The notes under the pieces: model-generated
What the model was told of the DNA's origin: nothing
What the model saw: only the letters and a program-made list of their open reading frames with translations
The model's database searches: none
Shown here: in pieces, positions 1 to 64,000 of the stretch
Layout of the letters: each line of letters opens with the position of its first letter
Position numbering within the stretch: the stretch's first letter is position 1
Position numbers and translations under genes: made by a program
Origin: Sinosporangium album
Lineage (GTDB): Bacteria; Actinomycetota; Actinomycetes; Streptosporangiales; Streptosporangiaceae
Length of the DNA: 64,000 nucleotides
NCBI RefSeq assembly: GCF_900100605.1
Contig: NZ_FNCN01000005.1
Location: forward strand, 100,828-164,827
Reading direction: 5' to 3'

Positions 1-21
1 AAGAAGGCCGAGAGCAAGTAG
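1..21 (+). CDS. rpmE: 3' end of 50S ribosomal protein L31 (partial)
   Basis: Only the last six codons (KKAESK) and a TAG stop are present. A lysine-rich C-terminus directly upstream of prfA fits L31, because rpmE-prfA-prmC is the usual order in actinobacteria. The identification rests on context and not on the six residues themselves. A strong hairpin follows the stop, as expected for the end of a transcription unit. Confidence 0.5.
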   Translation, partial: KKAESK

Positions 22-32
22 CTCGCTTCAGG

Positions 33-80
33 CGCCGACCCGGATCCACCCCCGCAGAGCGCGGGTGCGCCGGGTCGGCG
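33..80 (+). terminator. Intrinsic-type terminator after rpmE
   Basis: An 11-bp perfect stem (33-43 pairs with 70-80, CGCCGACCCGG/CCGGGTCGGCG) encloses a smaller CCCGC/GCGGG stem and is followed by TTCTTGG. It separates rpmE from prfA. Confidence 0.7.
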
Positions 81-123
81 TTCTTGGTGATGAGGGGCAT
101 TTTCCGCACGGGAGGGACGCAGG

Positions 124-1176
124 GTGAATCTCGACGAGCTGCTGACTGAACACACCGAGCTCGAACTCAAACTGGCCGATCCCGGCGTGCACGCCGACCA
201 GAACAAGGCCCGTTCCCTGGGGCGGCGCTACGCGGAGCTGACCCCGATCGTCGCCACCTATCGCGAGCTGTCGGGCGTCCGCGAGGACCTCGCGGCGGCC
301 AAGGAACTGGCCACCGAGGACCCCGCCTTCGCCGACGAGGCCGCAGAGCTCGCCGCGCGCATCCCCGTGCTCGAGGAGAAGCTGCGCCATCTGCTCATCC
401 CGCGCGATCCCAACGATGACAAGGACATCATCATGGAGATCAAGGCGGGTGAGGGCGGAGAGGAGTCGGCGCTGTTCGCCGGAGACCTGCTGCGCATGTA
501 TCTCCGCTACGCCGAGCGCATCGGCTGGAAGACCGAGGTCATCGACGCCCAGCACTCCGACCTCGGCGGCTACAAGGACGTGACGGTCGCGATCAAGGGC
601 AAGGGCGCCGACGGCGTGTGGGCCCGGCTCAAATACGAGGGCGGGGTGCACCGCGTGCAGCGCGTGCCCGTCACCGAGTCGCAGGGGCGCATCCACACCT
701 CGGCCGCGGGTGTGCTGGTCTACGCGGAGGCCGAGGAGGTCGACGTGCAGATCGACCCCAATGACCTGCGCATCGACGTCTTCCGCAGCTCCGGGCCCGG
801 TGGCCAGAGCGTCAACACCACCGACTCGGCGGTGCGGATCACCCACCTCCCGACCGGTGTGGTCGTCTCCTGCCAGAACGAGAAGAGCCAGCTCCAGAAC
901 AAGGAGTCCGCGCTGCGCATCCTGCGCGCCCGGCTCCTGTCCATCGCCCAGGAGGAGGCGCAGGCCGCCGCCGCCGCCGACCGCAAGTCCCAAGTGCGCA
1001 CGGTCGACCGCTCCGAGCGCATCCGCACCTACAACTTCCCTGAGAATCGCATCTCCGACCACCGCGTCGGCTTCAAGGCGTATAACCTCGATCAGGTCCT
1101 GGACGGCGACCTGTCCGCTGTCATCCAGGCATTGACCGATGCCGAGATGGCGGAGAAGCTCGCCGCCCATTCCTAG
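124..1176 (+). CDS. prfA: Peptide chain release factor 1
   Basis: Release factor that decodes UAA and UAG in the ribosomal A site and triggers hydrolysis of peptidyl-tRNA. The 350-residue length is normal for the family. The stop-codon-reading tripeptide is PVT at residues 182-184, the RF1 (not RF2) type, and the catalytic GGQ is at residues 226-228 within [10 protein letters not shown]. The GTG start follows a purine-rich GGGAGGGACGCAGG stretch. The gene precedes prmC, whose product methylates the Gln of GGQ; the two are separated by only seven bases and are probably co-transcribed. Identification is secure. Confidence 0.97.
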
Positions 1177-1183
1177 GCTTGCC

Positions 1184-2038
1184 ATGACCTTTCTGCTCGA
1201 CGAGATCGCGCTCGCGACCGCCCGGCTGGCCGAGGCCGGGGTTCCTTCTCCACGCACCGATGCGGAGGAGATCGCGGCATTCGTCCACGGTGTGCGGCGG
1301 GCGGAGCTCCACACCGTCAAGGACGCCGATTTCGACGCGCTGTTCTGGGAGGGCGTCGCCCGCCGCGAGTCCCGGGAGCCGCTCCAGCACATCACCGGCC
1401 GGGCCTACTTCCGCTACCTGTCGCTGGACGTCGGGCCGGGCGTCTTCGTCCCGAGGCCGGAGACCGAGGTCGTCGCCGGATGGGCCATCGAGCGGCTCGA
1501 CGAGATGGACGTCGCCTCTCCCGTCGTCGTCGATCTGGGCACCGGCTCGGGCGCGATCGCGCTGTCCATCGCGCAGGAGGTCGCACTGGCCCAGGTGCAC
1601 GCCGTCGAGGTGGACCCCGACGCCTACGGCTGGGCCAAGCGCAACATCTCCGAGCACGGCCAGGGCCGGGTCACGCTCCACCCCGAAGACCTCGCCGACT
1701 GCCTTCCCGAGCTCAACGGCCAGGTCGACCTGGTGGTCTCCAACCCGCCCTACATCCCGCCGGGCGCCGTCCCGCGCGACCCCGAGGTGCGTGACTACGA
1801 TCCCGCCCGCGCCCTGTACGGCTCCAGCGCCGACGGCCTCCACGAGGTCCGCGCCGTCGAGGCCACCGCGCGCCGGCTTCTGCGCCCCGGCGGCCTCGTC
1901 GCCGTCGAGCATGCCGACGAGCAGGGCCGTTCCGTCTATCTGATCTTCCCCGAGGACAACGGCTGGCGCGACGTCCGCATCCACCAGGACCTGACGCGCC
2001 GAGATCGTTTCGTCACCGCACGCTTCGGCCAGGAATAG
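1184..2038 (+). CDS. prmC: Release factor glutamine N5-methyltransferase
   Basis: SAM-dependent methyltransferase that modifies the Gln of the GGQ loop of release factors. The SAM-binding motif DLGTGSGAIA starts at residue 117 and the catalytic NPPY is at 187-190, inside the family motif SNPPYIPP. An N-terminal helical substrate-recognition region precedes the Rossmann domain. I chose ATG 1184 (MTFLLDEIAL) over an in-frame start 45 nt upstream because the upstream start overlaps prfA and adds unrelated residues. The resulting length of 284 aa is typical. It is tightly linked to prfA and tsaC. Confidence 0.95.
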   Translation: MTFLLDEIALATARLAEAGVPSPRTDAEEIAAFVHGVRRAELHTVKDADFDALFWEGVARRESREPLQHITGRAYFRYLSLDVGPGVFVPRPETEVVAGWAIERLDEMDVASPVVVDLGTGSGAIALSIAQEVALAQVHAVEVDPDAYGWAKRNISEHGQGRVTLHPEDLADCLPELNGQVDLVVSNPPYIPPGAVPRDPEVRDYDPARALYGSSADGLHEVRAVEATARRLLRPGGLVAVEHADEQGRSVYLIFPEDNGWRDVRIHQDLTRRDRFVTARFGQE

Positions 2039-2049
2039 GATGACAAGCC

Positions 2050-2715
2050 GTGAGCCGACGTTATGAATGCGCAGATCCCGAGCAGCGCGCCGCCGCCCTG
2101 ACCGATGCGGCCGCCGCCGTCCAGAAGGGCGAGCTGGTCGTGTTCCCCACGGACACGGTCTACGGCATCGGAGCCGAAGCCTTCAGCCACGCGGGGGTGA
2201 AAGCCCTCCTCACGGCCAAGGGCCGCGGGCGCGACATGCCCGTCCCCGTCCTCGTCGGCACCACACTCGCCGCCACGGCCCTCGTCGACGGCCTCGGCCT
2301 CTACGGCCAGGAGCTCATCGACGAGTTCTGGCCCGGGCCCCTCACGCTGATCTGCCGCGTCAACCGCTCCCTCACCTGGGACCTCGGCGACACCAAGGGC
2401 ACCGTCGCCATCCGCATGCCGAACGACCCGCTCGCGATCGAGCTCCTCAAAGAGGTCGGCCCGATGGCGGTGAGCAGCGCCAACCGCACCGGCTCACCCC
2501 CCGCCACCACCGCCGCCGAGGCCGAGCGGCAACTCGGCGACTCCGTCGCGGTCTACCTCGACGGCGGCCCCCGCACGGAGAACACGCCGTCGTCGATCCT
2601 CGACCTCACCACGGCCGTGCCGCGCCTGCTGCGCAAGGGAGCGCTCTCCGTGCAGAAACTCCGCGGCATCGTCGGCTATGTCGCGACGGACGAGGACTCC
2701 GACAGCACTGGCTGA
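2050..2715 (+). CDS. tsaC: L-threonylcarbamoyladenylate synthase (YrdC domain)
   Basis: Makes threonylcarbamoyl-AMP from Thr, bicarbonate and ATP, the first step of tRNA t6A37 synthesis. The 221-residue protein is a single YrdC domain without the extra C-terminal Sua5 domain. Visible family features are FPTDTVYGIGAEA near residue 34, the KGRGRDMPVPVL segment near residue 57 and a SSANRTG motif near residue 145. The start is GTG (MSRRYECADP), 11 nt after prmC, so co-transcription is likely. In mycobacteria and streptomycetes the same gene follows prmC. Confidence 0.93.
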   Translation: MSRRYECADPEQRAAALTDAAAAVQKGELVVFPTDTVYGIGAEAFSHAGVKALLTAKGRGRDMPVPVLVGTTLAATALVDGLGLYGQELIDEFWPGPLTLICRVNRSLTWDLGDTKGTVAIRMPNDPLAIELLKEVGPMAVSSANRTGSPPATTAAEAERQLGDSVAVYLDGGPRTENTPSSILDLTTAVPRLLRKGALSVQKLRGIVGYVATDEDSDSTG

Positions 2716-2767
2716 TTTATGCAATCTCAATAACTCCTTGGTCATTCCTGGGGACTTAGAGCTTGCC

Positions 2768-2780
2768 CACGGTTACCGTG
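2768..2780. promoter_or_regulatory. 13-bp palindrome upstream of the polyampholyte gene
   Basis: CACGGT-T-ACCGTG is a perfect inverted repeat 28 nt before the start codon at 2809, in a comparatively AT-rich stretch (2716-2800) after tsaC. It could be an operator in the promoter region of the cassette. No -35/-10 pair could be assigned with confidence. Confidence 0.3.
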
Positions 2781-2808
2781 AGGTTGGTCGATACTTCCGG
2801 GAGAGTCG

Positions 2809-5775
2809 ATGGGCAAGTTCAATGGAATGAATCCCCAGCTTGTCCGGGGACTGCTGGCCGAGGCGAAGAACATGGCCGGCCAGATCAGATCCATTGACAG
2901 CCGTGTCACCCAGCTGTTGAGCGCCGCGGGAGTCCCCTCGGGAACACCGGTCAGACCGGCGCAGGTCGCCGACAGCCTTGACGAGATGGTCCGCGATCTC
3001 ACCGTGAGAGTGGAGCTACTCGAAAAGCGCGAGGAGCAGCAGCAGATCGCCGACCCGCCCCGTGTCGAAGGCCAGTCCGTCGAGGCCACCCCGCGAGACC
3101 CCGGGGCTGACAACACGGACAAGGATCAGGACGACACGGACAAAGGCGCGGCCGAAGGCCCGAAGAACGCCACGGACGACAAGGCCAAAACGCCCGAAGG
3201 CGGGTCCGGCGGGGGAGACGCGCAGCGCCCCCAGGGCGGGGGAGACGCGAAGGGCGACCGCCCGGAGACCGGGGCGAAGGCCGACGGGGAGAGCGGCAAG
3301 CGAGGCGACGAGGCCAAGGGCGACCCCAAGGGGGACGCCAGGTCCGACAAGGAAGCCAAGACCGACCGGGACGCCGGTGTCGGCCGCGACGAGTCCAAGG
3401 ACACCGCTTCGGGCCGGGACGCGCGGGGCGACGGCGACGCCGCCAAGGACGGCAAGGATTCTGGTGGTCGTGACGAGTCCAAGGGTGAGGCCAAGGACGG
3501 TAAGGACGATCGCGGCGAGTCCAAGGGCGAGGCCAAGGACGGTAAGGACTCTGGCGGCCGTGACGAGTCCAAGGGCGAGGCCAAGGACGGTAAGGACTCT
3601 GGTGGTCGTGACGAGTCCAAGGGTGAGGCCAAGGACGGTAAGGACGATCGCGGCGAGTCCAAGGGCGAGGCCAAGGACGCCAAGGACGGTAAGGATTCTG
3701 GCGGTCGTGACGAGTCCAAGGGTGAACCCAAGGGCGATCGGGACTCCAAGGGCGAGCGCGACCGTGTGGGTGACCTCCGGGAAGTGCCCCAGGGGGATGA
3801 GGGTTCCAGGGACGACCGTGACGCGTCGGGCGGTCGCAATGACACCAGGAGTGCCTCTGCGGACGGTCGGCCCGTGGACGGCGGCGACTCCAAAGCCGGC
3901 CGGGATGATTCGGTCGGCGACCCCGCGAAGGACGGTGGCAAGGACTCCGGCGGTCGTGACGAGCCGCGAGGCGAGCCCAAGGGTGAGCGGGACGCCGGTG
4001 GCGATCGGCATGGCGAGGCCAAGGGCGACCGGGATTCCAAGGGTGAGCGGCTGAATGTGGGCGATGGCTCGCGAGGCGACGGCGGTGGCGACCTGCGGGA
4101 TGAGCCTCGGGACGATCGCGGTTCTCGCGATGAGCGGGACTCGGGCGGCGACTCCCGCGGGGAGCCCAAGGAAGACCGGGGCGCCAGGGGAGACAGAGAC
4201 CTCGACCAGCGACGCGATCAGGACGGCGCGCGAGATTCACGCGACTCTCGCGAGAGGTACGGCGACGGCCGGGACGACGTGGGCGCTCCCGAGCGCGACT
4301 CGCGGGGCCCGGGCGTCTCGGCGGCATCCGACGGGCAGGACCGCACGGAGGGTGCCTCACGTGACTCGGACGACCGCTCGGAAGGTAAGAGCAGGGAGTC
4401 GGACGACAGAGATCGGTCGGATCGGGGCAAGGACCCCGACGACAAGGACCGGTCGGACAGCCGGGGCAAGGACTCGCGGGACCGCGACGGCTCGGAGCCG
4501 CGTGGAAAGGACTCCGCCGATCGGGGCGGGTCCGACGGTAGGGGCGGGGATTCGCGCGGCCGTGACCCCGACGGCCAGAACCGGATGGACACTCCCGGTA
4601 AGGACCATCCCGATGACCGGGACACCAGTGGTGGCCGACGGGTCGTCGAAGTCGACGGCGTCAAGATAGTCGAACAGCCGATGGGGCCGCCGCCGACAAT
4701 GGACGAGATTCGCGACATGATGGCCAACGCGAAGCCGATGGAGACGCCGGTCGCCGAGGATCTCGTTCTCAGCGATTACGCGACGGATGCGAAGAACCCC
4801 TACTCCGCCGCTGATGGGCCTCCTGGCCGCATCGCCGGTACGCCCGACCCCGGGGTCAAGCCGGACTTCCCAATCCCGGACACGGCGGAGTACGCCGGTG
4901 ATCCGGGCGACTCGCGCGGTTCGGGCGGCCGTGACGACCGGCCTTCGGTGTCCGACGCGATGGACCGCTCGGGCCTCGGGGAGCGCGCATACGGCGGAGA
5001 TCGCGGGCTGGATGATGGCGTCCGCAGCCATGGCGATCGTCCGCAGGATCCCGATTACGGGGATAAATCGCGATCTGAGGGTGATGGGGACCGGGAAGGC
5101 AAAGGGGAGCGCTCACGGGATCCTGGACGTGATTCTGGAGGTGATGCGTGGGATCGTCGGGATGCTCGGGATGCCCAGGACACGGACTACCAGAATGACC
5201 GTCCTGAGAAAGACGATCCCGTCCGGGAGGACTCCGGCGGGGACGAGTGGGCGGGCGACGGCGAGCGGGACTCGAAGGGCGACCGTTCACGCGATCCCGG
5301 GCGTGAGCCTGAGGGTGATTCGCGAGATCGCCGGGATGATGCTCGGGGCGCGGGTTACGCAGGTTACGTGGACTATCGGGATGCGGACTATCGGGACGAT
5401 CGGATCGCCGGTGAGCGGCGGGATGACGACCGGTTCGAGGATCGTCGGCAGGACTCGGATCGATATCGCGACGATCGGGACCGGGGCGAGGAGTCCGAGA
5501 GGGGTTCCTCCAAGGACGGCGACCGGGACCGCGATGGGCGGGACCGGGACGACCGGGACCGCGGGGGTTCGGCCAAGGAGGACGGACGGGAGTCGAAAGG
5601 CGACCGGGCCAGGGAGCCGAGGGACGGGGTTCCCCGGCCGGGTGAATACGGTAATGACTGGCGCAAAGGTCCGGTGACGGAGCCGGTTTCCCCGCCGGCG
5701 CCGGACGGGCTCCGGCTGGCCTCGGACGGCATGGCCACGGTTGATCCACTGGACAGGCGCGGCGTCGAGAGGTAG
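2809..5775 (+). CDS. Unrecognised 988-residue repetitive polyampholyte protein
   Basis: Not recognised. Residues 1-85 look like a folded helical hairpin: a helix at about 7-37, a Pro/Gly turn, then a second helix at about 48-77 ending in RVELLEKREEQQQ. Residues 86-610 and 710-945 are low complexity, almost entirely Asp, Glu, Lys, Arg, Gly and Ser with interleaved charges. Between them, at about 609-707, lies a more ordinary segment (VVEVDGVKIVEQPMGPPP, then TMDEIRDMM). The C-terminus (about 946-988) is Pro-rich with little charge patterning. There is no signal peptide or membrane segment. The ATG follows GGGAGAG. The reading frame is intact for 3 kb with GC-rich third positions, so I take it as a real gene. 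It probably forms an operon with 5786-6160. The N-terminal hairpin vaguely resembles N-terminal modules of some actinobacterial type VII-linked proteins; that is inference only. Confidence 0.75.
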   Translation: MGKFNGMNPQLVRGLLAEAKNMAGQIRSIDSRVTQLLSAAGVPSGTPVRPAQVADSLDEMVRDLTVRVELLEKREEQQQIADPPRVEGQSVEATPRDPGADNTDKDQDDTDKGAAEGPKNATDDKAKTPEGGSGGGDAQRPQGGGDAKGDRPETGAKADGESGKRGDEAKGDPKGDARSDKEAKTDRDAGVGRDESKDTASGRDARGDGDAAKDGKDSGGRDESKGEAKDGKDDRGESKGEAKDGKDSGGRDESKGEAKDGKDSGGRDESKGEAKDGKDDRGESKGEAKDAKDGKDSGGRDESKGEPKGDRDSKGERDRVGDLREVPQGDEGSRDDRDASGGRNDTRSASADGRPVDGGDSKAGRDDSVGDPAKDGGKDSGGRDEPRGEPKGERDAGGDRHGEAKGDRDSKGERLNVGDGSRGDGGGDLRDEPRDDRGSRDERDSGGDSRGEPKEDRGARGDRDLDQRRDQDGARDSRDSRERYGDGRDDVGAPERDSRGPGVSAASDGQDRTEGASRDSDDRSEGKSRESDDRDRSDRGKDPDDKDRSDSRGKDSRDRDGSEPRGKDSADRGGSDGRGGDSRGRDPDGQNRMDTPGKDHPDDRDTSGGRRVVEVDGVKIVEQPMGPPPTMDEIRDMMANAKPMETPVAEDLVLSDYATDAKNPYSAADGPPGRIAGTPDPGVKPDFPIPDTAEYAGDPGDSRGSGGRDDRPSVSDAMDRSGLGERAYGGDRGLDDGVRSHGDRPQDPDYGDKSRSEGDGDREGKGERSRDPGRDSGGDAWDRRDARDAQDTDYQNDRPEKDDPVREDSGGDEWAGDGERDSKGDRSRDPGREPEGDSRDRRDDARGAGYAGYVDYRDADYRDDRIAGERRDDDRFEDRRQDSDRYRDDRDRGEESERGSSKDGDRDRDGRDRDDRDRGGSAKEDGRESKGDRAREPRDGVPRPGEYGNDWRKGPVTEPVSPPAPDGLRLASDGMATVDPLDRRGVER
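3445..3729 (+). repeat. 48/42-bp in-frame tandem repeat array
   Basis: Two related units alternate: a 48-bp unit encoding KDGKDSGGRDESKGEA (3445-3492, 3535-3582, 3583-3630, 3682-3729) and a 42-bp unit encoding KDGKDDRGESKGEA (3493-3534, 3631-3672), with a 9-bp KDA insertion before the last copy. The last copy ends in Pro in place of Ala. Copies are near-identical at the nucleotide level, which suggests recent expansion. Confidence 0.9.
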
Positions 5776-5785
5776 GGATTTTGCC

Positions 5786-6160
5786 ATGTATGTCGATCCT
5801 CCGGCGCCACTGCCACGGCAACCGGGTGAAGAGCCGCCGGGCATACGGCCGAACTCCGGTGCGACGGGGCCGAGAAACTGGCAGTTCAACCCGGAATACC
5901 AGAAGCTGGTCGTGCTGTGGTTTCAGGTGATGCCGCTGCTCGACACGCTGGCCGCGTCGCTGGACAAGGCCACGCAGGCGGCCAAGAGCAGCGATACGTG
6001 GGATGCGCCGGTCGGCGAGAGATATGTGAACGACATGGCCGAGTGGCGCAACAAGCTGCTGCGCTATCGCCAGTCCGTGCTCACGGCGATCAGCGACGAG
6101 GCGGCCGACACCCCGAGGTGGGTGCCGAGGGAGGTCAGTTCACCGCACGCTTTCTCCTGA
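5786..6160 (+). CDS. Small helical protein with WXG100-like pattern, unrecognised
   Basis: A 124-residue protein of unknown function. The first 30 residues are Pro/Gly-rich and probably disordered. They are followed by two predicted helices at about 36-68 and 76-106, separated by a turn containing Trp72 (SSDTWDAPVGERY). A helix-Trp-turn-helix layout of about 100 residues is the outline of WXG100 (ESAT-6-like) proteins, but the exact W-x-G tripeptide is absent. ATG 5786 has a good Shine-Dalgarno (GAGAGGTAGGGA) and lies 10 nt after the stop of the polyampholyte gene, so the two are likely co-expressed and perhaps partners. No type VII secretion machinery is in the window. Confidence 0.75.
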   Translation: MYVDPPAPLPRQPGEEPPGIRPNSGATGPRNWQFNPEYQKLVVLWFQVMPLLDTLAASLDKATQAAKSSDTWDAPVGERYVNDMAEWRNKLLRYRQSVLTAISDEAADTPRWVPREVSSPHAFS

Positions 6161-6247
6161 TCCCGGGGCGTCGCCGGCGCCCGCCCGCCGCCTCCGCGGC
6201 GGGGCTCGTGAGCCTCCAGAAGTGTGCGGACGGCTTACAGTGGAGAA

Positions 6248-7567
6248 ATGGCCGTCTCTTCGGCAGGGCGATCCGAGCCACCGCTCCAGAGCGCGGTGAG
6301 CCCGTTTCGCGGCCCGGATTTCGAGGCGCTGCGCCGACGGGATCCGGACGTGGCCCAGGTGCTGCTGGACGAGATCGAACGGGTCCGAGGCGGGCTCCAA
6401 TTGATCGCCAGTGAGAATTTCACGTCGCCCGCGGTGCTCGCAGCGCTTGGCTCGACTTTGACGGACAAATACGCGGAGGGTTACCCGGGGAGGCGCTACT
6501 TCAGCGGGTGCGAAGTGGTGGACCGCGCGGAAAACCTGGCCGTCGATCGCGCGCTGCGCCTGTTCGGCGCCGATCACGTCAATGTTCAGCCGCATTCCGG
6601 TTCGTCGGCGAATCTCGCCGCCTACGCGGCATTGTTGCGGCCCGGGGACGCGATTCTGGCGATGGCGCTTCCTCACGGCGGCCATCTCACCCATGGATCC
6701 AAGGTTAATTTTTCCGGTCGTTGGTTCGAAGTCCTGTCGTACGGCGTGCGCCGCGACACCGAGCTGATCGACTATGACGAGGTGAGGGATCTCGCGCTTC
6801 GCCACCGCCCCAAGCTGATCGTGTGCGGCGCCACGGCCTACCCGCGGCTCATCGACTTCGGGGCCTTCCGCGGCATCGCCGATGAGGTGGGCGCCTGGCT
6901 GCTGGCCGACGTGGCGCACACGGCCGGCCTGATGGCCGGGGGCGCGGTGCCGTCGGCCGTGCCGTACGCGGATGTGGTGACGTTCACGACGCACAAGTCG
7001 CTGCGGGGACCGCGGGGCGGGGCCATCCTGTGCACGGCGGAGCTCGCCGGCAAGATCGATCGGGCGGTGTTCCCCTTTGTGCAGGGCGGGCCGCTGATGC
7101 ATGTGATCGCGGCGAAGGCGGTGGCCTTCGGCGAGGCGCTGCGTCCGGCGTTCCGTGACTACGCTCGGCGCGTGGTCGAGAACGCGCGCGTGCTGACGCG
7201 AGCGCTGGACGCGCGTGGCATGCGTCCGGTCTCCGGGGGCACCGACACCCATCTCGCGCTGATCGACCTGAGGGACCTCGGCCTGTCGGGTGTGGTGGCC
7301 GAGCAGCGCTGCGCGCTGGCCGGCATCACGCTCAACCGCAACGCCGTTCCCTACGATCGAGAACCCCCCACGGTGACGTCCGGTGTCAAGGTCGGCACTC
7401 CCTGTGTGACGACGCAGGGCATGGGGCCGGTGGAGATGGAGGAGGTGGGGGCGCTGGTGGCGCGGGCTGTGACGGAACCGGGGGCGGCCTCGGAAATACG
7501 CGAGCAGGTGACCGTCCTAAGCAGTCGATTCCCGGCATATCCGACGAATCGCGATATTGGCCAGTGA
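6248..7567 (+). CDS. glyA: Serine hydroxymethyltransferase
   Basis: PLP enzyme interconverting serine and glycine with transfer of a one-carbon unit to tetrahydrofolate. Fold type I features are clear: LIASENF near residue 52, EGYPGRRYFSGCE near 78, and the PLP lysine Lys250 in FTTHKSLRGPRGG. The canonical sequence is HKTLRGPRGG, so Thr is replaced by Ser next to the lysine. The length is 439 aa from ATG 6248. A GTG at 6224 is an alternative, and the Shine-Dalgarno for 6248 (GGAG) is unusually close to the start. A glyA between tsaC and the atp operon is also seen in streptomycetes, so this may be the second copy in the genome. Confidence 0.93.
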   Translation: MAVSSAGRSEPPLQSAVSPFRGPDFEALRRRDPDVAQVLLDEIERVRGGLQLIASENFTSPAVLAALGSTLTDKYAEGYPGRRYFSGCEVVDRAENLAVDRALRLFGADHVNVQPHSGSSANLAAYAALLRPGDAILAMALPHGGHLTHGSKVNFSGRWFEVLSYGVRRDTELIDYDEVRDLALRHRPKLIVCGATAYPRLIDFGAFRGIADEVGAWLLADVAHTAGLMAGGAVPSAVPYADVVTFTTHKSLRGPRGGAILCTAELAGKIDRAVFPFVQGGPLMHVIAAKAVAFGEALRPAFRDYARRVVENARVLTRALDARGMRPVSGGTDTHLALIDLRDLGLSGVVAEQRCALAGITLNRNAVPYDREPPTVTSGVKVGTPCVTTQGMGPVEMEEVGALVARAVTEPGAASEIREQVTVLSSRFPAYPTNRDIGQ

Positions 7568-7631
7568 ATTATGACTAGTTCTGTGTCGTCTTCCGGTCAC
7601 AGGTGGCCGGAGCATCCGGGAAACTAGGTAC

Positions 7632-9446
7632 GTGCGCGAATACCTCTTGATAGCGCTGGCGGCGGCTGCGGTGACCTATCTGCTGGTCCCGCTGGTCCGC
7701 GTGTTCGCCATCCGCATCGGCGCGATGCCGGAGGTGCGCGATCGCGACGTGCACACCAAGCCCACGCCCCGCCTCGGCGGGCTCGCGATGTACGGCGGGT
7801 TGGTCGCCGGCCTGATCATGGCCGATCAGCTGAAACACAGCGGCACGGTGCTCGCCGACGACAGGGCGATGTGGGCTCTGATCTGCGCCGGCGGGCTGAT
7901 CGTGGTGACCGGGTTCCTCGACGACTGGTGGGGCATGGACGCCCTCATCAAGCTGGGGGGCCAGGTCGGCGCGGCGGGTCTGCTGGTCTGGTTCGGCCTG
8001 AGTCTGCCGTGGATTCCGGGCCCCAACGGCGACAGCTACACGCTCGACTCCACCCTGAGCACGGTGGTGACGATCCTGGTGGTCGTCGTGACCATCAACG
8101 CGGTCAACTTCGTCGACGGGCTGGACGGCCTGGCCGCGGGCATCGTCTGCATCGCGGGCATCGCCATGTGGGGCTACTCCATCGTGCTGTCGCAGGCGGT
8201 CTCCAACGGCACCCGCATCAACCTCACGGCCATCATCACGGCCATCCTCATCGGCATGTGCCTGGGGTTCCTTCCGCACAACTTCCATCCCGCCAAGATC
8301 TTCATGGGTGACACCGGGGCCATGCTGATCGGCCTCGTGCTCGCCTCCTCGATCGTCACCGTCACCCCGGTCGACCCCGCGGCCATCAACCGCTTCCCGA
8401 TCGTGCTGCCGCTGCTGCTGCCGATCGCGGTGATGCTGCTGCCGCTGCTCGATCTGACGTCGGCCGTGGTCAGACGCACGTCGTACGGCCAGTCCCCGTT
8501 CGCCCCCGACCGGGGGCACCTGCATCACCGGCTGCTGGACATCGGCCATTCGCACCGCCGCACGGTCCTGATCATGTATGCGTGGACCTTCCTGTTCGCG
8601 GCGGCCGTGGTCGGTCTGTCGGTCGGTGGTGTCCCGCTGATCGTGTTCCCGGTCACAGTCCTGCTGGCCGTCGGGGTGCTCGTGCTGATGGCGCTTCCGC
8701 GCTGGCGGCTGCGCCGCAAGAACGGCGGATCACATGCGATGGGGCATTCCCCCGAACCCGAGCGAGAACCCCGGGCCGCCGCGCGGGATGAGGCGCGGGA
8801 TGCCGCCTCCGGGGCCCTGGCGCCTCCGGCGCCGAGGTCGGGCGCCCGTCCGCGACCGGTGCCCCAGCCGATGGCGGCGCCCGTGTCCGAGCGGTTCACG
8901 CCCACCGAGGACTTGACGCAGCCAGCGAGGCGGCGTCCGCCGTCCGCGGGCCGTCTGCCGAGGAGCCGGGTCTACGAAGGCCCTCCGCCCCACACGGGGC
9001 AGATCGCCGCCGTGCCGAAGGCCCCGGGCCCGCAGGAGGGGCGGCCTGCCGCGCCGTCCGCCCCGGAGACCGGGCAGATCGCCGCGGTGCCGGGCCGCGC
9101 GGTCCCTCAGGGCAGGCCGGAGGACGGCGACGCCGGCGCGCCGCGGACCGCGGAGCATCGGGGAAGACCCGAGGGAAGCGCCGCCGACGTGCCGCGGGCC
9201 GCGGGGATGCGAGGCCGACCGGCCGAGGATTCGCTCGGCGTGCCGCGGGCTGCCGACGGTCACGGAAGGCGTTCGGTGCCCCAGCCGCACAGCGGTGACA
9301 CGACGGGGCCCGTGCCGAAAGTGATGCCGACCACAGATTCCACCGATCACGGTTCGAACGCGGACTCCGTGGAACTTATCGATGACACGGCAGTCTTCCC
9401 TGCTTATCGGGATTCGCGCTCGACTCCGCCCCGGCGTATCCCCTGA
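7632..9446 (+). CDS. wecA: Undecaprenyl-phosphate GlcNAc-1-phosphate transferase, WecA/TagO type, with long C-terminal tail
   Basis: Polytopic membrane enzyme of the MraY/WecA family, which transfers a sugar 1-phosphate from a UDP-sugar to undecaprenyl phosphate. In actinobacteria this step starts synthesis of arabinogalactan-like or teichoic polymers. Family motifs include KPTPRLGGLAMY near residue 36, NFVDGLDGLAAG near 157, FMGDTGAMLIG near 227 and the DRGHLHHRLLDIGHSHR loop near 294. The membrane part ends at about residue 355. Residues 356-604 form a Pro/Arg/Gly/Ala-rich, probably disordered cytoplasmic tail containing two TGQIAAVP copies and several PRAA..GRP elements. The start is GTG. 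The gene lies between glyA and the atp genes, as in other actinobacteria. The exact sugar is not determinable. Confidence 0.9.
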   Translation: MREYLLIALAAAAVTYLLVPLVRVFAIRIGAMPEVRDRDVHTKPTPRLGGLAMYGGLVAGLIMADQLKHSGTVLADDRAMWALICAGGLIVVTGFLDDWWGMDALIKLGGQVGAAGLLVWFGLSLPWIPGPNGDSYTLDSTLSTVVTILVVVVTINAVNFVDGLDGLAAGIVCIAGIAMWGYSIVLSQAVSNGTRINLTAIITAILIGMCLGFLPHNFHPAKIFMGDTGAMLIGLVLASSIVTVTPVDPAAINRFPIVLPLLLPIAVMLLPLLDLTSAVVRRTSYGQSPFAPDRGHLHHRLLDIGHSHRRTVLIMYAWTFLFAAAVVGLSVGGVPLIVFPVTVLLAVGVLVLMALPRWRLRRKNGGSHAMGHSPEPEREPRAAARDEARDAASGALAPPAPRSGARPRPVPQPMAAPVSERFTPTEDLTQPARRRPPSAGRLPRSRVYEGPPPHTGQIAAVPKAPGPQEGRPAAPSAPETGQIAAVPGRAVPQGRPEDGDAGAPRTAEHRGRPEGSAADVPRAAGMRGRPAEDSLGVPRAADGHGRRSVPQPHSGDTTGPVPKVMPTTDSTDHGSNADSVELIDDTAVFPAYRDSRSTPPRRIP

Positions 9447-9575
9447 CACGTTCCTCGAAACGCCAGGTAAAAGCAGCCTTCACTGAGCTTGTGATAGCTT
9501 TCACGAATAGGAACCCCACGTGAACGGCCCTGTGGGGTAGCAAACGCTCGCTTGACAACTCATCCTGGAGCACCG

Positions 9576-9995
9576 ATGCAGGCCAACGACGTGCGCGTCC
9601 TCAAAAGCGCCGCGCTGCCCACGCTGGCGGCAGGTGTCGTCGCGGTTCTCGTGGCGGTTCTTCTGGGGGGTGCCACGGCGGCGTTCGGATCCGGGATCGC
9701 TCTGGGGCTGGTCGCCCTTTTCTTCACAATCAGCCTGGTCGTGGTGTCGTGGGCCGGCCGGGTCTCGCCCATGGCGATGATGACCGCCGCCGTTCTGAGC
9801 TATGTGGTGAAGGCGTTGGCCCTGATCATGCTGCTCAGGACGTTCGAGGGCGCCACGGCCTTCGATCCCCGGGCCTTCGGCTGGACTGTGATTGCGCTCA
9901 CTGTGGTGTGGACCTTCGGTGAGATGCGTGGCTTCATGAAGTTGAAGATGCTCTACGTCGACCCTGAAGGCCGAGTCCCTGGGCAGGGTGGCTGA
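9576..9995 (+). CDS. atpI: ATP synthase accessory protein I-like membrane protein
   Basis: A 139-residue protein with about four hydrophobic segments (near 15-35, 37-60, 66-88 and 100-118). Position and topology match the ATP-synt_I family, thought to help assemble or stabilise the c-ring or supply Mg. ATG 9576 follows GGAG at an 8-nt distance; an upstream TTG at 9552 is in frame but less likely. It is the first gene of the ATP synthase cluster. The family is poorly conserved in sequence, so the call leans on context. Confidence 0.8.
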   Translation: MQANDVRVLKSAALPTLAAGVVAVLVAVLLGGATAAFGSGIALGLVALFFTISLVVVSWAGRVSPMAMMTAAVLSYVVKALALIMLLRTFEGATAFDPRAFGWTVIALTVVWTFGEMRGFMKLKMLYVDPEGRVPGQGG

Positions 9996-10080
9996 ATGAC
10001 CGGGCGTATGATTTCGGCAGCCGGCGTGACGGGGTCCGATATGACTAGTCCTCACCGCGCCTGCTATCGTCGTGCCCGCG

Positions 10081-10296
10081 ATGAGCGAGCAGAAGCGTCG
10101 GCCAGAAGACGACGGCCGCGACTTTGCCAATGCCGCCTGGTCGATACCCAGCTACGTGCTCTCAGGGATCATTGTCTACGGCGGTATCGGCTGGTTGCTG
10201 AGCCGCTGGACTGGCGTGGTCGCGTTCACCCCGATCGGCCTGATCCTCGGCGTCGTGCTCTCCGTCTACCTGGTCTATCGGAAGTACGGACGCTGA
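10081..10296 (+). CDS. atpZ: AtpZ/AtpI-family small membrane protein
   Basis: A 71-residue protein with a charged N-terminus (MSEQKRRPEDD) and two membrane segments in the pattern typical of the ATPase_gene1 family (GIIVYGGIGWLLSRW, then GLILGVVLSVYLVY). It probably assists F0 assembly or ion supply to the synthase. ATG 10081 has no clear Shine-Dalgarno; an in-frame GTG lies 9 nt upstream. Here the gene follows the AtpI-like gene, whereas in many bacteria atpZ precedes atpI. Confidence 0.8.
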   Translation: MSEQKRRPEDDGRDFANAAWSIPSYVLSGIIVYGGIGWLLSRWTGVVAFTPIGLILGVVLSVYLVYRKYGR

Positions 10297-10363
10297 CGCT
10301 CGGCGGTGATCGCCTTGTCGGAGAAGTCCACTTGTTCTACTACCACGTCGAAGGGAACGCCGC

Positions 10364-11155
10364 GTGAGCACGCTGACGCTCCTCGCCTCCGGGGATGAGT
10401 TCAAGGCCCCAGGGCTCGAACTCTTCGAATTCCCCCCGATCATTTCTGGCGTCCCATGGTTCACCAAACCCGTGCTGGTGGCGCTTCTGAGCACGTTGAT
10501 CGTTTTGATCTTCTGCTGGTCGGCGTTCGCGAAGCCGAAGCTGGTGCCGAGAGGCGTCCAGAACGTTGCCGAGATGGGTTACATGTTCATCCGCGACCAG
10601 GTCGCCCGGCCGTTCCTCGGCAAGGACGCAGACCGGTGGATGGGCCTGCTGCTCAGCCTCTTCTTCCTGATCTGGGTCTGGAACCTGATGGGTGTCGTCC
10701 CCGGCATCCAGTTCCCCGTCGTCTCGCACATCGCCTTCCCGTTCGTGCTCGCGGCCTCCATCTACGTGCTCAAGCTCTACCTCGGCTTCAAGCACCAGGG
10801 GTTCTTCGGCTACTTCAAGAACATGATGTTCCCGCCGGGGCTTCCCAAGCCCATCTACGTGCTGCTCGCCCCCATCGAGTTCCTCTCGAACATGATCGTG
10901 GCTCCCTTCACGCACGCGGTGCGACTCTTCGCCAACATGTTCGCGGGCCACATCATCCTGGCGTTCTTCAGCCTGGTCGGCTTCTGGTTCCTGTTTGAGA
11001 ACCTCACGCCCCTCGGCGCGCCTCTCGGCGTCCTGGGCGTGGTCATGACGATCGGGATGACGCTCTTCGAGATGTTCATCCAGTTCCTGCAGGCATTCCT
11101 CTTCGCGATGCTCGCGGCGATGTACATCGGCAACTCGCTCCACCCCGAGCACTGA
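10364..11155 (+). CDS. atpB: F0F1 ATP synthase subunit a
   Basis: Membrane stator subunit forming the proton half-channels beside the c-ring. It has 263 residues with five or six membrane helices. The essential channel arginine is Arg187 in FTHAVRLFANMFAGH, and MFAGH is a family hallmark. The start is GTG preceded by GAAGGGAA. It begins the structural atpBEFHAGDC order. Confidence 0.97.
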   Translation: MSTLTLLASGDEFKAPGLELFEFPPIISGVPWFTKPVLVALLSTLIVLIFCWSAFAKPKLVPRGVQNVAEMGYMFIRDQVARPFLGKDADRWMGLLLSLFFLIWVWNLMGVVPGIQFPVVSHIAFPFVLAASIYVLKLYLGFKHQGFFGYFKNMMFPPGLPKPIYVLLAPIEFLSNMIVAPFTHAVRLFANMFAGHIILAFFSLVGFWFLFENLTPLGAPLGVLGVVMTIGMTLFEMFIQFLQAFLFAMLAAMYIGNSLHPEH

Positions 11156-11208
11156 GTCCTCCAACGGAAATGTCCAGACCGGTGGGCCCTCCACCGGCCG
11201 ACCAGTAA

Positions 11209-11460
<252 letters not shown>

Positions 11461-11492
11461 CGTACGACAACCCCTGACGAAAGGCTGCAATC

Positions 11493-12044
11493 ATGATCAC
11501 AGCAGCACGGCTCGCCGCGGAGGAAGGGGCCAACAGCCCTCTTCTTCCGCACACATATGAGCTGGTCGTTGGTGGCTTCGCCTTTTTCGTCGTGCTCTTC
11601 GTCGTCGGCAAGATCCTCACCCCGCGCATCCAGAAGACGCTCGCGGAGAGGACCGACGCCATCGAGGGGGGCCTGAAGAGAGCCGAAGAGGTCCAGGACG
11701 AGGCCAAGCGCACGCTGGAGAGCTACCGCGCCCAGCTCGCCGAGGCCCGTCACGAGGCCGCGCGCCTGCGCGAAGAGGCCCGCGAGCAGGGTGCGCAGAT
11801 CAAGGCCGAACTCCGCGAGGAGGCCCAGGCCGAGGCCCGCCGCATCATCGAGCAGGCCCACGCCCAGATCGAGGCCGAGCGTCAGACCGCCTTCGCCCAG
11901 CTCCGGGTGGAGATCGGGCGGCTGTCGACCGACCTCGCCGGCCGCATCGTCGGTGAGTCGCTGGAGGACGAGGCCCGCCAGCGCCGCATCGTCGACCGGT
12001 TCCTTGAAGAGCTTGAGGGTGCCGGCTCCGAGGCGGTTCGCTGA
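11493..12044 (+). CDS. atpF: F0F1 ATP synthase subunit b
   Basis: Peripheral-stalk subunit of 183 residues. One N-terminal membrane helix at about 22-42 (LVVGGFAFFVVLFVVGKIL) is followed by a long Ala/Glu/Arg-rich helix, residues 50-170, that dimerises or binds delta. Its stop overlaps the atpH start by one nucleotide (TGATG), so the two are probably translationally coupled. Confidence 0.97.
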   Translation: MITAARLAAEEGANSPLLPHTYELVVGGFAFFVVLFVVGKILTPRIQKTLAERTDAIEGGLKRAEEVQDEAKRTLESYRAQLAEARHEAARLREEAREQGAQIKAELREEAQAEARRIIEQAHAQIEAERQTAFAQLRVEIGRLSTDLAGRIVGESLEDEARQRRIVDRFLEELEGAGSEAVR

Positions 12045-12853
12045 TGCGTGGCCTCAGCAGGTCCTCGCTGGCCGAGGTGGAAGAGCGGTTCAACGGAGTC
12101 GCCGGTGCGGCCGACCTCGGGACGCTGGCCGACGAGCTGTTCGCGGTCGCCGACCTGTTCGGCCGCGAACACGGCCTTCGCCGTTCGCTCTCCGACCCGT
12201 CTGTGGCCCCCGAGCAGAAGGCACAGGCCGCACGCGTGCTCTTTGAGGGCAAGGTGAGTCCGGCGGCGGTGGCGACGGTCGAGTCGGCCGTCGAGGCCAA
12301 GTGGTCCCGCGCCGCCGACCTGCCCGACGTGCTTGAGCGCCTCGGGGTGGTCGCCGCGTGCGCGGAGGCCGAGTCGCAGAACAGGCTCGACGATGTCGAA
12401 GACGAACTGTTCAGGTTCGGGCGCATCGTCGCGGCCAGCTCCGACCTGCGCCGGGCCCTGACCAGCCCGTCGCTCCCCGCTGACGCCAAGCGGGCACTGC
12501 TCGCCGAGCTCCTCGGGGACAAGGTGGCGCCGTCCACCCTCCGTCTCCTGGTCCAGCTCGTCACGCATCCGCGAGGACGTAGCCTGGATTCGGGACTCGA
12601 AGAGTTCGGCGGCCTTGTCTCTGAGCAGCGTCAGCGCCTCGTCGCGGTGGTGCGCAGCGCCATCCCGCTCAGCGAGGAGCACAAGCAGAGGCTCGCCGCG
12701 TGGCTGCGCGCCTCGTTTGGTCGCGACGTCCATCTGAACGTCGAAGTGGACCCGCGCGTGCTCGGTGGATTCTCGATCCGCATCGGCGACGAGATCATCG
12801 ACACCACGATCACGGGCCGCATTGAAGAAGTCCGCCGCCGGTTGGCCGGCTAG
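12044..12853 (+). CDS. atpH: F0F1 ATP synthase subunit delta
   Basis: Stator subunit of 269 residues connecting the b stalk to the top of the alpha3beta3 head. The C-terminal signature VNVEVDPRVLGGFSIRIGD-like segment, here LNVEVDPRVLGGF followed by SIRIGDEIID, lies near residues 230-255. It is longer than the E. coli subunit (177 aa) because of an extended N-terminal part, as usual in actinobacteria. It is not a b-delta fusion, since a separate full-length atpF precedes it. Confidence 0.96.
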   Translation: MRGLSRSSLAEVEERFNGVAGAADLGTLADELFAVADLFGREHGLRRSLSDPSVAPEQKAQAARVLFEGKVSPAAVATVESAVEAKWSRAADLPDVLERLGVVAACAEAESQNRLDDVEDELFRFGRIVAASSDLRRALTSPSLPADAKRALLAELLGDKVAPSTLRLLVQLVTHPRGRSLDSGLEEFGGLVSEQRQRLVAVVRSAIPLSEEHKQRLAAWLRASFGRDVHLNVEVDPRVLGGFSIRIGDEIIDTTITGRIEEVRRRLAG

Positions 12854-12874
12854 GCGAATAGGGAGACTGAAGAG

Positions 12875-14527
12875 ATGGCGGAGCTGACGATCCGGCCGGA
12901 CGAGATCCGGGACGCGCTTGAGCGCTTCGTCCAGGCGTACGAACCGGAAGGCGCCGCGCGCGAGGAGATCGGGACCGTCGTCGACTGCGGCGACGGTATC
13001 GCCCATGTCTCCGGCCTTCCCTCGGCGATGGCGAACGAACTGCTGGAGTTCGAGGACGGTACGCGCGGACTGGCACTGAACCTGGATGTCCGGGAGATCG
13101 GTGTCGTTATCCTGGGTGACTTCAGCAAGATCGAGGAGGGCCAGTCGGTCCGCCGGACCGGTCAGGTCCTGTCGGTCCCGGTCGGCGACAACTTCCTCGG
13201 CCGCGTGGTGGACCCGCTGGGCGTCCCCCTCGACGGCAAGGGCGCGATCGAGGCCGAGGGGCTGCGCGCCCTGGAGCTGCAGGCGCCTTCGGTCGTTCAG
13301 CGGCAGCCCGTGAAGGAGCCGCTGCAGACCGGCCTCAAGGCGGTCGACGCCATGACCCCGATCGGCCGTGGCCAGCGCCAGCTGATCATCGGTGACCGTG
13401 GCACCGGCAAGACCGCCATCGCCGTGGACACCATCCTCAACCAGCGTGAGAACTGGCTGTCGGGCGACCCGTCCAAGCAGGTCCGCTGCGTCTACGTCGC
13501 CGTCGGCCAGAAGGGCTCGACGATCGCGCAGGTGCAGGGCCGCCTGGAGGAGGCGGGCGCGATGGAGTACACCACCATCGTCGCCGCCCCGGCGTCCGAC
13601 CCCGCCGGTTACAAGTACATCGCCCCTTACACCGGCTCCGCCATCGGGCAGCACTGGATGTACCAGGGCAAGCACGTTCTGATCGTCTTCGACGACCTGA
13701 GCAAGCAGGCCGACGCCTACCGCGCCGTCTCGCTGCTGCTGCGCCGCCCGCCGGGCCGTGAGGCGTTCCCCGGTGACGTCTTCTACTTGCACTCGCGTCT
13801 GCTGGAACGCTGCGCGAAGCTCTCCGCCGACCTGGGCGGCGGCTCGATGACCGGGCTCCCGGTCATCGAGACCAAGGGTAACGACGTCTCGGCGTTCATC
13901 CCGACCAACGTCATCTCCATCACCGACGGCCAGTGCTTCCTGGAGACGGACCTGTTCAACGCCGGTGTCCGTCCGGCCATCAACGTCGGTGTCTCGGTCT
14001 CCCGAGTCGGTGGCTCGGCGCAGATCAAGGCCATGAGGAAGGTCGCCGGCACGCTCCGCATCTCCCTGTCGCAGTACCGCGACCTGGAGGCGTTCGCCGC
14101 GTTCGCCTCCGACCTGGACGCCGCCTCGCGGGCCCAGCTTGAGCGCGGACAGCGACTGATCGAGTTGCTCAAGCAGCCGCAGTACAGCCCGTTCGCGGTC
14201 GAGCAGCAGGTCGTCTCCGTCTGGGCGGGCACCACCGGCCAGCTCGACGACGTGCCGGTCGAGGACGTGCGGAGATTCGAGGCGGAGTTCCTCGACTACA
14301 TCTCCCGCGAGCACAAGGGCGTCTTCGACGGTATCCGGGAGACCAAGGACCTCTCCGACGACGCGGTGACCCTGCTCAAGGGCGCGATCACCGAGTTCAA
14401 GAAGGGTTTCGAGACCTCCTCGGGCGAGCTCCTGGTCAAGGACGAGCCGGTCCCGTCGCTTGAGGCCGGCGAAGTCGGCCAGGAGAAGATCACCAAGCAC
14501 GTTCGCCAGGTCGAAGAGAAGAAGTAG
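12875..14527 (+). CDS. atpA: F0F1 ATP synthase subunit alpha
   Basis: Non-catalytic nucleotide-binding subunit of 550 residues. The P-loop GDRGTGKT is at 173-180 and a Walker B-like [11 protein letters not shown] is near 268. After the normal C-terminal domain there is an acidic/basic tail of about 40 residues ([11 protein letters not shown] ... RQVEEKK). In mycobacteria a C-terminal alpha extension suppresses ATP hydrolysis; a similar role here is inference. Intergenic gaps to atpH and atpG are short. Confidence 0.98.
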
Positions 14528-14530
14528 CCG

Positions 14531-16862
<2,332 letters not shown>

Positions 16863-16870
16863 TCGCCTTC

Positions 16871-16901
16871 GGTGCCGGTACGGCGACGCCGTACCGGCAC
16901 C
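16871..16901 (+). terminator. Intercistronic hairpin between atpD and atpC
   Basis: A perfect 14-bp stem (GGTGCCGGTACGGC 16871-16884, GCCGTACCGGCACC 16888-16901) with a GAC loop lies in the 60-nt gap between atpD and atpC. It is followed by CTGATCGGAAAGGAG, the atpC Shine-Dalgarno region, and not by a T tract. An RNA-processing, attenuation or stability element is as likely as true termination. Confidence 0.65.
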
Positions 16902-16922
16902 TGATCGGAAAGGAGCCTTACG

Positions 16923-17327
16923 GTGGCGAAGCTGCAAGTAGGGGTCGTCTCGCCGGAGCGCGAGATCTGGTCCGGCGAGGCGGACATGGTGGTTGCCAAG
17001 ACCGTCGACGGTGAGATCGGTATTATGCCCAGACACGCTCCTGTGCTGGGTGTCCTCGTCGAGGGTGGCGTCCTGCGCGTGAAGCGTGGCGACGGCGGGG
17101 CCGACCTCGTCGCCGCCGTCCACGGCGGGTTCATCTCGGTGGCCGACAACCAGGTCTCGGTCCTCGCCGAGGCAGCCGAGCTGGGCTCCGAAGTGGATGT
17201 CGCGGCGGCCCGTGACGCCCTTGAGCGCGCTCAGGCCTCCATCGAGGCCGACGCCGACGACGCGGAAGCGGCCCTCGCGGCCAAACGCGCCCGCGCCAGG
17301 CTGCGCGCCGCCGGCGAAGACGCCTGA
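16923..17327 (+). CDS. atpC: F0F1 ATP synthase subunit epsilon
   Basis: Central-stalk and regulatory subunit, 134 residues. The N-terminal beta-sandwich begins KLQVGVVSPEREIWSGEADMV and contains GEIGIMPRHAPVLGVL; an Ala/Glu/Arg-rich C-terminal helical hairpin covers about 85-134. The start is GTG with a strong AAAGGAG eight nucleotides upstream. It is the last structural gene of the operon. Confidence 0.96.
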   Translation: MAKLQVGVVSPEREIWSGEADMVVAKTVDGEIGIMPRHAPVLGVLVEGGVLRVKRGDGGADLVAAVHGGFISVADNQVSVLAEAAELGSEVDVAAARDALERAQASIEADADDAEAALAAKRARARLRAAGEDA

Positions 17328-17357
17328 TTTTCAAGACATCTTCCGGTGGGGGCGGCG

Positions 17358-17732
17358 ATGACGACGACGCTGGTGATTCTGGCGGGTGTAGCGCTCATCG
17401 CGGCCCTCATGCTCCTGCGGGGGTTCGTCCTCTCCCGCGCCCGGGGCCATGTGCCCTGTTCGCTGCGGACGGAGACCAGCGGCTGGAAATCGGGCGTAGC
17501 CCGCTATGCCGACGGGGAGCTCCACTGGATCCCCTTTCTGGGTCTACGGCTGAGGCCGCGCCACGCGATTGCGAGGCGCGGCCTCACTGTTTCGGCCCGT
17601 CGGCCGCTGGGAGGCGGCCTGTGGGCGGTCGACTGCGGCGCGGTGTCCCTGGCCATGTCGGAGGACGCGCTCACCGGTTTCCTGGCCTGGCTCGAGTCGG
17701 CGCCGCCGGGCGCGCACCTCGACATGGCCTAG
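17358..17732 (+). CDS. DUF2550 family membrane-anchored protein
   Basis: A 124-residue protein with one N-terminal membrane helix (about 5-25) and a small soluble domain containing GHVPCSLRT and WKSGVARYADGELHW. Genes of the DUF2550 family lie directly after atpC in many actinobacteria, matching this position. Function is unknown. ATG 17358 follows a G-rich stretch; an in-frame GTG at 17346 is the alternative. The stop codon lies inside the first copy of a 13-nt tandem repeat. Confidence 0.85.
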   Translation: MTTTLVILAGVALIAALMLLRGFVLSRARGHVPCSLRTETSGWKSGVARYADGELHWIPFLGLRLRPRHAIARRGLTVSARRPLGGGLWAVDCGAVSLAMSEDALTGFLAWLESAPPGAHLDMA

Positions 17733-17778
17733 AGGCCTCGCCTAGAGGCCTCGGCTAGAGGCGCGGCCTAGAGGTGCG
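17727..17778. repeat. Four-copy 13-nt tandem repeat with TAG on both strands
   Basis: Four contiguous 13-nt copies: GCCTAGAGGCCTC (17727 and 17740), GGCTAGAGGCGCG (17753) and GCCTAGAGGTGCG (17766). Every copy contains CTAG, so each carries TAG on both strands. The array fills the gap between two convergent genes. The first copy supplies the stop of the DUF2550 gene, and the array ends one base before the stop of the adenosyltransferase gene on the other strand. Confidence 0.9.
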
Positions 17779-18369
17779 CTAGCGGGTGCCTCCCGGCTTC
17801 CAGAGCACCTCCTCGCCCCCGGCGGCGATCCGGCAGAGGATGAACAGCAGGTCCGACAGCCGGTTGAGGTATTTCGCCGTCAGCGGGTTGACGTCGTCGT
17901 GGGTCTCCAGCGCCGCCCAGGTGCTGCGTTCGGCACGCCGTACGGTGACCCTGGCGACGTGGAGGAGCGCCGCGGCGGGGGCGCCGCCCGGCAGGATGAA
18001 GCTGCGCAGCGGCTTGAGCTGCGCGTTGAAGTGGTCGCATTGCGCTTCGAGCCACTCGATGTAGGAAGCTTCCACCCGCAGCGGGGGGAACTCCGGGTTC
18101 TCGGTCACCGGTGTGCAGAGGTCCGCTCCGAGGTCGAACATCTCATTCTGGATCCGGCCGAGCGCCTCCGCGATCTCGTCGCTCAGGGAGCCGAGGGACA
18201 GGGCCACGCCGATGGCCGCGTTGGCCTCCTCGACGTCGGCGTAGGCGGCTAGGCGCGGGTCCGTCTTGCGGGTGCGGCTCATGTCGCCGAGGGCGGTGGT
18301 GCCGTCGTCGCCGGTCTTGGTGTAGATCTTCGAGAGGACGACGGGCTTGTCGTTGTCGGCGCGTGTCAT
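17779..18369 (-). CDS. Cob(I)alamin adenosyltransferase, PduO type
   Basis: Transfers the adenosyl group of ATP to cob(I)alamin to make coenzyme B12, the cofactor of acyl-CoA mutases. The 196-residue protein has the PduO signature: the ATP-binding N-terminus KIYTKTGDDGTTALGD at about 14-29, then VRRAERSTW and LNRLSDLLFILCR, including the RRAER and NRLSD motifs that bind ATP and shape the active site. It is transcribed toward the atp operon and divergently from the ABC exporter operon. It probably supplies the mutase encoded near 37-39 kb. Confidence 0.95.
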   Translation of the reverse strand: MTRADNDKPVVLSKIYTKTGDDGTTALGDMSRTRKTDPRLAAYADVEEANAAIGVALSLGSLSDEIAEALGRIQNEMFDLGADLCTPVTENPEFPPLRVEASYIEWLEAQCDHFNAQLKPLRSFILPGGAPAAALLHVARVTVRRAERSTWAALETHDDVNPLTAKYLNRLSDLLFILCRIAAGGEEVLWKPGGTR

Positions 18370-18392
18370 GCGGCCAGCGTAGACCTGGGCTT

Positions 18393-18406
18393 ATGACAAA
18401 TGTCAT
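18393..18406. promoter_or_regulatory. 14-bp palindrome, candidate operator of the exporter operon
   Basis: ATGACA-AA-TGTCAT lies in the divergent region between the adenosyltransferase and the ABC transporter, about 80 nt upstream of the ABC start. The symmetry suits a dimeric NarL-type response regulator such as the one encoded in the same operon at 21499. It could also affect the adenosyltransferase promoter, being only 24 nt from its start codon. Confidence 0.45.
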
Positions 18407-18487
18407 CGGGTGCGGCGCCGTTCTTCCCCGATCTTCGGTGATAGCGGCGACTGCCGCGCGACCGGGTGTCAAAGGCACTCTTTTGCC

Positions 18488-19495
18488 ATGGAAACGCGGC
18501 AGATGAGTGGCCTCCTGGTCGAAGCTCCCGGATCGGGGCAGGACCTCGCGATCGAGGTGGGTGGCCTCCACCAGCGCTACGGGAACTTCGAGGCGGTCCG
18601 AGGGATCTCCTTCACCGTCCAGAGGGGCGAGCTGTTCGCCCTGCTCGGCACCAACGGCGCCGGCAAGACCACCACCATGGAAGTACTGGAGGGGTTCACC
18701 AGGCCCGGCGACGGCCATGTGCGCGTGTTCGGCCTCGATCCGTGGAAGGACAGGCGGAAGATCCGGCCCCGGATCGGCATCCTCCACCAGGACGCGGGTT
18801 TCCTCGGCGACCTGACCGTGCAGGAGACGGTCACGCTGTGGCGGGGCATGTCCGCCGACGCGGGACGCGCCACGATCGACAACGCGCTGGCGCTGGTCGG
18901 CCTGGAGAGCAAGGCCAAGGTCAAGGTGAGGCAGCTCTCCGGCGGGCAGAAGCGCCGGCTCGACCTGGCTCTCGCCGTACTCTCCCGGCCCGACCTGCTG
19001 TTCCTCGACGAGCCGACGACCGGGATGGACCCCGAGGCGCGCTTCGCGACGTGGAAGGTGATCCAGGACCTGAAGGCCCAGGGGGCCACGGTGCTGCTCA
19101 CCACGCACTACCTGGAGGAGGCCGAGCGGCTCGCCGACCGGCTGGCGATCATGCACGAGGGCAGCATCCACACCTACGGCACGGTGGACGAGGTCGTGTC
19201 AGGGGCGGGCGACCAGGTGGCCTTCCGACTGCCCATGTCCGCGGCGCAGGCCAAGGAGAGGTTCGCGGAGGGGCTGCCCTTCGTCCAGGGCATCGCGCCC
19301 ATCGTGACCTACACGGCCGGCGGCACCCAGGTCGTCTACACGCTGTCGGAGGGCTCGGAGGCGGCCCGGGCGCAGGCCGCGGTGCGGTCCCTGCTGGCCT
19401 GGGCGGACGGCGTCGGTGTGACCTTGGAGCGCCTGGAGATACGGCGCGGCACCCTTGAAGATGTTTTCATGCGCGTGGTGGGAGAGGTCCGTTGA
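18488..19495 (+). CDS. ABC transporter ATP-binding protein (exporter)
   Basis: ATPase of an ABC-2 type exporter, 335 residues. Walker A GTNGAGKTT is at 54-62; the Q-loop ILHQDAGF, signature LSGGQKRRLDLALA, Walker B LLFLDEPTTGMDP and switch LTTHYLEEAE follow in order. The C-terminal 90 residues form the accessory domain usual in drug and antibiotic exporters of the DrrA/CcmA group. Start is ATG 18488 (METRQMSG); ATG 18503 is also possible. The next gene begins on a TTG overlapping this stop. The substrate is unknown; a neighbouring DesK/DesR-like pair suggests a cell-envelope stress or antibiotic response. Confidence 0.93.
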   Translation: METRQMSGLLVEAPGSGQDLAIEVGGLHQRYGNFEAVRGISFTVQRGELFALLGTNGAGKTTTMEVLEGFTRPGDGHVRVFGLDPWKDRRKIRPRIGILHQDAGFLGDLTVQETVTLWRGMSADAGRATIDNALALVGLESKAKVKVRQLSGGQKRRLDLALAVLSRPDLLFLDEPTTGMDPEARFATWKVIQDLKAQGATVLLTTHYLEEAERLADRLAIMHEGSIHTYGTVDEVVSGAGDQVAFRLPMSAAQAKERFAEGLPFVQGIAPIVTYTAGGTQVVYTLSEGSEAARAQAAVRSLLAWADGVGVTLERLEIRRGTLEDVFMRVVGEVR

Positions 19496-20292
19496 GAACC
19501 GACGTTCTGCATGCCGTACGGCTGGCGCGGATCGACCTGACCATGCTCGGCCGCAACCAGACCGCACTCTTCAACGTCGTGCTGCTACCCCTGCTGATCG
19601 GCTGGATGTACACCACCCTCGCTCCGGAGCAGAGCATCGAGGGCGTGCCGGCCGACCTTTTCATCCTGACCGGGCTGTCGGGCATGATGCTGGGCTTCGT
19701 GGTCTTCGTGAACCTGGTCAACTCCTTCACCGCCCGCCGCGAGGAACTGGTGCTGAAGCGGCTGCGCGGGGGCCAGTCATCGAGCGTCGCGATCTTCGGA
19801 GGGGCGGGGCTGAGCGCCTTCGCCCTCTATGCCTTCCAGACGGTGCTGCTGAGCGTCTGGATCTCCCGATTGGGCGACGGTGGGATGCCGAGCAACATCC
19901 CGCTGATGCTTCTGACGGGGGTGCTGGGGGTCGCGGTGTTCGCACTGATCGCGGCGGCGTTCTCGGGAATCACCCGCAACGCGGAGCTGGCCCAGATCTC
20001 CGTGCTTCCGGTGCTGCTGGTCGTCATCATCGGGAGCCCGGTCATGGGGCCACTCAGCGTCTTCCCCGAGCCGCTGCAGATCGTCTCCAAGCTGATCCCC
20101 ACCACGCCGGTGACCGAGATCATGCGTACGGCCTACCTCGGCAGGGACTTCATCGGCGACGGCGGCGGCACTCTCACCGTGGCGGAGCAGTGGATCGAGG
20201 CCCTGCCCTCGCTCGGCGTGCTGGTGGTCTGGGTCGGTGTGGCCGCGCTGCTGGCCAGGTGGCTGTTCCGGTGGGATCCGCGCCACGGATAA
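19492..20292 (+). CDS. ABC-2 type transporter permease
   Basis: Membrane partner of the preceding ATPase, 266 residues with about six hydrophobic helices (for example LLPLLIGWMYTTL, GLSGMMLGFVVFV, VLPVLLVVIIGSP). The ABC2_membrane-like feature PLQIVSKLIPTTPVTEIMRTAY sits before the last helix. Translation probably starts at TTG 19492, which overlaps the stop of the ATPase gene by four nucleotides, indicating coupling. Confidence 0.9.
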   Translation: MRTDVLHAVRLARIDLTMLGRNQTALFNVVLLPLLIGWMYTTLAPEQSIEGVPADLFILTGLSGMMLGFVVFVNLVNSFTARREELVLKRLRGGQSSSVAIFGGAGLSAFALYAFQTVLLSVWISRLGDGGMPSNIPLMLLTGVLGVAVFALIAAAFSGITRNAELAQISVLPVLLVVIIGSPVMGPLSVFPEPLQIVSKLIPTTPVTEIMRTAYLGRDFIGDGGGTLTVAEQWIEALPSLGVLVVWVGVAALLARWLFRWDPRHG

Positions 20293-20305
20293 CGTGGACG
20301 GCGAG

Positions 20306-21502
20306 ATGACGAGGGTGAAGGCGGAGGCGCCGGTGGCCGTGCACCGGCGCCGTCGGCTGTGGAAGACACGGCGCACCGGGCGGAGCGACTTCGAGCGCGT
20401 GCGGAGATACACGTTCTGGACGCTCCTGTCAGGCGCGGCGGTGGCCTGGCTGGCCCCGATCGCCGGGGTGGCCGAGCGCGTGGGCCGGGGGGAGCCGCTC
20501 CTGTGGGCGACGCCGGTCTGGGTCGTGGGCCTTGTCGTCTTCACCGTCTGCTACGTGACAGCGGTCAAGGCCGCGGTGGCCGACCGTCCGTATACACGGC
20601 CGGTGCTCATCAGCGGCGTGGTCGCGCTGATCGTCCTGGCCACCGACGACATGGGAGTGTTCACCGGCGCGATCACCGCCGCGTGGGCCGGGATCGCCGC
20701 GATCAAGGGGTCGGTCCGCCGCACCCTGCTGATCTGGCTGGGCTCCTCGCTCGTCACCGCGGCTTTGAGCGACCCCGACGTCAGGGGCCTGAATCTCTCC
20801 ATGGCCGTCTGGATGGGGATGGTCATCGTCTGGGCCAACCGGTTCCAGCTGTGGCTGTGGAAGGTGCTCAAGGCGGCGAGCGAGGGCAGGGAGGCCCAGG
20901 CCAGGCTGGCCGTCACCGAGGAACGGCTGCGCTTCGCCCGCGACATGCACGACCTGGTCGGCCACAGCCTCTCCGCCATCGCGGTCAAGAGCGAGCTGGC
21001 CGCCAAGCTCGCCGTCCACGACGGTTCCCGGGCCGCGGCCGAGATGACGGAGGTGCAGGGGCTCGCACGCGAGTCGCTGCGCGAGATCCGTGCGGCGGTG
21101 CGCGGCTACCGCACTGTCGACTTCGACGCCGAACTGCGCAGTGTCCGCGCGGTGCTGGAGGCGGCGGGCATCCGCTGCGGGCTCGACCTGCCGGACGCCG
21201 TGCTGCCGGAGGAGGTCGGCACGCTCCTGGCGTGGGTGGTGCGCGAGGGCACGACGAACGTGCTCAGGCATAGTACGGCGAGGCGCTGCCACATCGCGGT
21301 GACCGTCGAGGGCGGCCAAGGCGGCACGGCCGTCCTGCAGATGACCAATGACGGCGTGGAGCGCCGGCGGCGCGGTCAGGGCAGCGGCCTGGCGGGCCTG
21401 TCGGAGCGCACGGCGGCGCTCGGCGGGTCGCTGACCGCAGGGCCGACCGCTTCCGGCGGTTATCTACTGCGCGCCGCCGTGCCTATGGAGGGGGTCGTAT
21501 GA
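20306..21502 (+). CDS. Sensor histidine kinase, NarL/DesK class (HisKA_3)
   Basis: Membrane sensor kinase of 398 residues. Membrane helices occupy about 36-180. The dimerisation and phosphoacceptor motif ARDMHDLVGHSLSAIAVK has His215 as the phosphorylated residue. The ATPase domain has the N-box-like VVREGTTNVLRHS and the G-box GQGSGLAGLSERTAALGG. There is no separate extracellular domain, as in DesK-like kinases that sense the membrane. ATG 20306 is preferred over upstream in-frame starts overlapping the permease. Its stop overlaps the regulator start, so kinase and regulator are coupled. Confidence 0.93.
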   Translation: MTRVKAEAPVAVHRRRRLWKTRRTGRSDFERVRRYTFWTLLSGAAVAWLAPIAGVAERVGRGEPLLWATPVWVVGLVVFTVCYVTAVKAAVADRPYTRPVLISGVVALIVLATDDMGVFTGAITAAWAGIAAIKGSVRRTLLIWLGSSLVTAALSDPDVRGLNLSMAVWMGMVIVWANRFQLWLWKVLKAASEGREAQARLAVTEERLRFARDMHDLVGHSLSAIAVKSELAAKLAVHDGSRAAAEMTEVQGLARESLREIRAAVRGYRTVDFDAELRSVRAVLEAAGIRCGLDLPDAVLPEEVGTLLAWVVREGTTNVLRHSTARRCHIAVTVEGGQGGTAVLQMTNDGVERRRRGQGSGLAGLSERTAALGGSLTAGPTASGGYLLRAAVPMEGVV

Positions 21503-22092
21503 TCCGTCTGCTGCTCGCCGATGACCAGCATCTCATCAGAGGGGCGATAGCCTCGCTGCTCAATCTGGAGCCCGACCTGGAGGTGGTGGCCCAGGTGGGG
21601 CGGGGCGACGAGGTCGCCGCCGCGGTGGCCGAGCACCGGCCCGACGTGGTGGTGCTCGACATCGAGATGCCGGGGGCCGACGGGCTGAGCGTGGCCGAGA
21701 GCCTGCCGGGGCAGGCTGTAGTGATTCTCACAAGCTTCGGCCGGCCGGGTTATCTGCGCCGGGCCATGGCCGCCGGGGTGCGGGGGTTCGTGCCCAAGGA
21801 CGCGCCGGTCGAGCAGTTGGCGGCAGCCGTACGCAAGGTGCACACGGGAGGTCGTTATCTCGATCCCGAGCTCGCGGCGTCGGCGATGATGGCGGGGGAA
21901 TGCCCGCTGACCGAGCGGGAGCGCGACGCCTTGGGGCTGGCGGCGAGGGGGGCGTCGGTGTCCGAGATCGCCGTGTCGCTGCGGCTCACCGAGGGCACGG
22001 TACGCAACTATCTTTCTAACGCGATCATGAAGCTTGGCGCGAGTAATCGAATCTCCGCTATACGGGCCGCCCAAGAGATGGGCTGGATATGA
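21499..22092 (+). CDS. Response regulator, NarL/LuxR family
   Basis: DNA-binding regulator of 197 residues. The receiver domain has the acidic pocket LADDQ (Asp8, Asp9) and phosphoacceptor Asp54 in VVVLDIEMPGADG; the conserved lysine is in FVPKDAP. The C-terminal LuxR-type helix-turn-helix runs LTERERDALGLAARG to TEGTVRNYLSNAIMKL. It overlaps the kinase gene by four nucleotides. Its likely target is the operon's own promoter, where the palindrome at 18393-18406 is a candidate site. Confidence 0.94.
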   Translation: MIRLLLADDQHLIRGAIASLLNLEPDLEVVAQVGRGDEVAAAVAEHRPDVVVLDIEMPGADGLSVAESLPGQAVVILTSFGRPGYLRRAMAAGVRGFVPKDAPVEQLAAAVRKVHTGGRYLDPELAASAMMAGECPLTERERDALGLAARGASVSEIAVSLRLTEGTVRNYLSNAIMKLGASNRISAIRAAQEMGWI

Positions 22093-22290
22093 GTGTTTGC
22101 GCCGAGGAAGGCATGGAAAGGGGCTAAAGACAGCCCAAGAAACGCCGAACACCATGAAAGCACAGATGTTTCATCTTTCCCTCACTATCTGTCATCGTGT
22201 GGCTACGTAACGCTGTCGAGCTGGTCGTTCGGCGCGGCGTTTCTTGTACGTCTGGTCGCCGGTAACGGCGATCCGACCTGAGGAGGTGGC

Positions 22291-22608
22291 ATGCGCGTCC
22301 GGGGAGAACCTGGAGCTCAGGTGATCAGTGTCGGACCTCGCCTCGATGCGGGGACCGTGGCCGGGATTCGCCCGCGGCTGCACGACGCAGTCGATTCCGG
22401 TGACGGAGATCTGATCGTCGATCTCGCCGACCTGGAGATGATCGATGCCACCGGCCTCGGAGTTCTCGTGGGAACGCATCGCCGCGCCCGTGGCGCGGGT
22501 CGCCGCCTCGTTCTTCGAAGGGTGCCGCCGCGGATCATGCGGGTGTTTGCGGTGACTCGGCTGAATCGGGTGCTGCGCGTAGAGCTCCCCATGGCTGCTG
22601 TGGCCTGA
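22291..22608 (+). CDS. STAS-domain protein, anti-sigma factor antagonist-like
   Basis: A 105-residue single STAS domain related to SpoIIAA/RsbV. The segment around the usual phosphorylation site reads LEMIDATGLGVLVG, with Thr54 in place of the common Ser. Such proteins bind an anti-sigma kinase when unphosphorylated and so release a sigma factor; no kinase or sigma factor gene is nearby. The ATG has a strong GAGGAGG Shine-Dalgarno. The 198-nt gap upstream (22093-22290) is less GC-rich than its surroundings and should hold the promoter, but I could not fix -35/-10 boxes. Confidence 0.88.
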   Translation: MRVRGEPGAQVISVGPRLDAGTVAGIRPRLHDAVDSGDGDLIVDLADLEMIDATGLGVLVGTHRRARGAGRRLVLRRVPPRIMRVFAVTRLNRVLRVELPMAAVA

Positions 22609-22658
22609 AACGGGCATCCGGTGGCTTTCGGGGGTCCACCGGAGATCGCCTTATATTC

Positions 22659-22691
22659 GAGGGTGGACCACATTCAGCGTGATCCACCCTC
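22659..22691. terminator. Convergent terminator between STAS and TetR genes
   Basis: A 9-bp perfect stem (GAGGGTGGA 22659-22667, TCCACCCTC 22683-22691) with a 15-nt loop lies between two genes that converge. It can serve both strands. There is no clear T tract. Confidence 0.6.
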
Positions 22692-22709
22692 ACCGGTGAG
22701 CCCTCGCGG

Positions 22710-23321
22710 TCAGGCGGCGTACGCCTGCCGCAGGAGATGTACGGCGGTGCCCACCAGCTGGTCCGTCGCCGGCGGTTCGTCGGCCAGCAGCCACTCGATG
22801 AGGAGTTCCTGGAGCGCTCCGAGCATTGTCAGTGACAGCAGGCGGGCGTCGACTCCGGGGGGGATGAGGGCGCGCCCGCCCGGTGACTCCTCGATGACCT
22901 TGCAGAACGCCGACATCGTGCGCTTGCGGGATGTGATGAGCGGGTGGTCGCCCGCCCTGCGCACCTCGAGGTGCATGATCCGCGCCCTGCGGCGATCCTG
23001 GGTGACGAAACCGATGTATCCCGAGATGCCTGCCTCGATCCTGCCGAGGAAGGTGTCGGGCGCTTCCTGAACGGATTTCGTCATAGAGCCGAGTGCCTCG
23101 TCGACGCATCGGTCGTGGACGACCTGTAGTAGTTCCTCCCGTCCCGAGAAACACTCGTAGAAGGCGCGATTCGAAATTCGGGCCTCGCTGCACAGTCTTT
23201 CGATCGTCGTGCCGGGAAACCCGAGGCTGGCGTACAGGGTGTACGCCGCTGAGATGAGCCTTTCTCGCCGGTCGGCCTGACGTTCGTCGGCCGACAGTCC
23301 TCTGTATGCGCGTCCGCTCAC
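22710..23321 (-). CDS. TetR family transcriptional regulator
   Basis: A 203-residue repressor-type protein. The N-terminal helix-turn-helix reads LISAAYTLYASLGFPGTTIERLCSEARISNRAFYECF in two contiguous helices with the recognition helix near residue 45. The remainder is an all-helical ligand and dimer domain. I prefer GTG 23321 because GAGG lies 8 nt upstream; a GTG at 23330 is also in frame. The target and ligand are unknown. It lies downstream of nucS on the same strand, with a 184-nt gap. Confidence 0.88.
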   Translation of the reverse strand: MSGRAYRGLSADERQADRRERLISAAYTLYASLGFPGTTIERLCSEARISNRAFYECFSGREELLQVVHDRCVDEALGSMTKSVQEAPDTFLGRIEAGISGYIGFVTQDRRRARIMHLEVRRAGDHPLITSRKRTMSAFCKVIEESPGGRALIPPGVDARLLSLTMLGALQELLIEWLLADEPPATDQLVGTAVHLLRQAYAA

Positions 23322-23505
23322 GTGCCACACCTCACGCCCGAAGAAATGATCGTGGCCCCCAGAGCCAACTATTATGGACGCATGATCCTTTTTCGGGAAG
23401 AGTGAGGAACAGATGGGACATTAATGTGGTGCACGTGCGTTTGCATGGGCATCAAATACCGGACAAGTGAACTCGTCGGCGGTCTGATTGGCCGGATTTG
23501 CTCAC

Positions 23506-24168
23506 TCAGAACAGTGTCGGGTTCTCCGGCTCGATGCCACGCAGAGCGTGATAATCAAGCACCACACAGTCGATTCCGCGATCGGTGGCGAGCACCCGTG
23601 CCTGCGGTTTGATCTCCTGCGCGGCGAAAACCCCGCGCACCGGGGCCAGCAACGGATCGCGGTTGAGCAACTCGAGGTAGCGGGTGAGCTGCTCGACCCC
23701 GTCGATCTCGCCCCTGCGTTTGATCTCGACCGCCACCGTGGCGCCCGCCTGGTCGCGGCAGAGGATGTCGACCGGGCCGATCGCGGTCGGGAACTCGCGG
23801 CGGATCAGGCTCCACCCCTCGCCGAGTGTGGAGATGTGCTCGGCCAGCAACTCTTGCAGGTGCGCCTCGACGCCGTCCTTGCGCAGACCGGGGTCTACAC
23901 CGAGCTCGTGGCTGGAGTCATGGGTGATCTCTTCGATCGTGAGGATGAGCTGCTCACCGGTCTTGCCGTGTGTGACGGTCCATGTGCCCTCCTCCTCGCG
24001 GAGCTTGCAGGGCGGGTTCATCCAGTTGAGCGGCTTGAACGCGCGATCGTCGGCATGGATCGACACCGAACCGTCCGCCTTGATGAGGATGAGCCTTGGC
24101 GCCATGGGCAGATGAGCCGTAAGCCGCCCTACATAATCGACGCTGCACCGCGCGATGACCAACCGCAT
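23506..24168 (-). CDS. nucS: Mismatch-specific endonuclease NucS (EndoMS)
   Basis: DNA endonuclease that provides mismatch repair in actinobacteria lacking MutS/MutL. The 220-residue protein starts [16 protein letters not shown], as in mycobacterial NucS. The catalytic PD-(D/E)xK-like core reads GPVDILCR ... VAVEIKRRG near residues 150-170. The extreme C-terminus PTLF resembles the short tail through which NucS binds the sliding clamp. ATG 24168 was chosen over TTG 24177 by that N-terminal match and the preceding TAGGG. It is divergent from the zinc-ribbon gene at 24292. Confidence 0.95.
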
Positions 24169-24291
24169 GAACGCCAACCCTACCGGCGGAGCGCCGTCAC
24201 CTCTTCACGATCGGACGGTCCGGCTGCGATGACGAACAACGTTCTTGCCAGTAAACGGAAGCCCATCCCGCTTTAAGTCGTTATCTCAGGC

Positions 24292-24615
24292 ATGAGCCCA
24301 CGCCGCGCCCGACGCATGAATCCCTTCGACCGCGGAAGGCGCGGCGGGCCCCCCGCGAACCCCCTCAACACCTCCCCGCGCGGCGTCGACCGGGTCGAGG
24401 ACTGGCCGGACGGCGACTGGACCGTGCGCATGCTGGCGGGCGGCGCCTCGGGCAAGCTCTACCGCTGTCCGGGCTGCGAACAGGACGTCCGGTCGAACGT
24501 GCCGCATATCGTGAGCTGGCCGACCATCCCCGGTGGCGAAGAGGAGCGGCGGCACTGGCACACTGCGTGCTGGCGCAAACGCCTCGACCGGGGCCCAGGC
24601 CGTACCCGCTACTGA
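24292..24615 (+). CDS. Small zinc-ribbon-like protein of unknown function
   Basis: A 107-residue Arg-rich protein with a possible metal site: CPGCEQDV at about 63-70 and, 25 residues later, HWHTACW. Spacing of CxxC and HxxxC suggests a zinc ribbon. Comparable small genes are often found next to nucS in actinobacteria, from memory of that neighbourhood; function is unknown. It is divergent from nucS and ends 11 nt before the next gene, with which it probably forms an operon. Confidence 0.8.
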   Translation: MSPRRARRMNPFDRGRRGGPPANPLNTSPRGVDRVEDWPDGDWTVRMLAGGASGKLYRCPGCEQDVRSNVPHIVSWPTIPGGEEERRHWHTACWRKRLDRGPGRTRY

Positions 24616-24626
24616 GGAGAGCATCA

Positions 24627-25343
24627 ATGGAGATTCGCGCGGCGACGGTGCTTGCGGCACGGCGAGAGCCGATCGAGCTGCACACCGCCGACGGGCTCAC
24701 CCTGGTGGGCGAGCTCGCTCTGCCCGAGGACCGGCCTCCGGTGGCCACGCTGGTCTGCCTGCACCCGCTGCCGACCCACGGCGGCATGATGGACAGCCAC
24801 GTCTACAAGAAGGCCGCGAACCGGCTGCCCGCCCTCGCCGACCTCGCGGTGCTCCGCTTCAACACCCGCGGCACCACATCCGAGCGCGGCACCTCTGAGG
24901 GGAGCTTCGAGGAGGGCGAAGGCGAGCGCCTCGACGTCGCCGCCGCGCTGGAATACGCGGAGTTCCACGATCTGCCCCATCCGTGGCTGGTCGGCTGGTC
25001 GTTCGGCACCGAACTGGCGCTGAAGTGGGGGCACGACCCGCTGGTCGAGGGGGCGATCCTGCTCTCCCCGCCGCTGCGCCGGGCCGGCGACGCCGACCTC
25101 GACGCCTGGGCGCGGTTCGGCCGGCCGCTCATGGCGCTGGTGCCGGAGTTCGACGATTATCTGCGGCCCGACGAAGCGGTCGAGCGCTTCGCCAGAGTGC
25201 CCCAGGCCGAGGTCGTGGGAGTCGACGACGCCAAGCACCTGTGGGTCGGAGAGCCCTACGTTCGCATCGTGCTCAACGAGATCGTACGGAAGGTCAACCC
25301 GGCCGCCTACCCGCTGCCGACCGACGTCCACGACAGCGTGTGA
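24627..25343 (+). CDS. Alpha/beta hydrolase family protein
   Basis: A 238-residue hydrolase. The oxyanion region LVCLHPLPTHGG is near 45 and the nucleophile elbow GWSFGTE near 119 (Ser in G-W-S-F-G). A candidate catalytic His is in VDDAKHLW near 208. ATG 24627 follows GAGGAG. The G-W-S-F-G elbow and the HPLPTHGG loop recall small dienelactone-hydrolase-like or membrane-lipid esterase relatives. Substrate unknown. Confidence 0.88.
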   Translation: MEIRAATVLAARREPIELHTADGLTLVGELALPEDRPPVATLVCLHPLPTHGGMMDSHVYKKAANRLPALADLAVLRFNTRGTTSERGTSEGSFEEGEGERLDVAAALEYAEFHDLPHPWLVGWSFGTELALKWGHDPLVEGAILLSPPLRRAGDADLDAWARFGRPLMALVPEFDDYLRPDEAVERFARVPQAEVVGVDDAKHLWVGEPYVRIVLNEIVRKVNPAAYPLPTDVHDSV

Positions 25344-25392
25344 GGCCGCCCGACCGGGGGCTCCGACCTGATCGTTCGTCATCGCCATTGCC

Positions 25393-26217
25393 GTGACGCA
25401 CGGGGGTGCGCCGGTCTACGGTTACGGTGTGCCGCTATACACGCGATCGGCCGGGAGCGGGATGCCGGTCGTCCTGCTCCACGCCTTCCCGCTGTCGTCG
25501 GTGATGTGGCTCGCGCAGCGCGAGGGGCTCTCCTCAGGCCACCAGGTGATCACTCCTGACCTGCGCGGATTCGGCGGGTCGGTGCTGGGGGAGGAGGCCC
25601 CCTCGCTCGACGTGATGGCCGACGACGTGGCCCGCCTGCTCGACGACCGGGGCATCGACCGGGCCGTCGTCGGAGGGCAGTCCATGGGCGGCTACGTGAC
25701 GATGGCCTTCTGCCGCCGCCACCCGGACCGGCTGCTCGGCGTGGTCCTCGCCGACACCAAGGCGGGCGCCGACCCGGCGCCCGCGGCGCGGCGCCGCGAG
25801 GAGCTGGCGGCGGCCGTGCTCGCGCGCGGCACCTCCGTGCTGGCCGACGAGGTCCTGCCGGGGCTGCTCGGGCGCACCACCGTGGCGCGCAGGGCGATGG
25901 TCTACGGCAGGGTGCGGGCGTTGACGCTGTCGGCGTCGCCCAAGGCGGTCGCGTGGGCCCAGCGGGCGATGGCGGGGCGGCCGGACTCCTTCGACACGCT
26001 GCGCGGGCTCGCCGTACCGGCGCTGGTCATCGTGGGGGAGGAGGACGAGCTCACGCCGAGGGGCGAGGCCGAGGAGATGGCGAAGGCTCTGCCGTACGGC
26101 TCGCTCGCCGTGATCGAGCGGGCGGGGCATCTGAGCGCGCTGGAGCAGCCCGAGGCGTTCAACCGGGCGCTGGCCGCGTTCCTCGCCGGGCCGATGGGTC
26201 CTCAGAGCCGCGCCTGA
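25393..26217 (+). CDS. Alpha/beta fold hydrolase
   Basis: A 274-residue hydrolase of the epoxide hydrolase/haloperoxidase type. HAFPLSS is the oxyanion loop near 30, GGQSMGGY the nucleophile elbow near 95, VIVGEEDELTP carries the catalytic acid near 215, and ERAGHLSALEQP the catalytic His near 240. GTG 25393 lacks a clear Shine-Dalgarno; GTG 25429 (VPLYTRSAG) is an alternative. Its 3' end overlaps the convergent AI-2E gene by 16 nt. Confidence 0.88.
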   Translation: MTHGGAPVYGYGVPLYTRSAGSGMPVVLLHAFPLSSVMWLAQREGLSSGHQVITPDLRGFGGSVLGEEAPSLDVMADDVARLLDDRGIDRAVVGGQSMGGYVTMAFCRRHPDRLLGVVLADTKAGADPAPAARRREELAAAVLARGTSVLADEVLPGLLGRTTVARRAMVYGRVRALTLSASPKAVAWAQRAMAGRPDSFDTLRGLAVPALVIVGEEDELTPRGEAEEMAKALPYGSLAVIERAGHLSALEQPEAFNRALAAFLAGPMGPQSRA

Positions 26218-27347
26218 CGGGGGAGCACCACCTCGCGCAGGATGAGCGCGATCGCCGCGGCGGCGGGGATGGCGAGCAGCGCGCCGACGATGCCCATGAG
26301 CGCGCCGCCGAACAGCGCGGCGATGACCGTGACGGCGGGGGCCACGTCCACCGAGCGTTTCATGACCTTGGGATAGATCACGTAGTTCTCGACCTGCTGG
26401 TAGACCACGAAGAAGATCAGGCAGGCGATGCCGAGCGGCACCGACTGCAGGAAGGCGACCCCGGTGACCAGCACCGCGCCGATCGTCGCGCCGACCAGCG
26501 GGATCAGGTCGGTGATCGCGATGATGAGGGCCAGCGCCAGCGCGTAGCGCGCTCCCGCGACGGTGAGGAACAGCCACGACAGCGCCCCCGCGATGGTCGA
26601 GATGAGAGCGCTCCCTGCGACGTAGCCGCCGATGCCGTCGAGGATCTGGTCGCCGATGGACTGGGTGCGCTCCCGGCGGCTGGTCGGGACGAGCTTGAGC
26701 AGATAGTCCTTGATCGTCGACAGCGAGCCGAGGAAGTACAGCGTCAGCACGAGCAGGGTCAGCCCGGAGAAGAACGCGTTGAACACCACGGCTCCGACGC
26801 CGAAGATGCCCCCGGCCACGGCCGCCCCGAGGCCGCCGCTCGTGATGTAGTCCTGGAGCTTGGCGAGCAGCTGGTAGTCGGCGTCGAGCTGCTGGACCGT
26901 GGGGTTGGTGCGGAGGTCCTCAAGATAGGAGGGCACCGACGCCGCGAAATCCGAGACCTCCTGGCTGACCGGCGGCACGATCGCGAACCCGAACAGCACG
27001 AAGAACCCGATCACACCGCTGAAGACCAGGGAGATCGCCCACCGGCGGGACAGGCGCATCCGTTGGAGGAACTCGACGACCGGGTTGAGCCCCACGGCTA
27101 GGAACATCGCCACGAAGATCAGCACGATCACGCTGCGGGCGCTCGTCACCGCCTGCGCGAGCGCGATCGCGGTCAGGACGCCGAGCCCACCGGTCAGGCC
27201 GAAGAGAAACGGGCTCTTGGCCAGCGGCTTTCCCGGCAATCCGTAGGGAAGGACGTCGCCCTCGCCGCCCGCGGGCGGGCGCGCGGCGGGCACGACCGGC
27301 GTGCCGCTCACGCCGGTCGGGCTGGAGGGTGCGGCGGAGTCGGCCAA
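26202..27347 (-). CDS. AI-2E family transporter (PerM/YdiK-like)
   Basis: A 381-residue polytopic membrane protein. An N-terminal 45-residue Pro/Ala-rich cytoplasmic segment precedes paired helices (GVLTAIALAQAVT, VIVLIFVAMFLAVGLNPVVEFL) and a central soluble stretch. Further helices and the family motif DLIPLVGATIGAVLV follow near residue 275. The family contains AI-2 exporters and Na+/H+ antiporters, so the substrate is open. Start is TTG 27347 with GGAG upstream. Confidence 0.9.
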   Translation of the reverse strand: MADSAAPSSPTGVSGTPVVPAARPPAGGEGDVLPYGLPGKPLAKSPFLFGLTGGLGVLTAIALAQAVTSARSVIVLIFVAMFLAVGLNPVVEFLQRMRLSRRWAISLVFSGVIGFFVLFGFAIVPPVSQEVSDFAASVPSYLEDLRTNPTVQQLDADYQLLAKLQDYITSGGLGAAVAGGIFGVGAVVFNAFFSGLTLLVLTLYFLGSLSTIKDYLLKLVPTSRRERTQSIGDQILDGIGGYVAGSALISTIAGALSWLFLTVAGARYALALALIIAITDLIPLVGATIGAVLVTGVAFLQSVPLGIACLIFFVVYQQVENYVIYPKVMKRSVDVAPAVTVIAALFGGALMGIVGALLAIPAAAAIALILREVVLPRQARL

Positions 27348-27459
27348 CGGGGTGCTCCTTGAGGTCCTTGGCGGGACGTACGGCTCGCGCCGGCGAGCCG
27401 TGTGCCTTCGAGGTGGCCGGGTCGATCATATGCGGGCGTCCGTGGCCGCGGACGGCAAG

Positions 27460-27496
27460 AGAGCCCGGCGACCCGGTGAGGGGGTCGCCGGGCTCT
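27460..27496 (-). terminator. Terminator downstream of filP
   Basis: A 15-bp perfect stem (AGAGCCCGGCGACCC 27460-27474, GGGTCGCCGGGCTCT 27482-27496) with a 7-nt loop, 59 nt past the filP stop on the minus strand and upstream of the AI-2E gene start. Confidence 0.7.
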
Positions 27497-27554
27497 CCCC
27501 GATAGCCCGTCGTCTAACCCGTTGTCAGAGTGCCGACATGACCGCCTTTCGTGC

Positions 27555-28850
27555 TTACTCCTGCCACCACTCGGAGTCGTCGTCGGACTTGCTGCTCGCG
27601 CTGGGCTTGGCGGCGGCGGCGGCCGGCACCGGCTTCTCCGCGACGGTCGCGGCCAGGGCCGGCTTGGGCGGAGCCGCGGTGACGGCGGGAGCGGGGTCGT
27701 CCGCGCCGGGCAGCGGCGCGCCGCCGAGGAGCTGGCGGAGCTGGGCGAGGTGGCTCGTGATGCTGTCGCGCTGGCGGGTGAGCTCGTCGACCTGGCGCTG
27801 CATCGCGGTGCGGGTGCGCTCGGCCTCCGACTTGGCCTCGCTGACGATCGTCTCGGCGCTGCTCTTGGCGTCGGCCACGACCTGGTCGGCGTTCTTGCGC
27901 GCGTTGGCCAGGAGCTGCTTGGCGTGCGTGTCGGCCTCGCGGCGGGTCTGCTCGGCCTGCTGCGTGGCCTTGGTGGCCCGCTGCTCGGCGGTCGCGGCCC
28001 GCTGCTCGGCCTCGGCCACGAGCTTCTGGGTGGCGGCCTGCGCGGTGGCGTGGCGCTCGGCCTCCTGGCGCTCGGCCTCCTCGCGGCGGGCGGCGAGCTG
28101 GATCTCGAACTCGGCCTCGTCCTGGGCCCGCTTGGCCTCGGACTCCTCCAGCACCCGCTGGGCCTGGGCGCGCATCTCGTCGGCCTGGCGCTTGGCGGTG
28201 GTGAGGACCTCGTCGCGCTCGCGCTTGGTCGAGGCGCGAAGCTGGGCCACCTCGCGCTCGGTCGTCGTGCGGAGCTTGGCGATCTCGCGCTCGGCGTCGG
28301 CGCGCTTCTCGGCCACCTCGTGGTCGGCCGTGGCGCGCAGCTTGGAGACCTCGCGCTCGGTCGTCGCGGTCAGCTCGTCGGCCTCCCGGCGCGCCGTCGA
28401 GCGGATCTCCTCGGCGTCGCGGTCGGCGCTGGTCCGCATCTCCTCGGCCTCGCGGGCGGCGAGCGCCCGCTTCTCGGCCGCCTCGTTCTCGGCCGCGGCC
28501 CGCGTGTCGGCGGCGTCGACCTTGGCGGTCGCCTTGATCTCGTTGGCCTCGGAACGCGCGGCCTGCACCAGCTCGGTGGCCTGCTCCTCGGCGAGGCGCA
28601 GGAGCTGTTCGATGCGGGCGCCGAGGCCCGAGTAGGTCGGGCGTTCCTGCTCCTGCAGCTGCCGCTGGGATTCGGAAAGCTCTCGTTGGAGAGCCCCGGC
28701 CTGCTCGCGGGCCTGGCGCAGCTCGTTGTCGATCTGCTTAAGGTGGTCGTGGACCTGGTGCCGGTCGTAACCGCGGAGCACCACGTCGAATTCCCGAGCG
28801 GGGGCGTCCTCGAAGAAGTTGTTCAATTGGGCGTCGATGTCGGACTGCAT
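27555..28850 (-). CDS. filP: FilP-like coiled-coil cytoskeletal protein
   Basis: A 431-residue protein, mainly one long coiled coil rich in Ala, Glu, Arg and Gln (residues about 40-390), with a Pro/Ala tail ending SDDDSEWWQE. The N-terminus has the DivIVA-like REFDVVLRGYDRHQVHDHL. FilP of Streptomyces is an intermediate-filament-like protein of the hyphal tip that works with DivIVA and Scy. The neighbourhood (methylmalonyl-CoA epimerase, thiolase, meaB) matches that of filP in streptomycetes. ATG 28850 is chosen because the 34 extra residues from an upstream start look non-conserved. In frame with the coil, the repeats TTEREV and ADREAEE recur. Confidence 0.85.
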   Translation of the reverse strand: MQSDIDAQLNNFFEDAPAREFDVVLRGYDRHQVHDHLKQIDNELRQAREQAGALQRELSESQRQLQEQERPTYSGLGARIEQLLRLAEEQATELVQAARSEANEIKATAKVDAADTRAAAENEAAEKRALAAREAEEMRTSADRDAEEIRSTARREADELTATTEREVSKLRATADHEVAEKRADAEREIAKLRTTTEREVAQLRASTKRERDEVLTTAKRQADEMRAQAQRVLEESEAKRAQDEAEFEIQLAARREEAERQEAERHATAQAATQKLVAEAEQRAATAEQRATKATQQAEQTRREADTHAKQLLANARKNADQVVADAKSSAETIVSEAKSEAERTRTAMQRQVDELTRQRDSITSHLAQLRQLLGGAPLPGADDPAPAVTAAPPKPALAATVAEKPVPAAAAAKPSASSKSDDDSEWWQE

Positions 28851-29054
28851 GGAGGCTCGATCCTGGGTTGTCGAGACGGCTTCACGGGGTGCCGGACGGG
28901 GGGTGCGGACATCCGAGGCGCGGAGGGCATTGCGACGCACGGCAGGACCCACGTCCGTTGGTAGGCCAGCGTACTCCGCAACTGCGGGCTTGGCGGCCCC
29001 CTCCAGCTTTCTGTACGACTTGTTACGTATGAACCTTTCTAGCGTTGACAGCCC

Positions 29055-29483
29055 TCAGGAGTCGCGCTCAGGGGCCTGAACCAGCTCGGTCAGAACGCCT
29101 CCCACGTCCTTGGGGTGGAGAAACGCGATCGAGGTGTTCATGGAGCCGTGCCGGGGCGCCTTGTCGATCAGGCGCACGCCCGTGGCGGCGACCTCCTCCA
29201 TGGCCTCGGTGATGCCGGCCACGCCGTACGCCACGTGGTGCACGCCCTCGCCCCGCGACGCGAGGAACTTGCCGACCGGAGTGTCCGGGCCGAGCGGCTC
29301 AAGGAGCTGGATGTAGGACCCGCCGGTCTCGCCGTCGGCGACGTGCAGCATCGCCTCGCGCACGCCCTGCTCCTCGTTGACCTCCCTGCTCACGACCGTC
29401 AGCCCGAACGTCTTCTGGTAGAGAGCGATCGTGGCCTCGAGGTCGTGGCAGGCGATGCCGATGTGATCGATCCTCAGCAGCAT
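29055..29483 (-). CDS. mce: Methylmalonyl-CoA epimerase
   Basis: VOC-fold metalloenzyme that interconverts (S)- and (R)-methylmalonyl-CoA. 142 residues: the first metal His in RIDHIGIACHD near 7, LLEPLGPDTPVGKFL near 71, the second His in GVHHVAYGV near 91, and the metal Glu near the end in LTELVQAP. ATG 29483 follows AGGAAGGA. It is divergent from the thiolase gene, with about 120 nt between them. It works with B12-dependent methylmalonyl-CoA mutase, which is not in the window. Confidence 0.94.
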   Translation of the reverse strand: MLLRIDHIGIACHDLEATIALYQKTFGLTVVSREVNEEQGVREAMLHVADGETGGSYIQLLEPLGPDTPVGKFLASRGEGVHHVAYGVAGITEAMEEVAATGVRLIDKAPRHGSMNTSIAFLHPKDVGGVLTELVQAPERDS

Positions 29484-29604
29484 GATGGAGTTTCCTTCCT
29501 GCGGTGATATCTGCGATTTTTCTGGGCAACCTGCCTCCCGGTCGCCCTCGGCCCTCTGGATATGGTGGCAAAGTCGCTCCAACCCCGAGAGGGAGGCCCC
29601 TTAG

Positions 29605-30786
29605 ATGTCCGGTTCCGTCATTGTCGCCGGAGCTCGTACGCCGATCGGGCGTCTGCTCGGCTCGCTGTCCGGCCTCTCGGCCGTCGAGCTCGGTGGCATC
29701 GCCATCAAGGCCGCACTCGACCGTGCGGGCGTGTCGCCGGAGAGCGTCGAATATGTGATCATGGGGCAGGTCCTCCAGGCGGGCGCGGGGCAGATCCCCT
29801 CCCGCCAGGCCGCCGTCAAGGCCGGCGTCCCGATGACCGTGCCCTCCCTGACGATCAACAAGGTGTGCCTCTCCGGTCTGGACGCGATAGCCCTGGCCGA
29901 CCAGCTCATCCGCGCCGGCGAGTTCGACATCGTCGTGGCCGGCGGCATGGAGTCCATGACCAACGCCCCCCACCTGCTGCCCGCCCTGCGCAAGGGAGTG
30001 AAGTACGGCGGGAGCCAGGTCGTCGACTCCATGGCCTACGACGGCCTCACCGACGCCTTCGACCAGATCGCCATGGGCGAGTCGACCGAGCACCACAACA
30101 AGCCGCTCGGCCTGACCCGCGAGGAGCAGGACGACTTCGCGGCCCGCTCGCACCGGCTCGCCGCCGAGGCGATTAAGAACGGTGTGCTGGAGGCCGAGAC
30201 CGTCCCCGTGTCGATCCCGCAGCGCAAGGGCGACCCGGTGCTCTTCACCGCCGACGAGGGCGTGCGGGCCGACACGACCGTGGAGGTCCTCTCCAGGCTG
30301 AAGCCCGCCTTCGCCAAGGACGGCACGATCACCGCCGGGTCGGCCTCCCAGATCTCCGATGGCGCGTGCGCCGTCGTGGTCATGTCCAAGGTCAAGGCCG
30401 AGGAGCTCGGGCTCCCCTGGCTGGCCGAGATCGGCGCGCACGGCAACGTGGCGGGTCCGGACAACTCCCTCCAGTCCCAGCCGGCCAATGCGATCAAGCA
30501 CGCGCTCGGCAAGCAGGGGCTCACCGTGGACGACCTCGACCTGCTGGAGATCAACGAGGCGTTCGCCGCCGTCGTGATCCAGTCGGCCAAGGAACTCGGC
30601 GTCTCCCTCGACAAGGTCAACGTCAACGGCGGCGGCATCGCGATGGGCCACCCGATCGGTGCCTCCGGCGCACGTATCGTGCTGGCCCTCGCTCACGAGC
30701 TCAAGCGCAGGGGCGGCGGCCTCGGGGCGGCCGGGCTGTGCGGCGGTGGAGGCCAGGGCGACGCGCTGATCATCCGGGTGCCGTAG
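29605..30786 (+). CDS. Acetyl-CoA C-acetyltransferase (thiolase)
   Basis: Thiolase of 393 residues that condenses or cleaves acetoacetyl-CoA. Active-site Cys88 is in [12 protein letters not shown], the second histidine motif is [16 protein letters not shown] near 338, and the C-terminal Cys is in [12 protein letters not shown]. Biosynthetic type by motif wording. It precedes meaB by 60 nt and probably forms an operon with it, consistent with short-chain acyl-CoA metabolism. Confidence 0.95.
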
Positions 30787-30846
30787 CCGCGGCGGCCGGG
30801 GCGGTAGGTCGCCTTTCGAGGCCCAGGCGTTCCGAAGGAGTGCGGT

Positions 30847-31809
30847 GTGCCCGTCGATGTCGACGGCCTGGTCGCACAGGTCGGACAGGGCCGCCCCCGG
30901 GCGGTCGCGCGCGTGATCTCGCTCGTGGAGAACGGCGCGCCGGAACTGCGCGCCGTCATGGCCGGGCTGTCGGCGCGCGAGTCCCGAGACCGGGGCGCGC
31001 CGCGGGTCGCGAGGGTGATCGGGCTGACGGGGGCGCCGGGCGTCGGCAAGTCGACCTGCGCCTCGATGCTCGTCCGCGCCTTCAGGCGGCGCGGGCCCAC
31101 CGTCGGGGTGCTGGCGGTCGACCCGTCCAGCCCCTTCACCGGCGGGGCCCTGCTCGGCGACCGCGTGCGCATGCAGGAGCACGCCGGCGACGCCAAGGTG
31201 TTCATCAGGTCCATGGCGGGCCGGGGCCACCTCGGCGGGCTGGCGCGGGCGACCCCGCAGGCCCTGCGGGTGCTGGAGGCCGCCGGGTGCGAGGTCGTCC
31301 TGGTCGAGACCGTGGGCGTCGGCCAGGACGAGGTGGACATCGCCTCGCTCGCCGACACCGTGCTCGTGCTGCTGGCCCCGGGGATGGGGGACGACATCCA
31401 GGCCGCCAAGGCCGGCGTTCTCGAAGTGGCCGACGTCTTCGCGGTGAACAAGGCCGACCGCGACGGCGCCTCGGCCACCCTCCGCGAGCTGCGCACGATG
31501 GTCGCGCTGTCCGACCGGCCATGGCGGCCGCCCATCGTGCCCACCGTCGCGATCGAGGACAAGGGCGGCGACGACCTCATGGCAGCCCTCGACCGGCACC
31601 ACGCCCACTGCGCGCGGAGCGGCCAACTCGACGCGCGTCGCAGGGCCAGGGTGCTGGCCGAGATCGAGGCCATCGCCCTGGTGGCCCTGCGCTCACGCTT
31701 CGACGAGCTCCGCGGCGACCGGCGCCTCTCCGAACTCGCCCAGCGGGTGCTCGACGGCCACACCGACCCGTACGGCGCCGCCGACGACCTGATCGGCTCC
31801 CTGCCCTGA
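30847..31809 (+). CDS. meaB: MeaB-type GTPase chaperone of acyl-CoA mutases
   Basis: G3E family GTPase that protects and repairs B12-dependent methylmalonyl- or isobutyryl-CoA mutases and gates cofactor loading. 320 residues; P-loop GAPGVGKS at 62-69, AVDPSSPFTGGALLGDR near 97, ETVGVGQDEVD near 154, and the guanine-specificity NKAD near 199. Start is GTG. The associated mutase gene candidate is icmA at 37.3 kb; a methylmalonyl-CoA mutase elsewhere in the genome is also likely. Confidence 0.95.
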   Translation: MPVDVDGLVAQVGQGRPRAVARVISLVENGAPELRAVMAGLSARESRDRGAPRVARVIGLTGAPGVGKSTCASMLVRAFRRRGPTVGVLAVDPSSPFTGGALLGDRVRMQEHAGDAKVFIRSMAGRGHLGGLARATPQALRVLEAAGCEVVLVETVGVGQDEVDIASLADTVLVLLAPGMGDDIQAAKAGVLEVADVFAVNKADRDGASATLRELRTMVALSDRPWRPPIVPTVAIEDKGGDDLMAALDRHHAHCARSGQLDARRRARVLAEIEAIALVALRSRFDELRGDRRLSELAQRVLDGHTDPYGAADDLIGSLP

Positions 31810-31873
31810 TGCGGCCCCTGGCACCGTCCTGGCGCGGTCCTTAGTAGGCGCCGTGCCGGGTGCTCCGGCGGGG

Positions 31874-32644
31874 CTAGGGGGCGGCGTCGAACTCGACGGT
31901 GACCTTGGTGAACCCGAGGGATTTGAACAGCCCCTGCAGCATGGCCTTGGTGTTCTGTTCGGCTCGGGCCCGCAGGTCCCCGGCCGTCGCGGCCTCCGCG
32001 ATCTTCTTCTCCGCCAGCGTGTACAGCTCGCGCTGGTCGTCCGGCGACCCGGACATGAAATCGCCCAACCGGTCGAACAGGCCGCGCTGGTGGGCGAACA
32101 CGTAGGATCGATCGTTGTCGAGGTTGGGCTTCTCCAGCCGTGCCCGGGGCAGGCGCACCGCGACAGCCGTACGGTCGTCCGAGACGGTCAGCGCGTCGCC
32201 CGAGAGCGCCGCGAAGTCGACGTAGGCGTCCACACCGCCCGCCGCGACGAACAGCGTGCGTTCACCCTTGATGGCGTCCGGCAGGAACGCGGCGTCACGC
32301 TCCAGGTCCACGACGACCTGGAAGTCGCCCGAGGCGGCCTCGAACCTGCTCAGGTCGTGGATCGACTGGAGCAGTGCGGGCCCGCCGCGTTCGGTGACCT
32401 TGTCCCCGAACGGATCCAGCCAGGTCCAGGCGAGCCACACCCCGCCCGCGAGAAGCGCGATGAAGGCGATGCCCCCCACGAGGAGGCGCCAGACCCATCC
32501 TCCGCGCCGAGCGGACCGCCCCGGCATGTCGGGGCGGTCGTAGGGCGCGGTCTGGGAGGAGTCTGACGGTGTGGATGGCTCCGGCGTGGGGGGCTTCTGT
32601 GCGGGGGTCTCCGGTGTGGGGTGTGTGGGGGGCTCAGACTTCAC
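31874..32644 (-). CDS. DUF4230-like membrane-anchored protein
   Basis: A 256-residue protein: Pro/Thr-rich N-terminus (1-45), one membrane helix at about 50-73 (WVWRLLVGGIAFIALLAGG), then an extracytoplasmic domain with FQVVVDLERDAAFLPDAIKGERTLFV and AYVDFAALSGDALTV. The latter pattern agrees with the DUF4230 family; function unknown. It is convergent with meaB and is followed upstream by a second membrane-protein gene on the same strand. Confidence 0.8.
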   Translation of the reverse strand: MKSEPPTHPTPETPAQKPPTPEPSTPSDSSQTAPYDRPDMPGRSARRGGWVWRLLVGGIAFIALLAGGVWLAWTWLDPFGDKVTERGGPALLQSIHDLSRFEAASGDFQVVVDLERDAAFLPDAIKGERTLFVAAGGVDAYVDFAALSGDALTVSDDRTAVAVRLPRARLEKPNLDNDRSYVFAHQRGLFDRLGDFMSGSPDDQRELYTLAEKKIAEAATAGDLRARAEQNTKAMLQGLFKSLGFTKVTVEFDAAP

Positions 32645-32734
32645 GGAACTTCTTCTTCCCGTGAAGAACTCCCTTTACCGTGATCGTGGGATTCGGTCTG
32701 GTGTGTGTGGATATTCGGACGACCGCGGGCGCGC

Positions 32735-34234
32735 TCAGGGCGCGTCCTGCTCTGGGGGCGGGGGCGGCACCCGGTGCTGCCCGCCCACGGCCGGGCCCGG
32801 TTGCGGCGACGAGCCGCCGAACGCGGACGGGTGCGCCGGGCGCTCCGGCTGCGCGGCGGTGGGCCGCGGAGGGAAAGGAGCGCCGGGCAGGGTGGCCGTC
32901 GGCGGGGTGCCGCCGGGAGTGGGATTGACGGGGTAGCTCTGCCGGGGGCCCGGGGTGCCCCGCCACGGATCGGCCTGCGCCGCGGGCCCGCCGCCGAAGT
33001 GCGACGAGGTCAGGCTGCACGAGGAGAAGTCCGTGAAGAACATGCGGAGCCAGTCGCGCCGCTGGAACTCCGTCAGCCCGGAGAACCACGCCGCGGCGTA
33101 TTGATGCTCGGGGAGCGGGCCGCCCGGGAGCGGCTGTCCCCGCAGCCAGGCCATCACTATCTCCCGGTAGCCCCCCGCCGACGTGCCCGGGCACCGACGC
33201 GCCAGCGTCTCGACGAACTCCGAGGCGGCCTCGTCGGCGAAGCCCGCCGCGAGGTCGTCCAGGTGGACGGGAACGACACCCCCGGACGTGACGTTCCGGC
33301 CTTCGCGAGGACGCTGCTCGACCCGCGTGAACGCCGCGGGCGTGCCCGCCAGCCGAGAGGCGATCTTGGTGAAGGTGGCGCTCAGCTCCGTCAGCCCCGT
33401 GCGCATGCCGGGGTGGACGCATACCTCGATCGGCCACTCCTGGCAGCTGTAGGCGACCGGCTGGGCCGAACGCGGGGGAGCCGGGGTGACGAGCCGCGCC
33501 ACGCCCGTCGCGGCCGTGAGCACGGCGATCAGCGCCGCCGCGAGCGCCAGCGGCTTGCGGGTGACCGCGGCGGCCCACCCGAGCAGCAGCGCCGCGCTGA
33601 CGCCGAGCAGCCAGAGGGTCTGGTCGGCGAACGCTGTGCCGCTGAGACCGTCGAACACGTCGTACGGCTCGCGCGTGGCGGGGGCGAACCGCTCCGCCCA
33701 CGATGAGCCGTCCGAGAGCCAGGTGAACAGCGCGTAGCACCCGACACCCGCGACGATCGGCGTGAGGGCCCACGGCAGGGCCCACCCGAGGACCCACCCG
33801 ATCGCGACGTACAGCGCGAGCCCCGCCATGCCCATCGCCAGGCCGCTCGGCAGCAGCCTGCCCGCCTGCTCGGTGAGCACCGACTGGGCGGCCAGCACCG
33901 CGAGGGTCACGCCGAAGGACCCCACGGCCACGACCGTGATCGCGAGCGGCGCCTTCAGCACCCGCCACGTGGGCAGCGCGCGCCCTCGGCTCGCCTTGCG
34001 GCGGCGCACCGCCACCCAGGCCGCGAACGCCGCGGCGACAGGACCCGTCAGCCGAAGTGAACCGATCACCGCGGCGACGATGTTCTCCCAGGCGTTGACC
34101 CCGGGGATGAGGACGCTCCACGCCGTCACCAGGCCAAGCACCAGCAGCACCGCGACCGTCATCGCAGCGCTCTGCTTCAGCTCCTCGCGTGAAACGCCCG
34201 TCTGGTCACGCACGAGCGCGCGCGGACCGGCCAA
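32735..34234 (-). CDS. Polytopic membrane protein with extracellular domain and Pro-rich tail, unrecognised
   Basis: A 499-residue protein not firmly recognised. About seven hydrophobic helices fill residues 24-270. A soluble region with CQEWPIEVCVHPGMR follows, and near 400 the conserved-looking WFSGLTEFQRRDWLRMFF. The last 85 residues are Pro/Gly-rich and disordered. The layout recalls streptomycete membrane proteins in which a polytopic part is fused to an extracytoplasmic domain. The start is uncertain: TTG 34234, GTG 34213 or ATG 34162. A 31-codon ORF (34206-34301) overlaps GTG 34213 and has GGGGGGAC upstream, which could indicate translational coupling. Confidence 0.75.
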   Translation of the reverse strand: MAGPRALVRDQTGVSREELKQSAAMTVAVLLVLGLVTAWSVLIPGVNAWENIVAAVIGSLRLTGPVAAAFAAWVAVRRRKASRGRALPTWRVLKAPLAITVVAVGSFGVTLAVLAAQSVLTEQAGRLLPSGLAMGMAGLALYVAIGWVLGWALPWALTPIVAGVGCYALFTWLSDGSSWAERFAPATREPYDVFDGLSGTAFADQTLWLLGVSAALLLGWAAAVTRKPLALAAALIAVLTAATGVARLVTPAPPRSAQPVAYSCQEWPIEVCVHPGMRTGLTELSATFTKIASRLAGTPAAFTRVEQRPREGRNVTSGGVVPVHLDDLAAGFADEAASEFVETLARRCPGTSAGGYREIVMAWLRGQPLPGGPLPEHQYAAAWFSGLTEFQRRDWLRMFFTDFSSCSLTSSHFGGGPAAQADPWRGTPGPRQSYPVNPTPGGTPPTATLPGAPFPPRPTAAQPERPAHPSAFGGSSPQPGPAVGGQHRVPPPPPEQDAP

Positions 34235-34597
34235 GCGGCCCCGCGGCGTCGGCGGACTGTGCCTCCATCCGGCGCCGCGAAGGCGCCATGTCTGTATTCA
34301 TGAAAGTCCCCCCGTGCCCCCTGCGTGAGTGGAGAGATCAACCTCGGCGCCGTCCCCCGACGCCGCGTCCCCGGCGCGCCCACGCGCGCTGTCGGCCCGC
34401 TCTAGAGCGGGCATGGTTGATCACGGCCTGAAGAACACACGTGCCCTTCGCGTGGCCCTTTGGCCTCCGCCTCACCGTTCAATGTGAGAACCATAACTGA
34501 GCGTGATGTTTGACGTCTGCGTTCTGAGTCAAGGACACCGACCGGCTACTCACCGTAGTTGGGCGAATCAGGACGAGGGGCGCGCTACCGTAGCGCT
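34235..34597. other. 363-nt divergent intergenic region with 18-bp palindrome
   Basis: The region between the membrane-protein gene and the marR gene holds a perfect palindrome, GCCCGCTCTAGAGCGGGC (34395-34412), and an AT-richer part at about 34480-34560 that probably contains promoters. A short minus-strand ORF (34206-34301, starting MNTDMAPSRRR) covers its edge. No other gene is supported. Confidence 0.5.
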
Positions 34598-35128
34598 GTG
34601 CCGCAGCCCAAGTCGCTCAATCTGCCGTTCGACCCGATCGATCGCGCCGCGCAGTCCTGGCGCGTTCACTTCGGGCCGTCCTCGGCCATGGCCGCCGTCA
34701 CATCGATCATGAGAGCGCATCAGATCTTGCTCTCGCAACTGGACACGCTTCTGAAGCCCTACGACTTGACCTTCGCGAGGTACGAAGCTCTCGTGCTGCT
34801 GACCTTCAGCAGGAGCGGGGCACTCCCGCTTTCCAAGATCGGTGAGCGGCTCATGGTCCACCCCACGAGCGTCACCAACACGGTCGACCGCCTGGAGCGT
34901 GCCGGGCTCGTGTGTCGGCTCCGCAACCCGCGGGACGGGCGAGGAGTGCTCGCCGAGATCACCGAGCGGGGGAGGGAGATCGTGCGCGTGGCGACCGCCG
35001 ACCTGATGAAGGCCGGGTTCGGCATGACCATGTACGGCGAAGACGAGTTGGGGCAGATGTTCGACCTTCTCCGCACGATCAGGGTGGCCGCGGGCGACTT
35101 CCCTGACGAGCCTGGCGGGCACGCCTAG
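34598..35128 (+). CDS. MarR family transcriptional regulator
   Basis: A 176-residue winged-helix regulator. Helices near 40-60 (IMRAHQILLSQLDTLLKPYDL) precede the DNA-binding part LPLSKIGERLMVHPTSVTNTVDRLERAGLVCRL in two adjacent segments, with the wing at RNPRDGRGVLAEIT. Start is GTG 34598 (V-PQPKSLNLPF), giving an N-terminus typical for this actinobacterial subgroup. It lies near short-chain acyl-CoA genes, which may be its targets; this is inference. Confidence 0.9.
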   Translation: MPQPKSLNLPFDPIDRAAQSWRVHFGPSSAMAAVTSIMRAHQILLSQLDTLLKPYDLTFARYEALVLLTFSRSGALPLSKIGERLMVHPTSVTNTVDRLERAGLVCRLRNPRDGRGVLAEITERGREIVRVATADLMKAGFGMTMYGEDELGQMFDLLRTIRVAAGDFPDEPGGHA

Positions 35129-35260
35129 GCGGGCGGCGCCGTACGGCCGTGGAGCGGGGGTGCGGCGGGGCGGGCGGCCGTACGGTGGGGCATGTGGCCG
35201 TGCCGTACGGCTCCGGCGCCCGTGAGGCCGGGCGCCGGGCCGTACGATGCCGCCCTCGGG

Positions 35261-35314
35261 CGGGTGTCGCGGGTGTCGCGGGTGCCGCGGGTGCGGCGGG
35301 TGCGGCGGGTGTCG
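35261..35314. repeat. Six-copy 9-nt tandem repeat after the subtilase gene
   Basis: Six contiguous 9-nt units of CGGGTGNNG type (CGGGTGTCG three times, CGGGTGCCG once, CGGGTGCGG twice). The array abuts the stop of the subtilase gene (minus strand) and lies in the marR-subtilase convergent gap, which otherwise contains four CCGTACG words. Confidence 0.85.
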
Positions 35315-35315
35315 G

Positions 35316-37043
35316 TCAGCGGACGGCGCGCAGGGCGTCGACGATGCCGGGGCCGTAGAAGCCGTTGGCGCCGCGTCCGCCTTCGCAGGTGTGCGTCTCG
35401 GTGACGGTGGTGCCGTTCGGCAGGTTCCGGGTGTAGGTGAACGCCGCGGGGCTGGGGCAGCGGGTGGCGGTGGCGGTCTCGACGAGGATCTCCTGGACGT
35501 CCTCGGGGTCCATCGTCAGGCCGCCGCGACGCCGGTCGCGCTCGCCGTACTTGCTCACGATGAGCGCGGCCACGCCCGCGGCGCGGGGCGAGGCCATGGA
35601 GGTGCCCTGCGAGAAGCGGTAGTAGCCGCACACGGTGCCGCTGCAGTCCCGCACGAGGCTGGTCACGTTGGGCGTCCCGTCGGGGTTGAGCTCACCCGCG
35701 GCCTCGGCCACCGACTTGGGGTAGGCCGACAGGGTGGACTTGGTGACGTCGCGCTGGTTCGTGGGGGTGTCGTAGACATCGCCTCCGGGGGCGGCGATGT
35801 CGGTGAAGCCGTTGCCGTAGCTGGAGAAGTACGACTTGCGTTTGCTGATGCCGGTGGAGGCGACGGCGATGACGTGGTTCCCCTCGGTCGGGAGGGACAG
35901 GCAGCTCGCGGGCACCACGCGGCGGTAAGGCGCCTCGCCCGGCTCGGAGGCGAAGTCGGGGCTGGACTCGTCGATGTTCTCCTTGGTGTAGTCCAAGGCC
36001 TGGTTGCCGGCCGCCGCGACCAGGGTGACGCCGCGCTTGTGCGCGTAGTCCAGGGCGCGCTGGACGGCGCTGGTGATCGTGCGCTGCTCCAGCCGGTCGG
36101 CCTCCGAGTCGGCCGGGTTGTCGGCGCAGTTGAAGAGCCACGGGTCGATGTAGTAGCTCATGTTCGCCACGTCGACGCCGATGTCGGCGGCGTAGGTGAT
36201 GGCGTCCACGCTGGGCTGGAGGAAGAAGAAGCCCGAGTCCTGGCCCGCGCGGAGGTTGACGAGGGTGACCTTCGGAGCCACGCCCGCGACGCCGAGGTTG
36301 TTGATCGGCGAGGCGATGGAGGAGGCGACGTGCGTGCCGTGGCCCGCCTCGTCCACGTCGTTCGGGTCGTTGCACGACTGGTCGGGGTCGGTCTCGCACG
36401 GCCCGTCCACCACGGCGTTGTTGGCGTCGTAGGGGATGTCGACGGTGAAGTTGCGGCTGAGTTCGCGGTTGAAGTTGGGGGCGATGTCGGGGTGCGACCC
36501 GTCGATGCCGGTATCGATGACGCCGACCAGGACGCGCCGGTCGCCCTGCTCGTACTTGTGGGAGCCGTCCGCGGTCGCCCGGATCTGCTTCATGTCCCAC
36601 TGGAGTTCCGACAGCGGCTCGGCCTTGGGCTTCGGCTTGGCCGGGCGGGCCGCGCTCGGGCCCGGTTCGCTGCCCTCCTGCTCGATCGCGCGCTCCTCGA
36701 CGACCTTGCGGGTCTCGCCCATCGCGCGTGCGTTCTTGGGCGCGGCGCCGATGACGCGGTTGCGTGCGACGCCCTCGACGGCGGGGTTCCGCTGGAGGTG
36801 GGCGGAGAACTCGCTGTTGGAGCTGGTCACGGTGGCGAGGCCGACCGCGGTGTTCTCCTTGACCACGGTGCCGCCCGCGGCCTGGACGGCCTGGCGGGCG
36901 TCCGCCGGGCCGGCGCCTTCCTTGTACAGGACGACGTATTCGCTCTCCGCCGCGGTCTGCGCCGACGACGGTCTCGCCTGAGCGGGGGCTGCCAGTGTGG
37001 TCGCCGCCAATGTGGCGACCGTGGCGGCGACGATGACGCGCTT
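35316..37043 (-). CDS. Secreted S8 family serine protease (subtilase)
   Basis: Secreted endopeptidase of about 575 residues: signal peptide (VKRVIVAATVATLAATTLAA, ending in APAQA), an I9-like propeptide (EYVVLYKEGAG onward), then a linker rich in Lys/Pro and the S8 domain. The catalytic triad is visible: Asp in GVIDTGIDGSHPD, His in GHGTHVASS, Ser in GTSMASPRAAG; the oxyanion Asn is in VAAAGNQ. Six or more Cys residues in the catalytic domain suggest disulfides. GTG 37043 has ACGGAGG upstream; a GTG two codons earlier is possible. It is divergent from icmA. Confidence 0.93.
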   Translation of the reverse strand, partial: KRVIVAATVATLAATTLAAPAQARPSSAQTAAESEYVVLYKEGAGPADARQAVQAAGGTVVKENTAVGLATVTSSNSEFSAHLQRNPAVEGVARNRVIGAAPKNARAMGETRKVVEERAIEQEGSEPGPSAARPAKPKPKAEPLSELQWDMKQIRATADGSHKYEQGDRRVLVGVIDTGIDGSHPDIAPNFNRELSRNFTVDIPYDANNAVVDGPCETDPDQSCNDPNDVDEAGHGTHVASSIASPINNLGVAGVAPKVTLVNLRAGQDSGFFFLQPSVDAITYAADIGVDVANMSYYIDPWLFNCADNPADSEADRLEQRTITSAVQRALDYAHKRGVTLVAAAGNQALDYTKENIDESSPDFASEPGEAPYRRVVPASCLSLPTEGNHVIAVASTGISKRKSYFSSYGNGFTDIAAPGGDVYDTPTNQRDVTKSTLSAYPKSVAEAAGELNPDGTPNVTSLVRDCSGTVCGYYRFSQGTSMASPRAAGVAALIVSKYGERDRRRGGLTMDPEDVQEILVETATATRCPSPAAFTYTRNLPNGTTVTETHTCEGGRGANGFYGPGIVDALRAVR

Positions 37044-37052
37044 CACACACAC

Positions 37053-37299
37053 CTCCGTGTGTCCGGGAAGGTTTCGCGATAATTTGACTGGCCGCTAGAA
37101 GTGCTGTCATCTCTTAACCGATTTTTGCGACCAACGTGTGACATTGAGGCGTACGGCAGCGCCTGGGCGCTTTGCCATGACTAGGGCTTTTTGTAACTCT
37201 GGGGAATTTTCATAGGTCGTCCTAGCATCTAGGCTGTGTAGCTGTGTTCTGGTTGTTCTGGTTGTTCTGGTTGTTCTGATCCATCGGCTGGGGGCCCGC
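37053..37299. other. Divergent promoter region of subtilase and icmA
   Basis: A comparatively AT-rich 247-nt gap with runs such as CTTTTTGTAACTC and AATTTTCATAGG. It should carry both promoters. I looked for a cobalamin riboswitch box ahead of icmA and saw none. The last 50 nt hold a 9-nt tandem repeat. Confidence 0.45.
37247..37278. repeat. 9-nt tandem repeat in the icmA leader
   Basis: TTCTGGTTG occurs three times without spacers (37247, 37256, 37265), followed by a partial TTCTG. It ends 21 nt before the icmA start codon, so it should be in the mRNA leader. Confidence 0.9.
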
Positions 37300-38973
37300 A
37301 TGGACGGCGGCGAGATCGCCCGCGCGCGCGTGCGCTGGCAGGCACGCTTCGACGCCGCGCCCATACGCGACGCGGACTTCACGACACTGTCCGGGTCCGA
37401 CGTCGACCCGGTGTACGGCCCGCCCGAGGGCGTGGACGACCCGCGTTTCGAGCGCATCGGCTGGCCGGGGGAGTTTCCGTACACGCGAGGCCTCTACGCC
37501 ACGGGCTACCGCGGACGCGGCTGGACGATCCGCCAGTTCGCGGGGTTCGGCAACGCCAGGCAGACGAACGAGCGCTACGCGATGATCCTGGCCGCCGGAG
37601 GCGGTGGGCTGTCCGTGGCCTTCGACATGCCCACGCTGATGGGCAGGGACTCCGATGACGCCCTCGCGCGGGGAGAGGTCGGGCACTGCGGGGTCGCGGT
37701 GGACTCGGCGGCCGACATGGACGTCCTCTTCGAGGGCATCCCGCTCGGCGACGTCACGACCTCGATGACGATCAGCGGCCCCGCCGTGCCCGTCTTCTGC
37801 ATGTATCTCGTGGCGGCCGAGCGTCAGGGGGCCGAGGTCGGGCGGCTCAACGGGACGCTTCAGACCGACATCTTCAAGGAGTACATCGCCCAGAAGGAGT
37901 GGCTGTTCGGGCCTAAGCCGCATTTGCGGCTTATCGGGGATTTGATGGAGTTCTGTGTCGTGAGAATCCCCGCCTACAAACCTCTCTCGGTCTCCGGTTA
38001 CCACATCCGCGAGGCGGGTGCCACGGCCGTGCAAGAACTCGCCTTCACGCTCGCCGACGGCTTCGGATATGTCGAACTCGGCCTGTCCCGCGGCCTTGAC
38101 ATCGACGTCTTCGCTCCGGGGCTGTCGTTCTTTTTCGACGCGCACATCGACTTTTTCGAGGAGATAGCCAAGTTCAGGGCCGCGCGGCGCATCTGGGCGC
38201 GCTGGATGAGGGACGTATATGGCGCACGCACCGCCAAAGCCCAGTGGCTCCGGTTCCACACCCAGACCGCCGGCGTGTCGCTGACCGCCCGGCAGCCGGA
38301 CAACAACGTCGTCCGTACCGCGGTCGAGGCCCTCGCCGCCGTCCTCGGCGGCACCAACTCCCTGCACACCAACGCCCTGGACGAGGTGCTGGCCCTCCCC
38401 TCGGAGAAGGCCGCCGAGATCGCCCTCAGAACCCAGCAGGTGCTCATGGAGGAGACCGGGGTCGTCAACGTCGCCGACCCTCTCGGCGGGGCCTGGTACG
38501 TCGAGGCACTCACCGACCGCCTGGAGGCCGAGGCGGAGGCGATCTTCCAGCGCATCCGCGACATGGGCGGCGACGGCACCATGACCTCGGGCATCCTGCG
38601 CGGCATCGAGGACGGGTGGTTCACCGGGGAGATCGCCGAGGCGGCGTTCCGCCACCAGCGCGAGGTGGAGAAGGGGCGCAAGCGCGTCGTCGGCGTCAAC
38701 TGCCACACCGCCACCGTCGAGGAACCCCTGGCGATCCTGCGCATCGGCCACGAGGTCGAGGCGGAGCAGCGGCGCGTCCTGGCCGACCGGCGGCGGTTGC
38801 GGGACGACACCGCGGTGCGTACGGCGCTCGCCCGCATGGCCGAGACGGCCCGCACGGAGGCCAACATGATCCCGTCGATGCTCGCCGCGGCCCGGGTCGA
38901 GGCCACGCTCGGGGAGATGTGCGACACGCTCAGGGGTGAGTGGGGCGAATATCGAGAACCCGCGTCCTTCTGA
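37300..38973 (+). CDS. icmA: Isobutyryl-CoA mutase large subunit
   Basis: B12-dependent mutase large subunit, 557 residues: a TIM-barrel substrate domain without the C-terminal B12-binding domain, so it needs a separate small subunit (IcmB). The sequence RGWTIRQFAGFGNA places Phe80 where methylmalonyl-CoA mutase has Tyr, and IFKEYIAQKEW places Gln198 where that enzyme has Arg. Both are the reported isobutyryl-CoA mutase specificity residues. It converts isobutyryl-CoA and butyryl-CoA, linking valine breakdown with fatty acids and polyketide precursors. No icmB is in the window. The region before the ATG contains GGGGG and a 9-nt repeat array. Confidence 0.93.
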   Translation: MDGGEIARARVRWQARFDAAPIRDADFTTLSGSDVDPVYGPPEGVDDPRFERIGWPGEFPYTRGLYATGYRGRGWTIRQFAGFGNARQTNERYAMILAAGGGGLSVAFDMPTLMGRDSDDALARGEVGHCGVAVDSAADMDVLFEGIPLGDVTTSMTISGPAVPVFCMYLVAAERQGAEVGRLNGTLQTDIFKEYIAQKEWLFGPKPHLRLIGDLMEFCVVRIPAYKPLSVSGYHIREAGATAVQELAFTLADGFGYVELGLSRGLDIDVFAPGLSFFFDAHIDFFEEIAKFRAARRIWARWMRDVYGARTAKAQWLRFHTQTAGVSLTARQPDNNVVRTAVEALAAVLGGTNSLHTNALDEVLALPSEKAAEIALRTQQVLMEETGVVNVADPLGGAWYVEALTDRLEAEAEAIFQRIRDMGGDGTMTSGILRGIEDGWFTGEIAEAAFRHQREVEKGRKRVVGVNCHTATVEEPLAILRIGHEVEAEQRRVLADRRRLRDDTAVRTALARMAETARTEANMIPSMLAAARVEATLGEMCDTLRGEWGEYREPASF

Positions 38974-39022
38974 AGTGCCCCACCAGGAGGGTGACGTGTC
39001 CCGGATACGGCAGGATGGAGGC

Positions 39023-39976
39023 ATGAGCCCAGCGGACTTCAAACGACCCGGATCGCTCTACGGTGCGGTGGACCTCGGAGCGCGGAAGCAGGCCCTGGAG
39101 GCGCAGGCCCGCCGTCAGGCCCAGGCCCAGGCCACACCGCCTGGAGGAGCCTCCCCGAGCGGTGCGGTGACCGTGATCGACGTCACCGACGACACCTTCC
39201 AAGCCGAAGTCGTTGAGCGTTCCATGCGCACACCGGTCGTCCTCGACCTGTGGGCGACCTGGTGCCAGCCCTGCAAGCAGCTCAGCCCCATCCTGGAGAA
39301 GCTCGCCGCCGAGGCCGGCGGCACGTGGGTGCTCGCCAAGGTCGATGTCGACGCCAACCCGCAGGTCAGCGGGGCGCTGCGCGTCCAGAGCGTCCCCACC
39401 GTGATGGCGATCTTCCAGGGGCAGGCCGTCACCGGCTTCCAGGGGGCGCTCCCCGAGGCACAGGTCCGCCAGTGGATCGACCAGTTGATGGAGGCCCTGG
39501 CGCAATACCTGAGCGGTGAGCCCGTCGCCGAAGGGGAAGAGCCCGGCGCCGCGCCCGAGGCGGCGGTCGACCCCGACATCCTCGCCGCTGAGAAGGCCAT
39601 CGACGACGGCGACCTGGCCGCCGCCCGCGCCGCCTACGAGAGGCTGCTGGCCCGCGCGCCCGGCAACGACGACGCCCGCATGGGCCTGGCCGCGGTCGGG
39701 CTCATCGAGCGCACCGAGGGGCTCGACCCCGCCGACGTCGCGCGCCGCGCCGCCGACCCGGGAGACATCGACGCCCAATGCCAGGCGGCCGACCTGGAGA
39801 TGCTCTCCGGTTCCGTCGAGGTCGCCTTCGACCGGCTCGTCGGCCTCGTCCGCCGCACCGCGGGCGACGACCGCGACCGCGTGCGCGTGCACCTTCTCGG
39901 ACTTTTCGAGGCTCTTCCCACAGAGGATCCCGCCGTCGGCACGGCCCGGCGGGCACTGGCCAGCGCCCTCTTCTGA
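39023..39976 (+). CDS. Thioredoxin-TPR protein, YbbN/CnoX-like
   Basis: A 317-residue protein. The first 48 residues are Gln/Ala-rich. A thioredoxin domain (50-160) has the redox motif WCQPC, with Cys81 and Cys84, in DLWATWCQPCKQLSP. The C-terminal 150 residues are helical with TPR-like repeats. The E. coli relative YbbN/CnoX is a chaperedoxin that protects proteins from oxidation. The intact CxxC suggests true oxidoreductase activity here. ATG 39023 follows GATGGAGG and lies 49 nt past icmA. Confidence 0.9.
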   Translation: MSPADFKRPGSLYGAVDLGARKQALEAQARRQAQAQATPPGGASPSGAVTVIDVTDDTFQAEVVERSMRTPVVLDLWATWCQPCKQLSPILEKLAAEAGGTWVLAKVDVDANPQVSGALRVQSVPTVMAIFQGQAVTGFQGALPEAQVRQWIDQLMEALAQYLSGEPVAEGEEPGAAPEAAVDPDILAAEKAIDDGDLAAARAAYERLLARAPGNDDARMGLAAVGLIERTEGLDPADVARRAADPGDIDAQCQAADLEMLSGSVEVAFDRLVGLVRRTAGDDRDRVRVHLLGLFEALPTEDPAVGTARRALASALF

Positions 39977-40294
39977 TCCGGCGCTCGCAGGTCGGCGCCC
40001 GGTCTCCCTGGGGGACCGGGCCCGTTCAGGCTCGTTCCAGGGGCCGCTGGCTCGTTCCAGGGGCCGTTCCAGGTTCGTTCCAGAGGTTCGGGGCGGGACA
40101 AGAGCCGGGAAATGCGTGTGGTTTGGGGAGGTTTCGTATGGATTGGGTCACATGAGGGGGTGTAAACCTAGGTGTAGAGGCCGGGTCTTGGCGTCGCACG
40201 CCGGTGAAGTGGGCAGTTGGGGCATTGTCACTGGGTGGGGGGTGGCACGATGGAAGCATCCCGAAGCAAGGTCAGGCGCGAAGGAGCGTTGACT
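39977..40294. other. 318-nt gap upstream of malic enzyme, with 20-nt repeat
   Basis: It holds two direct copies of GGCTCGTTCCAGGGGCCG at 40029 and 40049 (20-nt period), followed by degenerate GTTCCAG words to about 40090. A less GC-rich stretch at 40110-40160 is the likely promoter of the malic enzyme gene. No coding sequence is supported. Confidence 0.6.
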
Positions 40295-41704
<1,410 letters not shown>

Positions 41705-41828
41705 TCTGGAGGCCCTCAAGCTCCGATCAGTGTCACGTAGAGTTCACAATCAGACTCATCACGTGACATAGGGGTGGCTTGTGAGGGGCCGGGAGATTTT
41801 CTTCCTCCGGACCCATCATCATGGAGTC

Positions 41829-42407
41829 ATGGCGGAGGCGATCTACGTCGGAGGGCTCCTGGTGGCGACACCCCGGCTCGACGACCCCAACTTCCGGCGT
41901 AGCGTGGTGCTGATCCTGGAGCACGACCGGACCGGCGGCACCCTGGGCGTGGTGTTGAACCGGCCGAGCGACGTCTCGGTCCTCCAGGTGCTGCCGGTGT
42001 GGGACGACCTGGTCACCGGACCGGCCGTGCTCTTCCAGGGCGGGCCGGTGCAGACCGACAGCGCGCTCGCGCTCGCGGCGGTCCCCAGCGGCGGCGAGCC
42101 GCTGGGCTGGCGGCGACTCCACGCCGCCACGCCCGCGGTGTCCCGTCTCGGTACGGTGGACCTCGACGCGCCACCCGAGATCCTGGCCGGCGAGATCGCG
42201 CAGATGCGCATCTTCGCGGGCTACGCGGGGTGGAATTCCGGACAGTTGGAGGAGGAGATCCGGGAGGGGGCGTGGTATGTCGTGGAGGCCGATCCCGCCG
42301 ACACCTTCTACGACGACCCCGGCTCGCTGTGGCGGGCGGTCCTGCGGCGCCAGCCCGGCGAGCTCGCCTTTGTCGCCACGTGTCCGGACGACCCCTCGCA
42401 GAACTGA
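41829..42407 (+). CDS. YqgE/AlgH family protein (UPF0301)
   Basis: A 192-residue single-domain protein. Family marks are GGLLVATPRLDDPNFRRSVV near 8, GTLGVVLNRPS near 42, FQGGPVQTDSAL near 75 and FAGYAGWNSGQLEEEI near 130. The biochemical role of the family is unsettled. ATG 41829 (MAEAIYVGG) was chosen; an earlier in-frame start adds 16 unrelated residues. Confidence 0.92.
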   Translation: MAEAIYVGGLLVATPRLDDPNFRRSVVLILEHDRTGGTLGVVLNRPSDVSVLQVLPVWDDLVTGPAVLFQGGPVQTDSALALAAVPSGGEPLGWRRLHAATPAVSRLGTVDLDAPPEILAGEIAQMRIFAGYAGWNSGQLEEEIREGAWYVVEADPADTFYDDPGSLWRAVLRRQPGELAFVATCPDDPSQN

Positions 42408-42470
42408 GCAGGACTGAGCAGGACTGCGCGGAACTCGGCAGAACTCGGCAGAGCGGAGCTGCACGGAACC
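42408..42470. repeat. 10-nt-period degenerate repeats after the YqgE gene
   Basis: Direct repeats of ACTGAGCAGG (two copies) grade into AACTCGGCAG (two copies) and related words, all with a period close to 10 nt, in the gap between the YqgE gene and the convergent tetR gene. Confidence 0.7.
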
Positions 42471-42528
42471 GAACGAGGGGCCGGGCGGGAAGCGGGAAAG
42501 CCGGAGAGCGGGGGAGCGGGCGGTCGGG

Positions 42529-43164
42529 TCAGGAAGGTCTGGTGAGGTCGTCCCAGCCGGGAACGAGTGACCGCTCCAAGAACACCATGGCGGATTCACT
42601 CACGGCGACCAGGTCCTTGGCGTTCGTGAGCTCGCGATGCTGGCACTCGAAGGCGACTCGGAGAGTCGTCGACAGCAGTGCGACGATCATCATCGGACGG
42701 ATGTCGCACGTGAGCTCGACCCCCTGGCGCCGGGCGATCTCCTCGGCCATGCGGCGTTCCATGGCATACGTCCTGGAGGAGGCCCTGCCCACCAGGCTCG
42801 GAGTCGCGTCAAGTAGCCTTCGGGTGCGCAACATGCGCTGCGTGTCCTCGGGGGTGGCGTCCTCGACGGCCTTGAGCGACTTGCGGAACGCGTGCTTGAG
42901 CGAGGCGAACGGGAGTTCGTCCGAAGGGCGCGTGGCCAGCTCCGCCAGAATCCTCATCTCGTTCTCGAAGACGTAGTGCAGCGCCAGGTCTTCCTTGGTG
43001 GCGAAGTACCGGAAGAACGTGCGCGGTGAGACGTCCGCGGCGGCGGCGATCTGGTCGATCGTGGTCGCCTCGTAGCCCTGCGCCAGGAAGAGCTCCAGGC
43101 CGGCGTCGATGAGGGCCAGGCGAGTTCTCTGCTTCTTACGCTCGCGGAGGCCGGGCTGATGCAT
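42529..43164 (-). CDS. TetR family regulator of the adjacent MFS exporter
   Basis: A 211-residue protein. The N-terminal helix-turn-helix includes ATTIDQIAAAADVSPRTFFRYFATKEDL. The ligand domain (about 70-211) has the MftR/TetR_C-like segment with TRRLLDATPSL. ATG 43164 follows GGGGTGACAGCG. It is divergent from an efflux pump, the classical repressor-exporter arrangement, and palindromes lie between them. Confidence 0.9.
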   Translation of the reverse strand: MHQPGLRERKKQRTRLALIDAGLELFLAQGYEATTIDQIAAAADVSPRTFFRYFATKEDLALHYVFENEMRILAELATRPSDELPFASLKHAFRKSLKAVEDATPEDTQRMLRTRRLLDATPSLVGRASSRTYAMERRMAEEIARRQGVELTCDIRPMMIVALLSTTLRVAFECQHRELTNAKDLVAVSESAMVFLERSLVPGWDDLTRPS

Positions 43165-43232
43165 CGCTGTCACCCCCTATGTGGATAATAGTCACATACT
43201 GCCACAAGGCGTACCGTGACTTAATAAATTGG

Positions 43233-43261
43233 TTGCCATGTGGCAGAGACTGCCATAAGTT
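43233..43261 (+). promoter_or_regulatory. Promoter of the MFS gene overlapping TetR operator candidates
   Basis: Overlapping inverted repeats TGCCA-TG-TGGCA (43234-43245) and TGGCAG-AGA-CTGCCA (43241-43255) lie in the AT-rich divergent region. A -35-like TTGCCA (43233-43238) and a -10-like TAAGTT (43256-43261) with 17-nt spacing flank them, so a bound repressor would block the MFS promoter. A further CTGCCA half-site is at 43199-43204, nearer the tetR start. Confidence 0.55.
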
Positions 43262-43361
43262 ACCTACACTCTTTGTAGTGAGACGTCCGCCCTGTCCTGC
43301 CTTGAGGTGGTCGGCGGAGCCTCCATGCCTACGGCACACCACTCGAACAGGGGGACCCCCA

Positions 43362-44951
43362 ATGGCCCACGCGAAAACGGTGGCCACGCCACCACCTGAC
43401 TCCGGCGCTAGACGCAAAGGCCAAGGACATCCCTGGCTGACCCTGCTCGCGGTCGCACTGGGCGTGATCATGGTCATGCTCGACGGCACCGTCGTCGGCA
43501 TCGCCAGCCCCGTCATCGCCAAGGAACTCGGCGCCTCCCTCCAGGACCTCCAGTGGGTCACCAGCGGTTATCTGCTCGCCCTGGCGGTCTTCCTCATCAC
43601 CGCCGGCAAGCTGGGCGACATCTTCGGCCATAAGCGGATCTTCGTCATTGGCATCGTCGGGTTCACCCTGACCTCGCTGGCGATCGGTCTGTCCGGCTCC
43701 ATCGAATGGCTCATCGCCTTCCGCATCGCCCAGGGCCTGTTCGGCGCGCTACTCCAGCCCGCCGCCCTCGCGCTGCTGCGCGCCGCCTTCCCGGCCGAGC
43801 GGCTGAACATGGCGATCGGCATCTGGGGTGCCGCCATCGGTGTGTCCAGCGCGGCGGGCCCGATCGTGGGCGGCGTCCTCGTGGAGAACGTGAGCTGGCA
43901 GTCGGTCTTCTTCATCAACATCCCGGTCGGCATCATCGCCCTCGCGGTCGCCCTCTGGATCATCAAGGAGAACAAGGCCGCCACGGTCTCGCGGATCGAC
44001 TGGCTCGGCGTCGTGCTGCTGTCGGTCGCCATGTTCTGCCTGGTGTGGGCCATCATCAAGGCGCCGGAGTACGGCTGGGGCGACACCAAGACGCTGGCCT
44101 TCCTCGGCGCGACCGTCGTCCTGGGCGCGGCGTTCGTCTTCTGGCAGTCGAAGGCGGCCGAGCCGCTCCTCCCGCTGGGGCTGTTCCGCAACGTCTCGGT
44201 CTCGGTCGGCACCGTGCTGATGATGCTCATGGCGTTCGGCATGATGGGCGCGATGTTCTTCCTCACGTTCTACTTCCAGGGCGTGCATGGTCTGTCCCCG
44301 CTTGACGCGGGTCTGCGGATGATGCCCATGAGTGCGGGCATGATCGTCGCCTCTCCGCTGGCGGGCTTCGCCATCAGCAAGCTCGGCCCCCGGGTCACGA
44401 TCGCGGCGGGCATGCTGGTCACCGCCCTCGCGATGTTCCTCCTCTCGAACCTGACGATCGATACGGGTTACTGGGCCACGGCTCTGCCGTTCGCCCTGCT
44501 GGCCTTCGGCCTGTCCCCCGTCATGGTCGGCGCGACCGAGATCATCGTGGGGAACGCGCCGGTCGAGCTCAGCGGTGTGGCCTCCGGCATGCAGCAGTCG
44601 GCCATGCAGATCGGCGGCACCATGGGCACGGCGATTCTCGGCGCGATGATGGCCGCCACCGTGGGCAACTCCCTGCCGACGCGCTTCGCCGAGGCCGGTC
44701 TCCCCGCACTTCCTCCCGAGCAGGCCGAGATGATGCAGAGCGCCGTGTCCACCGGCATGGTGCCTCCCTCGGCGCCCGGCACCCCGCAGACGGTCGTGGA
44801 CGCCATCACCAACGCCTCGCACCTGGCCTTCATGGACGGGCTCGAGTTCGCCTTCATCGTCAGCACGGGTGTGGCCATCGTGTCCGCACTGCTCGCCCTG
44901 ATGGTCAAGGCCGGACGCAAGAGCGACGGTCCGACGGTGCACGTGGGCTGA
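43362..44951 (+). CDS. MFS multidrug exporter, DHA2 (EmrB/QacA) type
   Basis: Drug:proton antiporter of 529 residues with about 14 membrane helices. Motif D1 is in MLDGTVVGIASPVIAKEL, motif A in GKLGDIFGHKR, motif C in IGVSSAAGPIVGG. ATG 43362 has AGGGGGA upstream. The divergent TetR gene is its probable repressor, and two hairpins follow its stop. Substrate unknown. Confidence 0.93.
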   Translation: MAHAKTVATPPPDSGARRKGQGHPWLTLLAVALGVIMVMLDGTVVGIASPVIAKELGASLQDLQWVTSGYLLALAVFLITAGKLGDIFGHKRIFVIGIVGFTLTSLAIGLSGSIEWLIAFRIAQGLFGALLQPAALALLRAAFPAERLNMAIGIWGAAIGVSSAAGPIVGGVLVENVSWQSVFFINIPVGIIALAVALWIIKENKAATVSRIDWLGVVLLSVAMFCLVWAIIKAPEYGWGDTKTLAFLGATVVLGAAFVFWQSKAAEPLLPLGLFRNVSVSVGTVLMMLMAFGMMGAMFFLTFYFQGVHGLSPLDAGLRMMPMSAGMIVASPLAGFAISKLGPRVTIAAGMLVTALAMFLLSNLTIDTGYWATALPFALLAFGLSPVMVGATEIIVGNAPVELSGVASGMQQSAMQIGGTMGTAILGAMMAATVGNSLPTRFAEAGLPALPPEQAEMMQSAVSTGMVPPSAPGTPQTVVDAITNASHLAFMDGLEFAFIVSTGVAIVSALLALMVKAGRKSDGPTVHVG

Positions 44952-44955
44952 TCTG

Positions 44956-44978
44956 ATCCGCGGGGCGACCCCGCGGAT
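44956..44978. terminator. First terminator after the MFS gene
   Basis: A 10-bp perfect stem ATCCGCGGGG (44956-44965) / CCCCGCGGAT (44969-44978) with a CGA loop, immediately after the MFS stop. Confidence 0.65.
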
Positions 44979-44991
44979 TCCGTGCACTCCT

Positions 44992-45026
44992 GTGGTCTCC
45001 GCCCTCGGCACGAGGGCGGAGACCAC
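44992..45026. terminator. Second, strong convergent terminator
   Basis: A 16-bp perfect stem (44992-45007 pairs with 45011-45026) with a 3-nt GCA loop, followed by GGTTTT on the plus strand. It lies between the convergent MFS and GH5-like genes and suits both. Confidence 0.8.
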
Positions 45027-45045
45027 GGTTTTGAGCGGGTCTGGG

Positions 45046-46668
45046 CTATGAGCGGGTCACGGTGAGGGTGTGCACGGGCACCGAGGGGTCGGTGGTCACG
45101 GAGAGCACCCTGCGGGCCGGATCCCACCGCGACACGGTCGAGGCGGCCGAGGCCGTGAGCGTGCCGCCCTCGGGGAAGTCCCCCGGCGGCAGGTAGATCT
45201 CCGTGTCCCCGCTGATCCGCCGGTCCGAGCGCAGGCGCACAGTGACGCGTCCCCGTTCCACTCGCACGAGCTCCGGGACGCCGGCCACCGCCCTTGGATA
45301 GGCCCGTGCGAGGGCATGCTCGCCGGTGGTCCTCTCCGCGGTGCTCTCCTCGGCTTCCCTGTCGGCCGTGTACGGCCGGAGCCCGCTGGGAGGGTTCGGC
45401 CTGTAGAGGCGTCCCATGCCGGATTCATCGGTCATGTTAAGAACTTTCTCCACAAAGGCCGCTGCTCCGGGGCGCGCCATGTCCACGCCGAACTCTCCCA
45501 GGACCACGGGCGCGTTGAGGCGTTCCGCCGTACGAAGCGTGTTGTCCCGCCACCAGGCCAGCGTCTGATCGGTCCAGGCGCGCGCGGTGCCCGTGTAGTC
45601 CGTGCCCAGGCTCAGCGGCGGCGGGTGGAGGTGGGGTGCCAGGCCGATGCGGGGCTCCCCCCGGCGCGGGTCGTCGACGGCGGGCAACCCGGACGGAAGC
45701 CCCCAGGTGACGCCGCCCGGCTGCGGCTCCAGGAAGATCCAACTGTCGGGGTCCACCGTACGGATCTCCTCGACGCACAGCCGGTAGAGCGCGGCGAGAG
45801 GGCCCCGTTCGAAGGCCGGACCCGCGAGAGACCCGCGCGGGGGGTGGTCCATCAGGTCGTAACCGAGCACCCCCGGCTCACGGGCGACGCGGGCGGCGAC
45901 GGCCCGCCAGGCCCGCGCGTAGCGCCGCGTCAGGTCGGAATCGGCGTCGGCGCTCGTCCAGAAGTCGTCGACGGCGCGGAGCCGCCGCCATTGCTCGGGT
46001 ACGGCCATGCCTGGAACAGGCGCGCTGTCACTGTTCACGCCTGCTTGGCGCGACGCGATGCCGGCACCTGGCAGGGCGCCGTCCCGGGGGGCGCCGTCCG
46101 GGGGGGCGCCGTCCGGGGGGGCGCCGTCCGGGGGGGCGCCGTCCGGGAGATCGCCGTCCGGGAGGACAGGGGCAGGGAGGCCGTGCCGCATGTCCAGGAT
46201 GACGTGGTAGCCCTGTCGGCCATACCACGCGACATGTTCGGCCACTTTGTTCAGATATTTCGTGTCATAGAAGTCGGGGGAGGGTTCTACGGCGCCCCAC
46301 CGCAATGGGAGCCTGACAACGTTGGCCCCGAGGTCCCGCCTTTCCTGCTCCTGCTCCGAGTCGCGCTTGCCCACGGCCGCGCCGCCGCCGGCATCGACGA
46401 TGCCCCGCTCCGCTGTACCCGCCCCCGCTGTGCCCCACTCCGCTGTGCCCGCCTCCACGATGTCCGGCGTGACGGCGCCCGGCTCGGTGGCGCCCGGCTC
46501 GGCGACGTCTGCGCCGAGGAAGCCGTGCAGCGTGAGCGCCCTGCCGAGATCGTCGGTCACGAACCGCGGCGCGCGCTGCGGAGGCTCACCCCGCGCGGCG
46601 GCGATCAGGGCGCCATTGGCCGCCAGAGCCACTGCGGAGGCAAGGATGACCCATATGGAACGCTTCAT
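45046..46668 (-). CDS. GH5-like (endoglycoceramidase-type) protein with altered catalytic residues
   Basis: A 540-residue secreted or anchored protein with an N-terminal hydrophobic segment (KRSIWVILASAVALAANGALIAA). The glycosidase-like TIM barrel is recognisable: GANVVRLPLRW, YHVILDMRHG, VLGYDLM near 268, VVLGEFGVD, and a C-terminal ALARAYPRAVAGVP domain. The acid/base site reads LMDHP (Asp274-His275) where the family has LMNEP; the usual DMHQD is DMRHG, and H-x-Y appears as HLH. The nucleophile Glu392 in GEFG is kept. Two low-complexity insertions occur, one a five-residue PDGAP tandem array. ATG 46668 is chosen, with GGAGG 13 nt upstream. It may be an inactive or repurposed glycosidase. 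Confidence 0.82.
   Translation of the reverse strand: MKRSIWVILASAVALAANGALIAAARGEPPQRAPRFVTDDLGRALTLHGFLGADVAEPGATEPGAVTPDIVEAGTAEWGTAGAGTAERGIVDAGGGAAVGKRDSEQEQERRDLGANVVRLPLRWGAVEPSPDFYDTKYLNKVAEHVAWYGRQGYHVILDMRHGLPAPVLPDGDLPDGAPPDGAPPDGAPPDGAPRDGALPGAGIASRQAGVNSDSAPVPGMAVPEQWRRLRAVDDFWTSADADSDLTRRYARAWRAVAARVAREPGVLGYDLMDHPPRGSLAGPAFERGPLAALYRLCVEEIRTVDPDSWIFLEPQPGGVTWGLPSGLPAVDDPRRGEPRIGLAPHLHPPPLSLGTDYTGTARAWTDQTLAWWRDNTLRTAERLNAPVVLGEFGVDMARPGAAAFVEKVLNMTDESGMGRLYRPNPPSGLRPYTADREAEESTAERTTGEHALARAYPRAVAGVPELVRVERGRVTVRLRSDRRISGDTEIYLPPGDFPEGGTLTASAASTVSRWDPARRVLSVTTDPSVPVHTLTVTRS
46076..46165 (-). repeat. Six-copy 15-bp in-frame repeat in the GH5-like gene
   Basis: Six contiguous 15-bp units of GCGCCGTCCGGGGGG type from 46076; the three at 46091, 46106 and 46121 are identical. 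They encode PDGAP-type pentapeptides on the minus strand and lie in a loop of the barrel following strand 3. Confidence 0.92.
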
Positions 46669-46789
46669 GGCGGTGACCGCGCCTCCCGAGGCATACAGGA
46701 TCGTGCATGGCATTGCTGTGTTCGCGCGAGAAGGGCGGAGAGCAAACTCCTGCTTTCCTGCAATGGCGCCTAGCGTTAACTTGCCTATC

Positions 46790-47326
46790 ATGAGCGCTGT
46801 TCGCAGGAATTGTCCTGCGTTAGTGGCACTGATTCTTGTCCTCTGGTTCAGTGGCTTAGGTATGCCCATGGCGGTGAGTCTTGGCTATCTCGCTGAATCG
46901 CCTGGGATGGGGCCGGTGGGGCTGACGGGGACACTTGGGGTGGTATCCCCTGAAATGGCGGTGGCACACGGCCTGCCCGCCCTGCGGGCCGTGCCGTACG
47001 GCGAGGCCGGGATCGGGGCGCTGCTCCTGGAGAACGTGGCGGCGGCCGTACTCGTGGCGGTCGTGTTCTTCGCGTCGCCGACGGCGGGAGGACGCGTGCG
47101 GTTCTTCGCCGTGGGATGGGCGGTGTTTGTTCTGGGTGCGGTTGTCGCGGGTGTTTTCCGAGGTGTCGTGGCGGCTCAGACGGTCGAGGCGGGGCTCGGG
47201 GCGTATGCGGGCCATCTCCTCGGCGGCGTGGTGGGTGGTGTGGTCTGGGGGGTCGTCCTGGGATGGATGTGTGGAATCGGGGCTCTGGTGGGGAGAGCCG
47301 TTCAGCCCGGAGTGGGTGCCGAATAG
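46790..47326 (+). CDS. Small integral membrane protein, unrecognised
   Basis: A 178-residue Gly/Val/Ala-rich membrane protein with about four helices (near 8-30, 80-100, 108-130 and 142-165). Function unknown. ATG 46790 has no evident Shine-Dalgarno; TAGCGTTAACTTGCC lies just upstream, so leaderless or short-leader transcription is possible. It is divergent from the GH5-like gene and 10 nt ahead of the DUF3039 gene. Confidence 0.72.
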   Translation: MSAVRRNCPALVALILVLWFSGLGMPMAVSLGYLAESPGMGPVGLTGTLGVVSPEMAVAHGLPALRAVPYGEAGIGALLLENVAAAVLVAVVFFASPTAGGRVRFFAVGWAVFVLGAVVAGVFRGVVAAQTVEAGLGAYAGHLLGGVVGGVVWGVVLGWMCGIGALVGRAVQPGVGAE

Positions 47327-47336
47327 ACTCGTCAGA

Positions 47337-47588
47337 GTGAGCACGAAGATCCTTCCCGAGAGCGACGTCACGCCGAAGCTGTCTCACGGCGACGGCGACC
47401 ACGAGCGGTTCTCCCACTACGCTGACCGCAACAAGATCACCGAGAGCATGGTCACCGGTGTTCCGATCCGCGCTCTGTGCGGAAAGGTGTGGGTTCCCAG
47501 CAGGGACCCGAAAAAATACCCGGTTTGTCCGGAATGCAAGGAGATCTATGAGGGTCTCCCCAAGGGAGAGCCCGACGGCGAGAAATAG
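47337..47588 (+). CDS. DUF3039 family protein
   Basis: An 83-residue actinobacterial protein with a probable zinc site: HYAD near 27, RALCGKVWVPSRDPKKYPVC and PECKEIY, giving Cys and CxxC ligands. Function unknown. Start GTG 47337 (MSTKILPESD) follows CAGA. Gene families of this type often lie close to the DEAD/DEAH helicase found here at 51.4 kb. Confidence 0.88.
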   Translation: MSTKILPESDVTPKLSHGDGDHERFSHYADRNKITESMVTGVPIRALCGKVWVPSRDPKKYPVCPECKEIYEGLPKGEPDGEK

Positions 47589-47613
47589 GCGCCGCTGAGG
47601 CCGCCGCCATGAG

Positions 47614-47631
47614 CCGGGTGAAAAAACCCGG
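47614..47631 (+). terminator. Terminator after the DUF3039 gene
   Basis: A 6-bp GC-rich stem, CCGGGT (47614-47619) / ACCCGG (47626-47631), with a GAAAAA loop. Modest strength, no T tract. Confidence 0.5.
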
Positions 47632-47711
47632 TGTTGGTCGCGGACGATCAGGGGTCGCGCGGTTACGGTCGGTTACGTTCCGTGACCACACGCCTGCTAT
47701 CGGGGGACCCC

Positions 47712-48647
47712 ATGACCCGGCGCGCGATCGCCGTCGCTTCGGCCTGCCTGCTGGCGCTCGCCCTGCCCGCCGGGCGCCCCGATCGGGCGCTGGCGGGGGT
47801 CGAGGCCACCTGTCCGGCGCCCAGGCACGACCCCCGCTCCGCCGGGCACGAAGGCCGTGGCCACGGGCCGCACCACCACCATCCGGACGCCGAGGAGGTG
47901 GGCCGGATGGAGGACGACTTCAAGCGGCGCTTCTCGGCGCTGCGCATGGCCCCCCCGACCACGGTCACCGTGCCGCTGTGGGTCCACGTCCTGTCCGACG
48001 GGCAGAATCGCGCCTCCGACCAGGCGGTTCGCAAGCAGGTGGAAACCCTCAACGCCGCCTACAGCGGGCGCTACGGCGGCACCGACACCGGCATGCGCTT
48101 CCGCCTGATGGGCGTCGTCGTCACCGTCAACGCCGACTGGTTCCGCGACCCGCTCGGCCACGAGACGCAGATGAAGGGCACCCTGCGCAAGGGCGGCGTC
48201 GGCACGCTCAACCTCTACCTGGCGCAGCTCAGTGAGCTGGTGCTCGGATACTCGACCTATCCGTTCTGGCTCCGGGGCAATCCCCGGGCCGACGGTGTCG
48301 TCATCGACTGGCGCACCCTCCCCGGGGGCGCGATGCAGGACTTCAACCGGGGCTTCACCGGGGTCCACGAGATCGGCCACTGGCTGGGACTGCTCCACAC
48401 CTTCGAGAACGGGTGCGAGGAGCCGGGCGACCACGTCGACGACACGCCGCCGCAGGCGCGCCCCACCCAGGGGTGCCCGACGTTCGTGGACTCCTGTCCG
48501 GGAGGAGGAGCCGACCCCATCCACAACTTCATGGACTACTCCAACGACGTGTGCATGTCCGAGTTCACCGCTGGTCAGGGCAAGCGGATGCGGGAGATAT
48601 GGGCCACGTATCGCGCTGAAAACCGTGATATTACCCTTAACGGGTGA
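47712..48647 (+). CDS. Secreted zinc metalloprotease, M43 (pappalysin/cytophagalysin) type
   Basis: A 311-residue secreted protease. The signal peptide ends near residue 28 (LALPAGRPDRALA). A His-rich patch HGPHHHHPD sits at 51-59. The metzincin site is HEIGHWLGLLH, with zinc ligands His219, His223 and His229 and catalytic Glu220; the Met-turn is at Met274 in FMDYS. Several Cys residues (235, 255, 262, 281) suggest disulfides. ATG 47712 follows GGGGACC. The stop overlaps the start of the following MFS gene. Confidence 0.9.
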   Translation: MTRRAIAVASACLLALALPAGRPDRALAGVEATCPAPRHDPRSAGHEGRGHGPHHHHPDAEEVGRMEDDFKRRFSALRMAPPTTVTVPLWVHVLSDGQNRASDQAVRKQVETLNAAYSGRYGGTDTGMRFRLMGVVVTVNADWFRDPLGHETQMKGTLRKGGVGTLNLYLAQLSELVLGYSTYPFWLRGNPRADGVVIDWRTLPGGAMQDFNRGFTGVHEIGHWLGLLHTFENGCEEPGDHVDDTPPQARPTQGCPTFVDSCPGGGADPIHNFMDYSNDVCMSEFTAGQGKRMREIWATYRAENRDITLNG

Positions 48648-50128
48648 CAGCCCCAAAGACCCTTGACGCTCCCTACCGCCCTGTTCGGATCTTCGGCCCC
48701 GAGTACCGCACCGCCACCCTCGGCATCGTTCTGGTCGTCACGTTGATCGCTTTCGAAGGCATGGCCGTCGGGGTCGTCATGCCCGCGGTCTCCGCCGACC
48801 TCGACGCCATCGATCTGTACGGCTGGAGCTTCTCGGCCTTCCTCATGTCATGCCTGTTCGCCAACGTGGTGGCAGGGCTGTGGTCGGACCGCAAGGGGCA
48901 CGCGCTGCCGTTCCTGCTGGGTGTTTTCCTGTTCATCGTCGGCATGCTGCTCGCCGGGGTGGCCCAGAGCAAGGAGATGTTCATCCTGGCCCGTGCCGTA
49001 CAGGGGCTCGGCGGGGGAGCCGTCATCGTGGCGGCGTACGTGATGATCGCGCGGGTCTACGTGCCCGAGGCCAGGCCCAAGGTGTTCGCCGCGCTCTCGG
49101 GGGCGTGGGTCGTGCCCGCGCTGGTGGGGCCCAGCGTCTCCGCCCTGATCGCCGACCTCCTGGGATGGCGGTGGGTGTTCTTCGGCATCGTCCCACTGGT
49201 CATCCCCGCGTTGATCATGCTGCTTCCCGCGCTGCGCGTCGGCCCCGCTGCCGGCGCGGTCGGCGCTGCCGACGCGGCCGATGCCGCCGGTGCGACCGGC
49301 GGGGCCGACCAGACCGCTGCGGGGGACCGTACGGCTTCCGGTCCGCCCGCCGGGCTACGCTCCCGCGCGTGGGCCAGGACCGTCGCCGCCACCACGGCCG
49401 CGGGTGGTGCGGGTCTCCTGCTCTACGGCCTGGACACCATGGACAACACGCCCGCCCTGGGGGCGGTGGAGATCATCGTCGGCCTGGCGCTGCTGGCCTT
49501 CGGCCTGCCGCTGCTGCTTCCGCGCCGCGCGCTGCGCTTCGCCAGGGGGCTGCCCACCACGGTCATGATGCGCGGCCTGCTCAGCGCCGCGTTTTTCGGG
49601 GTGAACGCCTTCATCCCCCTCCTGCTCACCAAGGTGCACGGGTTCAGCCTGACCCAGGCGGGGTTCGCGTTGACCATCGGAGCCATAGGCTGGTCGTTCG
49701 GTTCCTACCTCCAGTCCAAGCGCACGTTCGACCGGGTGCGGCTGGTGCGCTTCGGCGCGTGCGCTGTCGCGGCAGGCGTCGCGCTCGCCCTACCGGCGGC
49801 GCTGCCCGGGATGAGTGGGTGGATGGTGGTTCCCGCCTGGCTGGTGGCCGGCCTCGGCATGGGCATCGCCGTCAGCAGTGTGAACGTCACCACGTTGAAG
49901 CAGTCCCCGGAGGGGGAGCAGGGGGTGAACTCCGCCGCCCTGCAGGTCACGGACACGCTGGGCTCCTCGCTGAGCATCGGGGTGGGAGGCGCGGTCATCA
50001 ACATGGCGGGCCACGGGGCAGGGCAGATCGCCACGGGCTTCGCGTTGATCGCGGGGTTGATGACCGCGCTCGGTGTCTTCGGCATCCTGGTGTCGGGCCG
50101 CATGCGCGAAAGCTCATTCGCCACATAG
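48644..50128 (+). CDS. MFS transporter
   Basis: A 494-residue major facilitator with 12 to 14 helices. Motif A-like AGLWSDRKGHALPF is near 75 and RAVQGLGGGAVIVAA near 113. A cytoplasmic loop at about 205-245 carries Ala/Gly/Asp-rich repeats (AADAADAAGAT). Start GTG 48644 overlaps the protease stop (GTGA). There is no adjacent regulator. Substrate unknown. Confidence 0.9.
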   Translation: MTAPKTLDAPYRPVRIFGPEYRTATLGIVLVVTLIAFEGMAVGVVMPAVSADLDAIDLYGWSFSAFLMSCLFANVVAGLWSDRKGHALPFLLGVFLFIVGMLLAGVAQSKEMFILARAVQGLGGGAVIVAAYVMIARVYVPEARPKVFAALSGAWVVPALVGPSVSALIADLLGWRWVFFGIVPLVIPALIMLLPALRVGPAAGAVGAADAADAAGATGGADQTAAGDRTASGPPAGLRSRAWARTVAATTAAGGAGLLLYGLDTMDNTPALGAVEIIVGLALLAFGLPLLLPRRALRFARGLPTTVMMRGLLSAAFFGVNAFIPLLLTKVHGFSLTQAGFALTIGAIGWSFGSYLQSKRTFDRVRLVRFGACAVAAGVALALPAALPGMSGWMVVPAWLVAGLGMGIAVSSVNVTTLKQSPEGEQGVNSAALQVTDTLGSSLSIGVGGAVINMAGHGAGQIATGFALIAGLMTALGVFGILVSGRMRESSFAT

Positions 50129-50168
50129 ATCTCAATGATCACCAATATCCTGTTTTGGCTAGGCAGGC

Positions 50169-51233
50169 ATGGCTGAACCGGGGATCGTCGCAGCGGGAGG
50201 AGGCGCCGTGGACGATGACGAGGTCCCCCCGCGCCGTCGCGGCCGGTTAGGCCGCTGGGGACGCCGTACGGACGACCAGGAAGCCGACGAGTGGAACTCC
50301 TGGCTCACCGCCGGCGATGACGACGAACCCGCCCGCCCGGCCGCCGGGCTCCCGCAGCGCGAGGCGGCGCGTGACCGGCCGCAGGCGCCGCGACGCCTCT
50401 CCATCGGCCGCCCGTCCTTCGTGCGGCCCTACGCCGAACCCGAGCCCGCGGCGGCCGACGAGGGTGACGCGGGCGAGCCGGGCGAGAAGTGGGACGCGCT
50501 GCCGCCGTCGGCACGCTGGTACGGCACGCCCGCCAAACCGGATACGGCGAAGGCGGGCAAAGGCGGGCACCGCGGAGCGATGGTCTTCGGCGTGCTGGGC
50601 GCCGGAGCGGGCGTGGTCGCCGCGACCGTGTGGGGCGTCCTGACGCTCACGGCACCGGAATCCCTCTCGACGGGTGCCGAGGCGAACGCCGACGCCGCCA
50701 CCGGCATCGGCTATCCCATCCCCGACGGGTGGCGCCACGACGCACTGCCGCCGGTCAGCGGATTCACCTCCGCCGTGCGCGGCGGCGGCTCCGTGCTCAT
50801 GATCGGGCCCGGGTCCACGCGGCCCGGTACGGCCGACACGGACAAGAGCGCCTCGGACAAGAGCGCCTCGGACAAGAGCGCCCCGGACAAGAGCGCCCTG
50901 GGCACGAGCGCCTCCGGCAAAGGCGACCCGGACATGAGCGTTCCCGCCAAGGCCGTCGTCGAGCTGACCGAGCTGTACGAGGACCTCCTCCTCCAAGGCA
51001 GCGACGTGGAACTGGTCGAGGACAGGCCCTTCAACGTGGCCGGCTTCACCGGCCACAGCCGCTCGGTGCGCGCCGTCTACAACGATGTGATCAACCGGCC
51101 GGCCTTTCTCCGTGTGTTGGTGCTCACACGTCCCGGGCGCGACGCCGTCGTCCTCGCGGTCTCCCAGCCCGACGGAGACGGGGTGCGGTCGGAGATCGAC
51201 GACATCATGAGCGGGCTGTGGGCGGCTCGCTGA
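50169..51233 (+). CDS. Single-pass membrane protein with extracytoplasmic domain, unrecognised
   Basis: A 354-residue protein. The Arg/Pro/Ala/Asp-rich cytoplasmic part (1-135) precedes one membrane helix at about 136-160. Outside, residues 175-354 form a small alpha/beta domain (GIGYPIPDGWRHD, FNVAGFTGHSRSVRAVYN, VVLAVSQPDGDG). A five-residue tandem repeat interrupts it at about 225-249. Function unknown. The outer domain resembles substrate-free lipoprotein-type domains only in general layout. Confidence 0.78.
   Translation: MAEPGIVAAGGGAVDDDEVPPRRRGRLGRWGRRTDDQEADEWNSWLTAGDDDEPARPAAGLPQREAARDRPQAPRRLSIGRPSFVRPYAEPEPAAADEGDAGEPGEKWDALPPSARWYGTPAKPDTAKAGKGGHRGAMVFGVLGAGAGVVAATVWGVLTLTAPESLSTGAEANADAATGIGYPIPDGWRHDALPPVSGFTSAVRGGGSVLMIGPGSTRPGTADTDKSASDKSASDKSAPDKSALGTSASGKGDPDMSVPAKAVVELTELYEDLLLQGSDVELVEDRPFNVAGFTGHSRSVRAVYNDVINRPAFLRVLVLTRPGRDAVVLAVSQPDGDGVRSEIDDIMSGLWAAR
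50841..50915 (+). repeat. 15-bp in-frame repeat (DKSAS type)
   Basis: Five contiguous 15-bp units starting GACAAGAGCGCCTCG (50841, 50856) and diverging to the fifth (GGCACGAGCGCCTCC, 50901). They encode DKSAS, DKSAS, DKSAP, DKSAL, GTSAS. Confidence 0.9.
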
Positions 51234-51410
51234 AAGCCCGTGCGCGCAAGGGGGGCCGGGGGCCGGGGGGCGGCTCGCGGCCCTCGCGGGCGGTGGCAGG
51301 TTTCGGGGCCCGGGGCCGTACGGAACCCTTTAGCACGGCGACGCGATGATGGCGAGGATCTCGCAGGCTCGGCACGTCCTGTCGGTTCACACGATTACCC
51401 TGGGGTCACT

Positions 51411-53165
51411 GTGAGCACTTTCGCCGCGTCGAACCTGTCGCCTTCCTACCCCGACCGCGCAGCCTGGGGCACGGCGCCCAAGCTGCGGGCGTGGCAGCAG
51501 GAGGCGTTCGATCTCTACTTCCACCGCGAGCCGCGTGACTTCCTCACCGTCGCGACCCCCGGGGCGGGCAAGACGACCTACGCGCTGCGCATCGCCAGTG
51601 AGCTGCTCTCCCGCGGTCTCATCCGGGCCATCACGATCGTGACGCCGACCGAGCACCTCAAGCGGCAGTGGGCCGACGCCGCCGCTCGCGTGGGCATCAA
51701 CATCGACCCCGAGTTCAAGAACAGCCAGGGCTCCACCTCCCGCGACTACATCGGCGTCGCGGTCACCTACGCCCAGGTGGCTATGAACCCGGCCCTCCAC
51801 CGCAACCGCACCGAGATCCGTAAGACCCTCGTCATCTTCGATGAGCTGCACCACGCGGGCGACGCCAAGTCCTGGGGCGACGGCGTCCGCGAGGCGTTCG
51901 AGCCGGCCGCGCGCAGGCTCGGCCTCACCGGCACCCCCTTCCGCTCCGACGACAACCCGATCCCCTTCGTCGAATACGCCGAGGACGGCGACGGCGGGCT
52001 CCGCAGCGTCTCGGACTACTCCTACGGCTACGGGCCGGCTCTCGCCGACGGAGTCGTACGGCCCGTCATCTTCCTCGCCTACTCCGGCGAGATGAAGTGG
52101 CGCACCCGCGCGGGCGACGAGATCGCCGCGACACTCGGCACCCCGCTGACGAAGGACCAGCTGTCCCAGGCGTGGCGCGCGGCGCTCGACCCCAAGGGCG
52201 ACTGGATCCGGCAGGTGCTGACCGCGGCCGACCGCCGCCTCACCGAGGTGCGCAGGGGAGTGCCGGACGCCGGGGGCCTGGTGATCGCGACCGACCACGA
52301 GACGGCCCGTGCCTACGCCAGGCACCTGCGGGCGATCACCGGTGAGGGCGCGACCATCGTGCTGTCCGACGACCCCGGCGCGTCCAAGAAGATCAAAGAG
52401 TTCACCGCGTCGGGGGCCAGATGGCTGGTCGCCGTCCGCATGGTGTCCGAGGGGGTGGACATCCCGCGGCTCTGCGTCGGGGTCTACGCCACCTCGATCT
52501 CCACTCCGCTGTTCTTCGCCCAGGCCGTCGGGCGATTCGTACGCGCCCGCAGGCGCGGCGAGACCGCCTCGGTCTTCCTGCCCTCGGTGCCGACGCTGAT
52601 GGGGCTCGCCGGGGAGATGGAGGCCGAGCGCGACCACGTGCTCGGCAAGCGGCAGCAGGACGACGGGCTCGACGACTCGCTGCTGGAGCAGGCGCAGCGC
52701 AGGCAGGACAGCCCCGACGTGCTCGGCGACGAGCTGCCGTTCGAGACCGTCGAGGCTTCGGCGACGTTCGACCGGGTCCTGTTCGACGGCGGCGAGTTCG
52801 GCACCGCCGCGGCCCCCGGCTCGCCCGAGGAGGAGGACTTCCTCGGCATCCCCGGGCTTCTCGAACCCAAGGAGGTCACCAAGCTCCTCCGCAAGCGCCA
52901 GGCCGACCAGCAGGCCGCCGCCCGGCGCCGCGGGCCGGCCGCCGAGCCCGAGCCGGCCCGCGCCTCGCACGAGGAGCTCGCGGAGCTGCGTAAGGAGCTC
53001 AACGGCCTTGTCGGCGCCTGGAACCACCGCACCGGGCAGCCCCACGGCGTCATCCACTCCGAGCTGCGGCGCGCGTGCGGGGGCCCGCTCATCGCGCAGG
53101 CCACCGCCGAACAGATTCGCGAACGCATCCAGACCATCCGCAAGTGGGCGACACAGCGATCGTGA
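51411..53165 (+). CDS. DEAD/DEAH-box superfamily 2 helicase-like ATPase
   Basis: A 584-residue SF2 protein. Walker A is ATPGAGKTT at 48-56, Walker B is VIFDELHHAGD near 142, and motif III GLTGTPFRSDD follows. Motif VI is probably FAQAVGRFVRARR near 370. The C-terminal 130 residues are charged and helical. Members of this group are widespread in actinobacteria without an assigned role. GTG 51411 (MSTFAASNLS) is taken as start; in-frame upstream sequence of 57 codons is Arg/Gly-rich and unlikely. Confidence 0.9.
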   Translation: MSTFAASNLSPSYPDRAAWGTAPKLRAWQQEAFDLYFHREPRDFLTVATPGAGKTTYALRIASELLSRGLIRAITIVTPTEHLKRQWADAAARVGINIDPEFKNSQGSTSRDYIGVAVTYAQVAMNPALHRNRTEIRKTLVIFDELHHAGDAKSWGDGVREAFEPAARRLGLTGTPFRSDDNPIPFVEYAEDGDGGLRSVSDYSYGYGPALADGVVRPVIFLAYSGEMKWRTRAGDEIAATLGTPLTKDQLSQAWRAALDPKGDWIRQVLTAADRRLTEVRRGVPDAGGLVIATDHETARAYARHLRAITGEGATIVLSDDPGASKKIKEFTASGARWLVAVRMVSEGVDIPRLCVGVYATSISTPLFFAQAVGRFVRARRRGETASVFLPSVPTLMGLAGEMEAERDHVLGKRQQDDGLDDSLLEQAQRRQDSPDVLGDELPFETVEASATFDRVLFDGGEFGTAAAPGSPEEEDFLGIPGLLEPKEVTKLLRKRQADQQAAARRRGPAAEPEPARASHEELAELRKELNGLVGAWNHRTGQPHGVIHSELRRACGGPLIAQATAEQIRERIQTIRKWATQRS

Positions 53166-53169
53166 CCGG

Positions 53170-53274
53170 CTAGAACTCCCGAACCGGACCGGTAGAGCGG
53201 ATCGGACGCCCCGTGCGGCCGTCCACCGCGATCAGCCGTCCGGCCCGCCGCAGCGGCGGGTCGAACGTAGTCAT
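53170..53274 (-). CDS. Possible 34-residue small ORF
   Basis: Minus-strand ORF MTTFDPPLRRAGRLIAV ... VREF between the helicase gene and pncA, with AGGCGATCGC before the ATG. It lies in a 248-nt gap with no other gene. There is no recognisable domain. It may be noncoding. Confidence 0.25.
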   Translation of the reverse strand: MTTFDPPLRRAGRLIAVDGRTGRPIRSTGPVREF

Positions 53275-53413
53275 GCGATCGCCTATGGAGTAATCCGCAC
53301 GCAGCGTTCGGGCAGCGGCGTGGGAAATCCCTGGAGCTGTGGTGATCGTCTGCGTACTCTCCCTAGCCGTAGGGCGCGTGACCCTCGAAGGGAACACCGG
53401 TGGCTGCGTGAGG

Positions 53414-53998
53414 TCAGGCGGGGCGGACGATCGGGGTGCCTGAGAGGGTGACCCCGGCGGCGTCCAGGGAGACCAGGGCGGCGGCGACGGAGGTGGCGGC
53501 GACGCCGGCGGTGAGGTCGAGCAGGACGGTGACGGTGAAGCCGTGGCCGGCGGCGTCGAGGGCCGTGGCGCGCACGCAGTGGTCGGTGGCGATGCCGACG
53601 ACGTCGATGTCGCCGACGCCTCGGGCGCGGAGCCAGTCGACGAGGGTGACGCCGTCGTCGGTGACTCCTTCGAAGCCGCTGTAGGAGGCCGAGTAGGCGC
53701 CCTTGTCGAATACCGCCTCGACGGGCCCGGTGTCGAAGGCGGGGTGGAGTTCCGCTCCGGGGGTGCCGGCGACGCAGTGGACGGGCCAGGAGTCCACGTA
53801 GTCGGGTTCGTCGGAGAAGTGGCTGCCGGGGTTGATGTGGTGGTCGCGGGTCGCCACGACGTGGTCGTAGCGGGCCCGGCTCAGGTGGCGGGTGACGGCG
53901 GCGGCGACGTCGTCGCCGCCGCCGACCGCGAGGCTGCCGCCTTCGCAGAAGTCATTCTGTACGTCCACGACGACCAAGGCTTTTGCCGTACCGTCCAT
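53414..53998 (-). CDS. pncA: Nicotinamidase
   Basis: Hydrolyses nicotinamide to nicotinate. 194 residues of the isochorismatase fold. The catalytic triad is Asp12 (VVDVQNDF), Lys100 (VFDKGAYSASYSGF) and Cys142 (GIATDHCVRATA). Metal ligands Asp53, His55 and His61 are in TRDHHINPGSHF. It lies 19 nt after pncB on the same strand, so the two form an NAD salvage operon. In mycobacteria this enzyme activates pyrazinamide. Confidence 0.95.
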   Translation of the reverse strand: MDGTAKALVVVDVQNDFCEGGSLAVGGGDDVAAAVTRHLSRARYDHVVATRDHHINPGSHFSDEPDYVDSWPVHCVAGTPGAELHPAFDTGPVEAVFDKGAYSASYSGFEGVTDDGVTLVDWLRARGVGDIDVVGIATDHCVRATALDAAGHGFTVTVLLDLTAGVAATSVAAALVSLDAAGVTLSGTPIVRPA

Positions 53999-54017
53999 AT
54001 CTCGACATTAATGGACA

Positions 54018-55304
54018 TTAATCGAAAACGGTGGGTATGGCTGCGTAGCCCCGGCTCAGTTGGTGGGCTTCCTGGGGAAGTTCGGCCATGGAGGCGCGGT
54101 GCCGTTCGCGGGCGGCCTGGATGGAGTCGGCGGCGGCGGGTGTGCCGTTCGTCACCAGGGGGTGCAGGAGCGGGCGGCCTTCGGGGGCGGGCCGGTCGGC
54201 GGTGATCACGGTCTCCGCGGTGGCGATGCCCTCGGCGTTGAGCTGGCGGTATGCCAGTTTCCGCCCTCCTTTGCTGGGCTTGCCGACCGACCGCTTCGCC
54301 ACGGGTCTGATCTCGCCGGAGGCGTCCTCCCGGGCCACGAGCTTGTAGACCAGGGCCGCGGTGGGGGCGCCGGAGCCGGTCACCAGGGCCGTGCCCACGC
54401 CGTAGCCGTCGACGGGCGCGGCGGCCAGGGCCGCGATCGCGTATTCGTCCAGGTCGCTGGTCACCACGATCCGCGTGTCGAACGCGCCGAGGGAGTCCAG
54501 CAGCCCACGCACCTCGTGGGCGACGGCCGCGAGGTCGCCCGAGTCGAGGCGGACCGCGCCGAGCTCGGCGCCGGCAAGCTCGACTCCGACGCGTACGGCG
54601 TGAGCCACGTCGTAGGTGTCGACCAGCAGTGTGGTGTCCCGGCCGAGCGCGTCGATCTGGGCCTGGAAGGCGCCGCGCTCGTCGTCGTGGACCAGGGTGA
54701 AGGCGTGCGCGCTGGTGCCGCTGGTCGGCACGCCGTAGAGGTGCCCGGCCATCAGATTGGAGGTCGAGGCGAACCCCGCGATGTAGGCGGCGCGCGCGGC
54801 GGCCACGGCGGCGATTTCATGGGTGCGCCGTGACCCCATCTCGATGATGGGCCGGTTCCCGGCGGCGTGGACCATGCGGGAGGCCGCCGAGGCGATGGCG
54901 CAGTCGTGGTTCAGGATTGACAGAGTCAGGGTCTCCAAAAGGACGGCCTCGGCGAAGGTGCCTTCGATGACCATGATGGGTGACCCCGGGAAGTAGAGGT
55001 CGCCTTCCCGGTAGCCATACACGTTTCCGGAGAATCGGTAGTCTGCGAGGAAGGCCAGAGTTGGGGGATCCACCACCCGCGTTGACTTGAGGAACTCCAG
55101 TTCCGCGTCTCCGAACCGGAAACCCGTCAAGGCGTCCACCACGCGTTCGGCGCCTGCCACCACGCCGTAGCGGCGGCCCCCCGGCAGGTGGCGTGCGAAG
55201 ACCTCGAAGACGGCGCGTCGATGGGCCGCTCCGCTGCGCAGAGCGGCCTGAAGCATCGTCAGCTCATAGTGATCAGTGAGCAACGCACTGCTCATGGTCA
55301 TCAT
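54018..55304 (-). CDS. pncB: Nicotinate phosphoribosyltransferase
   Basis: Converts nicotinate and PRPP to nicotinate mononucleotide with ATP hydrolysis, the step after PncA. About 428 residues. Family marks: [15 protein letters not shown] near 10, the SRRTHEIAA segment with a catalytic-loop His near 175, [11 protein letters not shown] near 213, [12 protein letters not shown] near 270 and [15 protein letters not shown] near 320. Several ATGs are close together (55295, 55301, 55304); I used the most upstream. The gene is divergent from clpS, 42 nt apart. Confidence 0.93.
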
Positions 55305-55346
55305 CACGACTCGAAGACTAGACCTGAGGTAAGGCAGGATGGTGAT

Positions 55347-55637
55347 GTGGGTAGCACTGCTCCAGTCGAGGTTGAGCGTCCGAGTACGGATGTCCGGCCC
55401 GATTTGCCGTGGCTGACGATCGTGTGGAATGACCCCGTGAACCTGATGTCTTATGTCACATATGTCTTCCAGACGGTGTTCGGCTATCCGCGTGCCAAGG
55501 CGGAGAAGCTGATGATGGACGTCCACCACAAGGGGCGTGCCGTGGTGGCCAGCGGCACGCGTGAGGAGATGGAACGCGACGTGCAGATCCTGCACTCGTA
55601 CGGCCTGTGGGCCACGGTTCAGCGGGATTCGGCATGA
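55347..55637 (+). CDS. clpS: ClpS adaptor protein
   Basis: Adaptor that delivers N-degron substrates to ClpC/ClpA. 96 residues; the N-degron pocket segment is [16 protein letters not shown] near 30, and [19 protein letters not shown] near 60 is the conserved Clp-binding side. GTG 55347 follows AGGA at 8 nt. Its stop overlaps the start of the DUF2017 gene. Confidence 0.95.
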
Positions 55638-56158
55638 GCACGGGTTTCATCACCGGGGTGCGGGGCGGCGTGGTGGCCACGTTCGACGCCGCCGAGGTGT
55701 CGATCCTGCGCTCCCTGGTGACCCAGGTGCTGGGGTTGGTGGAGCCCGGGGCGACCGGCGACGACCCCCTGGAGCGCGCTCTTGGCATCGGCTCGGCGGA
55801 GGCGCCCTCGGATCCGGTGCTGGCCAGGCTCTTCCCCGCGGCCTACGAGGATCAGGGCGAGGCCGCGGAGTTCCGCAGATACACCGAGGCCACGCTGCGG
55901 GACGCCAAGCGCGCGGACGCCCAGACCATGCTGGAGACCGCGCAGCCCGGCCGGCTCGAACTCAGCGACGACCAGGCGCAGGCGTGGCTGCGCTCGCTCA
56001 ACGACATACGGCTGGCGCTCGGCGTGCGGCTGGAGGTCACCGAGGAGATCCACGAGGAGATCGCCGGCATGTCGCAGGACGATCCTCGTTATCCCGCCTA
56101 CGTCACCTATGACTGGCTGACGTACCTGCAGGACACCTTGGTGCGAGCCCTTTGGTAG
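55634..56158 (+). CDS. DUF2017 family protein
   Basis: A 174-residue all-helical actinobacterial protein of unknown function, co-conserved with clpS. Features include [12 protein letters not shown] near 28, [16 protein letters not shown] near 80 and [21 protein letters not shown] near 115. ATG 55634 overlaps the clpS stop by four nucleotides, indicating coupling. Confidence 0.92.
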
Positions 56159-56167
56159 CTTCCAGGC

Positions 56168-56575
56168 ATGCTGCGCATTTCCCAGGAGCTGGTTGACAAG
56201 ATCGTTGCCCATGCCCGGGCCGACCACCCGGACGAGGCGTGCGGGGTGGTCGCCGGCCCGGTCGGGTCCGACCGGCCGGAGCGTTTCATCCCGATGGTCA
56301 ACGCCGAGCGTTCCCCGACCTTCTACAGGTTCGACTCGCTGGAGCAGCTGCGCCTCTGGCGGGAGATGGACGACAGGGACGAAGAGCCCGTGATCATCTA
56401 TCACTCCCACACGTCCACCGAGGCGTATCCCTCGCGCACCGACATCAGCTACGCCTCCGAGCCCAACGCGCATTACGTCCTGGTCTCCACGCGGGATGAG
56501 GACAGAGTTGAATTCCGCTCATTCCGCATTCTCGATGGAGTGGTGACCGAGGAAGAGGTCACGGTCGCGGAATAA
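56168..56575 (+). CDS. mec: CysO-cysteine peptidase (JAMM, M67 family)
   Basis: Zinc peptidase of 135 residues that releases cysteine from the CysO-cysteine adduct. The JAMM motif is complete: Glu23 in PDEACGVV, then His79-Ser80-His81, Ser89 and Asp92 in YHSHTSTEAYPSRTD. It is followed by a strong terminator before cysO. Position and motif match mycobacterial mec. A second task, trimming the CysO C-terminus, is discussed as a finding. Confidence 0.95.
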   Translation: MLRISQELVDKIVAHARADHPDEACGVVAGPVGSDRPERFIPMVNAERSPTFYRFDSLEQLRLWREMDDRDEEPVIIYHSHTSTEAYPSRTDISYASEPNAHYVLVSTRDEDRVEFRSFRILDGVVTEEEVTVAE

Positions 56576-56590
56576 GCGGGAGCGATGTCG

Positions 56591-56625
56591 CCTAGGCCCC
56601 GGCCGCCTATGGCCCGGGGCCTAGG
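56591..56625 (+). terminator. Terminator after mec
   Basis: A perfect 12-bp stem CCTAGGCCCCGG (56591-56602) / CCGGGGCCTAGG (56614-56625) with an 11-nt loop; outer AGCGA/TCGCT pairs may extend it across a bulge. It separates mec from cysO. Confidence 0.7.
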
Positions 56626-56666
56626 TCGCTGCCATCGTTTGTATGGCCTTGAGTAAGCTGGTCCCC

Positions 56667-56774
56667 ATGCCGACTGTTGACCCGTGCCCAGCCTCGCGGG
56701 TCCCCGCGCCTGTGCAGAGCTATCTGTTCGCACACACTCCGTTGGTCGTCGTCTACGACTGTCCGGGGCGATAG
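56667..56774 (+). CDS. Possible 35-residue leader peptide upstream of cysO
   Basis: ATG-started ORF beginning MPTVDPCPASRV and ending VVVYDCPGR. It has two Cys codons, one five residues from the end. A GC-rich stem and the cysO gene follow. A leader peptide sensing cysteine is conceivable, but there is no run of Cys codons and no clear alternative stem. It could also be a small protein in its own right. Confidence 0.4.
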   Translation: MPTVDPCPASRVPAPVQSYLFAHTPLVVVYDCPGR

Positions 56775-56886
56775 ATCCGGTCGCCGCTCTCAATGGGCGG
56801 GCTCCCGGAACAGCTCGCCGCCCGGCCGTGTTGAGATGCGTTGGGCGTTCTCACGACGGATTAACGATCAAGGAGATTCAACCGCG

Positions 56887-58115
<1,229 letters not shown>

Positions 58116-58169
58116 GCGCCCGCGCCGCGGCCAAGCCACCGGACGCGACAAGCACGACGTGAAACGCGA

Positions 58170-58205
58170 GAAGCGGCCGACCCCCGCGCGGGGGTCGGCC
58201 GCTTC
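58170..58205. terminator. Strong convergent terminator between cysM and the DUF3352 gene
   Basis: A 16-bp perfect stem, GAAGCGGCCGACCCCC (58170-58185) with its complement at 58190-58205, and a 4-nt GCGC loop. It lies 54 nt past cysM and 9 nt past the end of the minus-strand gene. Confidence 0.85.
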
Positions 58206-58214
58206 GCCATGGGG

Positions 58215-60056
58215 TCAGTTGAACAGCAGGCGCAGGGAGAACGAGGCGTCGTTCCCGGCCTGCTTGCCGCTGAGTCCTACGGCGCGCAGCACCTGGAGGT
58301 TGGCGCGCTCGTCGCCGGACATGCCCTCCAGGTAGAACTTCTCGATCTTGTCCAGGTCGACGAAGGCGGCGTAGTTCGCCGCGTCGCCGTCGGCCACGGC
58401 GAGCTGGTAGGTCTCGTTCTCGCCGAGGGTGCCGCCGCCCTGGGCGAGCTGCTGGGCGTACTGCTGCGAGGTCGCGACGGCCACGCTGCCGTCGCCGTCG
58501 GCCTTGGCGAGCTGCGGCACGGGCTGGCCGCTGCCGGAAAGGGCCCGCTCGATCTTGCCCACCACGTCCTTGACCTTGGCCGGGTCGCCGGTGCCGATGC
58601 GCAGACCCGCGGTGAACTGCTGGGTGCTCAGGCCGGTGCCGTCCAGCGAGACGGTGAGGTTGTCGCCGAGCAGGGTGACGAGGTCGCCCGGGATGGCAAG
58701 GCCGTATTGCTGCTGGGCGGAGGTGATGAACTGCTGGAGCGCCTGGCCGTCGGAGGCGGAGCCCAGCGACTTGATCACCTGGTCCCACTGCTTTTCGAGG
58801 GACTTGCCGGCGCCGCTGATGGAGACGGCCGCGGCGGTCGAGACGGGCAGCTTCCCGAGCGGCACGGGGCTGAGCTCCCCGACGTCGATCCCTTCGGCTC
58901 CACGCACGAGGCCGGCGAGCTCCGCGTACTGGCCGTCGAACCGCAGCGCGGCGACGACGCGGGCGTTCTTGAGCTGCTCGGCGTTGAACGCCTGGTCGGC
59001 GGCGGTGCCGGCGACGCCGATCAGCTTGCCGGGGGCGAACCAGGCCGAGAGCACACCGGGCTCGCCGAGGGCGGCCAGGTCGCCGGTGAATTCGGCGTTC
59101 TCGGCGAGCGTGGGGGCCGCGGCGTGGTGGTTCCCCGCCGCCGGGCTCTCCGTGATGATGATGTAGTCCTCACGGAAGGCGATGCCGTATTCGTCATCGC
59201 CCATGAGCTTCTTCACGCCCTCGCGGGCCTGCGCCTCGTCGGTCACCTGGATGGCGAAAGCGAGGTCGGGGCTGGCCTCCCCCCGTGCGCCGGGCAGCAG
59301 GGCGACGCCGACCCGGCTGCCGAGCCACGGTTCGATGTCGCGGGCGTAGGTCAGGTCGCTGCCGGCGCCCAGGTCCTTGAGCACGCCGTCGAAGAGGGAC
59401 TTGCGCAGATCGTCGCCGGCGAAGGCGTCCTTGGTCGCGGAGAACTTCCTGGCGATCTCGAACAGCGCGAGTTTCTGGTTGGCCGCGGGGTCGAGGTCCA
59501 GGCGCACATAGGCCATCGCGTTGCCCGGCAGCACCTCGTGCGGCTGCGTGCCGCCGCCGCTGAGCATGGTGAAGGCGAAGAACCCGCCGCCGCCCACCAG
59601 GGCGACGACCAGCGCGGCGACCACGGCGATGAGCCAGCCGCCCTTCTTCTTTCGGGGCTCCTCATGGTGCGCGGGAGCCGTACCCAGCATCTCGCCGCCC
59701 TGCCAGGTGGAGGCCTGCTGGGTCTGCTGGGGCTGCTGGTAGGGGTACGGCTGGGCCTGGGTCTGCTGGTAGGGGGAGTTCGGCGGCGGGGGCTGGCTGC
59801 CGTACGGCTGGCCCGGGGCGGGCTGGGCCCCGTAGTGCCGGCCCTGGGGAGGCTGCGAGCCGTACGGCGCGCCCTGCTGGGGCTGGGTGCCGTACGGCGG
59901 GCCTGGGGGATGGGCACCCTGATGTGGATTCTGGTTACCGTGCGGATACGGCTGGGCATATGGGTCCGCTGGCTGCTGCCCTTGAGGCGTGCGATAGCGC
60001 GTTGTCTGATCCGGGTCGTGGCCGGAGGGAGTGCCGGGGGGAAAGTTGGCAGACAT
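58215..60056 (-). CDS. DUF3352 domain membrane protein with repetitive N-terminus
   Basis: A 613-residue protein. Residues 1-135 are Pro/Gln/Tyr/Gly-rich with recurring PYGSQPPQG-type units, and after a KKK stop-transfer signal one membrane helix lies at about 140-165. The large extracytoplasmic domain (170-613) fits DUF3352: VLPGNAMAYVRLDLDPA near 176, LAFAIQVTDEAQAREGVKKL near 268, and an end of GLSGKQAGNDASFSLRLLFN. The function is unknown. The Pro/Gln-rich cytoplasmic arm is probably an interaction segment. Confidence 0.87.
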   Translation of the reverse strand: MSANFPPGTPSGHDPDQTTRYRTPQGQQPADPYAQPYPHGNQNPHQGAHPPGPPYGTQPQQGAPYGSQPPQGRHYGAQPAPGQPYGSQPPPPNSPYQQTQAQPYPYQQPQQTQQASTWQGGEMLGTAPAHHEEPRKKKGGWLIAVVAALVVALVGGGGFFAFTMLSGGGTQPHEVLPGNAMAYVRLDLDPAANQKLALFEIARKFSATKDAFAGDDLRKSLFDGVLKDLGAGSDLTYARDIEPWLGSRVGVALLPGARGEASPDLAFAIQVTDEAQAREGVKKLMGDDEYGIAFREDYIIITESPAAGNHHAAAPTLAENAEFTGDLAALGEPGVLSAWFAPGKLIGVAGTAADQAFNAEQLKNARVVAALRFDGQYAELAGLVRGAEGIDVGELSPVPLGKLPVSTAAAVSISGAGKSLEKQWDQVIKSLGSASDGQALQQFITSAQQQYGLAIPGDLVTLLGDNLTVSLDGTGLSTQQFTAGLRIGTGDPAKVKDVVGKIERALSGSGQPVPQLAKADGDGSVAVATSQQYAQQLAQGGGTLGENETYQLAVADGDAANYAAFVDLDKIEKFYLEGMSGDERANLQVLRAVGLSGKQAGNDASFSLRLLFN

Positions 60057-60159
60057 CTCTACTCACATTGGGAACTATTAACCAGAGCAAAATAGCCCAC
60101 ATTCCATGCGAATCGCTTGCAAATTACTTTCTGTCCGATCAACTTTCTTGATCATGCGC

Positions 60160-60495
60160 TCAAACTCTTTGGAGCGTTCCACGCCGTGTGCTGAGCATGA
60201 CCTCCCCTCCGCCGGTCGAGGCCACGGCCTCCCACGGCACATAAGTGCTCCCCGCGTACAGCAGCCGCTGCAGAAGGTGAACGAACCAGCTCATCCGGCC
60301 TCCGGGGTCTCGGGCCACCCCCAGCAGAATCGGCGCGCGATTGGCCGAAACGATCAATCCGCGCACCTCGAACTCCTCATGGACGCCGAATCCGGTCCCG
60401 CGGCTCTTCACCACCCGCACGTCCACGACCTGTCCAACCCACACACCAGTGGAATCCCACACCGACTGGCCTATGAGATCACCGACTCCCGCCAT
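60160..60495 (-). CDS. PRC-barrel domain protein
   Basis: A 111-residue small beta protein starting AGVGDLIGQSVWDSTGVWVGQVVDVRVVKSRG, split by GTGF. The pattern 'G..V.D..G..VG.V.DVR' is that of PRC-barrel domains, which bind RNA or act in photosystem and ribosome assembly in other groups. The function here is unknown. ATG 60495 follows GGGGGAGGCGAGG. Confidence 0.82.
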   Translation of the reverse strand: MAGVGDLIGQSVWDSTGVWVGQVVDVRVVKSRGTGFGVHEEFEVRGLIVSANRAPILLGVARDPGGRMSWFVHLLQRLLYAGSTYVPWEAVASTGGGEVMLSTRRGTLQRV

Positions 60496-60858
60496 CCTCG
60501 CCTCCCCCGCGAAAACGGTTCTCAGCTTTTCAGTCAGAGGCGTGTTTTCCCTGGTCAGGACGATCTGTGTTTGATCACGCAGTGCATGCGTACGGCAAAG
60601 GCCTAGAATGGCGTTCGGTTACCGGTTGCTCCCGACCGGTGGGCACTTGGCACGCACGTGGCACGCACTCCGTACGCCGGAGGCGTATGCGCGACGGACA
60701 CGAAGAGTGACGACGGAGCGAGCAGCATGGAGCCAGGGATGCGGGTCGGCGGCGGAGGGGGCGCCGGCTCCGGCGACGCTCCCGGCAGGCCCTGCGCGCA
60801 GCCGATGTGAGCATTCTTACCGTGAGCAATCGTCCCAGGTCGCTTACCCTTCTTAATC
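60496..60858. other. 363-nt divergent region between the PRC-barrel gene and murI
   Basis: A TAGAAT -10-like hexamer is at 60604-60609 on the plus strand, without a good -35. An 82-codon plus-strand ORF (60608-60856) and a 27-codon ORF at 60727 are present, but codon content and lack of Shine-Dalgarno argue against both. The region probably holds the divergent promoters. Confidence 0.4.
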
Positions 60859-61734
60859 GTGCCGGAAGCGAGCATCGGAATCTTCGACAGCGGAGTTGGC
60901 GGACTCACGGTCGCGCGAGCGATCATCGACCAGCTCCCCCATGAGTCCATCCTCTATGTGGCCGACTCGGCGCGGCAGCCGTACGGCCCGAAGCGGATCG
61001 CGGAGGTTCGCGCGCACGCGCTGGAGGTGATGGACCACCTTGTGGAGCACGACGTGAAGATGCTGGTGATCGCGTGCAACAGCGCGAGTGCGGCCGTGCT
61101 GCGCGACGCGCGGGAGCGCTACGACGTGCCCGTGGTGGAGGTGATCCAGCCCGCCGCCCGCCGTGCCGTCCGCGCGACCCGCAACGGGCGGGTCGGCGTG
61201 ATCGCGACCAGGGCGACGATCGAGTCGATGGCCTACCACGACGCCTTCGCCGCGGCGCCCGACGTCACGCTGGTGGGCGTGGCCGCACCCCGGCTCGTGG
61301 AGTTCGTCGAGCGAGGCGAAACAATGAGTGAGGAACTGATGGAGGTGATCCGCGACTACCTGCGTCCCGTGATCGACGAGGGCTGCGACACGTTGATCCT
61401 GGGGTGCACGCACTATCCGCTGCTCACCGGACCCATCTCGTACGTCGTCGGCGACGGGGTGACGCTGGTGTCGAGCGCCGAAGAAACGGCCAAGGACGTA
61501 TACCGCGTCCTGCACGACAGGGGTCTGGCAAGCGGCGGAGACTCCCCACACCACCGCTTCCGCACCACCGGCGACGCCTCGCTGTTCGCGCGGCTCGGCC
61601 GGCGGTTCCTCGGCCCGGAGATCGAGGCGGTCGAGTGTGCCGCCGTGGGGGATGTGTCATTGAACGGGCACCGAGAAGGAGAGCGCGATGAAGTTAACGA
61701 TCATCGGGTGTTCGGGGAGTTTTCCGGGTCCTGA
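60859..61734 (+). CDS. murI: Glutamate racemase
   Basis: Makes D-glutamate for peptidoglycan. 291 residues with both catalytic cysteines: Cys73 in VIACNSASA and Cys183 in LGCTHYPLL; the N-terminal motif is [12 protein letters not shown]. Start GTG 60859. The C-terminus runs past the usual end by about 30 residues and overlaps the next gene by 47 nt, an unusually long overlap. Confidence 0.95.
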
Positions 61735-62452
61735 CAGCCCCGCGTCCTGCTATGTGGTGGAGGCCGACGGGTTCCGCCTGCTGCTGGACTTCGGCAACGG
61801 CTCGCTCGGAACGCTCCAGCGCTTTTTCGGCCTCTACGATGTCGACGCCATCTGCCTTTCGCACCTGCACGCCGACCACTGCCTGGACATCTGCGCCTAC
61901 CACGTCGTCCGTACCTATTCGCCGCACGGCCCTTTCGCCCGCATTCCGGTTCACGCCCCCGCCGACGCGCCGCGGCGCCTGGCGGCGGCCTACGGGATGC
62001 CGGAGGAACCGGGGCTGGAGACCGCGTTCGATTTCGTGCCCCTCTCTCCGGGTGTCACGCAGATCGGCCCGTTCGAGGTGACCAGCGCGCTGATGAACCA
62101 CCCCGTGGAGGCGTACGGCTTCCGCGTGTCCGCCGGCGGGCGGAGCCTGGCGTATTCCGGGGACACCGGAGAGACGCCGGAGCTGGTACGGCTCGCGAAG
62201 GACGTCGACCTCCTCCTGTGTGAGGCGTCGTTCCTTGATATGCCGGACCTGCCGCCCGACCTTCACCTGAGCGGACGGCAGGCGGCCGAGACCGCGGCCA
62301 AGGCGGGCGCGGGCTCGCTCGTGCTGACGCACCTCGTGCCGTGGTTCGATTCCGGACAGATCTACGAAAGCGCGCTGCGCGCCGGATACACCGGGCCGAT
62401 CGAACTCGCCCGCACCGGCGCCGCCTACGACCTGCGGACCTTCACCGCCTGA
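61688..62452 (+). CDS. MBL-fold metallohydrolase, Rv1339-like
   Basis: A 254-residue metallo-beta-lactamase-fold hydrolase. Zinc ligands are in [10 protein letters not shown] (HxHxDH near 57-62), [17 protein letters not shown] and LTHLVPWF. The mycobacterial relative Rv1339 has been described as an atypical cAMP phosphodiesterase; a like role here is inference. ATG 61688 has AGGAGAGCG upstream. The position between murI and rph matches mycobacteria. Confidence 0.9.
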
Positions 62453-62500
62453 GCGGCCCTCGGGCGGCGCATTCTCAGGAAACCCCTTAGGGTGTGCGCT

Positions 62501-63217
62501 ATGGCACGCATCGACGGACGCACTCACGACGGACTCCGCCCCGTCACCATCACCCGCGGCTGGCTCGCCCACGCGGAGGGCTCGGTCCTCGTCGAGTTCG
62601 GCGGCACGAAGGTGCTGTGCGCCGCGACGGTCCAGGACAACGTGCCCCGGTGGCGCAAGGGCAGCGGGCTGGGATGGGTCACCGCCGAATACGCCATGTT
62701 GCCCCGGGCCACCAACACCCGGGGCGACCGCGAGTCGGTGCGCGGCCGGATCGGCGGCCGCACGCACGAGATCTCCCGGCTGATCGGTCGGTCGCTGCGC
62801 GCCTGCGTCGACTTCAAGGCCCTCGGCGAGAATTCGGTCGTCCTCGACTGCGATGTGCTCCAGGCCGACGGCGGCACCCGCACCGCCGCGATCACCGGCG
62901 CCTACGTCGCCCTCGCCGACGCGGTGCGCTGGATGCGCTCGCGCAAGATGTGCCCGGGCGACCCGCTGGTCGACTCGGTGGCGGCCGTCTCGGTCGGCAT
63001 CGTGAACGGCAGCCCGATGCTGGACCTCTGCTACACCGAGGACGTCGCCGCCGACACCGACATGAACGTCGTCATGACCGGCGGCGGCGCCTTCGTCGAG
63101 GTGCAGGGCACGGCCGAGGGCACGCCGTTCGACCGGGCGCTGCTGGACAGGCTCCTCGACCTGGCGGGCGGCGGCTGCGCCGAGCTGACCCGCATCCAGA
63201 AGGACGCCCTCGCATGA
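62501..63217 (+). CDS. rph: Ribonuclease PH
   Basis: Phosphate-dependent exoribonuclease that trims the tRNA 3' end. 238 residues; starts [17 protein letters not shown]. Conserved parts include [14 protein letters not shown] near 44, [18 protein letters not shown]-like (here [16 protein letters not shown]) near 84 and [19 protein letters not shown] near 120. The stop overlaps rdgB. Confidence 0.96.
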
Positions 63218-63834
63218 CCGGTTCCGGCCTCCGCCTCGTCCTCGCCACCAGGAATCCCGGCAAGCTCCGCGAGCTTCGGCGCATCCTCGCCGAGGTGGGC
63301 CTCGACGTCGAACTGCTCAGCCTCGACGAGTTCCCCGCGATCGGCGACATCCCGGAGACCGGGCTCACGTTCGCGGAGAACTCCCTGATCAAGGCGCATG
63401 CCGTGGCCACCGCCACCGGCCTGCCCGCCGTGGCCGACGACTCCGGCCTCTGCGTCGACGCCCTCAGCGGCATGCCGGGCGTCTTCTCGGCCCGCTGGTC
63501 CGGCGGCCACGGTGACGACAAGGCCAACCTCAACCTGCTGCTCGCCCAGATCGCCGACGTCCCGGACGGCAGGCGGGGCGGCCACTTCGCCTGCGCCGCC
63601 GCCCTGGCCCTCCCCTCGGGCACCGAGCATGTCGTCGAGGGCGCCCTGGCGGGGAGCATCATCCGTGAGCCCCGGGGCACGGGCGGCTTCGGCTACGACC
63701 CGATCTTCGTCCCGGAGGGCGGTGCCCGCACTCTGGCGGAGATCCCGCCCGCGGAGAAAGACGCCATGAGCCACCGCGGCCGGGCCTTCCGCCCGCTCGC
63801 CCTCGTCGTGGCCGACCTGCTCCGCGCCGTCTGA
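63214..63834 (+). CDS. rdgB: dITP/XTP pyrophosphatase
   Basis: House-cleaning NTPase that removes dITP, XTP and ITP. 206 residues; N-terminal [34 protein letters not shown] near 48, [11 protein letters not shown] near 71 and [13 protein letters not shown] near 158. ATG 63214 overlaps the rph stop by four nucleotides, indicating coupling. Confidence 0.96.
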
Positions 63835-63940
63835 CTCAGCCCGCACCGTGGCGGGGGCCGAGAGATCGGTGAGAGTCTCCTTCGGAGGAGCGCCGCTCGC
63901 CCTACTATCGGCCATCAGGTGATGGCTCAGGGGGTGTGGT

Positions 63941-64000
63941 GTGTTCCACGATCGGGAGCGCTTCGCGGGAAAGGTCCACTTTCGCCGTCCCACAGGTTTC
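63941..64000 (+). CDS. Possible start of a further gene (partial, unidentified)
   Basis: A GTG at 63941 opens a frame through the window edge (MFHDRERFAGKVHFRRPTGF). GGGGTGTGGT lies just upstream and a TACTAT -10-like box at 63903-63908. Twenty residues are too few to identify the product; ATG 63922 in another frame is also open to the window edge. Confidence 0.35.
   Translation, partial: MFHDRERFAGKVHFRRPTGF

What the first reader, a model, noticed from the sequence alone, without database searches (positions are those of the whole stretch)
2809..6160. Unrecognised two-gene cassette: giant polyampholyte plus small WXG-like partner inside the prfA-atp block
Two adjacent plus-strand genes sit between tsaC and glyA, where actinobacteria normally have only conserved genes. 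The first encodes 988 residues dominated by alternating D/E and K/R with Gly and Ser; the second a small helical protein with a Trp at the turn. Composition and layout are directly visible. A role as a disordered surface, condensate-forming or stress-protective protein is inference.
Basis: partly seen in the sequence, partly recalled or inferred. Interest (0 to 1): 0.62.

Follow-up and report, generated by a model that had tools for sequence, protein, structure and literature searches.

The report
WXG100-like pair with disordered charged tail
Two neighbouring genes, kept together at the same chromosomal spot in more than a hundred species of one family of filamentous soil bacteria, encode a small hairpin protein and a large partner with a floppy, highly charged tail, and both descend from a kind of protein pair that is normally exported by type VII secretion; their actual job is untested.

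Summary
Two intact plus-strand genes, A (2809-5775, 988 aa) and B (5786-6160, 124 aa), lie 10 nt apart between tsaC and glyA. Residues 86-608 of A are 51% charged, with charge alternation far above shuffled sequence. The pair is a clade-specific family: B occurs in 116 public genomes (the 80 listed are all Streptosporangiaceae), A accompanies B wherever upstream DNA is held (71/71), and the order tsaC-A-B-glyA is constant (56/56). No Pfam or NCBIfam model matches. The 'giant polyampholyte' is an extreme: of 85 A tails the window's is the most charged. What is conserved is an N-terminal hairpin (~80 aa), a net-acidic, charge-mixed, presumably disordered tail, and usually 1-5 copies of a 65-aa module, of which window residues 609-690 are probably a decayed copy. 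Profile bridges tie B to WTG/WVG-bearing WXG100-like proteins that sit beside large effector-like proteins with an A-like N-terminus, some next to EccC-type ATPases. B keeps the invariant Trp but has lost the glycine (WDA) and lacks YxxxD/E. I read it as a WXG100-derived heterodimer with a disordered tail, probably exported by a type VII-like machine; a cytoplasmic scaffold is the main rival. New variant of a known kind.

The parts
2774..2779 (+). Promoter-like TACCGT (TAnnnT), 35 nt before the A start, conserved near this place in most relatives; function inferred
   Evidence: Upstream sequences of 29 loci
2799..2805 (+). GGGAGAG, probable ribosome-binding site of A
2809..5775 (+). Gene A, 988 aa
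   Evidence: N-terminal homologues in 127 of 297 family genomes
2809..3051 (+). A N-terminal domain (residues 1-81): helices 9-40 and 50-81; 16 invariant columns across 29 genomes (M1 G6 M7 P9 V12 R13 L16 A40 G41 P50 A54 D63 R67 L71 E72 K73)
   Evidence: homologous to the GIDP hairpin of A' proteins (hhalign probability 94.6%, E 6.7e-8)
3064..4632 (+). Polyampholyte tail I (residues 86-608), 51% charged, presumably disordered
3442..3747 (+). Tandem repeats (units of 48, 90 and 99 bp in overlapping readings)
4633..4878 (+). Residues 609-690: probable decayed copy of the family's conserved 65-aa C-terminal module
   Evidence: Local alignment to the modules of L077 and L079 beats 500/500 shuffles (other modules weaker); intermediate copies in G087 (L192); not found by the module HMM
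4930..5772 (+). Polyampholyte tail II, with a C-terminus (GLRLASDG...DRRGVER) shared with Sinosporangium siamense
5786..6160 (+). Gene B, 124 aa: N-terminal DPPAP...P motif, helix 36-67, W72-D-A-P, helix 74-107, C-terminal TPRWVP and PHAFS
   Evidence: 23 invariant columns in 30 sequences

Best explanation
A and B are a WXG100-derived heterodimer. The N-terminal hairpin of A (~80 aa) pairs with the hairpin of B to give a four-helix bundle, as PE-PPE, EsxA-EsxB and LXG-Lap pairs do. B acts as the dedicated partner or targeting subunit. The bundle is recognised by a type VII-like FtsK/SpoIIIE ATPase encoded elsewhere in the genome, most likely the ~1,500-1,700-aa EccC-like ATPase with a lone WXG100 gene nearby that occurs in every AB-positive genome tested, and A is exported. 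Outside, the net-acidic, charge-mixed tail is a long soluble spacer, and the conserved C-terminal modules bind something in the envelope. Shown here: conserved pair, synteny, homology chain to WXG100-like proteins, co-occurrence. Inferred: heterodimer, export, spacer and ligand roles.
For: Pair: A in 71/71 B loci with enough upstream DNA, order tsaC-A-B-glyA in 56/56. Homology: B profile vs WTG/WVG-bearing B' proteins, hhalign 97.4%, E 1.2e-11; the B' profile finds the window's own B in its whole genome at E 5.5e-8; B' vs genomic WXG100 proteins 75.5%; one B' matches Pfam WXG100 weakly, E 0.0029; the B' profile hits a true Pfam WXG100 member (L097, PF06013 E 1.2e-13) at E 9e-5. A N-domain vs A' hairpins 94.6%. 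B' genes lie beside A'-type proteins in L075, L082, L184-L187 and L189-L191, and B'- or A'-like genes lie near EccC-like ATPases in L081, L227, L228. Both models are two-helix hairpins; WXG100/ESX structures are frequent among the best matches of the A N-domain, though not significant. EccC-like ATPase of the large type in 27/27 AB+ and 6/13 AB- genomes, while canonical EccC over the cut-off shows no link, 13/27 vs 6/13. The tail is net negative in 82/85 and its charges alternate more than shuffled (z>2) in 71/85.
Against: B has lost the glycine of WXG (W invariant, WDA in nearly all) and neither protein has YxxxD/E after its second helix. No secretion gene lies at the locus. The ATPase co-occurrence lies within one clade, so the counts are not independent. 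Fold matches are not significant (Foldseek E > 0.7; VIA Z at most 8.3, in the range expected for any helical hairpin). The co-divergence test was not specific: A-B partial r 0.38, but B-tsaC 0.41. Tail length and composition vary three- to four-fold.
Confidence: 0.5

Rival explanations
1. Domesticated, cytoplasmic pair. The hairpins still dimerise but the complex is no longer exported; A works inside the hypha as a flexible scaffold, recruiting clients through its repeated modules (possibly as a condensate or a regulator of the secretion ATPase).
For: Loss of the WXG glycine in all B proteins and no YxxxD/E; no secretion gene nearby; fixed place among housekeeping genes; no signal peptide or membrane segment evident in the sequences.
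Against: The relatives of both genes are effector-like pairs, some beside EccC-type ATPases; every AB+ genome tested keeps such an ATPase.
Confidence: 0.33
2. Polymorphic antagonistic effector: A is a toxin and B its partner or immunity protein.
For: A' relatives are large, effector-like two-gene units.
Against: No folded C-terminal domain or catalytic family in A; the tail is low-complexity in all 85; vertical, syntenic inheritance, nearly always one copy per genome, instead of a mobile, variable repertoire; no third (immunity) gene.
Confidence: 0.06
3. Envelope or spore-coat matrix protein reaching the surface by another route, with the hairpin only anchoring B.
For: The clade includes many sporangium formers (general knowledge); hydrophilic, repeat-rich tail.
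Against: No Sec/Tat signal, sortase or wall-binding motif seen; does not explain the WXG100 ancestry.
Confidence: 0.1
4. Artefact: a non-coding G+C-rich repeat that stays open by chance.
For: Long antisense ORFs overlap A, as usual in G+C-rich repeats.
Against: Codon-position G+C, conserved N-terminus and module across 25 genera, open frames without stops in relatives.
Confidence: 0.01

Closest known systems
WXG100 superfamily (EsxA/EsxB, CFP-10/ESAT-6)
   Same: Small helical hairpin with Trp at the turn, adjacent pair of genes, profile link through B' proteins
   Different: B carries WDA instead of WXG, lacks YxxxD/E, has conserved Pro-rich N-terminal and C-terminal extensions; below every curated cut-off; partner is a 326-1191-aa protein with a disordered tail
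LXG effectors with Lap partners (T7SSb)
   Same: Large protein with N-terminal helical targeting domain plus small adjacent WXG100-related partner (Laps may lack WXG; PMC11217815)
   Different: Hairpin of ~80 aa, not an LXG domain of ~190 aa; no toxin domain or immunity gene; constant housekeeping locus
PE-PPE pairs and EspB (T7SSa)
   Same: Hairpin heterodimers; EspB has a low-complexity, disordered C-terminal domain (PMC10140165)
   Different: No PE/PPE motif, no EspG gene seen nearby, different sequence; much longer tail
A'/B' cassettes including DUF6571 proteins (PF20211)
   Same: Homologous hairpin in A', homologous small partner B' next door
   Different: A' has a long non-low-complexity C-terminal part; B' keeps WTG/WVG; scattered loci

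Membership tests
WXG100 superfamily (B) | Two-helix hairpin of about 100 residues | tested here: met
   AlphaFold model, helices 36-67 and 74-107
WXG100 superfamily (B) | Trp-X-Gly at the turn | tested here: not met
   W72 invariant in 30/30, but the motif is W(D/N)A, never WXG; homologous B' proteins have WTG/WVG
WXG100 superfamily (B) | Match to PF06013 / TIGR03930 above cut-off | tested here: not met
   WXG100 is not listed in Pfam for any of the 30 B proteins, and the window B matches nothing in NCBIfam
WXG100 superfamily (B) | Homology to WXG100 proteins | tested here: met
   By intermediate B' family: 97.4% to B' and 75.5% B' to WXG100; direct B to WXG100 only 18.9%
Type VII substrate (T7SSa signal) | YxxxD/E after helix 2 of one partner | tested here: not met
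   Read from the alignments of B and of the A N-domain; signal as defined in PMC3935865
Type VII substrate | Export dependent on EccC/EssC ATPase | not testable with these tools
   Only co-occurrence (27/27 AB+ genomes) could be tested
LXG effector with Lap | N-terminal LXG domain of ~190 aa and C-terminal toxin domain | tested here: not met
   Conserved N-domain is ~80 aa and no Pfam domain follows
WXG100-type hairpin (A N-domain) | Hairpin fold with significant similarity to ESX structures | tested here: inconclusive
   About a third of the best 50 VIA rows are WXG100/ESX entries, Z 6.5-7.6, tied with unrelated hairpins; Foldseek E about 1
DUF6571 (PF20211) | Pfam match | tested here: not met
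   A has no match; some A' proteins do

The most novel reading that the evidence does not exclude
A clade-wide, vertically inherited type VII-type pair has replaced its effector domain by an evolvable, charge-mixed disordered tail with repeated binding modules, and serves as a housekeeping envelope or developmental component of these filamentous actinomycetes, exported by an actinobacterial EccC-like machine that is neither T7SSa nor T7SSb.
Probability: 0.25. Interest if true: 0.75.

Novelty: new variant of a known kind. Interest (0 to 1): 0.52.

Why it matters
It is a conserved but, as far as I could find, undescribed gene pair in a clade of filamentous actinomycetes (Nonomuraea, Streptosporangium, Microbispora and others) that links WXG100 biology to long disordered tails and to an orphan EccC-like ATPase. 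If exported, it would be a non-toxin, core-genome substrate for a type VII-like machine outside mycobacteria; if not, it would show a secretion pair turned into a cytoplasmic scaffold. Either way the question is directly testable in cultivable strains.

Tried and rejected
Pfam and NCBIfam with whole proteins and segments: nothing (weak hits such as MS_N or Syntaxin are coiled-coil noise). Solved-structure sequences: only chance matches; the VopV hit is a sum of many weak repeats. Foldseek and VIA: compatible with WXG100 but not significant. The module HMM does not find window 609-707; only pairwise alignment and an intermediate sequence do. Co-divergence of A and B is not specific to the pair. 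G162's match to the A N-domain looks like a chance hit on an unrelated ORF. Toxin-immunity and mobile-cassette readings rejected for lack of a catalytic domain, third gene or mobility. No held paper names DUF6571, and none found describes this pair, but the literature searches were few.

Full report
What is there. Two plus-strand genes lie between tsaC (2050-2715) and glyA (ends 7567): A, 2809-5775, 988 aa, and B, 5786-6160, 124 aa, 10 nt apart. Codon-position G+C supports the A frame. After the first ~85 residues A is a tail that is 51% charged in residues 86-608 and has no Cys, with tandem repeats at 3442-3747.

Conservation. The A N-domain is found in 127 of 297 genomes of the window's family, in 25 of 68 genera. 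The B profile finds only that family in 394 genomes of the class, and the A profile finds only the window's genome plus three weak hits in 296 genomes of the phylum. In public named genomes B occurs in 116; the 80 listed are all Streptosporangiaceae (Nonomuraea, Streptosporangium, Microbispora, Planobispora, Planomonospora, Planotetraspora, Sphaerisporangium, Microtetraspora, Acrocarpospora, Spongiactinospora and others). A accompanies B in 71 of 71 loci with enough upstream DNA; the other nine are cut by contig ends. All 56 loci that hold all four genes show tsaC-A-B-glyA on one strand. In 15 of 21 relatives without the pair, tsaC is followed within 1.5 kb by a WecA-like gene, and no glyA is seen there; the pair therefore entered, or arose at, this place in the ancestor of one clade (inference).

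Anatomy of A. Across 29 genomes the N-domain has 16 invariant columns and a predicted two-helix hairpin, 9-40 and 50-81. Whole A proteins are 326-1191 aa long. Their tails are 14-49% charged and net negative in 82 of 85; charges alternate more than shuffled in 71 of 85 (z > 2; repeats and relatedness inflate this). The window is the most charged of the 85. Eighty of 85 carry 1-5 copies of a module with consensus VSVPLDPPTAEALRTLLDNARDIQPMDMPSVEVPEGEWGEGEWAPGDIEPDGPPGSVEPGEPT. The window is one of five without a detectable copy. Its segment 609-690 aligns to some modules better than 500 of 500 shuffles (two modules; weaker or not for others), and the A of G087 has copies that look intermediate between the two. 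I take 609-690 as a probable decayed copy.

Anatomy of B. 23 columns are invariant in 30 sequences, W72 among them; the residues after it read D-A (once N-A) where WXG100 has X-G. Helices are 36-67 and 74-107. The N-terminal DPPAP...P and C-terminal TPRWVP and PHAFS motifs are strongly conserved, hence likely contact sites (inference).

Ancestry. Weak hits of B led to paralogous cassettes elsewhere in these genomes: a ~100-aa B' with WTG or WVG beside a large A' that begins with a GIDP hairpin (L075, L082, L184-L187, L189-L191). B to B' scores 97.4%, A N-domain to A' 94.6%, B' to genomic WXG100 proteins 75.5%; direct B to WXG100 only 18.9%. The B' profile recovers the window's B at E 5.5e-8 in its own genome. 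B'- or A'-like genes lie near EccC-like ATPases in L081, L227 and L228. Some A' proteins match DUF6571.

Machine. All 27 AB+ genomes tested carry a large EccC-like ATPase (about 1,500-1,700 aa in most) scoring below the T7SSa cut-off; 6 of 13 AB- genomes do (Fisher p 9e-5, not corrected for kinship). Canonical EccC over the cut-off is in 13 of 27 and 6 of 13. In L097, L098, L100, L101, L102 and L227 this ATPase has a single WXG100 gene nearby. T7SS variants with FHA-bearing ATPases, and small WXG100-related partners beside substrates, are described in PMC11217815; that paper does not mention Streptosporangiaceae.

Mechanism. Shown: pair, locus, homology chain, co-occurrence. Inferred: heterodimer, export and outside role. 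Arguments against export are real: no WXG glycine, no YxxxD/E (definition from PMC3935865), no machine at the locus. A cytoplasmic, domesticated scaffold is therefore kept at 0.33. EspB offers a precedent for a type VII protein with a disordered tail (PMC10140165). A co-divergence test between A and B was inconclusive.

Verdict. By the rule of the test, B is not filed as a WXG100 member, because the motif and the curated cut-offs are not met; it is a WXG100-derived relative that probably still works as a hairpin partner. Novelty: new variant of a known kind. Interest 0.52.

Noticed in passing
L097 11958-16661 (G000:C6); also L098, L100, L101, L102, L227: A large EccC-like FtsK/SpoIIIE ATPase (about 1,500-1,700 aa) below the T7SSa cut-off, with an N-terminal stretch that by eye resembles a ubiquitin-like plus FHA arrangement, a lone WXG100 gene nearby, and tad-pilus and biotin-carboxylase genes around; it may be an undescribed actinobacterial type VII variant.
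   Followed up: partly
L075, L082, L184, L185, L186, L187, L189, L190, L191: Recurrent two-gene cassettes of a GIDP-hairpin protein (some DUF6571) plus a WTG/WVG small protein; likely type VII-type effector pairs of unknown activity.
   Followed up: partly
L227 11276-11737: A B'-like gene beside the EccC-like ATPase of a Planotetraspora genome has a stop at the place of the WXG tryptophan; pseudogene or sequencing error.
   Followed up: no
L203 / L214 (G162): Tandem duplication of tsaC.
   Followed up: no
window 7632-9446: WecA-like gene whose product ends in a Pro/Arg/Ala-rich, probably disordered tail of over 200 residues.
   Followed up: no

Follow-up and report, generated by a model that had tools for sequence, protein, structure and literature searches.

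The gene at 45046-46668 on the reverse strand of the window (the whole 64,000-nucleotide stretch of Sinosporangium album DNA analysed here) encodes an endoglycoceramidase-like protein in which the acid/base catalyst appears to have been replaced, and raises the question of whether such a protein is still an enzyme, is kept for some other purpose, or is decaying. The 540-aa translation starts MKRSIW and combines a hydrophobic N-terminus with a GH5 barrel and the C-terminal domain of GH5 proteins, with matches to PF00150 (2.4e-18) and PF18564 (3.2e-6) that are both above cut-off; its best solved relative is the Rhodococcus endoglycoceramidase II (PDB 2osw, E 1.7e-81, residues 105-538). The cut-off of the NCBIfam endoglycoceramidase I equivalog was missed (74.9 bits versus 700), and the intact Nonomuraea protein L001 also falls below it (163.9 bits). 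We give about an even chance to the reading that this is a dead hydrolase, a syntenic orthologue of the Streptosporangiaceae endoglycoceramidases, kept as a folded and exported pseudoenzyme. At the level of sequence, the alignments show that the acid/base Glu and most sugar-pocket residues have been replaced, and that the nucleophile, most structural invariants and the open reading frame have been kept.

Catalytic residues and the sugar pocket

The motifs described in the earlier note, LMDHP (D274-H275), DMRHG (159-163), HLH (346-348) and LGEFG with E392, are all found in the translation, and the GAC CAC codons lie at 45844-45849 as it had claimed. The catalytic positions could be marked through crystallised mutants, given that 2osy differs from 2osw at the His275 column and 2osx at the Glu392 column: His275 aligns with a position occupied by Glu in 2osw and by Ala in 2osy, in agreement with the claimed loss of the acid/base catalyst (DHP for the NEP that follows strand 4), and Glu392 with one where 2osw has Glu and 2osx has Ser, so that the nucleophile, which follows strand 7, is indeed kept. 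The catalytic residues of Rhodococcus endoglycoceramidase II are given as Glu233 and Glu351 (PMC8497620), and His275 occupies the position of Glu233 when the protein is aligned with the PDB chains.

For a broader comparison, the Nonomuraea protein was used as query against 341 genomes of the family, with a match in 81; 78 relatives were aligned, three loci identical to L001-L003 having been set aside along with 22 weaker match rows, and were complemented by the best-scoring 26 loci found among 394 genomes of the class. The Asn216-Glu217 pair (L001 numbering throughout for the relatives) is kept in 78/78 family relatives and in 26/26 of these class-level loci, two of whose genomes repeat the family set; His is absent from the acid/base position in all 104 rows. 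Among the sequences compared, Asp-His in place of Asn-Glu, for which the earlier note had proposed a survey, occurs in this protein alone.

Invariant columns were set from 70 relatives, after eight of the 78 (two broken, six distant) had been dropped, and 19 of the 74 such columns are changed in the 540-aa protein; eight other rows put through the same test show 0-5 losses each. Among the residues lost are N50, T51, K56, H125, Q126, D127, N216, E217, Y290, W365 and S366, and among those kept are R83, H288 and the nucleophile E334. Four of the seven invariant Trp residues remain (W88, W112, W252, W315; lost are W146, W162 and W365), and Y290 is the sole loss among seven invariant Tyr. The claim that the overall barrel motifs remain holds for most structural invariants (55/74 kept), and the losses reach beyond those listed at first, to Trp365 (now Arg423), Lys56 (Glu57) and Asn50 (Leu51).

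The substitutions in the sugar pocket are K56E, H125R, N216D, Y290H and W365R, the Tyr290 equivalent being a residue which we take to belong to this pocket. Sgl1 is a relative of endoglycoceramidase II with a solved structure, and its contacts with the docked glucose are described as including Lys47, His142, Asn269, Glu270 and Trp570 (PMC8497620); by motif context these map to K56, H125, N216, E217 and W365. Since all five equivalents are changed in the 540-aa protein, its usual sugar site appears to be dismantled, and ordinary sugar binding is doubtful as well. This weakens the suggestion that the protein might bind, but not cleave, a glycolipid or glycan, as does the replacement of two invariant Trp residues in the region of the beta3 loop.

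The losses are concentrated where catalysis would take place. Invariants at the C-terminal ends of the strands, which form the active face, are lost in 11/23 cases versus 8/51 elsewhere (p 0.005), and with the two insert-bearing stretches dropped the figures are 10/22 versus 2/42 (p 0.0002), the strand ends being assigned by DSSP of a low-confidence model and strands 7 and 8 by motif position. Similarly, 5/6 of the Sgl1 glucose-contact equivalents and nucleophile taken together are lost, versus 14/68 of the other invariants (p 0.004). The structure prediction itself has a mean pLDDT of 46 and came from a shallow alignment of four sequences; the intact L001 predicted with the same four sequences reaches only 48, which points to the depth of the alignment, rather than degeneration of the protein, as the cause of the low value.

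With no carboxylate to protonate the leaving group or to activate water, cleavage of glycosphingolipids by the retaining mechanism would be impossible for this protein. The earlier note had left room for an unusual mechanism. One such mechanism would have His275, perhaps together with an aspartate, protonate the leaving group and Glu392 act as nucleophile, as in the glycosidases with a His/Asp dyad. Retention of the nucleophile and of the equivalents of Arg83 and His288 is compatible with such an enzyme, and there is precedent in that GH117 uses a working His/Asp dyad and a His acid has been proposed for the retaining GH3 enzyme NagZ and for GH156 (PMC11574756). These are other families, however. 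A His acid assisted by a close Asp is conceivable in this protein as well, but the remainder of its pocket is dismantled: the equivalents of Tyr290, Asn216, His125, Lys56 and Trp365 have gone too, no relative has His at this position, and the pattern of change fits relaxed constraint with a GC-ward drift. We found no positive support for the idea, since no new Glu or Asp aligns with the acid/base residue and the Asn next to it has become Asp274, and regard an active enzyme of this kind as very improbable.

An error of sequencing or assembly, or a chimera, could in principle mimic the loss, the sequence coming from a single draft genome of 97 contigs with repeats within the gene. Against this stand at least nine separate active-site changes, scattered along a frame that is unbroken, and a C-terminal half that aligns in the ordinary way; we consider an artefact hardly credible.

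In two of its loops, one after beta1 and one after beta3, the 540-aa protein has gained in-frame 15-bp repeats (Table 1). Tandem repeats with a period of 15 bp are also present elsewhere in the window, at 5520-5563, 28051-28085, 32567-32621 and 50839-50940, and several of the 15-bp repeats sit within genes as pentapeptide repeats. In the one congener compared, the corresponding stretch (L068) is without a 15-bp array, and the orthologue of 50169-51233 is without the DKSAS repeat.

Table 1. Coordinates of features at the endoglycoceramidase-like locus, in window positions
Feature	Position	Strand	Basis
DHA2-type MFS efflux gene, syntenic flank	43179..44951	+	synteny comparison
GH5 endoglycoceramidase-like gene of putative pseudoenzyme, 540 aa, intact ORF	45046..46668	-	translation, Pfam, PDB match
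GH5_C beta domain, C-terminal, residues 455-537	45058..45306	-	PF18564
beta8: invariant Trp365-Ser366 to Arg423-Pro424	45397..45402	-	alignment
Nucleophile position Glu392, kept	45493..45495	-	PDB and relatives alignments
beta6: invariant Tyr290 to His348	45625..45627	-	alignment
Acid/base site: invariant Asn-Glu to Asp274-His275, codons GAC CAC	45844..45849	-	PDB and relatives alignments
15-bp tandem repeat, PDGAP pentapeptides, 94% matches, 5.9 copies, beta3 loop region	46074..46162	-	repeat search
beta3 end: invariant His-Gln-Asp to Arg161-His162-Gly163	46180..46188	-	alignment
15-bp tandem repeat, insert after beta1	46404..46456	-	repeat search
15-bp tandem duplication (EPGAT/EPGAV), insert after beta1	46474..46502	-	repeat search
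beta1 loop: invariant Asn50, Thr51, Lys56 to Leu51, Gly52, Glu57	46498..46518	-	alignment
Putative export signal, N-terminal, hydrophobic, residues ~1-26	46591..46668	-	judged by eye; helix 3-26 in low-confidence model
Intergenic region common to both divergent genes	46669..46789		sequence
Small membrane protein, 178 aa, divergent neighbour	46790..47326	+	neighbourhood and profile searches

Ancestry of the gene and its divergent neighbour

The gene order MFS2, protease, membrane protein, endoglycoceramidase, MFS, TetR and YqgE is common to the window and to the Nonomuraea loci L001 and L003. In the tree of the family the 540-aa protein is placed inside, as sister to a Nonomuraea-containing clade (support 97/83), on a terminal branch of 1.25 versus a median of 0.076. 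Matched trees give an endoglycoceramidase path of 1.04 here versus 0.27-0.51 in the sisters, an acceleration of 2-4 times for this gene; the lineage as a whole is not accelerated, the control genes showing 0.18 versus 0.09-0.20 (helicase) and 0.047 versus 0.05-0.12 (malic enzyme). Given the synteny, the place in the tree and the unaccelerated control genes, the 540-aa protein is an accelerated, vertically inherited syntenic orthologue of the Nonomuraea endoglycoceramidases. The same three observations reject an origin as a duplicate or as a foreign gene. A search of the host genome for a second endoglycoceramidase copy with the 540-aa protein matched only the protein itself; two further places with GH5-family matches were found there (C9:292714 and C28:33822). 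A search for members of the Pfam ceramidase family was negative in the host genome but also in the controls, and is hence uninformative.

The gene lies next to one for a divergently encoded membrane protein of 178 aa, which has no match above cut-off in Pfam and none in NCBIfam. This membrane-protein gene divergently adjoins the endoglycoceramidase gene in 30/30 loci examined (L034-L063), and it is present in 42 of the 341 family genomes: 40 of the 44 with a close endoglycoceramidase, versus 2 of the remaining 297. Such a distribution would make the uncharacterised membrane protein a candidate for a partner that works with the active enzyme in the breakdown of glycolipids. In the window it has evolved at an ordinary pace, with a path of 0.64 in the matched trees versus 0.44-0.79 in the sisters. 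Should the dead enzyme still serve a function, the membrane protein would be the first place to look.

In the single other genome of the genus that was compared (G001), the genes for the endoglycoceramidase and the membrane protein are both absent; about 690 bases separate the flanking genes (L068 7702-8389), some 415 bp of neighbouring sequence align with the window at 83%, and a search of this gap for gene remnants returned only matches at the level of chance. The absence of both genes suggests that the unit is dispensable there, which counts against retention.

Retention or decay of the putative pseudoenzyme

The close rival to a retained pseudoenzyme is the decay of the gene, to which we assign a probability somewhat short of even: selection would have been lifted in the genus, the congener having deleted the gene together with its neighbour, and S. 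album keeping an open but drifting copy. Besides the two genes missing from the congener, decay would be in keeping with frequent loss of the gene in the family, where a strong match (E 1e-85 or better) is found in only 72 of the 341 genomes, and with two relatives that look broken, L073 (G348) and L104 (G164), one having a stop and one being split between frames. These interrupted genes may represent repeated loss in the family; sequencing error is another possible cause.

The signs of a pseudogene were looked for directly: all 540 codons are open, with zero internal stops or frameshifts in spite of several indels, a point against decay, and when neutral evolution was simulated to a comparable loss the frame stayed free of stops in ~2-11% of runs. 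An antisense open frame of 567 aa (45070-46773, forward strand) spans the whole gene, an expected by-product of GC-rich coding DNA. Open frames are thus cheap in this DNA and weak evidence, which favours decay. The codon-position GC is still gene-like, with a GC3 of 0.856, slightly under the 0.87-0.91 of the neighbours. The ratio of GARP to FYMINK residues is 4.08 in the 540-aa protein versus 1.76-2.61 in ten relatives, and among the lost invariants there are 13 AT-to-GC changes versus 4 in the reverse direction. This GC-ward drift in amino acids and the slightly low GC3 count against retention, and the drift, along with the growth of minisatellites in the loops, speaks for decay.

A branch model with a single omega was uninformative, the branch being saturated. 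We therefore turned to a three-class codon model with a clock borrowed from the sister lineages. Its assumptions are that mutation rates are equal and that composition is stationary, the second of which is violated by the composition drift. Neutrality over the whole branch is rejected under this model, by ~300 log units with the sister clock and by ~60 with the length left free. A uniform recent neutral phase of ~0.3-0.5 (fitted at ~0.37) out of a path of 5.62 raises the likelihood by ~39 units, loop regions excluded, as decay would have it. Release of a subset of sites beats uniform release by 15 log units; however, ordinary tips also prefer the site subset, by up to 10, so this contrast is weak and we do not lean on it.

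Further points in favour of a retained protein come from the apparent unevenness of the losses. Outside the active face, and with the insert stretches dropped, 40/42 invariants are kept. The neutral phase (t2) amounts to 0.58 for residues 109-164 and 231-300 versus 0.15 for residues 301-424 and 457-540 (p 0.001), and the contrast is similar for assumed paths of 3.5 and 8: constraint has relaxed far more in the N-terminal part of the barrel than in the C-terminal part, and the C-terminal half is nearly as constrained as in active relatives. This and the unaccelerated gene of the partner membrane protein count against decay. Only a single sequence of this dead kind was found, which counts against retention.

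On the reading of a retained pseudoenzyme, hydrolase activity would have been lost in this lineage, with a (beta/alpha)8-plus-beta-domain protein still being made, folded and exported. Its non-catalytic job would be extracellular, probably in connection with the membrane protein encoded divergently from it, and may be carried out by surfaces of the beta domain and of the barrel's C-terminal half instead of the old sugar pocket; these are the least certain steps. The full version of this scenario, an endoglycoceramidase turned into a dedicated non-catalytic extracellular partner of the small membrane protein, with the pocket released and the C-terminal half and beta domain still serving as working surfaces, we consider unlikely.

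Comparison with known GH5 proteins and implications

The barrel and C-terminal domain of Rhodococcus endoglycoceramidase II (2osw/2osx/2osy, GH5) can be aligned with those of the 540-aa protein and the nucleophile is common to both; the latter differs in having His275 for Glu233, Asp for Asn, a replaced sugar pocket and loops filled with repeats. The Nonomuraea orthologues L001-L003 are ~45% identical to the 540-aa protein and 79-88% to each other, and, together with the other Streptosporangiaceae relatives, they all keep the full catalytic set, unlike the 540-aa protein.

GH5 proteins with incomplete catalytic machinery have been described, and include GH5_30, a subgroup of GH5_1 from Xanthomonas, lipoproteins related to GH5_8, one member of GH5_48 and Rsi24C-GH5, two of the non-catalytic groups having long branches (PMC3526467). 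By its sequence the 540-aa protein resembles these in combining a GH5 fold with incomplete machinery, although none of the groups is presented as an endoglycoceramidase branch in the account of them given there. According to the same source, Rsi24C-GH5 is the only distant GH5 member without its acid/base residue for which a functional characterisation exists. Rsi24C acts as a sensor and is fused to an anti-sigma factor, whereas the 540-aa protein is a stand-alone, exported pair of domains. A search of open-licence papers found no dead endoglycoceramidase. Non-catalytic GH5 proteins are thus already known, and, judged from sequence, the 540-aa protein adds one.

For annotation, the finding carries a warning: the gene at 45046-46668 should not be annotated as an endoglycoceramidase. 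If real, the loss would also provide a before-and-after pair, an active-looking Nonomuraea orthologue and a dead orthologue within the same gene order, in which to study how catalysis is lost in a glycosidase.
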